Below are positions 1 through 64,000 of a stretch of DNA of 64,000 nt, one piece after another. The stretch spans positions 124,001-188,000 of the forward strand of contig JAFSVU010000050.1 in NCBI GenBank assembly GCA_017444825.1. The letters run 5' to 3'. Numbering within the stretch: the stretch's first letter is position 1; every line of letters starts with the position of its first letter. The notes below the pieces were generated by a model that was given only the letters and a program-made list of their open reading frames with translations, ran no database searches and had not been told where the DNA came from. The translations under genes and the position numbers were made by a program. The stretch comes from Clostridia bacterium. Lineage in GTDB: Bacteria > Bacillota > Clostridia > UBA1212.

Positions 1-7
1 ACAAGAA

Positions 8-46
8 TAATAAAAGCCGCCACGTACCCGGGAAGTACGGCGGCGG
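8..46 (-). terminator. Rho-independent terminator downstream of obg
   Basis: Read on the minus strand, a GC-rich stem (GCCGCC...GGCGGC, extended by a GTAC/GTAC pair) is followed by TTTTATTATT. It lies about 110 bases after the obg stop codon and probably ends that transcript. Confidence 0.7.
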
Positions 47-155
47 CATTCCATTCGCGCCTTTTCTGGAGGCGGGATTGATATTTTATTACTGTGTATT
101 GGTTTGATTTGGGTGACCAAGGTCCGTTTTGACGGAATTCAAAACACTCGCAGTA

Positions 156-1493
156 TCAGAATGAGAAATCGAACTCAGTGTCCGCGATCCTCACGGTATC
201 GCCCTCTTTGATGCCCATTTCCTCGAGTTTATCGATGACGCCCTTCTGACGGAGAACACGCTGAAAATAGCCCTGGGATTCATAGTCACCGAGATTAACT
301 GAGTCAAGAAGGTGTTCGATGAAGCGGCCGCATACCACGTATACGTCGCCGTCCATCTCCACGGTAAAGAGCTCCTCTTCACCATCGTATGGGACACCTG
401 CGCTCTCATCCTCGATAATATCCTCAAATGTGCTTTCCTGAGGTATGTACTCGAGGATCGATCCGCAATAATCAGAAAGCTCCTGAACGCCCTTCATCTC
501 GGCCGCACTTATTTCAAACAGCCTGTAGCAACCCTTCTCGGCATATTCTGCGACATAAGGATCGTTTGAGACAGCTTCCTCCAGCCATTTCTCATATTTC
601 TCTCGAAACTCCGCCAGTCTCTCTTCGGAACCCGGAACGTCGGTCTTGTTGCACGCTACGATCTGAGGCCTTGCGGCAAGGCGCTCGTGGTAGAGCCTCA
701 GCTCCTCGTTGATCTTAAGAAAATCGTCGAAGGGATCCCTGCCGGAATAAGGGGAAACGTCCACTATGTGGAGAATGAGCCTTGTCCTTTCGATATGTCT
801 GAGGAACCTGTGTCCCGCACCCTTTCCCTCGGAGGCGCCTTCTATAAGGCCCGGGATATCCGCGATAACGTACCCTGAGCCGTCCCTGGTCCTCACAACG
901 CCCAGCTTTGGCGTCAATGTGGTAAACGGATAATCCGCGATCTCCGGCTTTGCGGCGGTCGTGACGGAGAGATAGGATGATTTTCCCACGTTGGGGAAAC
1001 CCACCAGTCCCACGTCGGCCAGCAGCTTAAGCTCAAGAACCACGTCGAACTCAAAGCCCGCCTCGCCGGCTTTTGCAAAATTCGGCACCTGCCTTGTGGC
1101 TGTGGCGAAATGGCTGTTACCCTTTCCGCCTCTGCCTCCTCTTGCGGCCACGAACTCATCGCCCTCATATTTGAGGTCTGCCAGCACAGCGCCGGTATTG
1201 ACGTCTTTGACAATGGTTCCGGGGGGGACCTTTATGGTCACATTGGCGCCGTTTTTGCCGGTCATCTTCTGGCCTGCGCCGTTGCCGCCGTTGCCGGCTG
1301 CGTATTTTCTTTTATATCTGAAATCAATGAGAGTCGAAAGGCCGCTGTCGACGACGAATACCACGTCGCCTCCCCGTCCTCCGTCACCGCCGTCAGGACC
1401 TCCCGCCGCGATATACTTCTCCCTTCTGAAGGAGACAGCCCCGTGGCCTCCGTTGCCTGACTTTATGTGTATCACCGCTCTGTCGGTAAACAT
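156..1493 (-). CDS. obg: Obg family GTPase
   Basis: Ribosome-associated GTPase of the Obg/CgtA family, acting in 50S assembly and stress or cell-cycle control. The 445-residue protein has the three expected parts. There is a glycine-rich Obg fold (about 1-158, with repeated GGxGG runs), a G domain with P-loop GFPNVGKS at 165-172 and a DIPG switch motif, and a C-terminal OCT domain (about the last 80 residues) as in Gram-positive Obg. The start MFTDRAVIHI is the canonical family N-terminus. It is the last gene of a minus-strand block and is followed by a terminator. The RNA or nucleotide partner of the OCT domain cannot be read from sequence. Confidence 0.97.
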   Translation of the reverse strand: MFTDRAVIHIKSGNGGHGAVSFRREKYIAAGGPDGGDGGRGGDVVFVVDSGLSTLIDFRYKRKYAAGNGGNGAGQKMTGKNGANVTIKVPPGTIVKDVNTGAVLADLKYEGDEFVAARGGRGGKGNSHFATATRQVPNFAKAGEAGFEFDVVLELKLLADVGLVGFPNVGKSSYLSVTTAAKPEIADYPFTTLTPKLGVVRTRDGSGYVIADIPGLIEGASEGKGAGHRFLRHIERTRLILHIVDVSPYSGRDPFDDFLKINEELRLYHERLAARPQIVACNKTDVPGSEERLAEFREKYEKWLEEAVSNDPYVAEYAEKGCYRLFEISAAEMKGVQELSDYCGSILEYIPQESTFEDIIEDESAGVPYDGEEELFTVEMDGDVYVVCGRFIEHLLDSVNLGDYESQGYFQRVLRQKGVIDKLEEMGIKEGDTVRIADTEFDFSF

Positions 1494-1546
1494 GAATTAA
1501 GTTCCTTTGGTTTTGAATTTCCGCAAATTTGCGGTTAAAAAGAATG

Positions 1547-3184
1547 TTATTTGCTGATCTTAAGAAGCCTGTCAGCCTTTTTGAAGATCTTTTGAAGCTT
1601 CGGCGACATCTCTCTTAAGTCGGAGATCGAAAGGCCGCCCAGTTTTCTCAGCACAATGTAGTACACGATCAGGGTGACAAGTCCGCCGGGTATCATCGGT
1701 ATAAGGTAGCCCAGGTAGCCTTTGAGGAATATCCTGAAGATGAGTCTCAGTATCCCGTAGACCGTGTAGCCGCATATGACCCCCGCGGATGACGCCAATA
1801 CCGGGTGGCCCAGAGCCTTGATGATGGAGAACTCTATCTTCGCCTTTTTCTTCATTACGTAGAGATTCAGCAGCAGCGGGATCAGATACGAGATGTAGGT
1901 CGCAAGTATCGCTCCATAGATATTGAGGGACTCATTGGCGATGAAAATGCTGTTCAGTATCGCTTTAAGTATCACGCAGAGGCACATGAACGCAGATGAC
2001 GTGTAAAACCTGTTGACGCCCTGAAGGATGGAGCTCTGGAGATGCACCGTGCAAAGAAGTATCACGCTGAAAGCCGACAGGGAGAGGAGACTGATATTGT
2101 CGCCGTAGCCAAGGAGCTTGTAAATAGGTCCCGAGAACACCGCGAAAACAGCCGCAATGGGAACCGCCGCGATATAGCACATTTTGAAGGCGCCCTGAGT
2201 CTTTTTCGACACGTCGTCTTTGTTTCCCGACGCATAGGCAAGTGTGATCGCCGGAAGCACGCTTACACAAAGAGCCGTCGCCAATGACCCCGGCACGTTG
2301 ATCAGCTGCCTCATGGCCATGTACTGACCGTGCAGAGTCTTTGAAGCCAGTTCGTCGAAGCCCGCCCTTGCGAGAGATGACTTTATCATTCCGTTGTCGA
2401 GAAGATCCCCGCCGTACTGCACCGCAGAACTGATAAACAGCGGCAGACTGTAGAATATGATCTTCTGGATAAGTTCCTTGTCGGTGTACTCGAAATCCCC
2501 GGCTCTCCTGAGGCTTCTGTCATAGTCGATCTGTTCCGAAAAGATCCTCTTGTCGGATCTGTACTCGTAGAGACATACGCCAAGGGCGCCAAGGGCACCG
2601 ATGCAGGTTCCTATGGATGCTCCGGCCACCGCCCATACGATACCGAATTTTCTGAGAAGCAGGACCATCGCAGCGGATATTCCTACGTGGACCAGCTGCT
2701 CAAGTATCTGGGACACCGCCGTGGGCCTCATGTTTCTCCGGCCCTGGAAGTAGCCCCTGAGTCCCGAAAGTACGGCACACACAAATACCGTAGGTCCCAG
2801 GAAAAGAATGCCCGCCCAGGAGTCCTCGTTTGACATCGCCTTTGCAAGAGGCTTTGAGAACACCATGATGATAACTGTGAGAACAAGGCCCAGCACCGCC
2901 AGCATCTTGGTGGCAAGCATGAATACTCTTCTTGCGTCGTCGCTGCGCTTCGTTCCGCTGAACTCCGATACCAGCTTTGAGATAGCCACGGGGAACCCCG
3001 CAGTCGCTATAACGTAAACAAATGCATAGACGCTGTATGCCGAGCTGTAGACGCTGTAACCCGCATCGCCTCCGAGAAGCGATCTGATGAGAGGCACGAA
3101 GATCAGTGATATCAGTTTAACCAGAATGTTTGCAACCGAGAGAATCAAAAAACCGCCGGCTATAGTCTGAGCAGCTTTTTTCAT
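1547..3184 (-). CDS. SpoVB/MurJ-like polysaccharide flippase
   Basis: Polytopic membrane protein of the MOP exporter superfamily (PST/SpoVB/MurJ branch), 545 residues with about 14 hydrophobic segments. The N-terminus KKAAQTIAGGFLILSVANI and the early GFPVAISKLVSE motif are typical of SpoVB-like proteins in Clostridia. Members flip undecaprenyl-linked sugars such as lipid II or capsule precursors. The start has a good AAGGAGG site 11 bases upstream. It lies 53 bases upstream of obg in the same direction. Whether it is the essential lipid II flippase or a sporulation or capsule paralogue cannot be decided here. Confidence 0.85.
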   Translation of the reverse strand: MKKAAQTIAGGFLILSVANILVKLISLIFVPLIRSLLGGDAGYSVYSSAYSVYAFVYVIATAGFPVAISKLVSEFSGTKRSDDARRVFMLATKMLAVLGLVLTVIIMVFSKPLAKAMSNEDSWAGILFLGPTVFVCAVLSGLRGYFQGRRNMRPTAVSQILEQLVHVGISAAMVLLLRKFGIVWAVAGASIGTCIGALGALGVCLYEYRSDKRIFSEQIDYDRSLRRAGDFEYTDKELIQKIIFYSLPLFISSAVQYGGDLLDNGMIKSSLARAGFDELASKTLHGQYMAMRQLINVPGSLATALCVSVLPAITLAYASGNKDDVSKKTQGAFKMCYIAAVPIAAVFAVFSGPIYKLLGYGDNISLLSLSAFSVILLCTVHLQSSILQGVNRFYTSSAFMCLCVILKAILNSIFIANESLNIYGAILATYISYLIPLLLNLYVMKKKAKIEFSIIKALGHPVLASSAGVICGYTVYGILRLIFRIFLKGYLGYLIPMIPGGLVTLIVYYIVLRKLGGLSISDLREMSPKLQKIFKKADRLLKISK

Positions 3185-3283
3185 ATCACGTCATTCCTCC
3201 TTTGCGTCAATTGATCGTTTCCGGAACAGGTTTTCCCGTCGTTCTCAGGGAAACAGAACGTCCCTTAAGATTTTAACACATTT

Positions 3284-5107
3284 TTACACTTTGAAGAAGA
3301 ACCTTCCCGCAGGGACCGCATTGCCCTTTGTGTATACGTCAATGATATCGCCCTTCTGAAGGTTCGCGTCGCACCATTTGAATCCGAACGAGGGAACGCC
3401 CTTCTCAAGTCCCAGGGCCTTTCTGCTGACCGAAAGCTCGAGAACATTGGCTTTTATCGAAAGTTTTCCGGGCTCTCCTGCAGGCGCACGGTGGAATCCT
3501 TTTGTTATCTTCTCCGGAACAGCCGTCTTTGTACGGACTATAGGGCTCACCATGTAGTCAAAGCCCTCGAAGCTGCCCTCGCCGGCCTTATCGGTGGTTA
3601 TGAGAAGCTTCATAAAAGCATCGCAGCGTGTTTTGATGTTATCGGCGCATTCGCACATGAAATAAAGGTTCTCGTCGTCGTAGGCGCACTTTGTCAGAAG
3701 TATCTCGTTTGGTGCCGCAGGCTGGCTGAAATGGTCGCCCACCCATCCATCGGCGTCTCTCTTAAGACCGGAGCCTTCGTAGGCCGCAAATTCCGACTTT
3801 ACGTCCTTCCACACGCCAATGTCGCCGCCAATGTCGATCGTCTTCTTCTCGATGGCCACCGGCGCATCGTCAATGCCTTTGTATCTCCTGATATTGGCCA
3901 CCAGCTGGTAGTAATAGTTGTCGCCCAGCACTGTCGAAGTCGGCTCGCAGTCCCTGCTGTGTTCGTAGTCGTACTGGTCCGGGAATGCGTTGTCCGTGCC
4001 TATCCAGTTGTCATATCTTCCCGCGATCAGCTCGTTCCAGCCGGTCACGAAAACAAACTCGGGATCCACCTTGAGGGCGTAGTCCCACTGCTGCTGGAAA
4101 TTTCTTCCGTAAAGGGAGAGCTCCGGCGTGTCCTCGGTCACGGTTGTCTTGACGCCAAATTTATCGTAGGAATAGGAATAATTGCCTTTTGCGTAGCTTC
4201 TTCCGTACACCCCTTCTCCGCCGCTTGTGTTCATGGCGTGGAGACCATCGTCATTGGCGTTTTGGGCCACGTTTACGGTCATCTGCTCGACCCTGCCGTC
4301 CTCTTTGACACCGTATTTTGTCTGCGGATAGACGGAGCACCAGCCCCACCAGTTTTCCATTGGTTTGTCAGCCTTGTACAGTGTGTCTGCCGCAAAATAC
4401 GTGGGCTCGTTTTTCCTGAACGTAAAGAAGCCTAGGATCTCCCTGTCGAGAGGATCGCTTGGATCGAGGCACTCCGGATGTGCCATGATTATGGGCTTGC
4501 CCTCCCAGTAGAAGAACAGACACTCGTTTTCGGGCTTTGAGTAAAAGTCCTTGTAAACGTTCCTCAGCATCGTTCTGGAGGTGGGGACGGGGCAGAAGTT
4601 CAGCATGAACGCAAACTTCGGCACGTTGATTCCCTGCTTCATTGCCTTTTTGTACACTTCGGCAAGGAAAAGATATTCCTCGGTCCAGAGAAAATCGCCG
4701 TTGGTGGTATCGAAGAAAAGCACGTCGACCCCCGCATTTGCCAAGAGCTCCGCATTTTTTCTCACCACGAACTCGTCGTGATCGTCATAGTAGCCGTATA
4801 TCGGTTTTCCCCAGAAATAGGGAGTTCCGGAGCTTGTGCCCTCCCAGCAGGGATGATTGAAATCGTTTATCGCATCCGGATTTCTTTTCACTATCTCGCT
4901 GACGTTTCTGGCAGGATTGTTCCTCGCGGAAGAAGTATGCCACGTCCAGTAGAAAATGCCTACGAACTTGTTCCTCGAAGGCCCCGTCTCTTTTGCATCC
5001 GGCAGCCTCCGTCCGAGGGCATCCACCGCGCCCCATTGGTTAGGGTCGGCGTAAAGATCGCGTGAGCTCAGCTTTGCAGGCGAGCATTTGATTAAATTTT
5101 TGTCCAT
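3284..5107 (-). CDS. GH99/GH71-like glycoside hydrolase with C-terminal CBM9-like domain
   Basis: 607-residue protein resembling the (beta/alpha)8 GH99/GH71-type proteins. Its N-terminal half has FVGIFYWTWH, a DVLFFDTTNG strand and a VFVTGWNELIAGR motif, each placed like catalytic-barrel strands. The last ~170 residues (from about IDIGGDIGVWKDV) look like a family-9 carbohydrate-binding or DOMON-type sandwich. No signal peptide or membrane segment is visible, which is odd for an enzyme that would act on polysaccharide, so it may work in the cytoplasm on imported glycans. The start follows AGGAGG closely. Neighbours are a flippase and a small membrane protein. The substrate is unknown. Confidence 0.65.
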   Translation of the reverse strand: MDKNLIKCSPAKLSSRDLYADPNQWGAVDALGRRLPDAKETGPSRNKFVGIFYWTWHTSSARNNPARNVSEIVKRNPDAINDFNHPCWEGTSSGTPYFWGKPIYGYYDDHDEFVVRKNAELLANAGVDVLFFDTTNGDFLWTEEYLFLAEVYKKAMKQGINVPKFAFMLNFCPVPTSRTMLRNVYKDFYSKPENECLFFYWEGKPIIMAHPECLDPSDPLDREILGFFTFRKNEPTYFAADTLYKADKPMENWWGWCSVYPQTKYGVKEDGRVEQMTVNVAQNANDDGLHAMNTSGGEGVYGRSYAKGNYSYSYDKFGVKTTVTEDTPELSLYGRNFQQQWDYALKVDPEFVFVTGWNELIAGRYDNWIGTDNAFPDQYDYEHSRDCEPTSTVLGDNYYYQLVANIRRYKGIDDAPVAIEKKTIDIGGDIGVWKDVKSEFAAYEGSGLKRDADGWVGDHFSQPAAPNEILLTKCAYDDENLYFMCECADNIKTRCDAFMKLLITTDKAGEGSFEGFDYMVSPIVRTKTAVPEKITKGFHRAPAGEPGKLSIKANVLELSVSRKALGLEKGVPSFGFKWCDANLQKGDIIDVYTKGNAVPAGRFFFKV

Positions 5108-5134
5108 ATATTCCTCCTGAATCTTCTGATCAGT

Positions 5135-5731
5135 TCAATATCTTCTTAAGCCGCAGTAAAGCACCGCGACGTGGGCCAAAAGTATCAGCCCCTGGTTTGC
5201 AAGTTCCCCCGCAGTCACCGTCTTCACGATGAATCCCCAGACGAGAGCCGCAGCCACAGTCGCCAATGCAACGATCGCGACCACCCAGGCCACCTTGTTG
5301 ACGGAGCCGCCGTTCCTTGAGTACATGGCAAACAGGAAATAGGCCACCAGCATCAGCAGCCTGCCCACATGTATCGCAAATACAGGCGTCAGGAATTCCG
5401 ACGGAGCCTTCATATTGAGGCAGAGGTAGACTACGTAGCCTATAAACGCCGCAGTACAAACCACAGCCGTAGCCAATGCAAAGCCGTTCACCACCGGTTT
5501 CAGGTCCCTTAAACTAACGATAATAAACAGCAGAGCCACAAAAAGCGCCGCAACCGGAAACAGATCTTTAAGGAAAAAGTAGGACAAAAAATTCATTTTT
5601 GGATCATATCCGGTGATGTGATCGGAAAGTTCCCGCCAACATCCCGCAAACAGCCAGCAGGCGCCGACCACGCCCAGCATAATGGCTATTATCCTGAACA
5701 CTCCGTTTTTCAGTTTCTTGTTCCGAGCCAT
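5135..5731 (-). CDS. Hypothetical membrane protein, about six TM segments
   Basis: 198-residue protein made almost entirely of hydrophobic helices, starting MARNKKLKNG (a basic cytoplasmic end) and running through roughly six membrane segments. I do not recognise a family or a catalytic motif. Its start codon lies one base from the stop of the YqeG-type phosphatase and its stop is 27 bases before the glycosidase start. It is therefore almost certainly cotranscribed with both, and a role with the neighbouring glycosidase or flippase is possible but unproven. Confidence 0.75.
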   Translation of the reverse strand: MARNKKLKNGVFRIIAIMLGVVGACWLFAGCWRELSDHITGYDPKMNFLSYFFLKDLFPVAALFVALLFIIVSLRDLKPVVNGFALATAVVCTAAFIGYVVYLCLNMKAPSEFLTPVFAIHVGRLLMLVAYFLFAMYSRNGGSVNKVAWVVAIVALATVAAALVWGFIVKTVTAGELANQGLILLAHVAVLYCGLRRY

Positions 5732-5732
5732 A

Positions 5733-6260
5733 TCAATCTCCCAAAGCAGGTCCGATCACGGGCGTATTTCCGTAGATCTTTTTTAACCAATGCTTCTCAA
5801 AAATTCTCTTGAACTTTACAAATCCGGGCTCATTGTCGAGTCTTATCGGTTTCACCAGCACAGCCACGGATCCTGCTCTTCTGGCTCCCCAGATATCCGT
5901 AAAAAGCTGGTCACCCACAAGCACTGTCTCTTCCGGCCTGCAGCCCGCTCTCCCGGCACATATCCTGAAGCCCTTTCTTCTGGGCTTGAGAGCATCACCG
6001 ATAAACTCAAGACCCAGTTCGGCAGCGATGCCCTTTATACGCTTCGAGTGGCCGTTCGACAGTATGCAGACGTACATGCCTTTATTCTTAAGATCATCGC
6101 AGAGCTTTCTGACGTCGTCACCGGGCAGTGAACGGTCATAGGAAAGAAGAGTGTTGTCGGCGTCAAGTATGACGCACCTCACACCTTGAGCGGCAAGCCT
6201 GTCAAAATCGATATCCGTTACCCTGTCCGCAACATAATCGGGCATCAAATTATTTTTCAT
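5733..6260 (-). CDS. yqeG: YqeG family HAD-IIIA phosphatase
   Basis: 175-residue HAD-superfamily hydrolase of the YqeG family. It shows the nucleophile motif DADNTL (D-x-D-x-T type), the second-motif strand CILSNGHSKR and the acidic motif LVGDQLFTDIWGA. Family members are phosphatases, some of them described as phosphatidylglycerophosphatase-like; the substrate here is not known. No clear Shine-Dalgarno sequence precedes the chosen ATG, and an internal ATG five codons later is no better. The gene sits at the edge of a repeat-filled intergenic stretch. Confidence 0.88.
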   Translation of the reverse strand: MKNNLMPDYVADRVTDIDFDRLAAQGVRCVILDADNTLLSYDRSLPGDDVRKLCDDLKNKGMYVCILSNGHSKRIKGIAAELGLEFIGDALKPRRKGFRICAGRAGCRPEETVLVGDQLFTDIWGARRAGSVAVLVKPIRLDNEPGFVKFKRIFEKHWLKKIYGNTPVIGPALGD

Positions 6261-6289
6261 ATATGATTTTTATACAGATACGGTTCGGG

Positions 6290-6495
6290 TAAAGTCCTTT
6301 GCCGCGCTGCGACCTTTTACCTTGTACCTCTTACCTTTTACTTATTACTTTGTCCGGCACCGCTCGCGTCTCGCACCTTGCATCTCGTCACTTGGCTGCA
6401 CTTCGTGCAGAACCGCTCCTCGATGAAACGTGGTCGACGTGGGCCCTTTTATCTCTTACCTTTTACTTATTACCTTGGGCGGCACCCCTTCTACT
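6290..6495. repeat. Intergenic repeat element, copy 1, with TTACTTATTAC-type arrays
   Basis: Low-complexity runs of TTACCT/TTACTT/ATTACTT alternate with GTCCGGCAC or GCGGCACC boxes and flank an 83-base core (6363-6445). The core recurs at 60678-60760 with four differences. Inside it, CTGCAC-TTC-GTGCAG (6396-6410) is a perfect hairpin. The element fills the gap between yqeG and the HIT gene and reaches the HIT stop codon. There is no protein in it. Confidence 0.85.
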
Positions 6496-6840
6496 TCAAA
6501 CCATCTTTTCGCTCATCTGCACGCCGCCGAGCAAGTGATAATGCAGATGCTTCACGCTCTGGCATGCGTCGCTGCCGCAATTGGTCATTACCCTGAAGCC
6601 TGTTTCGGAGACGCCGAGCTCCTTGGCCAGTTTCCCTATGACCAGCTGAATGTGTCCCAGAAGCGCCTTGTCCTCTTCGCCGAGCTCCAGCACGCTTGCC
6701 GCATGTTTTTTCGGCACAACGAGAACGTGAGCAGGGGCCTGTGGGTTGATGTCCTTAAATGCGTAACAGAGTTCATCCTCGTAGACCTTTGCCGACGGGA
6801 TGTCTCCTTTTATGATCCTGCAGAAAATACAATCGTTCAT
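6496..6840 (-). CDS. HIT family nucleotide-binding hydrolase
   Basis: 114-residue histidine-triad protein, probably an HinT-like nucleoside phosphoramidate hydrolase. It has the N-terminal CIFCRI motif, the conserved HVLVVPKKH strand and the triad H98-x-H100-x-H102 in KHLHYHLLGG. Its length is normal for the family. A good GGAGG site precedes the ATG. It lies 30 bases after alaS and is probably cotranscribed with it. Its stop codon is at the border of the repeat element. Confidence 0.95.
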   Translation of the reverse strand: MNDCIFCRIIKGDIPSAKVYEDELCYAFKDINPQAPAHVLVVPKKHAASVLELGEEDKALLGHIQLVIGKLAKELGVSETGFRVMTNCGSDACQSVKHLHYHLLGGVQMSEKMV

Positions 6841-6870
6841 AATGATTCCTCCGGAAATAGCCGCTTCTTA

Positions 6871-9510
6871 TCAGATAAACGTTTTAACAGCTTCAAGCAT
6901 GCCGTCGATCGCGCCTGCGTCCTTGCCGCCGGCCTGGGCCATGTCGGGTCTTCCGCCGCCACCGCCGCCGCACATCTGGGCCGCCTTCTTGATCACATCG
7001 CCGCACTTGACACCCTTCGCTATGCAGTCTTTGGAAGCCATTGCCACGATGGAGACCTTGCCGCCGAAAGCGGAAGCAAGAACCACCAGCGAGCACTCGG
7101 CCTTGTCGCGGATCTTTTCCGCAAGCTCGCGGAGCGCATCGCCTGCCAGATCGTCAAACCTGCCTGTAAATACGGTAATTCCGTTGACCACAGCAGCATT
7201 CTTTATAACGTCGTCAACGCCCGAGGAAGCCTTTTCCTTCTTCATGCGCTCGATCTCTTTGGTCAGTTCCTTGACCTTTTCAGCCTGGTTTTTGATCTTG
7301 TCGACCACGTCGGACCTTGTCGCCCTTGCGGCCTCGCAGGCCTCGTCAAGCAGCGCCTCTTTATCCTTGTAATAACGGATCGCCTCAAGACCGGTCACAG
7401 CCTCGATCCTTCTGATGCCTGCACTTACGGCTGCCTCGTGGAGGATCTTTACAAGACCGATGGATGAAGTGTTCTTAACGTGGGTTCCGCCGCAGAATTC
7501 AACGCTGTAGCCGCCCATATCGACAACACGCACGATATCGCCGTATTTCTCGCCGAAGAGCGCCACCGCGCCGAGTTTTCTCGCCTCATCAATGGGAAGT
7601 TCCCTCACGGTAACGGGGTACTCCGCCGAGATCGCCTCGTTCACAAGGCGTTCCGTCTCCTCGATTTCCTCTTTGGTCATTGCCTGCATATGGTTGAAGT
7701 CAAAACGCAGCCTGTCGGCATTGACGCTTGAGCCGGCCTGGTGAACGTGAGCACCGAGGACCGTAGTAAGAGCCTTCTGGAGAAGGTGGGTCGCACTGTG
7801 GTTTCTCATGGTCGCCTTGCGCTTCGGTTCGTCCACCGAAAGTCTGCACACGTCTCCCGCTTTGATCTCGCCGTCCACAACGCAAACCGAGTGCATCCAG
7901 CGTTTGTCATTGGTTTTTGTCACGTTGATGACCTCAAGCACCGCTCCGTCGTCGGAAACGATCTCGCCGCCGTCGGCTTCCTGGCCGCCCGATTCTGCAT
8001 AGAACGGTGTCTTGTCGAATATAACGACCGCCTCCTCGCCCTGGGAAGCGCTGCCGGAAACCTCAAGAGCACCCTCGGAATTCTTTTTGAGAATGCAAAT
8101 AACTTTTGCATCGCAGCTGAGCTTCTCATAGCCGATGAACACGGTCTCGCCAATGTCCTTCGGAATGACGGCTTCCTTGCCGCTCCAGGAACTCTCGCGG
8201 TTCTTTATAGCCTCGCGGGCCTTCTCTCTCTGGAGCTTCATGCAAGCTCTGAAAGCCTCTTCATTGACGGTAAGTCCGCTCTCGCCCAGCACGTCTCTTG
8301 TGAGGTCAAACGGGAAACCGTATGTGTCATGAAGCTTGAACGCGGTCTCGCCCGGAATCTCGGTCTCTCCGGAGCTTTTCGCCTTCTCTATTACGTCGGC
8401 GATCATCACCATGCCCTGGTCAAGGGTGGCCGAGAATCTCTCCTCTTCCGCGGCAATGACTTTCTTAATGTAATCGGCCTTCTCCTTAAGCTGGGGATAT
8501 GCGTCACCCGAGTCCTCTATCACGACCTCAGCAAGTTTGATGAGGAAGGGACCCTTGATGCCAAGCTGTCTTCCGTGCCTGCAGGCGCCGCGAAGAAGTC
8601 TTCTCAAAACGTAGCCTCTGGCTTCATTTGAAGGAACAACGCCGTCGGACACCATCATGACGGTGCTTCTTATATGGTCGGTAATGACTCTTATGGAGAC
8701 GTCGTCCTTGTACACCTCTCCGTACTTCTTCCCGGAGATCTCGCAAACTGTGTCGAGGATACGCCTTACCGTGTCTACTTCAAACAGATTTCCCACGCCC
8801 TGGAGCACGCATGCGAGCCTCTCAAGACCCATACCGGTGTCGATATTCGGAAACGCCAATCTCTCGTAGGAACCGTCGGCTTTTCTGTCAAACTGGGTAA
8901 AAACAAGGTTCCAGATCTCCATGTAGCGGTCGCAGCTGCATCCCACTTTGCAGTCGGGTCTGCCGCAGCTGTACTCGGGGCCTCTGTCAAAATGGATCTC
9001 TGAGCAGGGACCGCATGGACCTTCTCCGTGCTCCCAGAAATTGTCCTCTTTACCGAAGCGGTATATCCTCTCGGCAGGAATTCCCACCACTTTGTTCCAG
9101 ATGTCGTAAGCCTCATCGTCATCCTTGTATACCGTGATATACAGTCTGTCGGCGGGTATCTTCATGTCTTCCGTGAGAAATTCCCACGCCCAGGGGATAA
9201 CTTCCTTCTTGAAATAATCGCCAAAGGAGAAATTGCCCAACATTTCAAAGAAGGTGCCGTGTCTTGCGGTCTTTCCGACGTTGTCAATATCCGGCGTTCT
9301 GATACATTTCTGGCACGTGGTCACTCTTTTCCTCGGGGGAACCTGCGCGCCGGTAAAATACGGTTTGAGAGGCGTCATGCCTGCGTTGATGAGAAGGATA
9401 CTGGGATCGTTCTCGGGAACCAACGAAAAGCTGGGGAGCCTGAGATGGCCCTTGCTCTCAAAGAAAGAAAGATATCTTTCGCGTATTTCATTTAAACCTA
9501 GTTTTTCCAT
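6871..9510 (-). CDS. alaS: Alanyl-tRNA synthetase
   Basis: 879-residue class II alanyl-tRNA synthetase, charging tRNA-Ala in the cytoplasm. In order there are the catalytic domain (FFESKGH, then LLINAGMTPLKPYF), the tRNA-recognition domain, the editing domain with HSATHLLQ (HxxxH) and CGGTH zinc ligands, a coiled linker and a DHHA1 C-terminal domain ending in a glycine-rich segment. An in-frame extension of 15 codons upstream exists but is rich in Arg and unlike the family. The start at MEKLGLNEIRERY matches other AlaS proteins. I looked for a T-box leader in the 157-base gap upstream and saw none. Confidence 0.97.
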   Translation of the reverse strand: MEKLGLNEIRERYLSFFESKGHLRLPSFSLVPENDPSILLINAGMTPLKPYFTGAQVPPRKRVTTCQKCIRTPDIDNVGKTARHGTFFEMLGNFSFGDYFKKEVIPWAWEFLTEDMKIPADRLYITVYKDDDEAYDIWNKVVGIPAERIYRFGKEDNFWEHGEGPCGPCSEIHFDRGPEYSCGRPDCKVGCSCDRYMEIWNLVFTQFDRKADGSYERLAFPNIDTGMGLERLACVLQGVGNLFEVDTVRRILDTVCEISGKKYGEVYKDDVSIRVITDHIRSTVMMVSDGVVPSNEARGYVLRRLLRGACRHGRQLGIKGPFLIKLAEVVIEDSGDAYPQLKEKADYIKKVIAAEEERFSATLDQGMVMIADVIEKAKSSGETEIPGETAFKLHDTYGFPFDLTRDVLGESGLTVNEEAFRACMKLQREKAREAIKNRESSWSGKEAVIPKDIGETVFIGYEKLSCDAKVICILKKNSEGALEVSGSASQGEEAVVIFDKTPFYAESGGQEADGGEIVSDDGAVLEVINVTKTNDKRWMHSVCVVDGEIKAGDVCRLSVDEPKRKATMRNHSATHLLQKALTTVLGAHVHQAGSSVNADRLRFDFNHMQAMTKEEIEETERLVNEAISAEYPVTVRELPIDEARKLGAVALFGEKYGDIVRVVDMGGYSVEFCGGTHVKNTSSIGLVKILHEAAVSAGIRRIEAVTGLEAIRYYKDKEALLDEACEAARATRSDVVDKIKNQAEKVKELTKEIERMKKEKASSGVDDVIKNAAVVNGITVFTGRFDDLAGDALRELAEKIRDKAECSLVVLASAFGGKVSIVAMASKDCIAKGVKCGDVIKKAAQMCGGGGGGRPDMAQAGGKDAGAIDGMLEAVKTFI

Positions 9511-9583
9511 AAAACAAATTGCCTTTCTTCGGCTGTTCCGGCCTCGGGGCCTCACTGCCGATTGGTTTTTCTTATATTAGTAT

Positions 9584-9616
9584 GCCTGACGCGCGCAATT
9601 TCCGTACGGGTCAGGC
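9584..9616 (-). terminator. Possible terminator hairpin after the PP2C-like gene
   Basis: GCCTGAC and GTCAGGC can pair across a 19-base loop, about 50 bases downstream of the stop codon on the minus strand. The following tract is only AT-rich (ATACTAATATAAG), so the terminator call is weak. Confidence 0.35.
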
Positions 9617-9667
9617 AGAATTGTTTATTTGGCAGATAATATGTCCGGCAATGCCGTGAACCGGACC

Positions 9668-12600
9668 TTATTCTCCGGCACCGCCGTCCGGAACGGGGGT
9701 GGGAGTAGGTGTTTCACCGTCGGGTACAGGCGTAGGAGTGGGCGTCTCACCGTCAGGCACAGGCGTGGGCGTAGGCGTCTCGCCGTCAGGTACCGGCGTA
9801 GGAGTAGGTGTCTCACCGTCAGGTACAGGTGTAGGCGTAGGTGTCTCGTCACCGGGCACAGGCGTAGGTGTGGGAGTCTCATCTCCCGGCACAGGCGTGG
9901 GCGTAGGTGTGGGAGTCTCATCTCCCGGCACAGGCGTGGGCGTAGGCGTCTCGTCGCCCGGCACAGGTGTGGGTGTAGGTGTTTCTTCATCCGGAACCGG
10001 AGTGGGAGTAGGCGTCTGCTCATCCTCAGGCTTTGGCGTCGGAGTGGGCTTCGGCGTAGGCGTGGGAGTGGTTACCGGTTCTGCAGTTTTCGATGAAGGC
10101 GCCTCCGTCGGGGTCTCTGTCGGAGCTTCCGTTTCTCCGTCCGGAGTCGGTGAGATCGCGGGAGTTACATTTTCAGTTTCTTCCGGCGCAGGGCTCTCCG
10201 TATCCCACGGCACTTCTTCCGTGTACGAGGGTGCGTCCGTATTTACCGAAGGCTGCGTGGTCGGCGCAGGTGTGTCGTTTTTCTTAAACATCTGGACCGC
10301 AAAGAACGCAAGCACACCGACAACGGCAAGGCATACGACAAATATTACAATTGTGGGCCAAAGGGGCTCTTTGGTTCCCTCCGGTTCTTCCTCAATGCCT
10401 GCAAAGCTCTTGGCGGCGCCAATGACCGTCGGAGGCTCCGTTTTTTCATTGTCAAGTTCCTCTTCAATGTCGTCGAAATCAATGTCGGTCTCGAAGAACA
10501 CGCCTCCGTCATCATCGAAGAACGATCCGTCTACCGAACCGTTTCCGTAAATGCTTGAAGCGCTTGAACCTGAAGCTTCGACTTCAAACACATGGGTCTC
10601 ACCGGTCTCGTTGTCGACACTTTCCACGAATCCGTCTTCTGCGGAATCGCCGCCTTTATTCTCCGGTTCTTCTTCGTCTTTTTCCGCCTCATCATCCTCG
10701 ATCATTTCTTCCTGAGGATTTGCTTTTCTTCTTCTTCCGAACCTGAAGCCCTGCTCGTCTGAGCTGAATGAAACTCTCGTTTTAGGTCTCGCAACAGGAG
10801 CGGCTGCGGCGGGGAATTCTGCGAGCTCTTCTTCCTCTTCCTCGTCCTCTTCCTCATCCTCATCCTCTTTCGAGCCAAAGGTTTCTTCATCTTCGTCGTC
10901 GAAATCAAAGACGATGTTTGTAAAGCCGTCATCATCTTCGGAAGTATCGGTCAGATCGTCCGGTTCTTCATTCACGTCGCCGCTTTCATCATCGCCAAAC
11001 ATGATAAAGTCGGGAGATATGCGGAGTTCTTCCTGCTTGCGGGCAAGGCGCTCAGCTTCTTCTCTTGCGAGGCGTTCCTCCTCTTCGCGGGCTATACGCT
11101 CTTCCTCTTCACGGGCAAGTCTTTCGGCTTCTTCCCTTGCAAGCCTCTCGGCTTCCTCTTTTGCGGCCAGCTCCGCGGCTTCTTTTTCAGCCTGTTCACG
11201 GGCAAGACGCTCTTTCTCTTCGCGGGCTATACGCTCAGCCTCTTCTCTTGCCAGGCGTTCCTCCTCTTCGCGGGCAAGTCTTTCGGCTTCTTCCCTTGCA
11301 AGCCTCTCGGCTTCCTCTTTTGCTGCCAGCTCCGCGGCTTCTTTTTCAGCCTGCTCGCGTGCAAGACGCTCTTCCTCTTCGCGGGCTATACGCTCAGCCT
11401 CTTCTCTTGCCAGGCGTTCTTCCTCTTCGCGGGCAAGTCTTTCGGCTTCTTCCCTTGCAAGCCTCTCGGCTTCCTCTTTTGCGGCCAGCTCCGCAGCTTC
11501 TTTTTCAGCCTGTTCACGGGCAAGACGCTCTTCCTCTTCGCGGGCTATACGCTCAGCCTCTTCTCTTGCCAGGCGTTCTTCCTCTTCGCGGGCGCGGCGC
11601 TCTGCTTCCTCTATCGCGAGTCTTTCTTCCTCCTCACGGGCAAGACGTTCCGCTTCCTCCCGCGCAAGTCTTTCCTCTTCCTCCCGTGCTGCGCGCTCGG
11701 CCTCCTCACGGGCGAGCCTCTCCTGCTCTTCAAGTGCGCGCTTTTCGGCCTCTTCACGGGCAAGTCTCTCTTTCTCCTCGCGGGCAAGGCGCGCCTCCTC
11801 TTCCGCAGCAGCTCTCTCGGCTTCCTCGATCTCTCTTCTGGTCCTCTCCTCCGCGGCATGGCGGGCGGCCATCTCAGCTGCGGCTATGGCGGCAGCCTCC
11901 TCGGCGGCAGCCTCCGGGTCCACCTTGCGGGACCTTCCGGAGTCATTGGTTTTTTCAGCGGAACTGTCAGTTGCGGATGGATCGCTGTTTGCCTCTTCCT
12001 CACCGCAGCACTTAACGACTATTGCAGAGAAATCACCTATGTTGGAATTCTCGCATGCATTCATTATGAATGTCGCGATCTGTGAAGGATCACCCTGGGC
12101 GGTGGCTTCGAGCAGTATCTTTCTGTCGATAATATCGGCAAAAGACGTTCCGACTATCACAAATATCTCACCCTCTGAGGCTGCAAAAGAAGACACATCC
12201 GGCACTGCGGCGTCACGGTTGATGCCGAGATAGCGGACGAGTTTTTTTCTCTGTGGATGTCCCCTAAGCTTCGCCATGGGTATAACGCCCATGGAAGCCA
12301 TTTTCATAGCCTGGGTATGTTCTACGGATATTTCCTTCACCGCGCCGTCTTTAACGGAAAAAACCTTAACGTTTCCGGCGTTTGCAACGGTGATCTTCTC
12401 GTTGTCCGTGCTGAGTACCGCACAGGAGACCTTTGTGTACAGGTCGTTATCGTCTTCGATGGTCTGAGATACGTCAAGAGCCGCATCCGCAAAAAAGTTC
12501 TTCATCAGCCTCTCGATATCCGTGTCCGGATTCTTGAGATAAAAAGCGTGATACTTCTTCAACTTTGCAAAAACCGCGTTAACAGCTGCGTTTCCGGTCA

Positions 12601-12787
12601 CAGGCGAATAGATACCGGTGGCTACGGCAAACATCTGCCGCCCTCCTCTGGCAGTCTTCTGAGTCAGTCTGACCTTATTTCCGCCCATTTCGGCTGTTAC
12701 AACTTTCGAATTGAAGTAAAAATTGTCGCAGAACTTTTCATCTCCCGGTTCGGGACAATATACGACAGCTGATTTAAAGCTTAGCAT
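9668..12787 (-). CDS. Membrane-anchored degenerate PP2C-like protein with long coiled coil and Pro-Thr repeat tail
   Basis: 1039-residue, four-part protein. Residues 1-265 follow the PP2C/SpoIIE strand order (KVSCAVLSTDNEKITVANAG, then GEIFVIVGTSFADIID, then GDFSAIVV). The metal-binding signatures are lost: DGxGG is replaced by ATGIYSPVTG, SDG by GTS and DN by GD, so it is probably not an active phosphatase. Residues 292-584 are an Ala/Glu/Arg coiled coil with a 53-residue unit in tandem. An acidic stretch and one membrane helix (812-832) follow, then about 200 residues rich in PTPTPVPD repeats, presumably outside the cell. The start is ATG at 12787, with GTGAGGTC upstream; a GTG five codons earlier lies inside that ribosome site. 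The function is unknown. Confidence 0.8.
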   Translation of the reverse strand: MLSFKSAVVYCPEPGDEKFCDNFYFNSKVVTAEMGGNKVRLTQKTARGGRQMFAVATGIYSPVTGNAAVNAVFAKLKKYHAFYLKNPDTDIERLMKNFFADAALDVSQTIEDDNDLYTKVSCAVLSTDNEKITVANAGNVKVFSVKDGAVKEISVEHTQAMKMASMGVIPMAKLRGHPQRKKLVRYLGINRDAAVPDVSSFAASEGEIFVIVGTSFADIIDRKILLEATAQGDPSQIATFIMNACENSNIGDFSAIVVKCCGEEEANSDPSATDSSAEKTNDSGRSRKVDPEAAAEEAAAIAAAEMAARHAAEERTRREIEEAERAAAEEEARLAREEKERLAREEAEKRALEEQERLAREEAERAAREEEERLAREEAERLAREEEERLAIEEAERRAREEEERLAREEAERIAREEEERLAREQAEKEAAELAAKEEAERLAREEAERLAREEEERLAREEAERIAREEEERLAREQAEKEAAELAAKEEAERLAREEAERLAREEEERLAREEAERIAREEKERLAREQAEKEAAELAAKEEAERLAREEAERLAREEEERIAREEEERLAREEAERLARKQEELRISPDFIMFGDDESGDVNEEPDDLTDTSEDDDGFTNIVFDFDDEDEETFGSKEDEDEEEDEEEEEELAEFPAAAAPVARPKTRVSFSSDEQGFRFGRRRKANPQEEMIEDDEAEKDEEEPENKGGDSAEDGFVESVDNETGETHVFEVEASGSSASSIYGNGSVDGSFFDDDGGVFFETDIDFDDIEEELDNEKTEPPTVIGAAKSFAGIEEEPEGTKEPLWPTIVIFVVCLAVVGVLAFFAVQMFKKNDTPAPTTQPSVNTDAPSYTEEVPWDTESPAPEETENVTPAISPTPDGETEAPTETPTEAPSSKTAEPVTTPTPTPKPTPTPKPEDEQTPTPTPVPDEETPTPTPVPGDETPTPTPVPGDETPTPTPTPVPGDETPTPTPVPGDETPTPTPVPDGETPTPTPVPDGETPTPTPVPDGETPTPTPVPDGETPTPTPVPDGGAGE
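9700..10035 (-). repeat. 33-bp tandem repeats encoding a Pro-Thr tail
   Basis: About ten copies of a 33-base unit encode ETPTPTPVPDG or DETPTPTPVPG. The copies differ mostly by synonymous changes and by D/G swaps, and one has an extra PT pair. Copy number is likely to vary between strains. Confidence 0.85.
11090..11580 (-). repeat. 159-bp tandem repeat (3 copies) encoding coiled coil
   Basis: The same landmark decamer recurs at 11141, 11300 and 11459, exactly 159 bases (53 codons) apart, with near-identical sequence between. It encodes the block containing EQAEKEAAELAAKEEAERLA. Near-identity at the DNA level suggests recent duplication. Confidence 0.85.
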
Positions 12788-12930
12788 CTGAAACGACCTC
12801 ACAAATTCTTAGTTTTGCATTGGCAAAATAGCTCTATAATTTTAACATACTTCGCCCTTGTTATTCAATGCTGAAATACAGTAATTTATTTCCGAAGGAT
12901 CCCGTCCCGAAGCGGCCTTTTCCCTGTTTT

Positions 12931-14154
12931 TCATCCGCAGGTGAACACTTCCGTCCCTTCGATCGCTTCCTTTTCGAGTTTCTCAAAATCGTATCTGGCT
13001 TCCTCGGCAACGACCTCCTCAAGAGACGGCCTTGTCTTCGGATGCTTCGGCGTGAAAACCGTGCAGCAGTCCTCGTACGGAAGCGTGCTGGTCTCAAAGG
13101 TGCCTATCTCCCTTGCGATCGCGATAACGTCGACCTTGTCCATGGCAATAAGGGGTCTGAACACCGGCATATTCGCCGCGGCATCGGTGCAGTACATTGC
13201 CTGCATGGTCTGGCTTGCCACCTGGCCAATGCTCTCCCCCGTCACCAGGGCCGCACATCCGTTCTTTCTCGCCAATGACTCCGCTATCCTCATCATGGAT
13301 CTTCTCATAATGACAGTTCCCAGTTCATCCCTGCAGTTCTCGTGGATCGCAAGCTGCACCTCGGTGTACGGGACCACCATGACTTTTATCTCGCCGCAGT
13401 AAGCGGACATGATCTTTGCAAGTTCCAGCACCTTCTCCTTCGCTCTTTCACTTGTGTAAGGATAGCTGAAAAAATGCACCGCGCATATTTTGACGCCCCT
13501 CTTTGCGACCATGTATCCCGCCACCGGGCTGTCTATGCCTCCCGACAGGAGCAGGCACGCCTTACCGTTGCTGCCTATGGGCATACCGCCCTTGGCTTTG
13601 TAAATATCCGTGTAGAGGAAGCTCTCCTCCCTCACCTCGCAGTAAAGGATGAAATCCGGCTCATTGACGTCCACGACAAGCTCCGGATAAGTATCGAGAA
13701 GCACTCCTCCAAGTTCGCATGAAATCTCCGGTGACGTCATCGTAAAACTCTTTGCGCCCCGGCGGGTCTCGACCTTGAACCTCACCGGGCCTGTCAGTCC
13801 CCCGCTCTTAAGGGCTTCAAGCTTCTCGCCCGCCACTTTCACAGCCGCCTTTTTTATTTCTTCGAAGTCGGATCTGCATGCAAGAGCAGGGCTTGTGGAA
13901 ACCACTCCGAAAACCCTGGAGGCGGTCTCCATTGCCTTGGCGTAGTCAAAGGGCAGTGACACCGGCACGATGTAAAACCTGGACTGGGACCAGTGTATGT
14001 CCGGTGCGCCGACGTCCTTCAGTTTCTCCCTAAGGTTCCTGTAAAGATTCTTTTCGAATGTCGAACGGTTGAGCCCCTTTAGTGCGATCTCGCCTATTCT
14101 TACGAGAATAATTCTTGCTTCGGGTGCATCCTTGATAACGCTGACATAGTTCAT
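12931..14154 (-). CDS. thiI: tRNA 4-thiouridine synthase ThiI
   Basis: 407-residue ThiI, which adenylates U8 of tRNA and transfers sulfur to make s4U; in some organisms it also serves thiamine thiazole synthesis. It has an N-terminal ferredoxin-like/THUMP region (about 1-170) and a PP-loop pyrophosphatase domain with LLSGGIDSPVAG. There is no C-terminal rhodanese domain, as usual for Bacillota, so sulfur must come from a partner cysteine desulfurase. The gene upstream, 32 bases away, carries such a desulfurase fused to TrmD, matching the nifZ-thiI pair known from Bacillus subtilis. Confidence 0.96.
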   Translation of the reverse strand: MNYVSVIKDAPEARIILVRIGEIALKGLNRSTFEKNLYRNLREKLKDVGAPDIHWSQSRFYIVPVSLPFDYAKAMETASRVFGVVSTSPALACRSDFEEIKKAAVKVAGEKLEALKSGGLTGPVRFKVETRRGAKSFTMTSPEISCELGGVLLDTYPELVVDVNEPDFILYCEVREESFLYTDIYKAKGGMPIGSNGKACLLLSGGIDSPVAGYMVAKRGVKICAVHFFSYPYTSERAKEKVLELAKIMSAYCGEIKVMVVPYTEVQLAIHENCRDELGTVIMRRSMMRIAESLARKNGCAALVTGESIGQVASQTMQAMYCTDAAANMPVFRPLIAMDKVDVIAIAREIGTFETSTLPYEDCCTVFTPKHPKTRPSLEEVVAEEARYDFEKLEKEAIEGTEVFTCG

Positions 14155-14186
14155 GATTAAAATTCTCCTGTATTTTTACGGGCGTT

Positions 14187-16058
14187 TCAGCCTCTGACCG
14201 CCCTCTTAAGATCTCTTACGCAACGGAACAGTATCTCCGCGCCGCGTCTTATATCCTCCTCCGTGGTAAACCTGGAAAAGCTGAATCTCACGCTGCCGTC
14301 AATGATCTTCACCGGAACGTTCATTGCCGTAAGAACATGGCTCCTGCTTTTCTTCTTGGAAGAGCAGGCAGAGCCCACGGACACGAACACGTTCTGAGAC
14401 TCAAGGGCATGGAGCAGCACCTCGGCTCTCACAGGTGAGAAGGAGACGTTGAGAATGTAAGGCAGGGACGAAACGTCCGAGTTTATATGTATCTTGTCCC
14501 CGTATTTTTCAATGAGCAGATCCCTGAACAGATCTCTGCATCGCTTTACGTTCTCAAATGACTGACCAATGGCGCCAAAAGCATCCTCCGCCGCAGCCGC
14601 AAAGCCGCATATTGCCGGCAGGTTCTCGGTTCCCGATCTGAGACCGCCCTCCTGTCCGCCTCCCGCAAGTTCAGGTGCGATACGGATTCCCCGTCTGACA
14701 AAAAGGAACCCCGCTCCCCTGGGCCCGTGGATCTTGTGGGCGCTGGCTGTAAGCATGTCGCAGCCCAGGTCTTTAACGTCAATGTTCAGTTTTCCGTACC
14801 CCTGCACGCAGTCGGTGTGAAGAACTATTTTGGGGTTGACGGAGTTTTTAACAGCGGCGATCTCCTTTATGGGCATTACCGCTCCCGTCTCGCTGTTTAC
14901 AGTCATCACCGATATCAGCGCAGTGTCATTGTCGATTAGTTCAAAAAGAGCCTTTAGGTCCACGACTCCTCTCGAGTCGACCGGCGCAAGCACCACGTTG
15001 TAGCCTTCTTTTTCGAGACTTTTGGCAGTTTCAAGAACGGACGGATGTTCGACTGCGGAGACTATGACCTTCTTTCCCGCGTGCCTGTTGGCTCTTAGGT
15101 AGCCCTTTATCGCCAGGTTGTTGGCCTCCGTTCCGGAACATGTAAATATGATCTCGCTTCTGTCCGCGCCAATGGTCCCCGCAACGGTCTCCCTGGCTTT
15201 GGTCAGTTCTTTTTCAGCGGCCATTCCCAATCTTGTCAGGGATGAAGGATTCCCGTAGAATCTTCTGGCCGTGGATGCGACAGTCTCCGTCACCCTCGGG
15301 GTCTGCCTCGTAGTCGCACTGTTGTCGAAATAAATGACTCTTTTGTCGGAATAGGCGCTCTCCTCGTACAGTTCGTAAAGGTCCGGCCGGCGTTCCCTGG
15401 TTATTTTTTCGGCCTCGGCAAGGCGCCACGCGCATATTTCCGCATGGTTTCCGCCGGTCAGTACCTTGGGTACATCCATCCCCTCGAATTCGGCGGGTTT
15501 TGTATACTGAGGATACTCCAGAAGGATCTTTTCAAAGGACTCGTCACCGCCGGACTCGGGAGAGCCAAGAACGCCGGGCACGAACCTGGAAACGGTGTCT
15601 ATCAGCACAGCCGCGGGAAGCTCACCACCGGTAAGAACGAAATCCCCGATGGATATCTCCTCATCGCAGACACTGTCTATAAAGCGCTGGTCAACGCCCT
15701 CATAGTGGCCGCATACCACCACAAGGTACTCCTGCCGAGAAAGCCTCTTTGCCACCTCTGCGCTGAGCTTCGTTCCTCTCGGCGACATGAGAACAGTATA
15801 AGGTTTCCCGTATCCGCTGTTTTCCGCATGCTTTACCGCCGCTCTGTGGCACGACACAAGTGGCTGGCACGTCATCAGCATTCCCGGACCGCCGCCGTAG
15901 GGAGTGTCATCTACTTTATTTTGCTTATTTTCCGAGAAATCTCTTATCTGGTAATAGCCCAGCTCAATGATCCCCGCATCGGTCGCTCTTCCGACAATGC
16001 TCTCGCCAAGGGCCGCCCTAACCATATCCGGAAACAAAGTCAATACGTCTATCTTCAT
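14187..16058 (-). CDS. trmD: Fusion: tRNA (guanine37-N1)-methyltransferase TrmD - cysteine desulfurase
   Basis: One uninterrupted 623-codon frame. Residues 1-~232 are a complete TrmD (SPRGTKL at 92-98, CGHYEGVDQR at 117-126, SIGDFVLTGGE at 136-146, ending in the family's RRPDL). Residues ~240-623 are a complete NifS/IscS-like cysteine desulfurase: YFDNSATT near the start, PLP lysine K442 in SAHKIHGPRGAG and the active-site loop SVGSACSS with C565. No ATG, GTG or TTG suited to a separate second gene is visible at the junction. The known reactions are m1G37 formation from SAM and cysteine to alanine plus a protein persulfide. The next gene is thiI, so the desulfurase half most likely feeds tRNA thiolation. 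The Shine-Dalgarno site is weak. Other NifS roles, such as Fe-S assembly, remain possible. Confidence 0.93.
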   Translation of the reverse strand: MKIDVLTLFPDMVRAALGESIVGRATDAGIIELGYYQIRDFSENKQNKVDDTPYGGGPGMLMTCQPLVSCHRAAVKHAENSGYGKPYTVLMSPRGTKLSAEVAKRLSRQEYLVVVCGHYEGVDQRFIDSVCDEEISIGDFVLTGGELPAAVLIDTVSRFVPGVLGSPESGGDESFEKILLEYPQYTKPAEFEGMDVPKVLTGGNHAEICAWRLAEAEKITRERRPDLYELYEESAYSDKRVIYFDNSATTRQTPRVTETVASTARRFYGNPSSLTRLGMAAEKELTKARETVAGTIGADRSEIIFTCSGTEANNLAIKGYLRANRHAGKKVIVSAVEHPSVLETAKSLEKEGYNVVLAPVDSRGVVDLKALFELIDNDTALISVMTVNSETGAVMPIKEIAAVKNSVNPKIVLHTDCVQGYGKLNIDVKDLGCDMLTASAHKIHGPRGAGFLFVRRGIRIAPELAGGGQEGGLRSGTENLPAICGFAAAAEDAFGAIGQSFENVKRCRDLFRDLLIEKYGDKIHINSDVSSLPYILNVSFSPVRAEVLLHALESQNVFVSVGSACSSKKKSRSHVLTAMNVPVKIIDGSVRFSFSRFTTEEDIRRGAEILFRCVRDLKRAVRG

Positions 16059-16077
16059 TATTCAATAACCAATGTGA

Positions 16078-17385
16078 TCAAACAGGTTTCCCGAGAAGCC
16101 TGAACATGTTCTTTTTGTAGGCCTCTACACCGGGCTGATCGAACGGGTTAACTCCGAGCATGTAGCCGCTTACGGCACAGGCGCGTTCAAAGAAGTAAAT
16201 AAGGCCTCCGATGCCGCGGGCATCCAGCTTCTCTATCGAGATCTTCAGGTTGGGAACGCCGCCGTCGACGTGTGCCATGGCCGTTCCCTTCGCGGCCTGT
16301 TTATTGACAAAATCCATGCCCCTGCCTGAGAGGTAGTTGAGGCCGTCATAATCGTCGGCGTCACTGCCAATGATCAGGTCAGTGGCCGGGGTTCTGACTT
16401 CTACAGCAGTCTCGAACATGAGTCTCACGCCGTCCTGGATATACTGTCCCATGGAGTGGAGATCCGTTGTAAAGTCACAGCCCGCCGGGAACAGGCCCTT
16501 GCCGTCCTTGCCCTCGCTCTCGCCGTAGAGCTGCTTCCACCACTCGGTGAGATAGTGGAGCCCGGGCTCGTAATTGACAAGAAGCTCCACCGCTTTGCCA
16601 CTTCTGTAAAGAGCGGTCCTTGCGGCTGCGTAGGCGTAGCATGGATTGGTTTTGAGATCGCAGCTTTGGTATTCATTGAAGGCCTCCTTTGCGCCGTTAA
16701 CAAGCGCATCGGTGTCTATGCCCGCAACGGCTATCGGGAGAAGTCCCACAGGTGTAAGGACGCTGAACCTGCCGCCTACGTCGTCCGGTATGACAAACGT
16801 TTCATAGCCTTCCGCATCGGCCATTTTCTTGCATGCGCCGCGGGCTTTGTCGGTGGTGGCATAGATGCGCTTCGCGGCTCCCTCACGGCCGTATTTTTTC
16901 TCCAGAAGCTCCTTAAAAAACCTGAAGGTGACTGCGGGCTCCGTTGTTGTGCCGGATTTTGAGATGACGTTGACCGAAAAATCCCTGTCTTTAACCACGT
17001 CGAGAACCGAGGAAAGATAGCCCGGACTTATGGAGTTTCCCGCAAAAATGACGGCGGTTCCGCCCTCTCCCGCCAGAGCCTTTGCATTGGCGAAGGGATC
17101 GGTGAGAGTCTCGATGACTGCTCTTGCGCCGAGATAGGAGCCTCCTATTCCTACGACCACCAGGACCTGCGAATCCTTTCTGATCCTCTCTGCGGCCGCT
17201 TTCACCCTGCCGTACTCTTCTCCGAGTTTGAAAGGAAGATCGTACCATCCGAGAAAATCATTTCCCGCACCGGTCTTCTCCGTAAGCAGTCTGTGTGCGT
17301 TCTCGATCTCAGGTCTCAGCCCTTCGATCGCATCCGAACCTGCGAGATCCGGCGCCATGCTCATATCAAAATCTACAACAGCCAT
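16078..17385 (-). CDS. pgi: Glucose-6-phosphate isomerase
   Basis: 435-residue phosphoglucose isomerase interconverting glucose-6-phosphate and fructose-6-phosphate. It has the SIS-fold motifs [14 protein letters not shown] and [14 protein letters not shown], and the later catalytic segment around [15 protein letters not shown]. The length matches the short bacterial form. The start has GGAGGG directly upstream, and a good promoter lies about 75 bases before it. It is the first gene of a minus-strand run leading into trmD-desulfurase and thiI. Confidence 0.96.
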
Positions 17386-17460
17386 AAAACCCTCCGGTTT
17401 GTTATTTAGAGTATCAAGCCCTTTGCCACGGGTTTTCCGGGGAAGAGCACATACACTTTT

Positions 17461-17489
17461 ATTATATAACCTGCCTGTTTCTTAATCAA
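17461..17489 (-). promoter_or_regulatory. Sigma-A promoter of pgi
   Basis: On the minus strand TTGATT and TATAAT are separated by 17 bases. It faces away from a second promoter for upp that begins five bases further on. Confidence 0.75.
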
Positions 17490-17493
17490 GCGC

Positions 17494-17522
17494 TTGAATT
17501 CAGGCGGGATATATTATATCAT
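17494..17522 (+). promoter_or_regulatory. Probable promoter of upp
   Basis: TTGAAT, a 17-base spacer and TATCAT, about 60 bases before the upp start. It is back to back with the pgi promoter. Confidence 0.5.
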
Positions 17523-17579
17523 TAAGTTTCGGAAGCATTGGCGTTTTATACCGTGCACTTCCGAAAGGAGAATACTAAA

Positions 17580-18212
17580 ATGAACGAAAATCTGCACATT
17601 ATTAATCACCCGCTTATTCTTCACAAACTTACGATCATGCGTAAAATTGAGACAGGTTCGAAAGATTTCAGGCAGCTTCTCAACGAAATATCCCTTCTGA
17701 TGGGCTATGAAGTGACCAGGGACATTCCCCTTCACGACATTGAGATCGAGACCCCTCTCTGTAAGACTGTCCAGCAGGAGATCGACGGAAAGAAACTGGC
17801 TATCGTTCCGATCCTGAGAGCAGGTCTCGGAATGGTCGACGGTCTTCTCAACCTCCTCCCGGTCGCAAAAGTCGGTCATATCGGCCTCTACCGCGACCCC
17901 GCGACCCACAAGCCGGTTCCCTACTACTGCAAGCTCCCCGAGGACATTGGCGAGCGTCTCGTAATTCTCTGCGATCCTATGCTCGCAACCGGCGGAAGCT
18001 CCTGCGATGCAATCGACCTTCTCAAGAGAAGAGGCGCAACGAACATTAAGCTCATGTGCCTGGTGGCGGCTCCCGAAGGCGTAAAGAAAGTCGAGGAGAC
18101 CCATCCTGATATTCAGATCTACTGTGCAGCTCTTGACGACCATCTCAACGATCACGCTTACATCGTTCCCGGACTTGGTGATGCCGGTGACAGACTTTTC
18201 GGAACAAAATAA
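17580..18212 (+). CDS. upp: Uracil phosphoribosyltransferase
   Basis: 210-residue enzyme of pyrimidine salvage, making UMP from uracil and PRPP. The PRPP-binding loop [12 protein letters not shown], the early [15 protein letters not shown] and the C-terminal uracil-binding [13 protein letters not shown] are all present. The start at ATG 17580 has AAGGAG at the right distance; a longer in-frame start exists but the added residues are not family-like. It is a single-gene transcript with its own promoter and terminator. Confidence 0.97.
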
Positions 18213-18225
18213 AAGATTCAAACGG

Positions 18226-18253
18226 CCGGAGCCTTCGGGGCTCCGGTTTTTTT
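18226..18253 (+). terminator. Terminator of upp
   Basis: Stem CCGGAGCC / GGGCTCCGG with a TTCG loop, followed by seven T residues. Confidence 0.9.
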
Positions 18254-18340
18254 GACATGATTCCTGAATAATAGAAAAACAAAAAGACCCGGATCGTCTC
18301 CGGGCCCGCAGGGCTTTCAAAAGCCTTCACGTTCACAACA

Positions 18341-18955
18341 TCAGTAATCAGCCGGCAGCGGCTCACCCCGCGCGGGAGTGCTCCCGATGATACCGTCAAC
18401 TATTCCGTACGCCACCGCCTCATCGGCAAACATCCAGTTGTTTCTCTCCGTATCGCGCTCCACCTCTTCGACGGCTCTTCCGGTATTCTGAGCAAGAAGC
18501 TTGTTCAGTCTGTTCTTTATCTTCACGATCTGATCGGCTTCAATGAGCATATCCGATGCCTGTCCCTCAACACCGCCGAGAACCTGGTGGATCATTATCT
18601 GGCTGTTTTCAAGAGCAAAACGCTTTCCCGGCGTGCCCGCCGCAAGGAGAAATGCGCCCATGCTGGCAGCCATGCCCACGCAAATTACGCTGACGTCGCA
18701 GGAAAGGAGCTTCATGGTATCGTAAATGCCGAGGCCCGCCGAGACAGACCCGCCGTAGCTGTTTATGTAGACCGTAATATCCTTATCCGGGTCTATTGCC
18801 TGGAGGTAGAGGAGCTGGGCAATGACTGTGCACGCCAGATCGTCGTTGATCTCGTTGAATATAAGAACGACTCTGTCCTTAAGGAGTCTCGAGTACAGGT
18901 CGTAGCCCCGCTCCTTGGTCCCGTCGCTTTCGTAGAAATTCGGATTTATTATCAT
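18341..18955 (-). CDS. ClpP-family serine protease, second paralogue
   Basis: 204-residue ClpP homologue, distinct from the clpX-linked copy at 50053-50640. The catalytic triad is intact: Ser in [11 protein letters not shown], His in IMIHQVLGG and Asp in ERDTERNNWM. The start at 18955 has AGGGAGGAAA upstream; a 49-codon upstream extension is not family-like. It stands alone, away from any Clp ATPase gene. It may form mixed rings with the other ClpP or serve a separate function, as in bacteria with ClpP1/ClpP2 pairs. Its short acidic-Pro C-terminus differs from the other copy. Confidence 0.92.
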   Translation of the reverse strand: MIINPNFYESDGTKERGYDLYSRLLKDRVVLIFNEINDDLACTVIAQLLYLQAIDPDKDITVYINSYGGSVSAGLGIYDTMKLLSCDVSVICVGMAASMGAFLLAAGTPGKRFALENSQIMIHQVLGGVEGQASDMLIEADQIVKIKNRLNKLLAQNTGRAVEEVERDTERNNWMFADEAVAYGIVDGIIGSTPARGEPLPADY

Positions 18956-19139
18956 AATGGTTTCCTCCCTGAAATAACCAATGTCTTTTTTCGGTATGCC
19001 ATCTGTTTTCACGGCGAGCTTGATTATACATCTTCCGGGCCGAATAATCAAACGTTTCGGCATTGGCGTTGAATGAAAAGCCGTTTTCAAACACAATTTC
19101 AAGTGTTTTTCAATCCGCGGCGCAGCGCCTTTATAAGTG

Positions 19140-19168
19140 TTTACAAAAAAAAGCCTTCATGCTAAAAT
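19140..19168 (+). promoter_or_regulatory. Promoter of the phosphodiester glycosidase gene
   Basis: TTTACA, 17 bases, TAAAAT, ending 85 bases before the ATG. It lies in the ~300-base divergent gap from the ClpP paralogue, where I see nothing else. Confidence 0.6.
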
Positions 19169-19252
19169 TATCCTCAGATAAAGAGGTCTCCCGTCTTCAG
19201 GAGATCCGTAAAAATCGCTGCTTTCCGCAGCCGTTGAAAGAGAGTAGGTACT

Positions 19253-20761
19253 ATGAAAAAAATTCTCATTCTTTTTATTTCCCTCGTCCTTCTGGTTTCC
19301 GCCGGCACTATCAACTCCTTCGCAATCACCGACACGAAGCTGAGCGGCGAGGTCTCAAGAACGACCGAAGAATTACATGAAGGCGTAACTTGCACTCACA
19401 TTTCGCTGGACTCCTCCTCGAAGTACAACAAAGAAGAGATCTGGGTCATAGAATTCGACCCCCGCAACCCCAAATTCGATCTTCAGGTAACCGGAGGCGG
19501 AAAATACACACGCAATCTCGTCACGGTCAAAGATACAGTCGAGAGATTCAAAGAAGCAAACAAAGATAAAGGCCTCGTCCCGATCACAGCCGTTAACGGA
19601 GACCTGTGGATGGTCGCTTACGCCCACGCCAGGATAGTAGGCCGCGGCACCTCTTACGGCGGATTCAGCGACGAAGTCGTAAAACACGAACTCACGATCC
19701 CGAGGGGATTGGATATGTACAACGGCGAGATCATTTCCAGCCCCCACACGTCTGCGGAGACACCCTTTGAGGGCCAGTTTGACGCTTTCGGCATCACCCC
19801 CGACGGCAGAACGGTTCTCGGCACACCCTCTCTCCAGATAAAGCTCAAGGATCTCTCCCAGCCCTCCATGGACGAGGTCAAGATCACGGGTCTCAACAGG
19901 CTTCCCGCCGACAAGGCCATCATGATCTATTCCGATAAATTCGGCGAGGATACGGCGTCTCTTGACGATGCTTACGAGATAGTTATCGATTGCGATTACG
20001 ACTACGTGATCAAGCAGGACGCTGTGATCAAGGGCAAGGTCACCTCCATTCACAAAGAGGGGGACGAGGAGCCCAAGATCCAGGAGAACAGACTTGTTTT
20101 AACGGCCAGAGGAACGAGATACATCCCCAAGGTCGAAGGCATCAAGGTCGGCGATGAGATCGAGGTTTCCTTCACCCTCAAGGGTAGCAAAAGCGATAAC
20201 GATATCTGGCAGGAAGTGACCAATATCGTCGGCGGCCACATCATCCTCGTTCGCAACGGAAAAGCCCAGTCCAACGGCGGAACCGACAAATACCCGGTGA
20301 CTATCATTGGCAATACTCCCGACGGCAATATCATTCTCCTCGTGGCAGACGGACGCCAGGCAGACTACTCTGTCGGCATCAAAGTCGGCGACATGCCCGA
20401 GATCTGTAAAAAGCTGGGATATCAGAACTGCTTCGTACTTGACGGCGGCGGAAGCGCCACGTTGGTCAACAAGAACGCGGAAGGCAACTACGAGGTCGTG
20501 AACAGACCCTGCGACAAGTTCGAAGACGGCACCTACGGCAGAGCGCGAACGGTGGTGAACTCCATCATTCTCTCCTATATTGACGAGTCACTGATCGAAA
20601 CACCTTCGCCCGAGCCCACCGCTGAGCCCACACCGGATCCTGATACACCGGAGCCACAGCCCGCGGAGAAAAAAGGCTGCGGATCCACTGTCACCGGCGG
20701 AGCGTTCCTTATCGGCATCGCAGCCGCGGCACTTTTGCTCGCAAAGAAAAAACATCACTGA
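19253..20761 (+). CDS. Secreted phosphodiester glycosidase (NAGPA-like) with C-terminal anchor
   Basis: 502-residue protein with an N-terminal signal peptide (MKKILILFISLVLLVSAG, cut near SFA). The phosphodiester glycosidase domain has the typical segments GRGTSYGG, VNGDLW and CFVLDGGGSATLV. The family removes sugar-phosphate caps or acts on cell-wall phosphodiesters; the substrate here is not known. After a short Pro-rich spacer the protein ends in KKGCGSTVTGG, a hydrophobic helix and KKKHH, which looks like a C-terminal sorting or membrane-retention signal. It is followed by PAP2, and both may concern cell-envelope phosphoglycans or lipids. Confidence 0.87.
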   Translation: MKKILILFISLVLLVSAGTINSFAITDTKLSGEVSRTTEELHEGVTCTHISLDSSSKYNKEEIWVIEFDPRNPKFDLQVTGGGKYTRNLVTVKDTVERFKEANKDKGLVPITAVNGDLWMVAYAHARIVGRGTSYGGFSDEVVKHELTIPRGLDMYNGEIISSPHTSAETPFEGQFDAFGITPDGRTVLGTPSLQIKLKDLSQPSMDEVKITGLNRLPADKAIMIYSDKFGEDTASLDDAYEIVIDCDYDYVIKQDAVIKGKVTSIHKEGDEEPKIQENRLVLTARGTRYIPKVEGIKVGDEIEVSFTLKGSKSDNDIWQEVTNIVGGHIILVRNGKAQSNGGTDKYPVTIIGNTPDGNIILLVADGRQADYSVGIKVGDMPEICKKLGYQNCFVLDGGGSATLVNKNAEGNYEVVNRPCDKFEDGTYGRARTVVNSIILSYIDESLIETPSPEPTAEPTPDPDTPEPQPAEKKGCGSTVTGGAFLIGIAAAALLLAKKKHH

Positions 20762-20818
20762 TCGAAGGAAGGCGCTTTACTCTTTATAAGCGCCTCACCG
20801 GTTTAAAGGGCCAAACAA

Positions 20819-21400
20819 ATGTCTTGGGAAATTGATTTTTTAAATTCCATCCAGAAGGGAATCGCAAACCCCTTCTTTGATACATTCTTCAAATACTTTA
20901 CGATGCTCGGCGAGGCGGTTGCTTTTGTCGTCCTCTGCCTTATTTTGGTGATACCCAGAAAGACCAGGAAGGTTGGTATTGAGATCGCCCTCGCCCTCAT
21001 CGGCGGAGTCCTCATTGGAAACCTCATCCTCAAGAATTCTCTTGCAAGACCAAGGCCTTTTACGGATCACCACGCCCTGATCGACGCAGCCCATCTTCTC
21101 ATAAAGAAGCCCTCGGACTACTCTTTCCCGTCGGGTCATACGCTGGCATCTTTCAACGCCGCTCTTGTCCTGTTCTATAATAAGAAAGGTTGGGGCGCCC
21201 TCGCTCTGTTCGGCGCAGCCCTGATCGCATTCTCCAGAATGTATCTGTTTGTGCACTACCCCACAGACATCCTCGGCGGATTCTTCCTTGCTGTGTTCAC
21301 GTCGCTGGCTGCCTTCACGACCTGCAGAGCACTTTTCGACAAATATCCCGTTGATAAATATAAGCTCAGCTTCAGGAAAAAGACTACAGAAAAAAAGTAA
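20819..21400 (+). CDS. PAP2-family membrane phosphatase
   Basis: 193-residue integral-membrane phosphatase with all three PAP2 signatures: KNSLARPRP (KX6RP), PSGHT and SRMYLFVHYPTD (SRX5HX3D). Members dephosphorylate undecaprenyl pyrophosphate, phosphatidylglycerophosphate or similar lipids. At least four hydrophobic segments are seen. It begins 57 bases after the phosphodiester glycosidase, presumably in the same transcript, and is followed by a strong terminator. Confidence 0.93.
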   Translation: MSWEIDFLNSIQKGIANPFFDTFFKYFTMLGEAVAFVVLCLILVIPRKTRKVGIEIALALIGGVLIGNLILKNSLARPRPFTDHHALIDAAHLLIKKPSDYSFPSGHTLASFNAALVLFYNKKGWGALALFGAALIAFSRMYLFVHYPTDILGGFFLAVFTSLAAFTTCRALFDKYPVDKYKLSFRKKTTEKK

Positions 21401-21457
21401 ATATCAGAAATAACGCTTAATCTTTAGATGCGGGCTGTAACGTCAGGCATCACGACC

Positions 21458-21481
21458 CGGGGGCTTCGGCCCCCGTTTTTA
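21458..21481 (+). terminator. Terminator after PAP2 gene
   Basis: CGGGGGC-TTCG-GCCCCCG followed by TTTTT. The T tract touches the stop codon of the convergent YigZ-type gene. Confidence 0.92.
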
Positions 21482-22156
21482 TTCGATGTTGAAAAAGCCT
21501 TTTTTGCCGGCATTGAAAAGACAGGTCCCGGCGGTGGCGTCATTGATCTCAGCCACAAATTGCGAAAGCTTTGAAACAGGGACCGTGACCTCAAGGTTCA
21601 CGTTTTCGGTAAATACAGGCTCTTCTCTTAAAAGCGGATAGCTTTCAAGTATCTTTGCGATCTTGCCGTAGCGGTCGTAACTGAAGCACATATTGACGGT
21701 CCTTGCGGTCACCATGCAGACCCTACCCGCGGCAGCAATGCCGTCTGTGGCGGAATTTGAATATGCTCTTGTAAGGCCCGAGGCGCCGAGAAGTATTCCG
21801 CCGAAATATCTTGTGACCACCACAGCCACGTCAATTATCCCGCTCTTTGTAATGGCATCCAGCACCGGCATGCCTGCGGTTCCTTTCGGTTCACCGTCGT
21901 CCGAGAAGCGGACCGTCTCTACCCCGCCGCCTCCGACTTTGTATGCATAAACGTTGTGCCTGGCGTCCGGGAACTCCGCCTTCACACGGGAGACGAAGGC
22001 CGAGGCCTCCGCCTCGTTTTCAACGTGGGCGCAGGATGCGATAAACACCGATTTTTTCTCCGTAAATCTGGTCCTCGCGCTGCCGCAGGTGACGTAGGAC
22101 CGCTCCCCGGCGGCCAAGTCGTTCTCTATGATCTTCTGGAAATCATTTTCAGCCAT
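21479..22156 (-). CDS. YigZ/IMPACT family protein
   Basis: 225-residue protein of the YigZ/IMPACT family (UPF0029), with the hallmark segments RFSDDGEPKGTAGMPVL and VVVTRYFGGILLGASGL. The C-terminal ~75 residues form the second, EF-G-domain-V-like fold. Members are conserved but lack a well-established bacterial function; they have been linked to translation control by analogy with eukaryotic IMPACT. It has a short N-terminal extension (MAENDFQKIIEN) beyond the usual start. It converges with the PAP2 gene, and upstream lies a repeat array. Confidence 0.92.
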   Translation of the reverse strand: MAENDFQKIIENDLAAGERSYVTCGSARTRFTEKKSVFIASCAHVENEAEASAFVSRVKAEFPDARHNVYAYKVGGGGVETVRFSDDGEPKGTAGMPVLDAITKSGIIDVAVVVTRYFGGILLGASGLTRAYSNSATDGIAAAGRVCMVTARTVNMCFSYDRYGKIAKILESYPLLREEPVFTENVNLEVTVPVSKLSQFVAEINDATAGTCLFNAGKKGFFNIE

Positions 22157-22159
22157 CTG

Positions 22160-22370
22160 TCACCTTATACCCGGTACCTGTTACTCGTTACTTAAAGCGG
22201 CACCCCTTGAACTATTACTTATTACTTGAGCGGCACCCCTTGAACCATTACTTGTTACTTGAGCGGCACCCCTTGAACTATTACTTATTACTTGAGGCGG
22301 CACTCCCTCGAACTATTACTTATTACTTTGTCCGGCACTCGCTTTAACCTTTAGCGGCACTCCTTAGTTA
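22160..22370. repeat. Intergenic 33-bp repeat array (GCGGCACCCCTTGAAC type)
   Basis: Units start at 22197, 22230, 22263 and 22297 (33, 33 and 34 bases apart), and degenerate copies follow to about 22366. Each unit joins a GCGGCACCCC box to ATTACTTATTACTT. The same words build the arrays at 6290-6495 and around 60560-60805, but the 83-base hairpin core is absent here. The ~340-base gap before prfC otherwise contains only the prfC promoter. Confidence 0.85.
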
Positions 22371-22400
22371 TTGTACAGGAGGCGGCTGTCAAAATCAATC

Positions 22401-22429
22401 TTGAATCCGTCCTATTAAAATAATATAAT
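22401..22429 (+). promoter_or_regulatory. Promoter of prfC
   Basis: TTGAAT, 17 bases, TATAAT, about 70 bases before the prfC start and just after the repeat array. Confidence 0.72.
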
Positions 22430-22498
22430 GCTAATTTAGCGGGTCAAAAAACGGCATTGGCCAGGGCCCCAAAAAACAACCATACGGAGTGTAGATCA

Positions 22499-24094
22499 AT
22501 GAGCAACCGCACCCTTGAACAGGAAGTGAAAAGACGCAGGACCTTTGCGATAATTTCACACCCTGACGCAGGAAAAACGACCATGACCGAGAAACTGCTG
22601 CTTTACGGAGGAGCCATCAGGCTTGCAGGTTCCGTCAAAGCCAGAAAAACCGCCAGGCACGCGGTCTCCGACTGGATGGAGATCGAGAAACAGCGCGGCA
22701 TATCAGTCACCTCTTCGGTGCTCCAGTTTGAATATGAAGACTACTGTATAAACATTCTCGACACCCCCGGCCACCAGGACTTCTCAGAAGACACCTACCG
22801 CACTCTTATGGCGGCTGACTCCGCTGTGATGCTGATCGACGGCGCAAAAGGTGTTGAGGCTCAGACCATAAAACTGTTCCACGTGTGCAAAATGCGCGGG
22901 ATCCCGATATTTACGTTTGTCAATAAGATGGACCGGGCGGCCAAGAATCCATTCGACCTCATGAAGGAGATAGAGGACGTGCTGGGCATCTCCTCCTACC
23001 CCATGAACTGGCCAATAGGCACCGACGGTGACTTCAAGGGCGTCTACGACCGGGAAAACCTTAAGATCCGGCTTTTTGAAGGCGGAAACCACGGTATGTC
23101 TTTCGTTGATTCCAAGACGGGGGCCGTTGACGATCCTGAGTTTTCAAAGCTTCTTGGCACGTATTACCACGACAGACTCGTTGAAGAAATAGAGCTTCTT
23201 GATATGGCGGGTGAGGAATTCGACCTCGCCAAGGTTCTCTCCGGACAGCTTACTCCGGTATTCTTCGGCTCTGCTATGACAAATTTCGGTGTTTTGCCGT
23301 TTTTGGAGGCCTTCATCAAGATGGCGCCCTGCCCCGGCCAGCGCATTGCGGGCGAGACTATAATCGATCCGGTGGACACCCCATTCAGCGGCTTCATTTT
23401 CAAGATACAGGCCAATATGAATCCCGCCCACCGCGACAGACTTGCCTTTATGAGGATATGCTCCGGCAAATTTGAGAAAGGCATGGAAGCTTTTCACGGC
23501 ATTGGTGACCACAAAGTCAAGCTCTCTCAGCCCACCCAGTTCATGGCCCAGGAAAGGACTATAATCGAGGAAGCATATGCGGGAGATATAATCGGCCTGT
23601 TTGACCAGGGCGTGTTCCGGATCGGCGACACCATATCCGCGACAGATTCCCACCTCAGGTACGACGACATTCCAGTGTTCCCTTCGGAGCATTTTGCCAA
23701 GGTCACCTTCGCGGACTCCATGAAGCGCAAGCAGTTCCAGAAAGGCATTGAGCAGCTTGCCCAGGAAGGTGCCATACAGGTGTTCAAACAGCTTGACGTT
23801 GGCGTTGAGTCGCTTATCATTGGCGCTGTTGGCGTTCTCCAGTTTGAGGTGCTTGAGCACAGGCTGAAGAACGAATACGGCTGCCCCATCAAAATGACGA
23901 TACTCCCCCACCACCACGCCCGTTGGATAGTGTCACAGATCAACGACCCCAGGAAGCTGACTCTCACGAGCCAGACCATGATCGCCACAGACACCGACGG
24001 AAACTACGTGCTGATCTTCGAAAACGAGTGGGGAATAAGCTGGACCCTCGACAAAAACAAGGATCTGGCGCTGGAGGACATCAAAAAGAAATAA
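22499..24094 (+). CDS. prfC: Peptide chain release factor 3
   Basis: 531-residue translational GTPase RF3, which recycles RF1/RF2 after termination. It has the P-loop HPDAGKTTMTEKLLLYGG, the switch/G3 segment DTPGHQDFSEDTYR, the G4 motif NKMD, and the RF3-specific KARKTARHAVSDWM and C-terminal ending. The start at ATG 22499 fits the family; a longer frame upstream (14 codons) is not needed. It is the first gene of a plus-strand run. Confidence 0.96.
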   Translation: MSNRTLEQEVKRRRTFAIISHPDAGKTTMTEKLLLYGGAIRLAGSVKARKTARHAVSDWMEIEKQRGISVTSSVLQFEYEDYCINILDTPGHQDFSEDTYRTLMAADSAVMLIDGAKGVEAQTIKLFHVCKMRGIPIFTFVNKMDRAAKNPFDLMKEIEDVLGISSYPMNWPIGTDGDFKGVYDRENLKIRLFEGGNHGMSFVDSKTGAVDDPEFSKLLGTYYHDRLVEEIELLDMAGEEFDLAKVLSGQLTPVFFGSAMTNFGVLPFLEAFIKMAPCPGQRIAGETIIDPVDTPFSGFIFKIQANMNPAHRDRLAFMRICSGKFEKGMEAFHGIGDHKVKLSQPTQFMAQERTIIEEAYAGDIIGLFDQGVFRIGDTISATDSHLRYDDIPVFPSEHFAKVTFADSMKRKQFQKGIEQLAQEGAIQVFKQLDVGVESLIIGAVGVLQFEVLEHRLKNEYGCPIKMTILPHHHARWIVSQINDPRKLTLTSQTMIATDTDGNYVLIFENEWGISWTLDKNKDLALEDIKKK

Positions 24095-24155
24095 ACGGTT
24101 TCCGCACCTGCAGAAGCCGGCATAAAATTTCATCGTAAAGGAGAATTTGAAAGCA

Positions 24156-25361
24156 ATGAAACACATTTTCAGTCACATTAAGAACACAAGCGTTATCGCT
24201 ATTATTGCCATTATTCTCCTTGCCATTATTATTGCAGCCCCCGGCTGCAGTACTGATAAAAACCCTGATGATGACATCACCAAAGGCCTCAACACATACG
24301 CAAGTGAGGACACGAGCTACATCGTGAAGCTTGCGGATTATCACGATTTCACAATAACCAAGGACGTTTCCGTGAGCGCGGCCGAGATAAACGACAGCTA
24401 TCTTTCACACGTATCGGAGCTTGCCTCAAGGAATGACATGACCGTCGACCCGCCGGTTTTCGATCCCATTTTCGAGAAGCTCTGCTCCATCGTTCCCGCG
24501 GGTAAAACCGCCGAGACAGGTGATTTCATAGTGTTTGACTACAGCGGCAGCATTGACGGCGAGCCCCTGACAGGCGGAAAAGCTTCATACCAGCTGAACT
24601 GGCTGGGTTCCGGCCACTTCATTCCCGGTTTTGAAGAGTCCATCGTTGGTCACGCTGCGGGTACGACGTTTCCCATCACCGTGACTTTCCCCTCGTCATA
24701 TCCTCAGAACACGGATCTTGAGAACAAGGAAGCAGTGTTTGACATTACCATACGCTACATCCTCCCGGGCATCACAGATGAGGCGGTGAACGTGCTCCTC
24801 GAGTATGAAAAAACCAATTTCGACGAGACAAAGCTTGACGAGTCGGCGGTCTTCTCGCCCTCCTACAAAAACGCGACTGAGTACATTGGTTATACAAAGA
24901 ACAGTCTGAAGAGCAGCAAGGAGTCGTCCTTCGAGCAGAATATCGACGGTCACATAATGGAGTACCTGTACAAAAACAGCGAATTCGGAACTGTGCCGGA
25001 GTCTTTGATCAAGTCGTTTAAGGACAGCGTCGAATCAGCGGCGGCAATGTACGGCATCACGGTGGAGACTTACCTTTACTACGCTTACGGCGGAGTTTCC
25101 ATGGGGGCGCAGTACGATGAGCTGGCAAGGTTCCAGGTGTGCACAAGAGGCATCTTTTCAAAGATCATCCAGAATGAGAAAATGACGATTTCTCAAGCCG
25201 AGTTTGAGGAAAAGGGAGCCAGGATCGCTGAGAACTACGACTATGAAAGCATTGACGAGCTTGTGGCGAACGCCGGCAAGGAAAACGTGCTCAATTCGAT
25301 ACTCATTGACAAGGTGATGACCCTGCTCAAGGAAAACGTAAAATACCAGGTTATTGAATAA
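24156..25361 (+). CDS. Lipoprotein with FKBP domain and trigger-factor-like C-terminus
   Basis: 401-residue predicted lipoprotein: a basic start, a hydrophobic run rich in Ile/Ala and the lipobox IAAPGC. It would therefore act outside the membrane. The middle has an FKBP-type prolyl isomerase domain (DFIVFDYSGSIDGEPL, then GSGHFIPGFEESIVGH) in trigger-factor style, followed by a helical region like the trigger factor C-domain. The ribosome-binding N-domain is missing. It probably folds secreted proteins, as PrsA does. The start is ATG 24156, 12 bases from AAAGGAG; a TTG three codons earlier is too close to it. It lies 61 bases after prfC. Confidence 0.83.
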   Translation: MKHIFSHIKNTSVIAIIAIILLAIIIAAPGCSTDKNPDDDITKGLNTYASEDTSYIVKLADYHDFTITKDVSVSAAEINDSYLSHVSELASRNDMTVDPPVFDPIFEKLCSIVPAGKTAETGDFIVFDYSGSIDGEPLTGGKASYQLNWLGSGHFIPGFEESIVGHAAGTTFPITVTFPSSYPQNTDLENKEAVFDITIRYILPGITDEAVNVLLEYEKTNFDETKLDESAVFSPSYKNATEYIGYTKNSLKSSKESSFEQNIDGHIMEYLYKNSEFGTVPESLIKSFKDSVESAAAMYGITVETYLYYAYGGVSMGAQYDELARFQVCTRGIFSKIIQNEKMTISQAEFEEKGARIAENYDYESIDELVANAGKENVLNSILIDKVMTLLKENVKYQVIE

Positions 25362-25454
25362 CTGCAAAACCGCAGTAACGCCCGGATGATCACCGGTTAA
25401 AGATCCGGGACGAAGATATTTAAATTCAAGGGGAATACCCAGGAGGCATACTAA

Positions 25455-27761
25455 ATGGAAAATCAACTGAAAGCAATAGCACAGCGCATAGCAGAATCAA
25501 GGACCATATCCGGTAAATCCGTTGCCGAAATGGCCGAGATCATCGGGATCTCCGAACGCCAATATGAAGAATACGAGAGAGGCGAGACGGATTTCTCCTT
25601 CACTTTTCTCTATAAATGCGCAAAAATATTTAACATAGACGTCTACGACCTTCTCACGGGCGAGAGCACAAAGCTCTCCACGTATCAGGTGGTGAGAAAC
25701 GGGGCCGGTTTCCCGCTGGCACGCCGCAAAGGTTTTTCGTACAACCATCTGGCTGTAAACTTTAAGGAAAAGCAGACGGAGCCCTTCCTCGTGACGGCAC
25801 CGTACGACGAGGCCGCTCTTGACAAACCGATCAAGCTTTCATCCCACAGAGGGGTCGAATTTGACTACGTTCTCAGCGGAACCCTGAAGGTTCAGATTGG
25901 CGACCACACCGAAGTGCTGAACGCCGGCGACAGCGTCTACTACAACAGCGAAACGCCCCACGGCATGATCGCGGTGAACGGAAAGCCCTGCGAGTTTCTG
26001 GCAATACTGACCGACGACAAGGGTGACGCCCTCTTCTACGAGCAGCCCGCGATAACCGAGACCGCTCCGAAGGACAGCTCCGCAAAGACCCCCTCCTCCG
26101 AAAAGATCGTATATCCGTCATACATTTATGACGAGTTCATTGACGTCACAGAGGATGAGGGCGGAAACCTGAAGGACATTTCATTTAAGAACGTCGACAG
26201 ATTCAATTTCGGCTTTGACGTCGTAGATAAGATCGCAGCAAGGGAGCCGGACAGGCTTGCAATGCTCCACATCAGCGTGAACGGCGATGAAAGACGTTTC
26301 ACGTTTGACGATATGCGCCGTTACACGAACAAAACGGCCAACTATCTGAAATCCATTGGCATCAAAAAAGGAGACAGAGTTTTACTTGTTCTCAAGCGCC
26401 ACTACCAGTTCTGGTTCTCGATCATAGCACTGCATAAGCTGGGAGCCATAGCCATTCCAGCCACAAACCAGCTGGTGGAGCATGACTTCGTATACCGTTT
26501 CAATGCGGCAGGTGTGAAAATGGTCATCGCCACCGCCGACGGAGACGTAACCAATCAGATCGAAAAAGCACTGCCCCAGTGCCCCGAGCTCACCGAAAAG
26601 ATAATCGTGGGCGGCAGTCGCGATGGCTGGCGTTCGTTTGACGACGAGATCGAGCTGTTCAGCTCTCACTTCTCCTACGGCACAGAGGATGAAAAGCCCT
26701 GCGGCTGGGAACCCGCCATAATGTTCTTCACATCAGGTACTACAGGCTATCCCAAGATCGCGGTACACGCCCACACTTATGCCCTTGGTCATTTCATAAC
26801 CGCCAGATACTGGCACAAAGTTAGGCCCGACGGCATTCATCTCACTATCTCCGACACAGGATGGGGAAAAGCTCTCTGGGGCAAGCTCTATGGGCAATGG
26901 CTCTGCGGCGGCGCGGTCTTCGTGTACGACTTTGACAGATTTAAATCTGAAGAGATCCTCCCGATGTTTAAGAAGTACAACATCACCACGTTCTGCGCTC
27001 CTCCCACGATGTACCGTTTCTTCATAAAGGACGAGCTGGAAAAATACGACCTTTCAAGCATTAAATATGCAACCGTGGCCGGCGAGGCTCTGAATCCGGA
27101 GGTCTTCAATGCGTTTCTGAAGCTCACGGGCCTCAAGATCATGGAGGCGTTCGGCCAGACCGAGACCACCCTCACAGTCGGGAACCTCTCCGGTATGACT
27201 CCCAAGGTGGGATCAATGGGCAAGCCTTCGCCAATGTACAACGTCGAAATCGTCGACCCCGACGGCAATCCCTGCAAGACAGGTGACGTTGGCGAGATCG
27301 TGATCAAAGCACCCGATAAGAACTCGCAGGTGGGCCTGTTCCTGGGCTATTACAGAGATCAGGAGAACACCGACAAAGTATGGCACGACGGCTACTACCA
27401 CACCGGAGATACCGCGTGGAAGGATGAGGACGGCCACTACTGGTACGTCGGGCGCACCGACGACCTAATCAAATCGTCAGGCTACCGCATCGGGCCCTTT
27501 GAGATCGAAAGCGTCATAATGGAGTTGCCCTACGTTCTTGAATGTGCAGTCACCGGCGTTCCGGATCCTATCAGAGGCCAGGTCGTCAAGGCAACGGTCG
27601 TTCTGACCAAAGGCACAGTACCCACCGACGATCTCAAGAAGGAGATCCAGAACTACGTGAAGAAGCAGACAGCGCCATACAAATACCCCAGAGTAGTCGA
27701 ATTCGTTTCGGATCTCCCGAAGACGATCAGCGGCAAAATAATGAGGAATAAGCTCCGCTGA
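25455..27761 (+). CDS. Fusion: XRE HTH regulator - cupin - acyl/acetyl-CoA synthetase
   Basis: 768-residue, three-domain protein. Residues 1-~70 are an XRE-type helix-turn-helix (SVAEMAEIIGISERQYEEYERG). Residues ~110-185 are a cupin (HRGVEFDYVLSGTLKVQIG, then SETPHGMIAV). From ~235 there is an adenylate-forming enzyme of the acetyl-CoA or medium-chain acyl-CoA synthetase type: P-loop-like FFTSGTTGYPKIAVH, FGQTETT, TGD, and a C-terminal GRTDDLIKSSGYRIGPFEIE with catalytic Lys in SGKIMRNKLR. The enzyme half likely activates a carboxylate with ATP and CoA. The HTH-cupin half resembles small-ligand sensing regulators, so the protein may be a metabolic sensor. AGGAGG precedes the start. Confidence 0.88.
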   Translation: MENQLKAIAQRIAESRTISGKSVAEMAEIIGISERQYEEYERGETDFSFTFLYKCAKIFNIDVYDLLTGESTKLSTYQVVRNGAGFPLARRKGFSYNHLAVNFKEKQTEPFLVTAPYDEAALDKPIKLSSHRGVEFDYVLSGTLKVQIGDHTEVLNAGDSVYYNSETPHGMIAVNGKPCEFLAILTDDKGDALFYEQPAITETAPKDSSAKTPSSEKIVYPSYIYDEFIDVTEDEGGNLKDISFKNVDRFNFGFDVVDKIAAREPDRLAMLHISVNGDERRFTFDDMRRYTNKTANYLKSIGIKKGDRVLLVLKRHYQFWFSIIALHKLGAIAIPATNQLVEHDFVYRFNAAGVKMVIATADGDVTNQIEKALPQCPELTEKIIVGGSRDGWRSFDDEIELFSSHFSYGTEDEKPCGWEPAIMFFTSGTTGYPKIAVHAHTYALGHFITARYWHKVRPDGIHLTISDTGWGKALWGKLYGQWLCGGAVFVYDFDRFKSEEILPMFKKYNITTFCAPPTMYRFFIKDELEKYDLSSIKYATVAGEALNPEVFNAFLKLTGLKIMEAFGQTETTLTVGNLSGMTPKVGSMGKPSPMYNVEIVDPDGNPCKTGDVGEIVIKAPDKNSQVGLFLGYYRDQENTDKVWHDGYYHTGDTAWKDEDGHYWYVGRTDDLIKSSGYRIGPFEIESVIMELPYVLECAVTGVPDPIRGQVVKATVVLTKGTVPTDDLKKEIQNYVKKQTAPYKYPRVVEFVSDLPKTISGKIMRNKLR

Positions 27762-27790
27762 GCTGCCAAAACCAAAGGAATGATCAACCA

Positions 27791-28312
27791 ATGAAGACCG
27801 TAATCGTAATAAACGGCCGCGGAGGCTGCGGCAAGGATACAATATGCGATATCTGCGCCGGCCTTTACCGTGTCGTCAACGTCTCCAGTATAACACCGAT
27901 AAAGGAGATCGCCGCCCTGGGCGGATGGAACGGTGAGAAGGACCCCAAATCCCGCAAAATGCTGGCGGATCTGAAGGAGCTTTTCACCGAATACAACGAC
28001 CTTCCCACAAAGTATATCCTTTCGGAGCTCGACAGGTTTCTGGCATCGGACAGCGAGATACTTTTCGTCCATATCCGTGAGGCATCAGAAATAAAGAAGT
28101 TTGTGAAGCAGGCATCAGAAAAGTGCGGCGTGATCACCCTGCTCGTCAAGAGACACACAGGCGATTACTCATCAGAAGCTCTCGGCAATGCCTCAGACGA
28201 CAATGTAGAAGATTACGATTACGACTTCACGTTTATAAACAGCGCCGCTTCGGTCGAAGCTCTGTCAAAGGATGTGGAATCATTCTTTAAAACCAATATC
28301 ATGAAGGGCTGA
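27791..28312 (+). CDS. P-loop kinase-like protein
   Basis: 173-residue protein with a Walker A loop GRGGCGKDT at 9-17, of the form seen in nucleotide or dNMP kinases and other small-molecule kinases. It has a later acidic strand ILFVHIREASEI and a C-terminal ASVEALSKDVESFF helix. I cannot name the substrate. It follows the HTH-cupin-synthetase gene by 29 bases and is likely cotranscribed. It is followed by a bidirectional terminator. Confidence 0.7.
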   Translation: MKTVIVINGRGGCGKDTICDICAGLYRVVNVSSITPIKEIAALGGWNGEKDPKSRKMLADLKELFTEYNDLPTKYILSELDRFLASDSEILFVHIREASEIKKFVKQASEKCGVITLLVKRHTGDYSSEALGNASDDNVEDYDYDFTFINSAASVEALSKDVESFFKTNIMKG

Positions 28313-28333
28313 AAAGACCCCTTCAATTTGCTG

Positions 28334-28375
28334 AAAAGCGCAGCGTCCTCCAAGAAACGAAGGCGCCGCGCTTTT
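28334..28375. terminator. Bidirectional terminator between converging genes
   Basis: AAAAGCGCAGCG pairs with CGCCGCGCTTTT (one mismatch). There is an A run on the left and a T run on the right, so it works for both the plus-strand gene and proA on the minus strand. Confidence 0.75.
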
Positions 28376-28397
28376 ATGTTATCCTATTCCTTATACG

Positions 28398-29708
28398 TCA
28401 GGATCTTACCTGGCCGTTTCCGCTTACCACGTATTTGATCGACGTGAGTTCGGGAAGTCCCATCGGACCTCTTGCGTGAAGCTTCTGATTGCTGATACCG
28501 ATTTCCGCTCCGAATCCGAACTGGTAGCCGTCGGTAAACCTTGTGGAGCAGTTCACGTAAACGCATGCGGCATCCACCTGCTGTTTGAACTTCTCGGCGT
28601 TCTCAATGCTTTCAGTAACGATCGCCTCGGAATGCCCGGTCCCGTAGCGGTTGATGTGGGCTATAGCCTCATCAACGTCCTTCACGACCTTAACGGCAAG
28701 TATAAGGTCGTTGTACTCAGTCTCAAAATCGAGTTCCGTCGCCTCTTCCACTTCCGCTTTGCCGAGTATTTCGATAGCTTTTTTGCAGCATCTCAAAGTC
28801 ACGCCCTTTTCTCTCAGCGCCTCGGCAGCGGGGGGCAGGAACGAAGGCGCAGCCTTCTCCGATACCAGCATGGTCTCCATGGCGTTGCACACCGACGGTC
28901 TCTGGGTCTTCGCGTTAAGAACTATATTGACGGCCTTTTCCATATCATAGCTATCGTCAATGTACGTGTGGCAGTTTCCCTCACCGGTCCTGATAACCGG
29001 TATTTTCGAGTTCTCTGTCACATTGTTAATGAGCCCTTTTCCGCCCCTCGGTATGAGCACGTCCACATAGTTCCGCATTCCGAAAAGAACGTTGACAAGC
29101 TCGCGCTCCGTCCTATCGATCAGTATGACCGAATCCCGGGGCAGTCCCGCCTCATCCAGAGCCTCTCTTATGCACTCGGCGATCGCCCTGTTCGAGTTTA
29201 TGGCCTCTTTTCCGCCTCTTAAAATGACTGCGTTTCCTGATTTTATGGTGAGCGCAGAGCAGTCGCAGGTCACATTCGGCCTTGCCTCAAATATGATTCC
29301 TATAACTCCGAGAGGCACCCTCTTTTTGATGATTTCCATGCCGTTAGGCCTCACCGTCCCCCAGAGGACCTCGCCCACCGGATCAGGAAGCGCCGCAACC
29401 GCCGCCATGCCTTCGCTCATCTCTTTAATGCGCTTTTCCGTAAGTCTCAGTCTGTCCACCATTTGGGGCCTTACACCGCTCTCGGAAGCGTGGCTGACGT
29501 CGACCGCATTGGCTTCAAGTATCTTACCTGTATTTTCGATAAGCTTTGAAGCGGCCCTTCGCAGCGCGTCATTTTTCTTCGCAGTACCCGCGCAGGCTAT
29601 CCCTGAGGACGCAGCCTTCGCTCTTTTGCATATGCTCTCGATATATAAATAACCGTCCGGTCTTTCCTCGTTTCCGACTTTTGCTTCAATATTCTCCATA
29701 GCTGTCAC
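28398..29708 (-). CDS. proA: Gamma-glutamyl phosphate reductase
   Basis: 436-residue ProA, the second enzyme of proline biosynthesis, reducing glutamyl-5-phosphate to the semialdehyde with NADPH. It shows the aldehyde-dehydrogenase fold with RPNVTCDCSALTIKSGNAVILRGG-type cofactor motifs (cut here), catalytic Cys in RPSVCNAMETML and the terminal HARGPMGL segment. The annotated GTG start overlaps the proB stop (GTGA), allowing coupled translation. An ATG three codons further in is an alternative. Confidence 0.95.
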   Translation of the reverse strand: MTAMENIEAKVGNEERPDGYLYIESICKRAKAASSGIACAGTAKKNDALRRAASKLIENTGKILEANAVDVSHASESGVRPQMVDRLRLTEKRIKEMSEGMAAVAALPDPVGEVLWGTVRPNGMEIIKKRVPLGVIGIIFEARPNVTCDCSALTIKSGNAVILRGGKEAINSNRAIAECIREALDEAGLPRDSVILIDRTERELVNVLFGMRNYVDVLIPRGGKGLINNVTENSKIPVIRTGEGNCHTYIDDSYDMEKAVNIVLNAKTQRPSVCNAMETMLVSEKAAPSFLPPAAEALREKGVTLRCCKKAIEILGKAEVEEATELDFETEYNDLILAVKVVKDVDEAIAHINRYGTGHSEAIVTESIENAEKFKQQVDAACVYVNCSTRFTDGYQFGFGAEIGISNQKLHARGPMGLPELTSIKYVVSGNGQVRS

Positions 29709-30520
29709 CGATCTCTGCCTTCCGGGATAAAAACAGTTCCCACTTCTTTACCGTCAAGTATATCATAAATGATCTCCGGCCTTTCGCCGTTTGCAATTAC
29801 CGCCCAGATCCCTTCTGCAGCCGCAAGCCTCGACGCATGTACTTTTGTCAGCATGCCGCCCGTCCCGAGAGCCGTTCCGCTTCCTCCCGCATTTTTCTCG
29901 ATCTTTTCCGAAAGATCCGTTATCGTATGAAGAAGTATCGCATCCTTGTTCTCCTGCGGGTTCTTGTCGTAATAACCGTCTATATCGGAAAGTATCACAA
30001 GAAGATCGGCGTCGGTAAGCTCTGCGACTATGTATGAGAGATAGTCGTTGTCGCCGTATTTGATCTCATCGACAGCGACCGTATCATTTTCGTTTACTAT
30101 CGGAACGACGCCCATCGCAAGAAGCTCGTTAAATGTGTTGACCGCATTCTGCCTTGATTCCGGTCCGTCAGTCACATTTTTCGTCAGGAGCACCTGGGCA
30201 ACGGTCTGCGAAAACTCGGAGAAAAACCTCTCGTAAATATTCATCAGCATGAGCTGACCCACAGCGGCAACAGCCTGTTTTCCCGATAGCGTGGCCGGCC
30301 TTCCCGGCAGCTTGAGCTTATCAACGCCAATGCCGATAGCGCCCGAGGTGACGAGCACCACCTCTTTTCCGCGGTTCATCAGATCGCAGATAACCCTCGT
30401 CAAATGCCCGATCCTGTTTAAGTTTACGTGTCCGTTTTCATAAGTAAGACTCGTTGTACCGATCTTAATAACGATTCTTTTTGCCTCTTTTATGGCTTTT
30501 CTGTCAGTCTTTGCTTCCAT
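29705..30520 (-). CDS. proB: Glutamate 5-kinase (no PUA domain)
   Basis: 271-residue ProB, phosphorylating glutamate in the first step of proline synthesis. The amino-acid-kinase fold is clear: VIKIGTTSLT at the start, VTSGAIGIG, NENDTVAVDE and GTGGMLTKVHA. The C-terminal PUA domain of the E. coli enzyme is absent, as in many Clostridia and other short forms. It overlaps proA by 4 bases in a proBA operon. Confidence 0.96.
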   Translation of the reverse strand: MEAKTDRKAIKEAKRIVIKIGTTSLTYENGHVNLNRIGHLTRVICDLMNRGKEVVLVTSGAIGIGVDKLKLPGRPATLSGKQAVAAVGQLMLMNIYERFFSEFSQTVAQVLLTKNVTDGPESRQNAVNTFNELLAMGVVPIVNENDTVAVDEIKYGDNDYLSYIVAELTDADLLVILSDIDGYYDKNPQENKDAILLHTITDLSEKIEKNAGGSGTALGTGGMLTKVHASRLAAAEGIWAVIANGERPEIIYDILDGKEVGTVFIPEGRDR

Positions 30521-30572
30521 ATTGACCTCTTCCGGAAGCGTTATTTAAGCGATCCGCTCCCCAAAACCTTTC

Positions 30573-31487
30573 TCATTTTCTCTTTATCACTGTCGAATTG
30601 ACAAGCCATGTGGCTATGCCGTCTGCTATTCTCTGCTGGTAAGCCTCCGATGTCAACGCAAAATCCTCATCCGGATTCGACATGAACCCGCATTCCAGAA
30701 TGATCGAAGGCACCATCGACCAGTTGAGTCCCGTATACTCGTCCGACCTTCCCACACCTCTCTTTGATGCACCGGTACAGCTCACATAATACTGAAGCAG
30801 TTCCTCTGCCAGGGCCTTCTCGTAATCACCCAGCTCTTTATATTCCTCTGTCCCGTCTCCGGTGCCTCTGACCCAGGCCTCGACACCGTTAACAGACTCG
30901 CTGGAAGAGCCGTTGCAGTGTATTCTCAGAACCACGTCGCAGAAAGACATGTTTCCGATCTCTGCTCTTTCAATATTTGAAAGGTCAACGTCGTTTGACT
31001 CCCTTGTCATGATCACCGTGGCTCCGTACTGTTCAAGTTCGGCCTTGATAGCAAGCGATATTTCAAGAGTCACCTGGTACTCCGGAATCTTTGTGAATTT
31101 ACCCTGAGTCCCCGCTGCGCATTTTGCCTTCATAACGGTATCGTTCATCTTAGGGTTCATGTTCTCATGCCACGGTGCGCAGGGTTCCTTGTCCAGATTC
31201 TGTTTTTTCTGGTGACCCGGATCCAGACAGATAACGAGCCCTTTCAGAGTCTGAGGAATGGGCGTGGGGGTTATTTCCGGAGTGGGTGTAGGTTCGGGAG
31301 TGGGCGAAATATACGGCGTCGGCTCGGGAGTGGGCGTGGGCGTAGGCGGCTCAGCAGTAGGTCTCGGGCTTTCTATCGCCACAGGGCTGGTTCCCTGGTT
31401 TGTAGACACAAGATATATAATGATGCCGAGAAGCATCACTATGCAAAACAGCGCAACGACCAATGAGATCATCAGTTTATTACCCAT
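30573..31487 (-). CDS. N-acetylmuramoyl-L-alanine amidase (Amidase_3) with N-terminal anchor
   Basis: 304-residue cell-wall hydrolase that cleaves the MurNAc-L-Ala bond. A membrane anchor or uncleaved signal (about 7-28) is followed by a Pro-Thr-Glu repeat spacer (about 35-85, PTPTPEPTP type). The zinc amidase domain follows, with LVICLDPGHQKK, DVVLRIHCNGSS and the catalytic Glu in IILECGFMSNPDED. The start has GGAGG upstream. It lies between proB and trmFO on the same strand. Confidence 0.92.
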   Translation of the reverse strand: MGNKLMISLVVALFCIVMLLGIIIYLVSTNQGTSPVAIESPRPTAEPPTPTPTPEPTPYISPTPEPTPTPEITPTPIPQTLKGLVICLDPGHQKKQNLDKEPCAPWHENMNPKMNDTVMKAKCAAGTQGKFTKIPEYQVTLEISLAIKAELEQYGATVIMTRESNDVDLSNIERAEIGNMSFCDVVLRIHCNGSSSESVNGVEAWVRGTGDGTEEYKELGDYEKALAEELLQYYVSCTGASKRGVGRSDEYTGLNWSMVPSIILECGFMSNPDEDFALTSEAYQQRIADGIATWLVNSTVIKRK

Positions 31488-31506
31488 AAAACCTCCGCTG
31501 TACCTT

Positions 31507-32856
31507 TCATCCTGCCGGTATCGTAAGAATACCGTTTTCCGAAATAAACCTTCTCAGCTCTCTCAGAGAATTCTCTGCCGCGAGCCTCTTCTTCTCAGCC
31601 TTGTCCCGTATCCTTCCGGTATATGCTCCGGATGTATCTACTATGCCGAAATTTGCACCCATTGGCTGGAAATCCTTACCCCCGTAGTTCGCCGCATAGT
31701 TTGCGAGAGCGCCAATGACAGTCGACACCGGGAATATGGCACATGGCTCCCCGAGGACAGATCTTGCACAGTTGATTCCCGCAACTATACCGGACGAAGC
31801 GGATTCCATATATCCTTCAACGCCTGTGATCTGGCCCGCAAAATAGATTGCAGGGCTGACGCTGTCCCTGACCCTGTAATCAGCGCCAAGGAGTCCCGGC
31901 GATTTGATATACGTATTTCTGTGCATAACTCCGTACCTTGCAAATTCCGCGTTCTCAAGGCCCGGTATCATGCCGAACACGCGTCTCTGCTCGGGAAATT
32001 TAAGTCTTGTCTGGAATCCGACTATGTTGAACAGTGTTCCGTCGGCGTCATCCTGCCTGAGCTGTACCACAGCATAAGGCCTCGTTCCGTCAGGTTTTGT
32101 CAGCCCTACGGGCTTCAGCGGTCCGAACTTCAGCGTATCCCGGCCTCTTCTGGCCATCTCTTCCACGGGCATACAGCCTTCGTACAAATGGATCGCGTCA
32201 AACTCTTCAACGTCCGCAGTCTCGGCAGAGACAAGCGCATCATAAAACGCATTGTACTCATCCCTGGTCATGGGGCAGTTTATATAATCCGCCGTTCCTT
32301 TCCCGTATCTTGCGGCTCTGAACGTCTTTTCGGGATCCACCGACTCGCCGTAGACTATCGGCGCAGCGGCATCAAAGAATTTCAGCCCTTCTTTGCCTGT
32401 AAGTACGCTTATATCTTCCGCCAGTTTTTCCGCCGTGAGCGGTCCTGTGGCGATAATGATGCCGTCAAAGCCTTCAAGGTCGGAAAGCTTTTCAACTTCC
32501 TTTCTCACGACCTTTATGTTTTTAAACGACTCTGTCTTTTCCGTAATTATACGGGAAAATATATCCCTGTCCACAGCCAGGGCCTGCCCCGCGGGGACCC
32601 TTGAAAGATAAGCCGCTTCAACGCAGACCGAGCCCAGCATCCTCATTTCTTCTTTCAGAAGGCCAGATGCGTTCTCAATGTTCATGGCCTTGAGAGAATT
32701 TGAACAGACAAGCTCCGCAAAGCCGGGATTCTTATGGGCAGGCGAATATTTTACAGGCTTCATCTCGTAAAGAGTGACGTTTATGCCTCTCTCCGCAAGT
32801 TTGACCGCAGCTTCGCATCCGGCAAGTCCGGCTCCTATGACGCAAACGTCAGGCAT
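31507..32856 (-). CDS. trmFO: Methylenetetrahydrofolate-tRNA (uracil54-C5)-methyltransferase
   Basis: 449-residue folate- and FAD-dependent enzyme making m5U54 (ribothymidine) in tRNA. It has the dinucleotide-binding N-terminus PDVCVIGAGLAGCEAA, the family segment YEMKPVKYSPAHK and the C-terminal GANFGI. The ATG at 32856 has GGAG ten bases upstream and overlaps the topA stop region by 8 bases; a start 21 codons earlier would lie inside topA and add unlike residues. The comM-dprA-topA-trmFO order is standard for Bacillota. Confidence 0.95.
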   Translation of the reverse strand: MPDVCVIGAGLAGCEAAVKLAERGINVTLYEMKPVKYSPAHKNPGFAELVCSNSLKAMNIENASGLLKEEMRMLGSVCVEAAYLSRVPAGQALAVDRDIFSRIITEKTESFKNIKVVRKEVEKLSDLEGFDGIIIATGPLTAEKLAEDISVLTGKEGLKFFDAAAPIVYGESVDPEKTFRAARYGKGTADYINCPMTRDEYNAFYDALVSAETADVEEFDAIHLYEGCMPVEEMARRGRDTLKFGPLKPVGLTKPDGTRPYAVVQLRQDDADGTLFNIVGFQTRLKFPEQRRVFGMIPGLENAEFARYGVMHRNTYIKSPGLLGADYRVRDSVSPAIYFAGQITGVEGYMESASSGIVAGINCARSVLGEPCAIFPVSTVIGALANYAANYGGKDFQPMGANFGIVDTSGAYTGRIRDKAEKKRLAAENSLRELRRFISENGILTIPAG

Positions 32857-34972
32857 TTTCGCTGTTCTCCATGTTCTTCTTTTTTTCAGAGGAAGGGACA
32901 TATCCGCAGCTTTGGTCACTGCAGGCTATGAACCTCCTGCCTCCGCGGCTCATCTTGTAAACAAGATACTTACCGCACTTCGGACAGCTCTTTCCGGTAG
33001 GCTCATACGCAGAGGCAAACTTGCACTCCGGGTAACCCGAGCAGGAAATAAACTGTCTTCCTTTTGCGGATTTCTTGTATACCAGCGGCTTTCCGCACTC
33101 CGGGCATGCCCTGCCCACTTCCTTGTTGATCGAAATAATATTTTTGCAGGTCGGGTAACCCGAACATCCGAGAAACTCGCCGTATTTGCTCTTACGGTAC
33201 ACCATAGGTTTTCCGCATATCTCGCATACCTTGTCGCTGACCTTTACGGGCACCTTGACCTTCTCGATCTTCGTATCTGCCGCTTCAAGCTCCTTGGAAA
33301 ACGGTCCGTAGAACTCCGCGAGCACGGACTGCCAGTCTTTTTCACCGTCTGCGATCTTATCCAAGTCCTCTTCCATGCCTGCGGTAAACTTAATATCCAC
33401 TATCTCCGGGAAGGCATTTTTCATGATCCCGGTCACTATGATGCCTATGTCGGTGGGATAAAGTGTTTTCTTTTCCAGTCTTACGTATTCCCTGCTGACT
33501 ATGGTGGAAATAATCGTCGCATATGTGCTCGGACGTCCGATACCAAGTTCCTCCAGCGCTTTTACAAGCGAGCCTTCGTTGTATCTCGGAGGGGGCTGTG
33601 TAAAGTGCTGCTCCGGCTTAATGCTGTCCGGGAAGGCTGCTGTTCCCACGTCAATGTCCGGGATCTGCGGCTCTGCTTCCTCATCGTTTCCTTTCTCGGA
33701 ACCGTTTGAGTCGTATTCTGCGCCAAAGCCCTTGAATTTGATGACCGAGCCCGAGCTTTTGAATGTGACGCCGTCGCAGTCAAGCGTTACACTCGTCTGG
33801 GCAAAGACCATATCAGCCATCTGTGAAGCGATAAACCTGTCAAATATCAGTTTATACAGCCTGTAGAGCTCCGGTTTCAGCGAACTCTTGACTTTTTCGG
33901 GAGTGAGCTCTATGTGGGCAGGTCTTATGGCCTCGTGGGCATCCTGGGCGCTGCTTTTGTTCTTATAATATCTTTTCTTGGCAGGCAGATATTTCGCGCC
34001 AAATCTGTCCTGAATGTATGCTCTCGCCGCATCAATGGCCTCTTCGGAAACACGTACCGAATCGGTCCTGATATATGTGACAAGACCTGTCAGACCCTCG
34101 CCAGCCACGTCCACGCCCTCGTAGAGTGTCTGGGCCAGCTGCATGGTTTTGCTGGGAGCATATCCAAGCTTGTGAGCGCAGTCCTGCTGAAGAGTGCTTG
34201 TGGTAAAAGCAGGATAAGGAGACTGTTTCTTATCATTCTTCTTAACGTCCGTAACCGTGAACTTCTTTCCGGTGACAAGTTGTTCGATCTCGCGGGCCTC
34301 CTGTTCGTTTTTAAGTTCGGCTTTTTTCCCGCCCCTGCCGTAAAACGAGGCCTTGAACTTTTCATTCTGCCTGCCATCGGGATAGAGAACCGCGTCAACA
34401 GTCCAGTATTCTTTCGCGACAAAGTTTGCGATCTCTTCCTCCCTGTCGCATATAAGCCTGGTGGCAACGGACTGCACACGGCCCGCACTTAAATTGTTTT
34501 TGAATTTTTTCCACAGGATCGGGCTGATCTGATACCCGACAAGCCTGTCGAGGACGCGTCTCGCCTGATATGAATCCACAAGCTGTCTGTTGATCGCCCT
34601 GGGAGCAGCCATTCCCTCATTCACGCCCTTCTGAGTGATCTCGTTGAACGTGACTCTGTAAATCGGGACATTGGTTTGTTTAAGAAGATACTCGAGATGC
34701 CACGCTATCGCCTCTCCCTCACGGTCAGGGTCGGATGCGAGATATATGCTTTCCGCCCCTTTTGCAAGAGTTTTAAGCTCGCTTATGACACTGAACTTAT
34801 TCCGGAGATTTACATAGACCGGTTCAAACGAGTTTCCGGAGATCTTGACTCCGAGCATCGTCTCAGGCAGATCCCTTACATGGCCCTTGGAAGCAACCAC
34901 GTCGTAATCACTTCCGAGTATCCTTCCTACTGTTCCCGCCTTCGAAGGCGACTCCAAGATAACTAACTTCAT
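32849..34972 (-). CDS. topA: DNA topoisomerase I
   Basis: 707-residue type IA topoisomerase that relaxes negative supercoils. The Toprim N-terminus is KLVILESPSKAGTVGRIL with a DPDREGEA acidic motif. The catalytic tyrosine lies in TYIRTDSVRVSEEA. The C-terminal tail (from about 570) carries three C4 zinc ribbons (CEICGKPM, CPECGKPL, CPKCGKYL). It has its own promoter in the gap after dprA and overlaps trmFO. Confidence 0.97.
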   Translation of the reverse strand: MKLVILESPSKAGTVGRILGSDYDVVASKGHVRDLPETMLGVKISGNSFEPVYVNLRNKFSVISELKTLAKGAESIYLASDPDREGEAIAWHLEYLLKQTNVPIYRVTFNEITQKGVNEGMAAPRAINRQLVDSYQARRVLDRLVGYQISPILWKKFKNNLSAGRVQSVATRLICDREEEIANFVAKEYWTVDAVLYPDGRQNEKFKASFYGRGGKKAELKNEQEAREIEQLVTGKKFTVTDVKKNDKKQSPYPAFTTSTLQQDCAHKLGYAPSKTMQLAQTLYEGVDVAGEGLTGLVTYIRTDSVRVSEEAIDAARAYIQDRFGAKYLPAKKRYYKNKSSAQDAHEAIRPAHIELTPEKVKSSLKPELYRLYKLIFDRFIASQMADMVFAQTSVTLDCDGVTFKSSGSVIKFKGFGAEYDSNGSEKGNDEEAEPQIPDIDVGTAAFPDSIKPEQHFTQPPPRYNEGSLVKALEELGIGRPSTYATIISTIVSREYVRLEKKTLYPTDIGIIVTGIMKNAFPEIVDIKFTAGMEEDLDKIADGEKDWQSVLAEFYGPFSKELEAADTKIEKVKVPVKVSDKVCEICGKPMVYRKSKYGEFLGCSGYPTCKNIISINKEVGRACPECGKPLVYKKSAKGRQFISCSGYPECKFASAYEPTGKSCPKCGKYLVYKMSRGGRRFIACSDQSCGYVPSSEKKKNMENSENA

Positions 34973-35053
34973 TAATCTATTCTTCCTTCCGCAAAGACGT
35001 CAGGATGTTTCCGTGATGTCTTTCTGTGGCGTTAAAAAGGCGCGCACTATAAA

Positions 35054-35082
35054 GTTATAATTAAAAATACATTCCTTGTCAA
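35054..35082 (-). promoter_or_regulatory. Promoter of topA
   Basis: TTGACA, 17 bases, TATAAC on the minus strand, about 80 bases before the topA start and directly after the dprA stop. It suggests topA-trmFO can be transcribed apart from comM-dprA. Confidence 0.75.
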
Positions 35083-35094
35083 GCAAATAAATTT

Positions 35095-36198
35095 TCAGGC
35101 CGCATAATATTTTCCCGCAAAGTCCTTTTTTACGAAGCCGAATATTTCCAAAGCGGAGAGCGCTCTCTTGAGTTCCTGGCTTGACATATCCGTCTCGCAT
35201 GCTATCTCGTCTTCGAACAGTTCGCCGTTGGTTTTGATAAGATAAAGCACTTCACGCTGGTTTCTGTCAAGCGCTTCGGGAAGCATGTCTGCTATTTCCC
35301 GTGCATTTTCACAGTCAAAACCAAGCGGTTCCAGAATGTCCGCAGGTGACGTGACCATAACAGCGCCTGTTTTTATCAGATCGTTGCAGCCCGCACCCTC
35401 GGGCATATCGATCCGGTGGGGGATCGTCAGCACCTCCCGCCCGAAATTAAGGGAGAAATTCGCAGTGATCAGCGCCCCTGAGCTGAGGCCTGCCTCAATG
35501 ACCAATGCCGCCTCGGAGCATCCGGCTATGATCCGGTTCCTCGCAGGGAAATAGCTTTTAAAAGGCTGTGTATCGGGAGGCTGTTCGCTTATGATGACCC
35601 CTTTTTCTCTGATCTTTGCAAAAAGCCCTGCGTTTTCTCCCGGGTATATCACGTTTGTTCCGCATCCGAGGACCGCGGCGGTAAACATCCCTGCCTCAAG
35701 CGCCGCTTTGTGCGCATATGAGTCTATCCCTCTTGCAAGGCCGCTCACTATGCAGACGTCCCTTCCCTCCAGCGACGACACCAGTTTCCCGCACATCTCC
35801 CGTCCGTATGTCGTGCATCTCCTGGAACCCACCACCGCAAGTCTCGACCGGGCCCTGTTTACGCCTTTTATGTCTCCGTCGTAGAAAAGCAGAAGCGGAC
35901 TTCCGTCGCACTCTCTCAGGAGTGATGGATAATCGTCGTCATACCTTGAGACGACACCCGTACCGTCTTTTGAGACCCGTTTCATTATTTCGACAGCTCT
36001 GTTCATTATATCTTCGGACGTTACAGTCAGGCCGTCCTTCTCGCCCGGTGTCTTACAGCCTATCTCTCCTCTTTGTCCCGCAGCCCATATCTCTTCGGCG
36101 CTTCCGTAAAAGGACATGAGATCATCCTGTACAGCCCGCTTTCCTCCGGATATCTTTCCGAGCCAGTAATATGCCGCATACTTTTTAATATCGATCAA
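35095..36198 (-). CDS. dprA: DNA processing protein DprA
   Basis: 367-residue DprA/Smf, which loads RecA on incoming single strands during transformation. The Rossmann-type core has AVVGSRRCTTYG, IVSGLARGIDSYAH and the FPARNRIIAG motif. A C-terminal winged-helix-like tail (ALDRNQREVLYLIK...) is present. The ATG overlaps the comM stop by 4 bases. Both genes are widespread in bacteria not known to be competent, so competence is possible but not shown. Confidence 0.95.
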   Translation of the reverse strand: MIDIKKYAAYYWLGKISGGKRAVQDDLMSFYGSAEEIWAAGQRGEIGCKTPGEKDGLTVTSEDIMNRAVEIMKRVSKDGTGVVSRYDDDYPSLLRECDGSPLLLFYDGDIKGVNRARSRLAVVGSRRCTTYGREMCGKLVSSLEGRDVCIVSGLARGIDSYAHKAALEAGMFTAAVLGCGTNVIYPGENAGLFAKIREKGVIISEQPPDTQPFKSYFPARNRIIAGCSEAALVIEAGLSSGALITANFSLNFGREVLTIPHRIDMPEGAGCNDLIKTGAVMVTSPADILEPLGFDCENAREIADMLPEALDRNQREVLYLIKTNGELFEDEIACETDMSSQELKRALSALEIFGFVKKDFAGKYYAA

Positions 36199-37772
36199 AA
36201 GCCTTCACCTCCTGTCCTCCAGAGATCCCTGTATGACAGGCTCTCAAGTATATCGTCGTCCCTTATGGAATCTCTTCCGTCAAGGTCCGCAACTGTCCTT
36301 GCCACCTTAATGATCTTCTCATACGACCTCACACTGAGCCCCATTGCGTCCGTGGCTTTCTCAAGTATCTGTTTGGATGATTTGGTAATACTGCAGGCGC
36401 GAACGTAATTAACGTTATCTATGTCTCCGTTCGAGTCAAAACGTTCCCCCTTGTATCTCTCACGCTGGATCTCACGCGCCTTGACCACTCTTTCACGAAT
36501 GACTCTGGATGGTTCCTCCCTTTTTCCGCCGATCATATCGCTGCCCACGCTTCTCATTGCGATCTTGATATCGATCCGGTCAAGTATAGCTCCCGATATT
36601 CTGGAACGGTATCCTGCTATCGCAGATGGACTGCAGGTGCACTTTCCGTTTTTCTCAAGAAGATTACCGCAGGGGCAGGGATTTGCGGCGCCTATAAAAA
36701 TAAAATCCGCCGGCAACGCTTCCCTGGTTCCGTATGTGCTGACGTATACCTTCTTTTCCTCCAGAGGCTGTCTGAGAGCTTCTATCACATTCTTCGGCGT
36801 TTCGGAAAGCTCGTCAAAAAACAGCACGCCGTTATGGGCAAGGGACGCTTCACCTATTTCAAGAGGTTTACCGCCTCCGATGAGAGCAGATCTTGTGATG
36901 CCCTGATGGATTACCCTGAACGGCCTTTTAAAAATTTCATTCCTGCGTCTCGGCATACCACAGCTGCTGTATATCTGCATAACGTCAAAGCTTTCCTCAA
37001 AACACATATCCGGGAGAATGCCCGCAAAGCACTTTGCAAGGAAAGTCTTTCCGCATCCGGGGCTTCCCGTCATCAGCACGTTGTGTTTTCCCGCCGCAGC
37101 TATCTCAAGAGCCCTTTTTGCACCGTTCTGCCCGAAAACATCGCCAAAATCATAATGCCCGACGTCATCACCTTCACTTCCTTCCCCATCCGCAGCACCG
37201 CTTGATTCGCCGGCAGTCTTCAGAGATTCTCTCATCTTTACACAGATTTTGCGAAAATCCTCCGGATTAAGATCTGCAGCCTGCATCGCACTTTTGAGAT
37301 CTTTTGCAGGGTAAATGTAAACTCCGGGGCACATCAGCGCCTCCTCGTAGTTCCCGTCAGGAATAATGAAGTCGAAGATCCCGCATTCCCTGCCGCAGAC
37401 TACGGAGGGAAGCACACCTTTTACAGGCAATACTCCACCGTCAAGGGAAAGTTCACCGATGATACCGATATTCTCAGTAGCCCCAGTGCCGCCTTTTTTT
37501 GCCTTCAGTATCCCGGTAGCTATAGGCAGGTCATAACCCGTCCCGGTTTTTCTTATGTCCGCAGGCGCCAGATTCTGGACCACGTGCCCCGGCGGGAACT
37601 CAAATTCCTGATTAAGTATCGCAGACTTTATCCTTTTTCTCGATTCCCTTACGGTCTCGCTCCCCAGTCCAACAATATCATAATACGGTATACCTCTCCC
37701 AATGTCAGTCTCTACCGTGACACGGAAAGCCCTGGTTCCGGACAGTCCGAACGTTGTAATTTTTGAAACCAT
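36195..37772 (-). CDS. comM: YifB/ComM-family Mg-chelatase-like ATPase
   Basis: 525-residue ComM/YifB protein. It has an N-terminal Lon-like fold (YYDIVGLGSETVRESRKRIKS region), an AAA+ domain with Walker A MTGSPGCGKT and a DELSE Walker B, a CPCGN zinc-like motif after GAANP and a C-terminal helical lid. In Vibrio and others ComM is a branch-migration helicase used in natural transformation. The start at 37772 has GGGAGGG upstream; the 28-codon longer frame is not family-like. It has a strong promoter and is coupled to dprA. Confidence 0.93.
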   Translation of the reverse strand: MVSKITTFGLSGTRAFRVTVETDIGRGIPYYDIVGLGSETVRESRKRIKSAILNQEFEFPPGHVVQNLAPADIRKTGTGYDLPIATGILKAKKGGTGATENIGIIGELSLDGGVLPVKGVLPSVVCGRECGIFDFIIPDGNYEEALMCPGVYIYPAKDLKSAMQAADLNPEDFRKICVKMRESLKTAGESSGAADGEGSEGDDVGHYDFGDVFGQNGAKRALEIAAAGKHNVLMTGSPGCGKTFLAKCFAGILPDMCFEESFDVMQIYSSCGMPRRRNEIFKRPFRVIHQGITRSALIGGGKPLEIGEASLAHNGVLFFDELSETPKNVIEALRQPLEEKKVYVSTYGTREALPADFIFIGAANPCPCGNLLEKNGKCTCSPSAIAGYRSRISGAILDRIDIKIAMRSVGSDMIGGKREEPSRVIRERVVKAREIQRERYKGERFDSNGDIDNVNYVRACSITKSSKQILEKATDAMGLSVRSYEKIIKVARTVADLDGRDSIRDDDILESLSYRDLWRTGGEGF

Positions 37773-37827
37773 ATACAGCCAACCCTCCCGCTCGCAATTA
37801 CAATGATTTGATCTTCCAAGCGGGACG

Positions 37828-37856
37828 ATTCTACCATACAGGCGGCATTCTGTCAA
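37828..37856 (-). promoter_or_regulatory. Promoter of comM-dprA
   Basis: TTGACA, 17 bases, TAGAAT on the minus strand, about 55 bases before the comM start. It looks like an ordinary vegetative promoter, not a specialised competence promoter. Confidence 0.8.
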
Positions 37857-37926
37857 GAATTATTTTTATGATATTTTCGTAAATTTGCGTATATTTTTAA
37901 TATAAGTTATAACTATATAATATATA

Positions 37927-37946
37927 ATGCTATAGCGTTATAGCAT
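37927..37946. repeat. Perfect 8-bp inverted repeat in AT-rich gap
   Basis: ATGCTATA and TATAGCAT pair around a 4-base loop within a strikingly AT-rich stretch (about 37857-37957) between comM and the preceding unknown gene. It could be a regulator site or part of the gene end. Confidence 0.5.
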
Positions 37947-37948
37947 TT

Positions 37949-37972
37949 AAAATAAAAGGCCGCTGAGCGGCC
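37949..37972 (-). terminator. Terminator of the unknown gene pair
   Basis: GGCCGCTCAGCGGCC followed by TTTTATTTT on the minus strand, 27 bases after the stop codon at 37999. Confidence 0.85.
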
Positions 37973-37998
37973 GTGGTTTGCTTCGTATTAAGCATTCT

Positions 37999-38616
37999 TC
38001 AATCTTTCCTGAAAACAAGTTCTATCGACGGACCGTCGCAGACGATCAGCCTTGCGGTAATGACTCCGCCGCAATACTCGGGTCTTGTGATACCTCCGAA
38101 CTCATACTTCGAAGGGTCCTCATCGGCAATGACGTATTTAACGGTCCCGCTCTCATAATTCGGTCTCAGCACGTGGACCTTATACTCGGTTCCGAAAAGT
38201 GTCATCTTATTCTTTTTGAAGATCAGTTCCGGAGCCCCGTCACCGCTTCTCCAGCTGCCCTGAAGTTCCTTCAGTATGCCGTCCACTGTCTCATAGTTCC
38301 CGTACCTTCCGTTTTTGGTCTTCTTCAGATCCTCCGTCGACGGCCCCGTGATACTGAAGTTCTTTGTAAATGAAAGAACGCCGTCCTTCAGCACCAGGCT
38401 TTCCACCGTCGCGTACTCCGAGTTTCCGTTTTTAAGACTTTTGTCCTTCAGCTCAAGGACCGTCACGTCCTCCTTTTTGATTTTACTGAAGGTCGTTTCA
38501 AGCACCGGAGAGTTCCTCCAGAGCACTGTGATCTTCTTACCCGATATTTCAACTCTTGTTCCAATAACGCCCGGCTCCTCCCAGGCTCCGTTCAGTTCGT
38601 CAGCAATGGCAGCCAT
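37999..38616 (-). CDS. Hypothetical protein with two similar beta-rich halves
   Basis: 205-residue soluble protein with no signal or membrane segment. I do not recognise the family. The two halves look alike: LNGAWEEPG...ISGKKITVLWRN near the start and LQGSWRSGDG...FKKNKMTLFGTEY after the middle. This suggests an internal duplication of a lipocalin- or cystatin-like strand pattern. The ATG at 38616 has AAAGGG upstream; a TTG five codons earlier is less likely. It starts 12 bases after the stop of the upstream unknown gene and is surely cotranscribed. Confidence 0.75.
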   Translation of the reverse strand: MAAIADELNGAWEEPGVIGTRVEISGKKITVLWRNSPVLETTFSKIKKEDVTVLELKDKSLKNGNSEYATVESLVLKDGVLSFTKNFSITGPSTEDLKKTKNGRYGNYETVDGILKELQGSWRSGDGAPELIFKKNKMTLFGTEYKVHVLRPNYESGTVKYVIADEDPSKYEFGGITRPEYCGGVITARLIVCDGPSIELVFRKD

Positions 38617-38627
38617 AATTATCCCTT

Positions 38628-39569
38628 TCAATGTTTTGTGGCAAGTTCAAGCTCTATGTTAAAGAAACCCCGCGATAATCCGTCCGGAACCGCTTTGCAG
38701 TCGGTGGTCGAGATTTCTGAACCGTCCCTCCACCTGAACGCCAATGTCTTCTCCCGTCTCCATCCGAACTTGCTGTCCGGCAGGTCCTTCCACACAAGGA
38801 GCGCGGTGTCTTTTACATTGGTTATCATCGCATTCACGGTTTCCGCGTCCACCGGCTTTTCGCTGTGGTAAACACTGTCGCCGTATTTGGAATCCTTTAT
38901 GTTTGTTGCGGTGCCGTCGTCATTGATCCTGCACAAGGCTTTTGTGTAACCGTCGTCGCGGATCTCCTCGAACAGTATCTCGACAATATCCTCAGCATCG
39001 GGAATGGCAATCCGGGGGCAGCTTAGGAACCCTCTAAACATTGCGTCAAGCTCGGCGCCCGCACTCCTCTTCAGCACGGGAGACTGGTTGTTCGAAAACC
39101 TGATCTTCTCGCCGTCCGAGTAGTCCACGCTTATGCTTCCTCCGAAGTTTTCCGGAAGGCCGTGGGTGATGTGGGTGAGGCCGTTGTTACGTGCAAGATC
39201 ATATTTTCTCACAAAGCCGTCAAGCTCGGGAAATATATCCTTCCCGATCAAAGCCCAGCTTCCCTTGTCACGCCGGCGCCCGAAACCTCTGCCGCTGCTG
39301 TAATACACAAAAGAGCCTCCGCCCGCAGGCGCGGCAAACGCAGACACAAAACAAAGCGGCTCTTTTCTGCCCTTCAGTTCCTCATCCGAAGGCATTCCGA
39401 GAGCGGACTCCGCATCAAACAGTATGACCTCCCTGCATTCGATGTCCGTCGGTGCATTTCTGTCCTGCGTGACCGTAGTTCCGCCGCAGGCGTTTTGGGG
39501 AGGCTGCCGCAGTATCACAACGTCCTCCCCGGGCTTATCAACATTCTTCTTTTTCTTAAAATTCGACAA
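38628..39569 (-). CDS. Hypothetical protein, TTG start
   Basis: 313-residue soluble protein that I do not recognise. It starts MSNFKKKKNV from a TTG codon with a clear AAAGGAG eight bases upstream; the next Met is far inside. It contains the segments FVSAFAAPAGGGSFVYYSSGRGFG and TLAFRWRDGSEISTTDCKA, with repeated D/E-rich turns but no catalytic signature. It is the first of a two-gene unit ending in a terminator. The product may act together with the next protein. Confidence 0.72.
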   Translation of the reverse strand: MSNFKKKKNVDKPGEDVVILRQPPQNACGGTTVTQDRNAPTDIECREVILFDAESALGMPSDEELKGRKEPLCFVSAFAAPAGGGSFVYYSSGRGFGRRRDKGSWALIGKDIFPELDGFVRKYDLARNNGLTHITHGLPENFGGSISVDYSDGEKIRFSNNQSPVLKRSAGAELDAMFRGFLSCPRIAIPDAEDIVEILFEEIRDDGYTKALCRINDDGTATNIKDSKYGDSVYHSEKPVDAETVNAMITNVKDTALLVWKDLPDSKFGWRREKTLAFRWRDGSEISTTDCKAVPDGLSRGFFNIELELATKH

Positions 39570-39633
39570 TTGATCTGCTCCTTTCGCATTGAGAATCGCT
39601 GAAGCTCATTGGCAAGAAAACATCGCCAATAGT

Positions 39634-40098
39634 TCACTTCCTTCCTGTGGAACCGAATCCGCCCTCGCCCCGCTCAGTCCCGCAAAGCTCGTCGACCTCC
39701 TCAAAAACGCCCTTGATATGGGGCACAAATACGATCTGGGCAATGCGCTCGCCCGGTATGATCTCCCTCGGTTCCGACCCGTGGTTTCTTATCATAACAG
39801 TGATCTCGCCTCTGTAGTCGCTGTCTATGACGCCCACCTTGTTTGCCGGGGCAAGGTCTCTCTTTGAGGCAAGTCCCGAGCGTCCGAAAACAAGTCCCGC
39901 AAGACCTGTAGGAATTTCAAGAGCGATTCCGGTGCCGATGGGAACTGTCCTTCCCGGCTCCACCGTAACAGGCTCGTCTATCGCGGCACAAAGATCCGCT
40001 CCTGCCGCAAAGGCTGTTCCGTAGCGGGGTATCTCAGCATTTTCGCGGAGCTTTTTCAGTTTGATATCTGTTGTGTTAATTTTACTTGTATCAGCCAT
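39634..40098 (-). CDS. dut: dUTP diphosphatase
   Basis: Trimeric dUTPase of about 154 residues hydrolysing dUTP to dUMP and pyrophosphate. All family motifs can be seen: AGADLCAA, GRSGLASK, GVIDSDYRGEI, and the C-terminal P-loop-like GEGGFGSTGRK that closes the active site. The ATG at 40098 is best placed for the GGAAG site; an ATG two codons earlier overlaps the stop of the RpiB-like gene. It is coupled to that gene. Confidence 0.95.
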   Translation of the reverse strand: MADTSKINTTDIKLKKLRENAEIPRYGTAFAAGADLCAAIDEPVTVEPGRTVPIGTGIALEIPTGLAGLVFGRSGLASKRDLAPANKVGVIDSDYRGEITVMIRNHGSEPREIIPGERIAQIVFVPHIKGVFEEVDELCGTERGEGGFGSTGRK

Positions 40099-40100
40099 TT

Positions 40101-40679
40101 TCATTCTTCCGGTTTAGTCTCGAGTTTAAGAGGATAGTCGCCAAGGTGCTTCAGCTTAAACCCGCTTGCTTTGTATTCTTCATAGTTAAACGCCTCAAGC
40201 TCGTCAATGGCAAGCTTATGGAACTCGTAGAAATTGTGCCACCACTCGTAGCCCGAACCCAGGGACGCACCAAGGTATGCATCGGCAATATCACAGCCCA
40301 TCTGAGGTGCCACGTAAAACGCTCCCATGGCGAGGACGTTAACGCCGTTGCCGGTGATGGCCCTAAGAGCCGCAGGGACGCTTTCGACAACGCCCGCATG
40401 AACGTGAGGACATTTGCTTGCGGCAATGTGTATGCCCATGCCCGTGCCGCAGAAGACAAGAGCTCTTTCAAACTCTCCTTCCGCGATCATGCTTCCCACT
40501 TTAAGGCCTATACGGTGGAACATGAGATCGGTGTCTTTATCGGGATCGCTGCCCTGAACGACTCCCACGTCCGTGATCTTCCAGCCCTTTGCCCTGAGGT
40601 GTGCGCAGACAGCCTCCTTCAGCGGAAAACCCGCAAAGTCAGCTCCGACAAGCAGATATTTATCTTTTATCGTCTTCAT
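40101..40679 (-). CDS. RpiB/LacAB-family sugar-phosphate isomerase
   Basis: 192-residue homologue of ribose-5-phosphate isomerase B and LacA/LacB. It has the N-terminal LLVGADFAGFPLKEAVCAHL (the D-x-A-G pattern of the family) and the active-site segment VFCGTGMGIHIAASK with the catalytic Cys. It is longer than typical RpiB (about 145-150) because of a C-terminal tail, so the substrate may be another phosphorylated sugar. It is cotranscribed with dut. Confidence 0.87.
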   Translation of the reverse strand: MKTIKDKYLLVGADFAGFPLKEAVCAHLRAKGWKITDVGVVQGSDPDKDTDLMFHRIGLKVGSMIAEGEFERALVFCGTGMGIHIAASKCPHVHAGVVESVPAALRAITGNGVNVLAMGAFYVAPQMGCDIADAYLGASLGSGYEWWHNFYEFHKLAIDELEAFNYEEYKASGFKLKHLGDYPLKLETKPEE

Positions 40680-40796
40680 TTCTGATATGACCCTCCCGTC
40701 AAAATGTACCTGTATTATACAGGATACGGCCTTCCTTGTAAACGGTTATGGGGCCCTGAGGCTTTCCAAATGGGTCTGCGTTCCTCCCCGATGGTA

Positions 40797-40832
40797 TCAA
40801 AAAAGCACCTCAGTTCTTCCGCCAAGGTGCTT
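40797..40832 (-). terminator. Terminator of rplS
   Basis: AAGCACCT/AGGTGCTT stem followed by TTTTTT on the minus strand, 25 bases after the rplS stop. Confidence 0.88.
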
Positions 40833-40856
40833 AATTTTGTCATGTAAATGGTTTTA

Positions 40857-41207
40857 TCAAAGTTTCTCTTTGATCTTCGCTGCCTTACCGACTCTGTCTC
40901 TGAGGTAGTACAGTTTAGCTCTTCTGACTTTACCGTGTCTCACAACTGTGATGCCGGCGATCTTGGGCGAATGTACAGGGAAAACTCTCTCAACGCCAAC
41001 GCCGTATGAGATCTTACGAACCGTAAAAGTCTCGCAAAGACCTTCACCGCGCATGCCGATGACAGTACCTTCAAAAACCTGGATTCTTTCGCGGCTGCCT
41101 TCAATAACCTTAAACTGAACCTTTACGTAATCACCGATTCTGAGTTTTACGGGTTCCGCCTTCAGGTAATCAGCCTCTACTGCTTTAATAATATCCATTG
41201 AATTCAC
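40857..41207 (-). CDS. rplS: Ribosomal protein bL19
   Basis: 116-residue bL19 of the large subunit, at the 30S-50S interface. The family signatures [28 protein letters not shown] region and [17 protein letters not shown] are intact. It is a single-gene transcript with its own promoter and terminator. In many Bacillota rplS follows trmD in one operon; here trmD is 25 kb away and fused to another gene. Confidence 0.97.
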
Positions 41208-41304
41208 TCCTCTCCTCGTAGACGTTCATGCAATGAATGACAGAGGACCGTCCTTATATGCCTGCCGGCGCAACGGGAATGCGTTTTCGAGCGGCAGCCG
41301 TGCC

Positions 41305-41333
41305 ATTATAGCAAAACCAATGATACGTGTCAA
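41305..41333 (-). promoter_or_regulatory. Promoter of rplS
   Basis: TTGACA, 17 bases, TATAAT on the minus strand: a full consensus match, fitting a ribosomal protein gene. It leaves a ~95-base leader, in which I see no clear L19-type regulatory fold. Confidence 0.88.
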
Positions 41334-41477
41334 CGGGAATTTTTCAAAAAACGCATTGGTTTTTCATTGTAAATCAAGGAAAAATATTATACAATTTGCG
41401 TGTGCCGGAACGAACGTAATGGTCGGGGCTCTGAATAACGGAAACCGGATTTCACCGGCAGGATTGGAACAGTTGTA

Positions 41478-42659
41478 ATGGCAAAAAAAGATAAACAGAA
41501 CAAAGATTCAGCGGCCGGAGGAGAGGTTTGCAAAACAAGGATCTGCTCCGTCGGCGGAGAAGCCCTGATGGAGGGCATCATGATGCGCTGCCCTTCGGGT
41601 TATGCCCAGGTGGTGCGGGCCCCTGACGGCCAGCTTAAGATAGAGACAAAGCGCCAGCCCCAGTTCGGCGCGGGCAACAAGTTTCTGAGTTTCCCATTGG
41701 TCAGGGGAACGGTGCGGCTTGCGGATTCTCTCATTGTCGGCACAAAAGCGCTTTTTAATTCCGCGGAGATATCTGCCACAGAAGACGATCCGAACTATAA
41801 ACCGTCAAAATTTGATCTCTGGGTGGAGAAGAAGCTTGGCGATAAGGCCATGGGTGTCGTGATGACATTTTCTCTCATTCTCGCCCTTGCGATCGCGATA
41901 GGGCTTTTCTTCCTGCTGCCGAGGCTCATTGTCGAGGGTATCAACATGATACCGGGCGTTGGGAAGCTTCCCTGGATCGTTTCAAACATAATAGAAGGTG
42001 TCGTCAGGATGGGCCTTTTCATCGGTTATCTCGCACTTATTTCCGTGATGAAGGACGTCCGCAGGGTTTTTATGTACCACGGCGCCGAGCATAAAACGAT
42101 ATTCTGCTATGAGAAATACGAGGAACTGACAGTGGAGAACGTCAGGAAACAGTCAAAGCACCACCCCAGGTGCGGCACCGCGTTTCTTTTCGTGGTCATG
42201 CTCATCAGCATCCTCATTCACTCCCTCATTCCCGATCTCGGGAATTTCTGGCTGAACATATTGGCAAGGCTCCTTTCGCTTCCGATCATTGCCGGCATAG
42301 CATATGAGTTCAACCGCTATGCGGGAAGCCACGAGAACAAGCTGGTCAAAGTATTGAGAGCGCCGGGGCTTCTTATGCAGAGGTTCACCACGAAAGAGCC
42401 CGACGACAGCATGATAGAGGTGGCCATAGTGGCTCTTCAGGAAGCATTGAAGCTTGATGAGATGCCGGATTATTCGGCCAAGACCCCGGAAGCGACAGAG
42501 CCCTCAGGTGATGAACACGCCGAACCGGCGGATACTCAGGCTGAGACTCCTGCTGAGACTCCGGTCGAGACCCACGCTGAGACTCCGGTCGAGACTTCCG
42601 CTGAGTTTTCCGGCGAGCCCTCCGCTTCCGACGAACCCACAGCATCCGTGGAACAATAA
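41478..42659 (+). CDS. DUF1385 (YqhQ-like) membrane protein
   Basis: 393-residue DUF1385 protein related to Bacillus YqhQ. It has VGGEALMEGIMMRCP near the start and, after hydrophobic helices, the motif MYHGAEHKTIFCYE, with HPRCGTAFLFVVM typical of the family. About five membrane segments are seen. The last ~60 residues are a low-complexity Ala/Glu/Thr/Pro tail (AETPVETHAETPVE type) that is unusual. Its biochemical role is not established. In Clostridia it commonly precedes prmC, as here: the next start codon is 19 bases on. Confidence 0.9.
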   Translation: MAKKDKQNKDSAAGGEVCKTRICSVGGEALMEGIMMRCPSGYAQVVRAPDGQLKIETKRQPQFGAGNKFLSFPLVRGTVRLADSLIVGTKALFNSAEISATEDDPNYKPSKFDLWVEKKLGDKAMGVVMTFSLILALAIAIGLFFLLPRLIVEGINMIPGVGKLPWIVSNIIEGVVRMGLFIGYLALISVMKDVRRVFMYHGAEHKTIFCYEKYEELTVENVRKQSKHHPRCGTAFLFVVMLISILIHSLIPDLGNFWLNILARLLSLPIIAGIAYEFNRYAGSHENKLVKVLRAPGLLMQRFTTKEPDDSMIEVAIVALQEALKLDEMPDYSAKTPEATEPSGDEHAEPADTQAETPAETPVETHAETPVETSAEFSGEPSASDEPTASVEQ

Positions 42660-42678
42660 CTCTGCGAGGATAACACCC

Positions 42679-45663
42679 GTGAAATTAAAAGATCTAAGGC
42701 GATTCGCTAAAAGAAGCCTTGCCGACGCCGGTATTTCCGATGCCGATTCGTCAAAGCTTGAGCTGCTTTTCGAGTACGCCTTTAATTTTACCAGAAATTT
42801 CATACTTTCAGAGCCGGATCACGAGATCCCGGAAGGCCCCGGGCTCACCGCTTTTCGTGATGCTCTTTCTTCTGTGTGCGGCGGGGTGCCCGTTCAGTAT
42901 GTCATTGGTTATACTTATTTCTCGGGTCTTAAGTTTGAAGTTTCGAAGGACGTTCTGATCCCGAGACTTGAAACGGAGCTTCTGGTGGATATGGGTGCGG
43001 ACATCGTTTCCGGCCTCACAAAAAAGCTGGGAAGGCCAGTCAGGGTCCTCGATCTTTGCTCGGGAAGCGGCGCAATAGGCATTTCAGTCAAGCACAGGTG
43101 CCCCTCCTGCGATATGACTCTGAGCGACATTTCAAGGGCTGCGATAACCGTTTCCCAAAGAAATGCGGAGTCGATCCTCGGGTCGGTAAATGCCGTAAAA
43201 TATGCTGTCGGAAGCTTTCTCGAGCCGTTTAAGGGGCCCGGCTCTTCCGAAAGATTCGACGTTATTCTTTCAAACCCCCCGTATATTCCCACTGAAGTCA
43301 TAAAAACGCTGCCGCGGGATGTGAGAGATCACGAGCCGAGGCTGGCTCTTGACGGCGGCGCGGAAGGCACGGTGCCCTACGATATCATAACAAGGGACGC
43401 TCGCTCGGTGCTGTCCCCTTCCGGCGCATTGGTTTTTGAGATCGGCGAAGAGCAGGGAAAAACCGTAAGATCAATGATGGCGAGCCGGGGCTTTGCCGAT
43501 GCAACAGTTATAAAAGATCTTGAAGGAAAAGACAGATTCGTAAAAGGCTTCCTTGGCGGAGCAACCTTTGATACCCCCGTCTCGGAGATCAAAGGCGTTG
43601 GGCCCAAAACGGAAGCTGCTTTAAAAAAGCTTGGGATAACCGACCTCTGCGGGCTCATCCGCTTTTACCCGGCAGGTTATGAGGACAGAAAAAACATAAC
43701 TGACACCGGAGCGGTCTCGGCCATGCTTGCCCCCGGGGAATCGACCTTTGCCACATTGGTTCTAAGAGTCAACGGGCTTGCGGAAAGGGGAAATCCCGCG
43801 GCCCCGGTGCTTGTTTACAGTTGTTCCGACAAAAAAGGCGTGATTGACGTGGTATTTTTCAACAACAGGTATGTTAAGAATATCATCCGTGTCGGTAAAG
43901 TCTACTATTTCTACGGACGTATAAAAAGGAGCCCGGACTTCTTCGGTTCTGTCTCTATGCAGCAGCCGAAATTTGCGGACGCTTCAAACGAGAAGCAGGC
44001 CTCGGACTTTCTCACTCTGTCCCCGGTTTACAGGACGGGCGGGAAGCTCGGCAACAAAGAGGTGTCGAACGCCGTTAGAGGCGCCCTTTCGATGCTTGAC
44101 GGCATTGGCGACGGTCTTCCAGGTATCCCGGATATGCCTTCGGCTGTGCTTTCAAAATACGGTCTTCCCGCAGCGGGCGGGCTCATACGCGCTATCCATT
44201 TTCCGAAGAACAGTGAGGAAGCTGCGGCTGCAAAGAGGAGAGTCGACTTCGAAGAGCTGCTTGAGATCGCACTTAATATTCAGGCTCTCAAAAAAGCACG
44301 GGAGTCAGGTCTTAGAGGAAACAGTTTTAAGCCCTGCGACCTCTCGGAGTTCAAACGCAGGCTTCCCTTCGAACTTACAAAGGGCCAGCTTTCCGTTATA
44401 GATAAAATATTCGGGGACATGGCCTCTCCCGCGCCAATGAACAGGCTTATAAACGGCGACGTCGGTTCCGGCAAAACGGTGGTGGCCCTTGCTGCGATCT
44501 ACAATGCCGTTATGAGCGGTTTTCAGGCGGCCCTCATGGTTCCCTCTACAGTGCTGGCGGCCCAGCATATGGCCAAAATAAGCGAAATTTTGGGGGTCCT
44601 CGGTATTGGTTCTGAAATGCTCTACAGCGGGACAGGGGCAAGGGAGCGGAAACGCATCATCGCGCGCATAGAAAGCGGCGAGCCCGTCTGCGTCATAGGC
44701 ACCCACAGCCTCATCAGTGAGACCGTCTCCTTCAAAAAGCTCGGCCTCGTGGTGATAGACGAGCAGCACCGGTTCGGAGTACTTCAAAGAGCCGCTCTTA
44801 TAGCCAAATCAGGGGACACCGTGCCGGATGTGCTGTCGCTTACCGCAACGCCCATTCCCAGGTCCCTCGCTCTCGTGCTTTACGGCGATATGGACATTTC
44901 GGTACTCACCGAAAAACCCGCAGGCAGGATGCCGGTGGAAACCTATATCTACCCGAAAAAAGACAGGTTGCTTATATATCGCAGGTCCCTGAACCTTATC
45001 AAAAAAGGCGGGCGTGTGTACATAGTCCACTCTAAAATTGACAACAACGAGGGGGACGACGTGATCGACCCGTCTTCAGACGATCTTTTGGGGTGCGTCG
45101 AGAACTTTAAACAGATGTCCGGTACAGTCTTTTCCGGCGTCGGCACTGCGCTGATCCACGGTAAAATGAGCGACAGGGAAAAACAGAAGGCCATGGAGAA
45201 ATTTGCGTCAGGCGAAGCCAAGGTGCTCTTCTCCACCACCGTCATAGAGGTGGGTGTGGACGTCCCCGCGGCGACTTTAATGATAATCGAGGATGCCGAG
45301 CGCTTCGGCCTTTCCACCCTTCACCAGCTGAGGGGACGTGTCGGCAGAGGCAGTGAAAGATCCTTCTGCATCCTTATCAGCGATAAAAGCACCGACAGGC
45401 TGGAAATAATGACCGAAACCAATGACGGCTTTAAGATAGCCGAAAAGGATCTGGAGCTTCGTGGTCCCGGCGATTTCTTCGGCACATCCCAGACAGGCAC
45501 CGAAGGCGACCGGGCACTTATATCCGCCGCGGACCCGAGACTTCTTTCTGCCGTAAAGGAATCCGCAGACTATATTGTCAAAACAGCAACGGACGGAAGC
45601 GATCATGAAAGCGTAAAGTATTACGACGCGGTGACTGAAAAAGCAAGACATATTACGCTTTGA
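42679..45663 (+). CDS. prmC: Fusion: release-factor glutamine methyltransferase PrmC - ATP-dependent helicase RecG
   Basis: One open frame of 994 residues. Residues 1-~293 are a full PrmC, which methylates the GGQ glutamine of RF1/RF2 (FxxPRLETE at 93-100, LDLCSGSGAIG at 125-134, catalytic NPPY at 199-202). It runs without any linker into a full RecG (~296-994): TPVSEIKGVGPKTEAALKKLGI start, wedge/OB fold, Walker A GDVGSGKT at 593-600, DEQHRFG from 694, SLTATPIPRSL, and QLRGRVGRG. RecG remodels stalled forks. The start is GTG 42679 with GAGG upstream; the frame continues open further 5' but that overlaps DUF1385. The two halves have unrelated known roles. The usual next gene, prfA, is missing. 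Confidence 0.93.
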   Translation: MKLKDLRRFAKRSLADAGISDADSSKLELLFEYAFNFTRNFILSEPDHEIPEGPGLTAFRDALSSVCGGVPVQYVIGYTYFSGLKFEVSKDVLIPRLETELLVDMGADIVSGLTKKLGRPVRVLDLCSGSGAIGISVKHRCPSCDMTLSDISRAAITVSQRNAESILGSVNAVKYAVGSFLEPFKGPGSSERFDVILSNPPYIPTEVIKTLPRDVRDHEPRLALDGGAEGTVPYDIITRDARSVLSPSGALVFEIGEEQGKTVRSMMASRGFADATVIKDLEGKDRFVKGFLGGATFDTPVSEIKGVGPKTEAALKKLGITDLCGLIRFYPAGYEDRKNITDTGAVSAMLAPGESTFATLVLRVNGLAERGNPAAPVLVYSCSDKKGVIDVVFFNNRYVKNIIRVGKVYYFYGRIKRSPDFFGSVSMQQPKFADASNEKQASDFLTLSPVYRTGGKLGNKEVSNAVRGALSMLDGIGDGLPGIPDMPSAVLSKYGLPAAGGLIRAIHFPKNSEEAAAAKRRVDFEELLEIALNIQALKKARESGLRGNSFKPCDLSEFKRRLPFELTKGQLSVIDKIFGDMASPAPMNRLINGDVGSGKTVVALAAIYNAVMSGFQAALMVPSTVLAAQHMAKISEILGVLGIGSEMLYSGTGARERKRIIARIESGEPVCVIGTHSLISETVSFKKLGLVVIDEQHRFGVLQRAALIAKSGDTVPDVLSLTATPIPRSLALVLYGDMDISVLTEKPAGRMPVETYIYPKKDRLLIYRRSLNLIKKGGRVYIVHSKIDNNEGDDVIDPSSDDLLGCVENFKQMSGTVFSGVGTALIHGKMSDREKQKAMEKFASGEAKVLFSTTVIEVGVDVPAATLMIIEDAERFGLSTLHQLRGRVGRGSERSFCILISDKSTDRLEIMTETNDGFKIAEKDLELRGPGDFFGTSQTGTEGDRALISAADPRLLSAVKESADYIVKTATDGSDHESVKYYDAVTEKARHITL

Positions 45664-45703
45664 CCCGGCCGTCAGAGCAATTATAACCCGGGCTTCAAGC
45701 CAC

Positions 45704-45735
45704 TAAAAAAGAGCCGACCGCTTCGGCTCTTTTTT
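45704..45735. terminator. Bidirectional terminator between recG and rpmB
   Basis: AAGAGCCGA and TTCGGCTCTT pair, with an A run before and a T run after, so it serves both converging genes. Confidence 0.88.
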
Positions 45736-45858
45736 GTGGCTCTCATACAGATATTGAAATTTATCTGCAGGTCCACAGAGAAGTTTGTTTTTGAGGAACA
45801 GGCGCACATAAAATGTTTTAAAGCCCTTATCTCCCCGCGGCCTTCGCAATCACGCTGC

Positions 45859-46095
45859 TTAAGCTGTAGCTTCTGCCTTCACTGCTTTCGGAGCTCTCTT
45901 TACGAGGCCTCTCTTGTCTTTAAGGCATGCTGCGCAAACATACGCGTAACGGGTAACACCCTCGTTGTCAATTATCTTGACACGGCGAACATTAACCTTC
46001 CAGTCTCTCTTTGCTCTTCTGCTGACCTGGGAACGGGTAATGCTGATATGACGGCCAAACATCATATCCTTTGAACAAATCTCACACTTTGCCAT
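45859..46095 (-). CDS. rpmB: Ribosomal protein bL28
   Basis: 78-residue bL28 with two CxxC zinc pairs (CEIC at 4-7, CAAC near 54-57). The start has GGAGGTG upstream. Neighbouring recG is usual in Bacillota, though here recG is fused to prmC and converges on rpmB. It has its own promoter. Confidence 0.96.
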   Translation of the reverse strand: MAKCEICSKDMMFGRHISITRSQVSRRAKRDWKVNVRRVKIIDNEGVTRYAYVCAACLKDKRGLVKRAPKAVKAEATA

Positions 46096-46135
46096 TTAAA
46101 GCACCTCCTCTCGGATTTATCAAACAGCGGGTCAT

Positions 46136-46164
46136 ATTATACTCTTTTACATAGACCTGCGCAA
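46136..46164 (-). promoter_or_regulatory. Promoter of rpmB
   Basis: TTGCGC, 17 bases, TATAAT on the minus strand, about 40 bases before the start codon. Confidence 0.7.
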
Positions 46165-46257
46165 GAGTTTTTTTAAAAAATCCGGAATTTATCGGATGCA
46201 GCCCGAAAAATCAAAGCCGCCGCGCAGTTTTACTCGTATTATGACCGCTGCGTACTT

Positions 46258-47250
46258 TTATTTCTCTATGAGTGACCCCTCTGCCACTGTTACGTTTCCG
46301 GCGCAGTTTATGGCTTTGCCCTCAGCATATGTAGTCACGGTGCCGCCGGTGATATTTACGCTGTACACCGCTGTGATAGCATCGTCAACGGCTGTAAGCT
46401 CAAGAGTTCCGCCCTCTATGAAAACGAATCCTTTTGAGATATCATCCTCTCCGTCCACCTTTATCGCGTCATCCTGAGACGTGACCTTGAGATATCCGTC
46501 GTGCATTCTGAAGCTGTCCGTCGCTTTGACGGCGTTGTTTGGTGCGCTGACGGTGACGTTTCCGGTCACGATACAAAGGTCGTTCTTACAGCCTATGCCG
46601 TTGTTAAAGTTTCCGTTAACCGTCAGAGAACCGTAGCCGTTGATCGTAAGGTCGTCCTTGCTGAATATGCAGGCATTGGGGTTGTTCTTCTCATCGATGA
46701 CCGTATAAGTCTTAGCGTCAGTGAACACGTTTTCGGTTCCCTTCACAAGGGTGATCCCGACCTTATCCGCTGACATCACGTAGATGCACGCGGTCTTTGT
46801 GTTTGTGATGTTAACACCGCTGAGGATCAGCCTGACCTTCTCGGTCTTCTCTACGTTTACAACGATCTGGCCGTCCGTGAGAGTTCCGCTGATTATGTAG
46901 GAGCCTGCGGTATTTATGGTGACGACGTTGGAATCCACCGTTGCGCCCTGCCCTGTCACCTCGGTGGCGTTCTGGGCAAGTACTATCTTCGTGCACTCGT
47001 CAGGCACGTAGGCGATGGTGGTATCAAATTTAGTAAACTGTTCGGAAGCGACGACCTGCGGTATCGCTGAAGGATCCTCATCCGTCCCGGATTCAGGGTC
47101 TCCGCCGGATACGGGTGTGGCATCAGCCGGTGCAGCAGTCGGGTCATTTCCCGACGGTGCTGTGCAGGCACAGAAAGCTGTCGCCAGAACTAAAACAACA
47201 ACGAGGGTAAGCACCGATTTCATAACGGTCTTTAAACTGGAGCTATTCAT
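46258..47250 (-). CDS. Lipoprotein with carbohydrate-binding DUF4353-like beta-helix
   Basis: 330-residue predicted lipoprotein: signal helix (SVLTLVVVLVLATAFCAC, lipobox AFCAC), then a Pro/Asp/Gly-rich spacer, then repeats in the style of DUF4353 'carbohydrate-binding domain-containing' proteins. The repeats include TINTAGSYIISGTLTDGQIVV, DDLTINGYGSLTVNGNFNNGI and SQDDAIKVDGEDD. These repeats stack as a right-handed beta helix. It is shorter than many relatives and ends abruptly after VTVAEGSL, so it may be a shortened form. The start at 47250 has AGAGG upstream. The ligand is unknown. Confidence 0.8.
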   Translation of the reverse strand: MNSSSLKTVMKSVLTLVVVLVLATAFCACTAPSGNDPTAAPADATPVSGGDPESGTDEDPSAIPQVVASEQFTKFDTTIAYVPDECTKIVLAQNATEVTGQGATVDSNVVTINTAGSYIISGTLTDGQIVVNVEKTEKVRLILSGVNITNTKTACIYVMSADKVGITLVKGTENVFTDAKTYTVIDEKNNPNACIFSKDDLTINGYGSLTVNGNFNNGIGCKNDLCIVTGNVTVSAPNNAVKATDSFRMHDGYLKVTSQDDAIKVDGEDDISKGFVFIEGGTLELTAVDDAITAVYSVNITGGTVTTYAEGKAINCAGNVTVAEGSLIEK

Positions 47251-47344
47251 AATCACATACCTCTTGTGAGCCGCAAGCGCAGCTTCGTTGTTCACAGACA
47301 GTCGAAATTCCCGTGATCATACGGTATCCGACACGTGAATAGGG

Positions 47345-48487
47345 TTATAACAGTTTGCTCAGGGCGGCGGCCTTGTCGGTCCTCTCCCAGGGCAGATCAC
47401 AGTCAACTTTTCCGAAGTGACCGTAGTTGGTGGTTTTTCCGTAGATAGGCCTTCTGAGATCGAAATACTCGATGATGCCCTTCGGCGTCATCTCAAAGTT
47501 ATCGAATACGGCCTTTTCTATAGTATTCACGGGAACCTTCTCCGTTCCGAAGGTCTCGACGAACACCGAGACAGGGTGACTTACTCCGATGGCGTAGGAT
47601 ATCTGTATCTCGCATCTGTCCGCAAGACCCGAGGCCACAATGTTCTTGGCGATGTATCTGGCCATGTAAGCTCCGGAACGGTCGACCTTCGTGGGATCCT
47701 TGCCCGAGAAAGCGCCGCCTCCGTGCCTGCCTATGCCGCCATAGGTGTCAACTATTATCTTCCTTCCGGTGAGGCCGGAGTCGCCGTAGGGGCCGCCTAT
47801 GACAAACCTTCCCGTCGGGTTGATGTAGAACACGGTATCGTCCCTGAGAAGATCCTTGGGCAGGACCTCTCTTATAACGTATTTTTCAATGTCCGCTCTC
47901 AGCTGCTCTGTGGTAACCGTCTCATCATGCTGAGTCGAAAGCACCACGGCTGTGATCTTGCAGGGCTTCCCGTTCTCGTCGTAGGCAACGCTCACCTGGC
48001 TCTTTCCGTCCGGACGAAGGTATTTAAGGATGCCAAGTTTTCTAACCTCTGTAAGCCTTCTTGTAAGCTTATGGGCAAGAGCGATAGGGGCCGGCATGAA
48101 TTCGCCGTTTTCACAGATCTCATTGGAGGCATAACCAAAGACCATACCCTGGTCGCCCGCTCCGTCGGCATCCACGCCCATGGCGATATCGGGGGACTGG
48201 GTGTTAAGACTGCAGATAACGCAGCAGGTATTTCCGTCAAAGCCCAGTTCCGAGCTGTCGTATCCTATCTCCAGCACCGTATTCCGGGCGATCTTCGCAT
48301 AATCGACCTTTGCACTGGTGGTGATCTCTCCCATGATCTGGATGAGTCCCGTGCAGGCGGTAACCTCGCAGGCAACTCTCGCATTAGGATCCTGTGCCAG
48401 GACTGCATCAAGGATATTGTCCGCGATCCGGTCGCATATCTTATCGGGATGTCCCTCGGTTACCGATTCGGATGTAAAAATTTTCAT
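47345..48487 (-). CDS. metK: S-adenosylmethionine synthetase
   Basis: 380-residue MetK, making SAM from methionine and ATP. Signatures include [29 protein letters not shown] and [19 protein letters not shown]. The start at 48487 gives the standard N-terminus MKIFTSES. I looked for a SAM riboswitch in the 93 bases upstream and do not see one. It follows clpX on the same strand. SAM is the cofactor of several enzymes coded nearby (TrmD, PrmC, RsmI). Confidence 0.97.
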
Positions 48488-48580
48488 GATTTCAAATCTC
48501 TCCAAAAGTCTTTATTGTTTCTCTTTCGTATCCGGGATGCTTTGTGCCCCGAAAAGAGTTTTTCACACTGTGATCATGCG

Positions 48581-49930
48581 TCACGCGGACTTTTCCTGCT
48601 CCGCTGCATCCGCAAACACAAGCTCCGGAGAAGTTCCGCTCAGTATCGTATCCTCCGTCACAAGGCATTTTACCACATTTTTCTCGGAAGGTACCATAAA
48701 CATTACGTCTCTCATGGCATTGTCAACTATCGCCCTGAGGCCTCTCGCCCCGGTCTTTCTCTCCATGGCAAGCTTGGCAACAGCCTTGAGCGCCTTGTCT
48801 TCAAACACGAGATCCACACCGTCCAGCGACAGAAGCTTTCTGTACTGTTTGACCAATGCGTTCTTGGGCTCCTTGAGAATGTTGATAAGGGCCTTCTCGT
48901 CAAGGGCGTCAAGAGTGACCACTGTCGGAACTCTTCCTATGAACTCGGGTATGAGGCCGAATCTGAGAAGATCCTGGGGCTCTACCATTGAAAGGAGCTT
49001 GCTGGTATCCCTGTCCTCATCGCTCTGGATCTTTCCTCCGAAGCCCATAGTGGACGTTCCCGTCCTGTTTTCGATAATATTCGGAAGTTTATCAAATGCG
49101 CCGGAACAGATAAACAGTATGTTGGTGGTGTCTATCTGTATAAACTGGGACTGGGGATGCTTTCTTCCGCCGTTCGGAGGCACCTGAGCGATGGTCCCCT
49201 CCAGTATCTTTAAAAGTGCCTGCTGGACGCCCTCTCCGCTGACGTCTCTCGTTATGGAAACGTTCTCGGTCTTACGGGCGATCTTATCTATTTCATCCAC
49301 AAAAATAATGCCCTTTTCGGCCCTTGCCACGTTTCCGTCGGCAGCTTGGATGAGCCTCAGCAGTATATTTTCCACGTCTTCACCGACATATCCCGCCTCT
49401 GTAAGAGCAGTCGCATCGGCTATGGCGAATGGGACGTCGAGTATCCTTGCCAGAGTTTGGGCCAGATAAGTCTTTCCCACACCCGTAGGTCCTATAAGAA
49501 GGACGTTGCTTTTTGACAGTTCCGTTTCCCTGAGGTCCTTCGGAATGTCCGGCAGACTGTCTTTCGCGGGATCGAATTTTTTCCGCTTTCCCGAAACTGT
49601 CCGCCTCTCGTTATCGAGTATGCGCTTGTAATGGTTATACACCGCAACACAAAGCGCCTTCTTTGCCTCTTCCTGTCCTATAACGTATTCGTCAAGGCTG
49701 GCCTTGAGTTCACCCGGCTTCGGCAGTTTAAAGTCAGCTCCGAAAACGGACCCGGCCACGGAAGGATCGACCCTGGGGTTCACGCCTTCCTGCCCCTTGT
49801 CAATGAGGTCGGCGCAAATTCTTACGCAATCCTCGCAGATGTTTACATTGGGCCCCTGAATAACCAATATGCCCTTCAGATCCCTTCCGCAAAACGAACA
49901 TTTGTATGATTTCTTATCCTTATCGTCCAT
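48581..49930 (-). CDS. clpX: ClpX ATPase
   Basis: 449-residue AAA+ unfoldase that feeds substrates to ClpP. An N-terminal C4 zinc domain (CSFC...CEDC) is followed by the AAA+ core: Walker A GPTGVGKT, Walker [11 protein letters not shown], the pore loop GYVGEDVEN and the ClpP-docking IGF-like loop. It is somewhat longer than usual (about 420), with a short acidic C-terminus. It lies 122 bases downstream of clpP in the standard tig-clpP-clpX order. Confidence 0.97.
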
Positions 49931-50052
49931 AATTCTCTCCTCTTCTTTCCAATCATTATCTCAGAAATCACGAAACTGTTTGCAGACCGCCGGCATTCAT
50001 TTTTATCCGGACTGCCGGCAGTCGACCTTTCTTTCCCGCGGGCCCGTCAGTA

Positions 50053-50640
50053 TCAGACCCTGTTTTTGTAGACTTTGTCAATGAGGCCGTATTCCACAGC
50101 CTGCTCCGCAGTCATGAAATTATCCCTGTCCGTGTCGCGCTCGATCACTTCCACGGGTTTTCCCGTATTCTCGCTGAGAATGCGGTTCATGTTAGCCTTA
50201 ACGCTCTTTATGTGCTCGGTGGCGATGACTATGTCGCTGGCCGGGCCTCTTGAGCCTCCCATAGGCTGGTGGATCATTATCTCACTGTTCGGAAGAGCGA
50301 ACCTCTTGCCTTTTGTTCCCGATGAAAGCAGGAACGCGCCCATGCTGGCAGCCCTGCCGATGCAGATGGTAGATACATCGCACTTTATGAAATTCATGGT
50401 ATCGTAGATGGCGAGGCCCGCGGAAACACTTCCGCCCGGGCTATTGATATAAAGATATATATCCTTGCCGGGATTCACGCTCTCAAGGTAGAGGAGCTGG
50501 GCCACGCAAAGACTGGCCGTCGCGTCATTTATCTCGTCGCTGAGAACTATGATCCTTTCGTTAAGAAGTCTTGAAAAAATATCATAAGAACGTTCTCCGC
50601 CGTTGGCGGTCTGTTCCACTACATACGGTACAAGTGCCAT
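50053..50640 (-). CDS. clpP: ClpP protease, main copy
   Basis: 195-residue ATP-dependent protease subunit. The catalytic residues are in [14 protein letters not shown] (Ser), [10 protein letters not shown] (His) and [10 protein letters not shown] (Asp). Its genomic position between tig and clpX and its sequence mark it as the housekeeping copy, in contrast to the orphan paralogue at 18341-18955. The start follows GGGAGG. Confidence 0.97.
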
Positions 50641-50734
50641 TTTAACCTCCCGTTATCGCATTGTTCTAGGAACGAATTTTACCACATTTCAGCGCTCTTA
50701 GAAAGCCGTTTTTAACAAAATCAAGGTATCCTTA

Positions 50735-50797
50735 AGAAAGAAAAGCGGCACAAATCCCACCGGGAAAAATGTATTCACCGGATCGTCTTTCTGCCGC
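50735..50797 (-). terminator. Terminator of tig
   Basis: On the minus strand GCGGCA and TGCCGC close a long hairpin with an inner CCGG pairing, followed by TTTTCTTTCTT. It sits in the ~200-base gap between tig and clpP. Confidence 0.65.
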
Positions 50798-50839
50798 AAA
50801 AATACTGCAAAGTTAAAGACAGTATCAGTTATTGTCCGA

Positions 50840-52129
50840 TCATTCCGTATAGACCGCATTGGCCACGAGGAAGTCTATGGCAAGCTTCGGCCTGAGATCC
50901 TCCTCGAAATACTTTCTGCTCTCTTCGTTGAGGTTCTTCTTTATTTCCTCGTAATCGGCCTTGTAAGCCTCAGCCATTTCCTTGAGATAATCGTCGATCT
51001 GCTCGTCGGAGGCTTTAAGCTCCTCGGCCTTTGCGATCTCCTCGAGAACCAGTTGCTCCTTCACCTGCTTTGCGGCGTTGGGACGCAGTTCTTCCTTGAG
51101 CTCCTCAAGAGTCTTGCCTGTCATATGGAGATAGTCCTCGAACTTGATCCCGTAGTTTGATATCTGTCTGCGGTAGGAACCGATGGTGTTCTCAACGGCA
51201 TTGTCTATCATCACTTCGGGGATATCGATCTCGGCATTCTCGCAAGCCTTGTCGATAAGTCCGTTCTCGTAGCTGGTCTTTGCAGCTTTTTCTTTTCTTT
51301 CCGCAAGCTTAGTCTTAAGGTCTTTCTTGTATTCCTCAAGAGTGTCGAATTCGCTCTTCTCGGCTGCGAAATCGTCGTTGATCTCGGGGATCACCTTGGT
51401 TTTGATATCGTGGAGAGTTACCGCAAACTCAGCCGCTTTTCCGGCAAGCTCCGTCGCGTGATAATCCTCGGGGAATGTAACGGAAACTATAAAATCATCG
51501 CCAATGTTATGGCCAACGACCTGATCCTCAAAGCCTGGAATGAACTGACCGGAACCGAGCACCAGATTCTGGTTTTCTGCCGTGCCGCCTTCAAATGCAA
51601 CGCCGTCCACAGTTCCCTTGTAATCGATGATGGCTGTATCACCGTTCGCCGCAGGTCTGCCTTCAACGCTCTCAAGTCTGTAGTCCTCTTCGGCCAGTCT
51701 CTTAAGTTCCGCGTCCACGTCCTCATCCGTAACTTCTGTGGATATCTTCGGGATCTCAAGGCCCTTGTATTCGCCAAGCTTGACCTCCGGGCGTACAAAA
51801 ACCTCGGCAGTGAAGACAAGCTTCGTATTTCCCTCGACCTCGGTCACATCGTACTCCGGCTCGCTGACGGGATGGATATCCAGCTCTTTGACTGCAGCTT
51901 CATACTCGTTTGGAATGAGATAATTGAAAGCACCGTCATAAAACGCGCCAATGCCGTAAAGCCTCTCAACGGTCTTTCTGGGAGCATGTCCGTCTCTGAA
52001 ACCGTTGACTTTGAATTTCTTTTTGTTCTTCTGGAAAGATCTTTCGATGGCGGCCTCGAACTTCTCCGGCTCCACGTCCACGGTGATCTTAACCTTATTT
52101 TTCTCAACTACTTCAAATTTTGCGCTCAT
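50840..52129 (-). CDS. tig: Trigger factor
   Basis: 429-residue ribosome-bound chaperone and prolyl isomerase. The N-terminal ribosome-docking motif is GFRDGHAP. An FKBP domain lies in the middle (AIIDYKGTVDGVAFEGG, then GSGQFIPGFEDQVVGH), and the C-terminal arms (VLEEIAKAEELKAS) follow. The start is ATG 52129, 11 bases after AGGAGG; a TTG three codons earlier is too close to that site. Compare the lipoprotein at 24156, which keeps only the last two domains. Confidence 0.97.
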   Translation of the reverse strand: MSAKFEVVEKNKVKITVDVEPEKFEAAIERSFQKNKKKFKVNGFRDGHAPRKTVERLYGIGAFYDGAFNYLIPNEYEAAVKELDIHPVSEPEYDVTEVEGNTKLVFTAEVFVRPEVKLGEYKGLEIPKISTEVTDEDVDAELKRLAEEDYRLESVEGRPAANGDTAIIDYKGTVDGVAFEGGTAENQNLVLGSGQFIPGFEDQVVGHNIGDDFIVSVTFPEDYHATELAGKAAEFAVTLHDIKTKVIPEINDDFAAEKSEFDTLEEYKKDLKTKLAERKEKAAKTSYENGLIDKACENAEIDIPEVMIDNAVENTIGSYRRQISNYGIKFEDYLHMTGKTLEELKEELRPNAAKQVKEQLVLEEIAKAEELKASDEQIDDYLKEMAEAYKADYEEIKKNLNEESRKYFEEDLRPKLAIDFLVANAVYTE

Positions 52130-52180
52130 TTGCGACAATTCCTCCTGTTATCAAATAGCCTTAAGGCGCCCTTCGTTTGC

Positions 52181-52210
52181 AAAAAGAAAGCCTGCAAGTA
52201 TTGGCAGGCC
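52181..52210 (-). terminator. Terminator of rpmE
   Basis: GCCTGC/GCAGGC stem with an 8-base loop followed by TTTCTTTTTG on the minus strand. Confidence 0.8.
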
Positions 52211-52235
52211 TCTTCTCTTACGGGTAAAGGACAAA

Positions 52236-52433
52236 TCAAATACCGTATTTTTTCCTAAACTGTTCAACACGGCCGCCGGTATCTACCAGCTTCTGCTTTC
52301 CAGTATAAAAAGGATGGCATTTTGAACAAATTTCTACGTTCACAGCGCCCTTAGTAGACATCGTAGTGAAAGTCTCACCGCATGCGCATTTAGCCGTTAC
52401 CTCCGTAAAATTAGGATGGATACCCTGTTTCAT
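52236..52433 (-). CDS. rpmE: Ribosomal protein bL31 (zinc form)
   Basis: 65-residue bL31 that keeps all zinc ligands (C16, C18, C36, C39), so it is the C+ form, expected under zinc-replete conditions. It is a single-gene unit with promoter and terminator. Confidence 0.97.
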
Positions 52434-52512
52434 CGTATGTCACCTTCCTCTTAGACACCCAAATAGGTGATTTTTGCATATTTTTCGCCTGCCAAAAACA
52501 GCGGCGACGATG

Positions 52513-52541
52513 ATTATAGCACTTTCGAATCGTTCATGCAA
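52513..52541 (-). promoter_or_regulatory. Promoter of rpmE
   Basis: TTGCAT, 17 bases, TATAAT on the minus strand, giving a leader of about 75 bases. Confidence 0.7.
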
Positions 52542-52604
52542 CTTATTTTTACAAAAAAACGGACGAAATTCGAAAAAAATACTGCAAAAAATATCCCGGT
52601 TCCG

Positions 52605-53807
52605 TCAGCCTTTCCGGTCCTCTTCCGCCAGCTTCTTTATAAAGGCTGCTATTCTACCGCAGCAGATGCTCTCAGTGTAGTTTTCCAGGTAGCAGCGCCT
52701 TGCGTTTTTGCCCATTTCCTTTCTGAGAGCGGGGTCACCCGCGAGTCTTTTCACCGCCGCGTAAAATCCCTCCGCATCACCGTTTTTTACGACAATGCCG
52801 CAGTTGTATTTCTCAATGTCCGCCCCGATATCCTTTTCATCGGTGACAGCAATGACCGGCTTGCCCATCATATAGTAAGAGTAAACCTTGCTGGGTGCGC
52901 AGAGTCCGCCGAGTCCCGGCTCAAGACTGACCACGCATGCGTCGCAGCCGCCCAGCGTGTCCGAAAACTCTTTGCCTCTTAAGAACCCGAGATTTTTCAC
53001 ATTGGCGGCACCGGAAAGCCTCGATCTGATATCTTCTGCCTTGGTCCCGTGGCCCGCAAACACGTAGCTTATTTCCTCACTGTCCTTTTGTTTCTCGATG
53101 GCTGAAACGACAGTCTCCATGTCCTGGCAGATGCCCATATTGCCGAGATATCCACAGACAAAAGGACTTCCGTCGGCCTTTTCTTTTTCGCCATCGTAAA
53201 GATCACGGTGCCAGTTGGGGATATATGCTATTCGGTCCCTTGAAATGTCCCGCTCCTTTTCGAAGAAATCCGCCATTTCCTCCGATATGCATATTACGCC
53301 GTCGAGATTTTTCGACAGCTTCCCGTTGATCCGCCTCATAGTCTTTGCCATCAGGCTGTTTTCGCCTGTTTTTCCGGTCTTTACGGCTATCTCGGGATAT
53401 ACGTCATGGGCAATGAAGACCGTTTTGACCTTGAAAAGCTTTGACGCCAGGTTGAGTATGTTCGTGACCATTGGAGGATTGGAGTATGCCGCGACGACCC
53501 TATACTTTCCCATGGAGAAAAGCCTCATAAGGACCGCAAAATAGAAGGAAAAATAGTTCAGCAGCCTTCCGAAAACGCTTTTTCTTGAGGAATGGATGTA
53601 CCTGAGCCTTTTGATATTGACGCCGCCTTCTGTTTCCTTCGTCGGGACCTTCTCTTTCTCGCCAATGTACTCTCCGGGATAACCGCACAGCACGTCGACA
53701 GAGAGGCCTGCCGAAGCCATGCCTCTGCAGGTGTCTGCCGCAAGCTCCGCGCTGGTCACGTATTCGGGACTGTAGAACTGGCAAATAAAAAGAACGTCCT
53801 TTTTCAT
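52605..53807 (-). CDS. Glycosyltransferase family 4 (WbuB-like)
   Basis: 400-residue GT-B glycosyltransferase, cytoplasmic and likely membrane-associated. The N-terminus KDVLFICQFYSPEYVTSAE is typical of WbuB-type GT4 proteins. The C-terminal nucleotide-sugar domain has VCGYLGNMGICQDMETVV and the EPGLGGLCAPSKVYSYYMMGKPVIAV motif. The sugar and acceptor are unknown. It is not in a polysaccharide cluster; it follows rsmI almost without a gap and would share its transcript. Confidence 0.88.
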   Translation of the reverse strand: MKKDVLFICQFYSPEYVTSAELAADTCRGMASAGLSVDVLCGYPGEYIGEKEKVPTKETEGGVNIKRLRYIHSSRKSVFGRLLNYFSFYFAVLMRLFSMGKYRVVAAYSNPPMVTNILNLASKLFKVKTVFIAHDVYPEIAVKTGKTGENSLMAKTMRRINGKLSKNLDGVICISEEMADFFEKERDISRDRIAYIPNWHRDLYDGEKEKADGSPFVCGYLGNMGICQDMETVVSAIEKQKDSEEISYVFAGHGTKAEDIRSRLSGAANVKNLGFLRGKEFSDTLGGCDACVVSLEPGLGGLCAPSKVYSYYMMGKPVIAVTDEKDIGADIEKYNCGIVVKNGDAEGFYAAVKRLAGDPALRKEMGKNARRCYLENYTESICCGRIAAFIKKLAEEDRKG

Positions 53808-53809
53808 GA

Positions 53810-54682
53810 TCACACCCCGGCCTCGCCTTTACCGTAAATATCATACGCTTCGCTTCTGGAAAGTCCGTAGGACGAGCCGACTGTCTTTACGGCCTCGTTC
53901 CGCTTCATGCCCCCCGCGATAGCTTCCTGCACTTTCGATCTGAATTCCTCCACCGAAGGCCTGTCGCCCGCTCTTAAAAGATCGCCCCTGGCGGCGTTTT
54001 CGCCCTCTTTTTTCGCGGGGCTTCCGCCTTCAATGACCACCACGTATTCGCCTCTCGGCGGATATTCCTCAAGATATTCGAGAAGTTCCGGGGCGGTGCC
54101 GCGGATAACTTCCTCGTGTATCTTTGTTATCTCCCTGCAAAGCGCTATCTGCCTTCCCTCGGCGTAAGATGCGAGGTTCATGAGCGTTTTTTCGATATTA
54201 TAGGGAGACTCGTAAAGGCAAACAGTCTCCTCTGCCTTTGATATCCTTTCAAGTACCGCTACGGCCTGTTTTTTATTTTCCGGTATAAAACCGAGAAACA
54301 GTATCGCAGAAGTTGATATTCCTGACATCACGGCACCTGTTACGAAGGCGCAGGGCCCCGGTATCACACTGTATGGCTCACCCGCCTCAATGCAGAGCTT
54401 TACGATATGCTCCCCCGGATCCGATATGCCCGGCATGCCCGCATCGGTCACGAGAGCTCCGTTTTCGCCCTTTTTAAGCCTTTCGATGATCTTGGGTCCG
54501 CGCTCCAGTTTATTATGCTCGTAATAACTGACAAGAGGCTTTTTGATGCCGAAATGGGCAAGGAGCCCGGCCGTGACCCTGGTGTCCTCAGCACAAATAA
54601 AATCCACGCTCTTCAGCGTTTCAAGGGCCCTTATGGTCATGTCCCCGAGATTTCCTATTGGCGTTCCTACAAGATAGAGCAT
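53810..54682 (-). CDS. rsmI: 16S rRNA (cytidine1402-2'-O)-methyltransferase
   Basis: 290-residue RsmI, methylating the ribose of C1402 in 16S rRNA with SAM. The family N-terminus LYLVGTPIGNLGDMTIRALETL and the central GMPGISDPGEHIVK are clear. A C-terminal HTH-like tail is present. It lies 24 bases downstream of the TrmN6-like methyltransferase, an arrangement common in Bacillota. Confidence 0.95.
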   Translation of the reverse strand: MLYLVGTPIGNLGDMTIRALETLKSVDFICAEDTRVTAGLLAHFGIKKPLVSYYEHNKLERGPKIIERLKKGENGALVTDAGMPGISDPGEHIVKLCIEAGEPYSVIPGPCAFVTGAVMSGISTSAILFLGFIPENKKQAVAVLERISKAEETVCLYESPYNIEKTLMNLASYAEGRQIALCREITKIHEEVIRGTAPELLEYLEEYPPRGEYVVVIEGGSPAKKEGENAARGDLLRAGDRPSVEEFRSKVQEAIAGGMKRNEAVKTVGSSYGLSRSEAYDIYGKGEAGV

Positions 54683-54706
54683 ACCGGTAATCCTAACCTT
54701 TTTTCT

Positions 54707-55447
54707 TTATACTGGGCATTCGAGCCCTCTGTTTTCCAAAAATCCGACCGTCCCGCCCGTTCCCGAAAGCACCACCGGGTCACCCACGATAAGCTCGCAT
54801 CCGGCGCCTTTTACGCCGCAAACGAGAAACATCACAGGGGCTTTCTCCGGGTCTGCGTGGACGAAGCGGAGGCGTTTAGGCTCGACCCCGTACTTCCGCA
54901 TCAGAGCAAGGGCGTCGCAGAGCCTGTCGGGCCTGTTTACCATGTAAAACCTTCCCCCTCTGCGGAGGACCGAGGAACCGCCCGAGATCACATCCTCAAG
55001 GGTGCACAAAACCTCGTGGCGGGCGATGTATGAATTGTAGTTTTTCGACGGGATGCCGCTACCCTCTTTTTTGTAAGGCGGATTCGTCACCACCGCATCG
55101 AAAATCTTTCCTTTAAAAATACATGGAATATCCTTTATGTCACACAAAGCGAACTTCACCCTGTCGCCAATGCCGTTCATATCTGCGGAACGGGTTGCCA
55201 TGTCCACCATCTCCGGGACGATGTCTATGCCGGTGAAGGACGCATTGGCTTTTAGCGACATCAATACGGGCAGTATCCCTCCTCCGGTGCCTATGTCAAG
55301 CACGTTCTCACCGTCCGCAACTCTTGCAAACTGCGCAAGGGCCACGGCATCAGTCCCGTACCTGAAACCGTCCTTTTTCTGCAAAATGACCCGGCCTCCC
55401 GTGAGGAGATCGTCAAGCTGTTCGTTTTCAAGCATTCCAGACGCCAA
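54707..55447 (-). CDS. tRNA1(Val) A37 N6-methyltransferase-like protein
   Basis: 246-residue SAM-dependent N6-adenine methyltransferase of the TrmN6/YfiC group. It has the start region GGRVILQKKDGFRYGTDAVAL, the SAM loop DIGTGGGILPVL, the acidic GIDIVPEMVD and the catalytic NPPYKKEG. The TTG start at 55447 sits five bases from GGAGG, better than the ATG four codons in. It is conserved next to rsmI. The exact tRNA target is inferred from the family. Confidence 0.88.
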   Translation of the reverse strand: MASGMLENEQLDDLLTGGRVILQKKDGFRYGTDAVALAQFARVADGENVLDIGTGGGILPVLMSLKANASFTGIDIVPEMVDMATRSADMNGIGDRVKFALCDIKDIPCIFKGKIFDAVVTNPPYKKEGSGIPSKNYNSYIARHEVLCTLEDVISGGSSVLRRGGRFYMVNRPDRLCDALALMRKYGVEPKRLRFVHADPEKAPVMFLVCGVKGAGCELIVGDPVVLSGTGGTVGFLENRGLECPV

Positions 55448-55567
55448 TGGACCCTCCGATATTGAAAAACCGCGGAAATATGCCTCCGCGGCTTCTAAAT
55501 GGATGTCTCCTGATACAAAGAGAGGCAGCAGAGACCCGCGGGGGAATCTGCTGCCACGACCGCTTTA

Positions 55568-55741
55568 TCAGCCTTCCTGTGAGGGAGCTCCTACAGGGCA
55601 GACCTCGGCGCAGCTGCCGCAATCGATGCATTTCTCAGGATCAATCTCGTATTTACCGTCGCCTTCGCTGATAGCCTCGCAGGGGCATCCCGCTGCACAA
55701 GCGCCGCAAGCGATGCATTCATCGGAAATTTTGTATGCCAT
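55568..55741 (-). CDS. 2[4Fe-4S] ferredoxin
   Basis: 57-residue clostridial-type ferredoxin with two CxxCxxCxxxC motifs (CIACGACAAGCPC and CIDCGSCAEVCPV), each binding a 4Fe-4S cluster. GGAGGTG precedes the ATG. It sits right after the Feo operon genes, which suits a protein that needs iron, though ferredoxins are used in many pathways. Confidence 0.96.
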   Translation of the reverse strand: MAYKISDECIACGACAAGCPCEAISEGDGKYEIDPEKCIDCGSCAEVCPVGAPSQEG

Positions 55742-55802
55742 AGTCAACACCTCCATTGGTTTTTGAAGTACTGACTAATGATATCGCGTATTCGCCTTCT
55801 TG

Positions 55803-55997
55803 TCAAGATTTCTTTGCTCCTCCGGAGCACTTGCCCGCCATCGGGCAGCCCTCGCAGCCGCATCCGCAGCCGCAGGAGACCGCAGCTTTTCCCTTGCGGC
55901 GGTTTCGAATCATATTGGCGATTATTGCCGCCACGATTCCCGAGACCACAAGGAACACCGCTATTGAGCCGATATTCTGTGCTATCCATTGAAACAT
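55803..55997 (-). CDS. FeoB-associated Cys-rich membrane protein
   Basis: 64-residue peptide: one membrane helix (about 9-30), then a basic stretch and a cysteine cluster (SCGCGCGCEGCPMAGKC). This matches the FeoB_associated family found after feoB in Bacillota. It starts 29 bases after the feoB stop with AAAGGAGG upstream. It is thought to support iron transport; the mechanism is not established. Confidence 0.93.
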   Translation of the reverse strand: MFQWIAQNIGSIAVFLVVSGIVAAIIANMIRNRRKGKAAVSCGCGCGCEGCPMAGKCSGGAKKS

Positions 55998-56026
55998 TTG
56001 ATTCGACCTCCTTTGGAGTTCATTGG

Positions 56027-63882: not shown

Positions 63883-64000
63883 AAGACACTTCCTCCGTTG
63901 AGAGCCTCAATGAGGTTTCTCTTAAAATACAAGGTATTTTACAATGTGAGCCCTGTTAAGTCAAGACGCAAAGGGGCGGATCGCCTGTCCGTCTTAAGGT

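Follow-up and report, generated by a model that had tools for sequence, protein, structure and literature searches.

A tRNA methyltransferase TrmD fused to a class-I cysteine desulfurase next to thiI in one group of Clostridia

TrmD is an essential methyltransferase, and methylation of G37 is needed for maintenance of the reading frame. A fusion of TrmD to a further enzyme is known from TrmD-Tm1570 (PF01746-PF09936); the two genes have been described as separate, adjacent, overlapping, or fused, and the fused protein is a homodimer with active TrmD (PMC11187310). In Bacillus subtilis, NifZ, encoded by the gene immediately upstream of thiI, suffices together with ThiI for the synthesis of s4U (PMC5372745; PMC4041423). 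The locus analyzed here, located in a stretch of 64,000 nucleotides (the window) from contig JAFSVU010000050.1 of a Clostridia bacterium, resembles each of these systems in part. It contains the same complete domain as tRNA (guanosine(37)-N1)-methyltransferase (TIGR00088, PF01746), scoring over the cut-offs and present as the sole TrmD of the genome, but its C-terminus runs on into a cysteine desulfurase. With TrmD-Tm1570 it shares a C-terminal enzyme domain behind TrmD and the same four gene arrangements; however, TrmD is joined there to a second SPOUT methyltransferase and here to a PLP-dependent desulfurase. As in the NifZ-ThiI system for s4U8, a class-I desulfurase gene lies directly upstream of a rhodanese-less thiI, except that the desulfurase here makes up the C-terminal half of a TrmD chain. 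A search of the open PMC literature yielded no description of a fusion between TrmD and a desulfurase, which agrees with the preliminary description of this DNA, where the architecture was not recognized as a described one; it may also be unnamed in protein databases. The fusion is real and conserved, of apparent single origin and apparently undescribed, a new combination of ordinary parts. It places an essential methyltransferase and a sulfur-mobilizing enzyme on one chain and links two modifications made at tRNA sites far from each other.

The fused gene (14187-16058, minus strand, as are its parts) is one uninterrupted frame of 623 codons, starting with ATG and encoding a protein with a predicted mass of 67.9 kDa. 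Residues 1-229 (15372-16058) would constitute the TrmD half, a predicted SPOUT m1G37 methyltransferase, and residues 241-623 (14187-15338) the putative cysteine desulfurase half, separated by a junction of residues 230-240 (15339-15371) devoid of a start codon. Complete domains were found by Pfam for both TrmD (tRNA_m1G_MT, PF01746; residues 23-225, E 3.1e-52) and class-I cysteine desulfurase (Aminotran_5, PF00266; residues 242-604, E 6.8e-70). The PF01746 score of the TrmD half was 177.6 bits versus a cut-off of 27.3 bits, and the NCBIfam TrmD models also exceeded their curated cut-offs (289.5 versus 220 bits and, for TIGR00088, 278.6 versus 195 bits). The desulfurase half matched the NCBIfam models for NifS, IscS, and DndA, all well under the equivalog cut-offs (the best, NifS, at 378.9 versus 530.75 bits), and it is therefore addressed as a class-I cysteine desulfurase and not filed as NifS, IscS, or DndA proper. 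Its K442, the PLP lysine, and C565, the active-site cysteine within the motif GSACSS, align with those of solved cysteine desulfurases and are intact, as had been claimed. In the TrmD half, E120, R158, and E173 align with E116, R154, and D169 of the E. coli enzyme, and GGNH, containing the GNH motif, is also present. At the position of the catalytic D169 of E. coli, every fusion has Glu, as do the order's unfused TrmDs and the TrmDs shown from clostridial outgroups; judged from this alignment, the catalytic and tRNA-binding residues of TrmD are in place, with Glu for Asp at E173. K442, C565, E120, and R158 were kept in 24 out of 24 full-length fusions. An AlphaFold model of the fusion was poor (pLDDT 57.5, pTM 0.45), having been built from eight sequences only.

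The same fused frame was present in 27 of the 31 genomes of the order that were searched (24 full length and three contig-end fragments still spanning the junction), which, together with the two complete Pfam domains, bears out the claim of a single chain of TrmD and desulfurase. The carriers belong to four families (f1, f2, f4, and f6), and their sequences, between 84% and ~51% identical, are free of in-frame stops; within the genus of the window, dN was 0.06-0.26 versus a dS of >1.3 (often saturated) for both halves. Three genomes of the order are unfused (G010, G012, and G014), and in G008 (69% complete) both TrmD and ThiI are absent from the assembly. Exactly one TrmD per genome was detected with PF01746 in the fused carriers; a separate, spare TrmD beside the fusion was sought in the order with the same model and was not encountered. 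Since the fused chain is the sole TrmD in 27 genomes, it would have to supply m1G37. The carriers are one group of Clostridia, with rumen species among them. Full-length fusions were also found in same-genus records of uncultured Ruminococcus sp. RUG12790 (L031), Clostridia bacterium RGIG10266 from yak rumen (L032), and Mageeibacillus sp. UBA1243 (L033), which are probably the same records as G004, G002, and G001, respectively, and not extra independent cases. Outside the order, no fusion was found in samples of the class (391 genomes, 16 of the order and ~375 others) and the phylum (398 genomes), drawn from a collection in which about half of the GTDB species are represented. In G328, an open frame of 1034 aa was considered as a second kind of fusion but proved on inspection to be separate genes.

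The gene order in relatives suggests how the fusion may have come about. In the outgroups, the closest related desulfurases, of the same type, lie directly upstream of thiI, and trmD mostly follows rimM, often as ffh-rpsP-rimM-trmD and then, in several, rplS. Likewise, in family f3 (G010), trmD is part of ffh-rpsP-rimM-trmD and desulfurase-thiI is on another contig (L072 and L071). In family f5 (G012 and G014), the order is ffh-rpsP-KH-rimM-trmD-desulfurase-thiI, with the trmD stop and the desulfurase start sharing a 4-nt ATGA overlap. In most carriers, the fused gene has stayed at the ffh-rpsP-rimM-trmD site, and it lies between rimM and thiI in f2, f4, f6, and G007 wherever rimM was recognized. 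In the genus of the window and in G006, the fusion and thiI are instead located behind pgi (glucose-6-phosphate isomerase; 16078-17385, minus strand, in the window) or a gene called there by position only, and in this genus rimM follows rpsP-KH on another contig, without trmD behind it. In IQ-TREE phylogenies, all fused genes formed one group for the TrmD half (97/95) and, more weakly, for the desulfurase half (87/95, below the starred level), in both cases with f5 beside it, a placement as the adjoining branch that depends on rooting by outgroups. In the TrmD tree, the branch to the genus of the window is also long (0.76; in the desulfurase tree, 0.24), following the departure of the gene from the ribosomal cluster. 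The simplest reading is an apparent single fusion, located at the ATGA overlap. A desulfurase-thiI pair would first have inserted downstream of trmD, within the ffh-rpsP-rimM-trmD operon; trmD and the desulfurase gene would then have acquired the ATGA overlap; and a small indel at this site, presumably a deletion of two bases (TG) or a change to the same effect, would have removed the trmD stop and the desulfurase start together. Fusion and thiI would have moved beside pgi only later, in the genus of the window. Read in this way from gene order, living relatives preserve the route from separate via overlapping to fused genes. This reverses the direction given in the preliminary description, where trmD had joined the desulfurase-thiI pair: the arrangements in f3 and the outgroups, in f5, and at most fused loci indicate that desulfurase-thiI joined trmD. 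That rplS is now apart from trmD was correctly noted; in several outgroups the two adjoin, and in the window rplS is separate (40857-41207, minus strand).

In the window, thiI (12931-14154, minus strand) starts 32 nt downstream of the fusion and encodes a 407-aa protein without a rhodanese domain, which aligns along its length with ThiI of B. anthracis and T. maritima, including SGGIDS and the region of the active-site cysteine. The linkage of desulfurase and thiI, already claimed from the window, holds throughout: thiI is directly downstream in 30 out of 30 thiI-bearing genomes of the order, with assembly breaks inside the fusion in G005 and G024. By its position directly upstream of a rhodanese-less thiI, the desulfurase would be of the NifZ type in all 30, and the outgroup loci are alike. 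The thiI of G001 (L044) is in two pieces, which probably reflects either an error in sequencing or a gene that is broken. Because of its homology to the B. subtilis NifZ-ThiI system and the position of its gene, the fused desulfurase is most likely the sulfur donor of ThiI. Taken together, we consider it highly probable that the chain is one bifunctional tRNA-modification enzyme of single origin whose desulfurase half is a NifZ-type persulfide donor for ThiI. Its N-terminal half, as the sole TrmD of the cell, would make m1G37, and its C-terminal half, as a dedicated NifZ-type desulfurase, would transfer sulfur from cysteine to a persulfide on C565, to be passed to the ThiI encoded next door for s4U8. 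Both activities probably operate in vivo, and the hand-over of persulfide from a tRNA-binding protein to ThiI, as suggested earlier, appears plausible.

An artefact of assembly or sequencing has practically no likelihood as an explanation of the frame. The same junction recurs across 27 different genomes, whose full-length copies are as little as ~51% identical, and an uninterrupted frame in 27 out of 31 genomes of the order excludes an assembly error. The preliminary description had named a hidden stop or frameshift, or relatives in which exactly this point is occupied by two separate genes, as grounds for doubt; the former is excluded by the 27 genomes, whereas the latter exist in f5 but, being an unfused branch that adjoins the fused group in the tree, are not evidence of error. 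Another conceivable reading is that the one frame yields two proteins, through cleavage in the linker or through an internal initiation that gives free desulfurase. The linker is indeed variable: it contains no invariant column, its mean pairwise identity is 24% (TrmD, 64%; desulfurase, 55%), and the distance between RPD and Y(F/L)DNSATT, 15-16 residues in most members, is 5 in f6 and 31 in f4. In some members, a potential start (ATG, GTG, or TTG) does precede DNSATT at a distance of 1-35 codons. However, the positions of these codons differ, and 13 of the 24 full-length fusions, including that of the window, lack any of them in the 40 codons before DNSATT, so that the earlier statement that no alternative start is visible at the window's junction stands and a conserved internal start is ruled out. 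ATT at the window's junction was dismissed as an alternative start, the codon not being kept within the genus, and in f6 the TrmD part passes almost straight into the desulfurase (KRPDLITDIYLDNS). We consider the production of two proteins very unlikely, and the unconserved linker speaks for what would be a simple tether. That the joining itself was neutral, i.e., that a chance indel connected two overlapping, co-transcribed genes and left two independent enzymes on a string that nothing splits again, has in our estimation an even chance of being true. This is compatible with a bifunctional enzyme and differs from it only on whether tethering matters. The linker length, 5 to 31 residues, fits neutrality, as does the evident viability of the unfused arrangement in f5 and the unlinked one in f3 and the outgroups; the lack of any fission across the 27 fused genomes, which span four families, and the joint move of fusion and thiI in the genus of the window point the other way, despite both being compatible with neutrality too. 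An assembly on the tRNA, in which TrmD would sit on the anticodon arm and the tethered desulfurase would load ThiI at the elbow, with m1G37 and s4U8 coupled or ordered, seems a doubtful proposition. The preserved steps of separate, overlapping, and fused genes make coupled tRNA modification directly testable.

The bifunctional reading assigns the desulfurase to ThiI; it could also be a general sulfur donor, not specific to ThiI, at least in the genome that contains the window (G000), which we regard as rather unlikely. In this genome (97% complete), only two proteins match class V strongly, the fusion and one that reads as SerC, and the draft assembly gave no match to IscS or SufS and no strong one to IscU; the fusion is its only strong cysteine desulfurase match, and sister genomes have iscR-iscS-iscU (L100 and L102). 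However, a single three-gene cluster could be missed in a draft assembly, most fused relatives own a further desulfurase, and the constant partner of the fusion is thiI. The lack of another desulfurase in G000 is either an assembly gap or a real loss; in the latter case, the fused enzyme would be the only desulfurase of the cell.

Downstream of thiI, the window encodes a 1044-aa protein (9668-12802, minus strand) whose N-terminal region resembles a phosphatase by eye and which also has long EEERLAREEAER repeats and a tail rich in PTPTPVP. Partial homologues of this protein occur near the fusion in the genus of the window and in G006.
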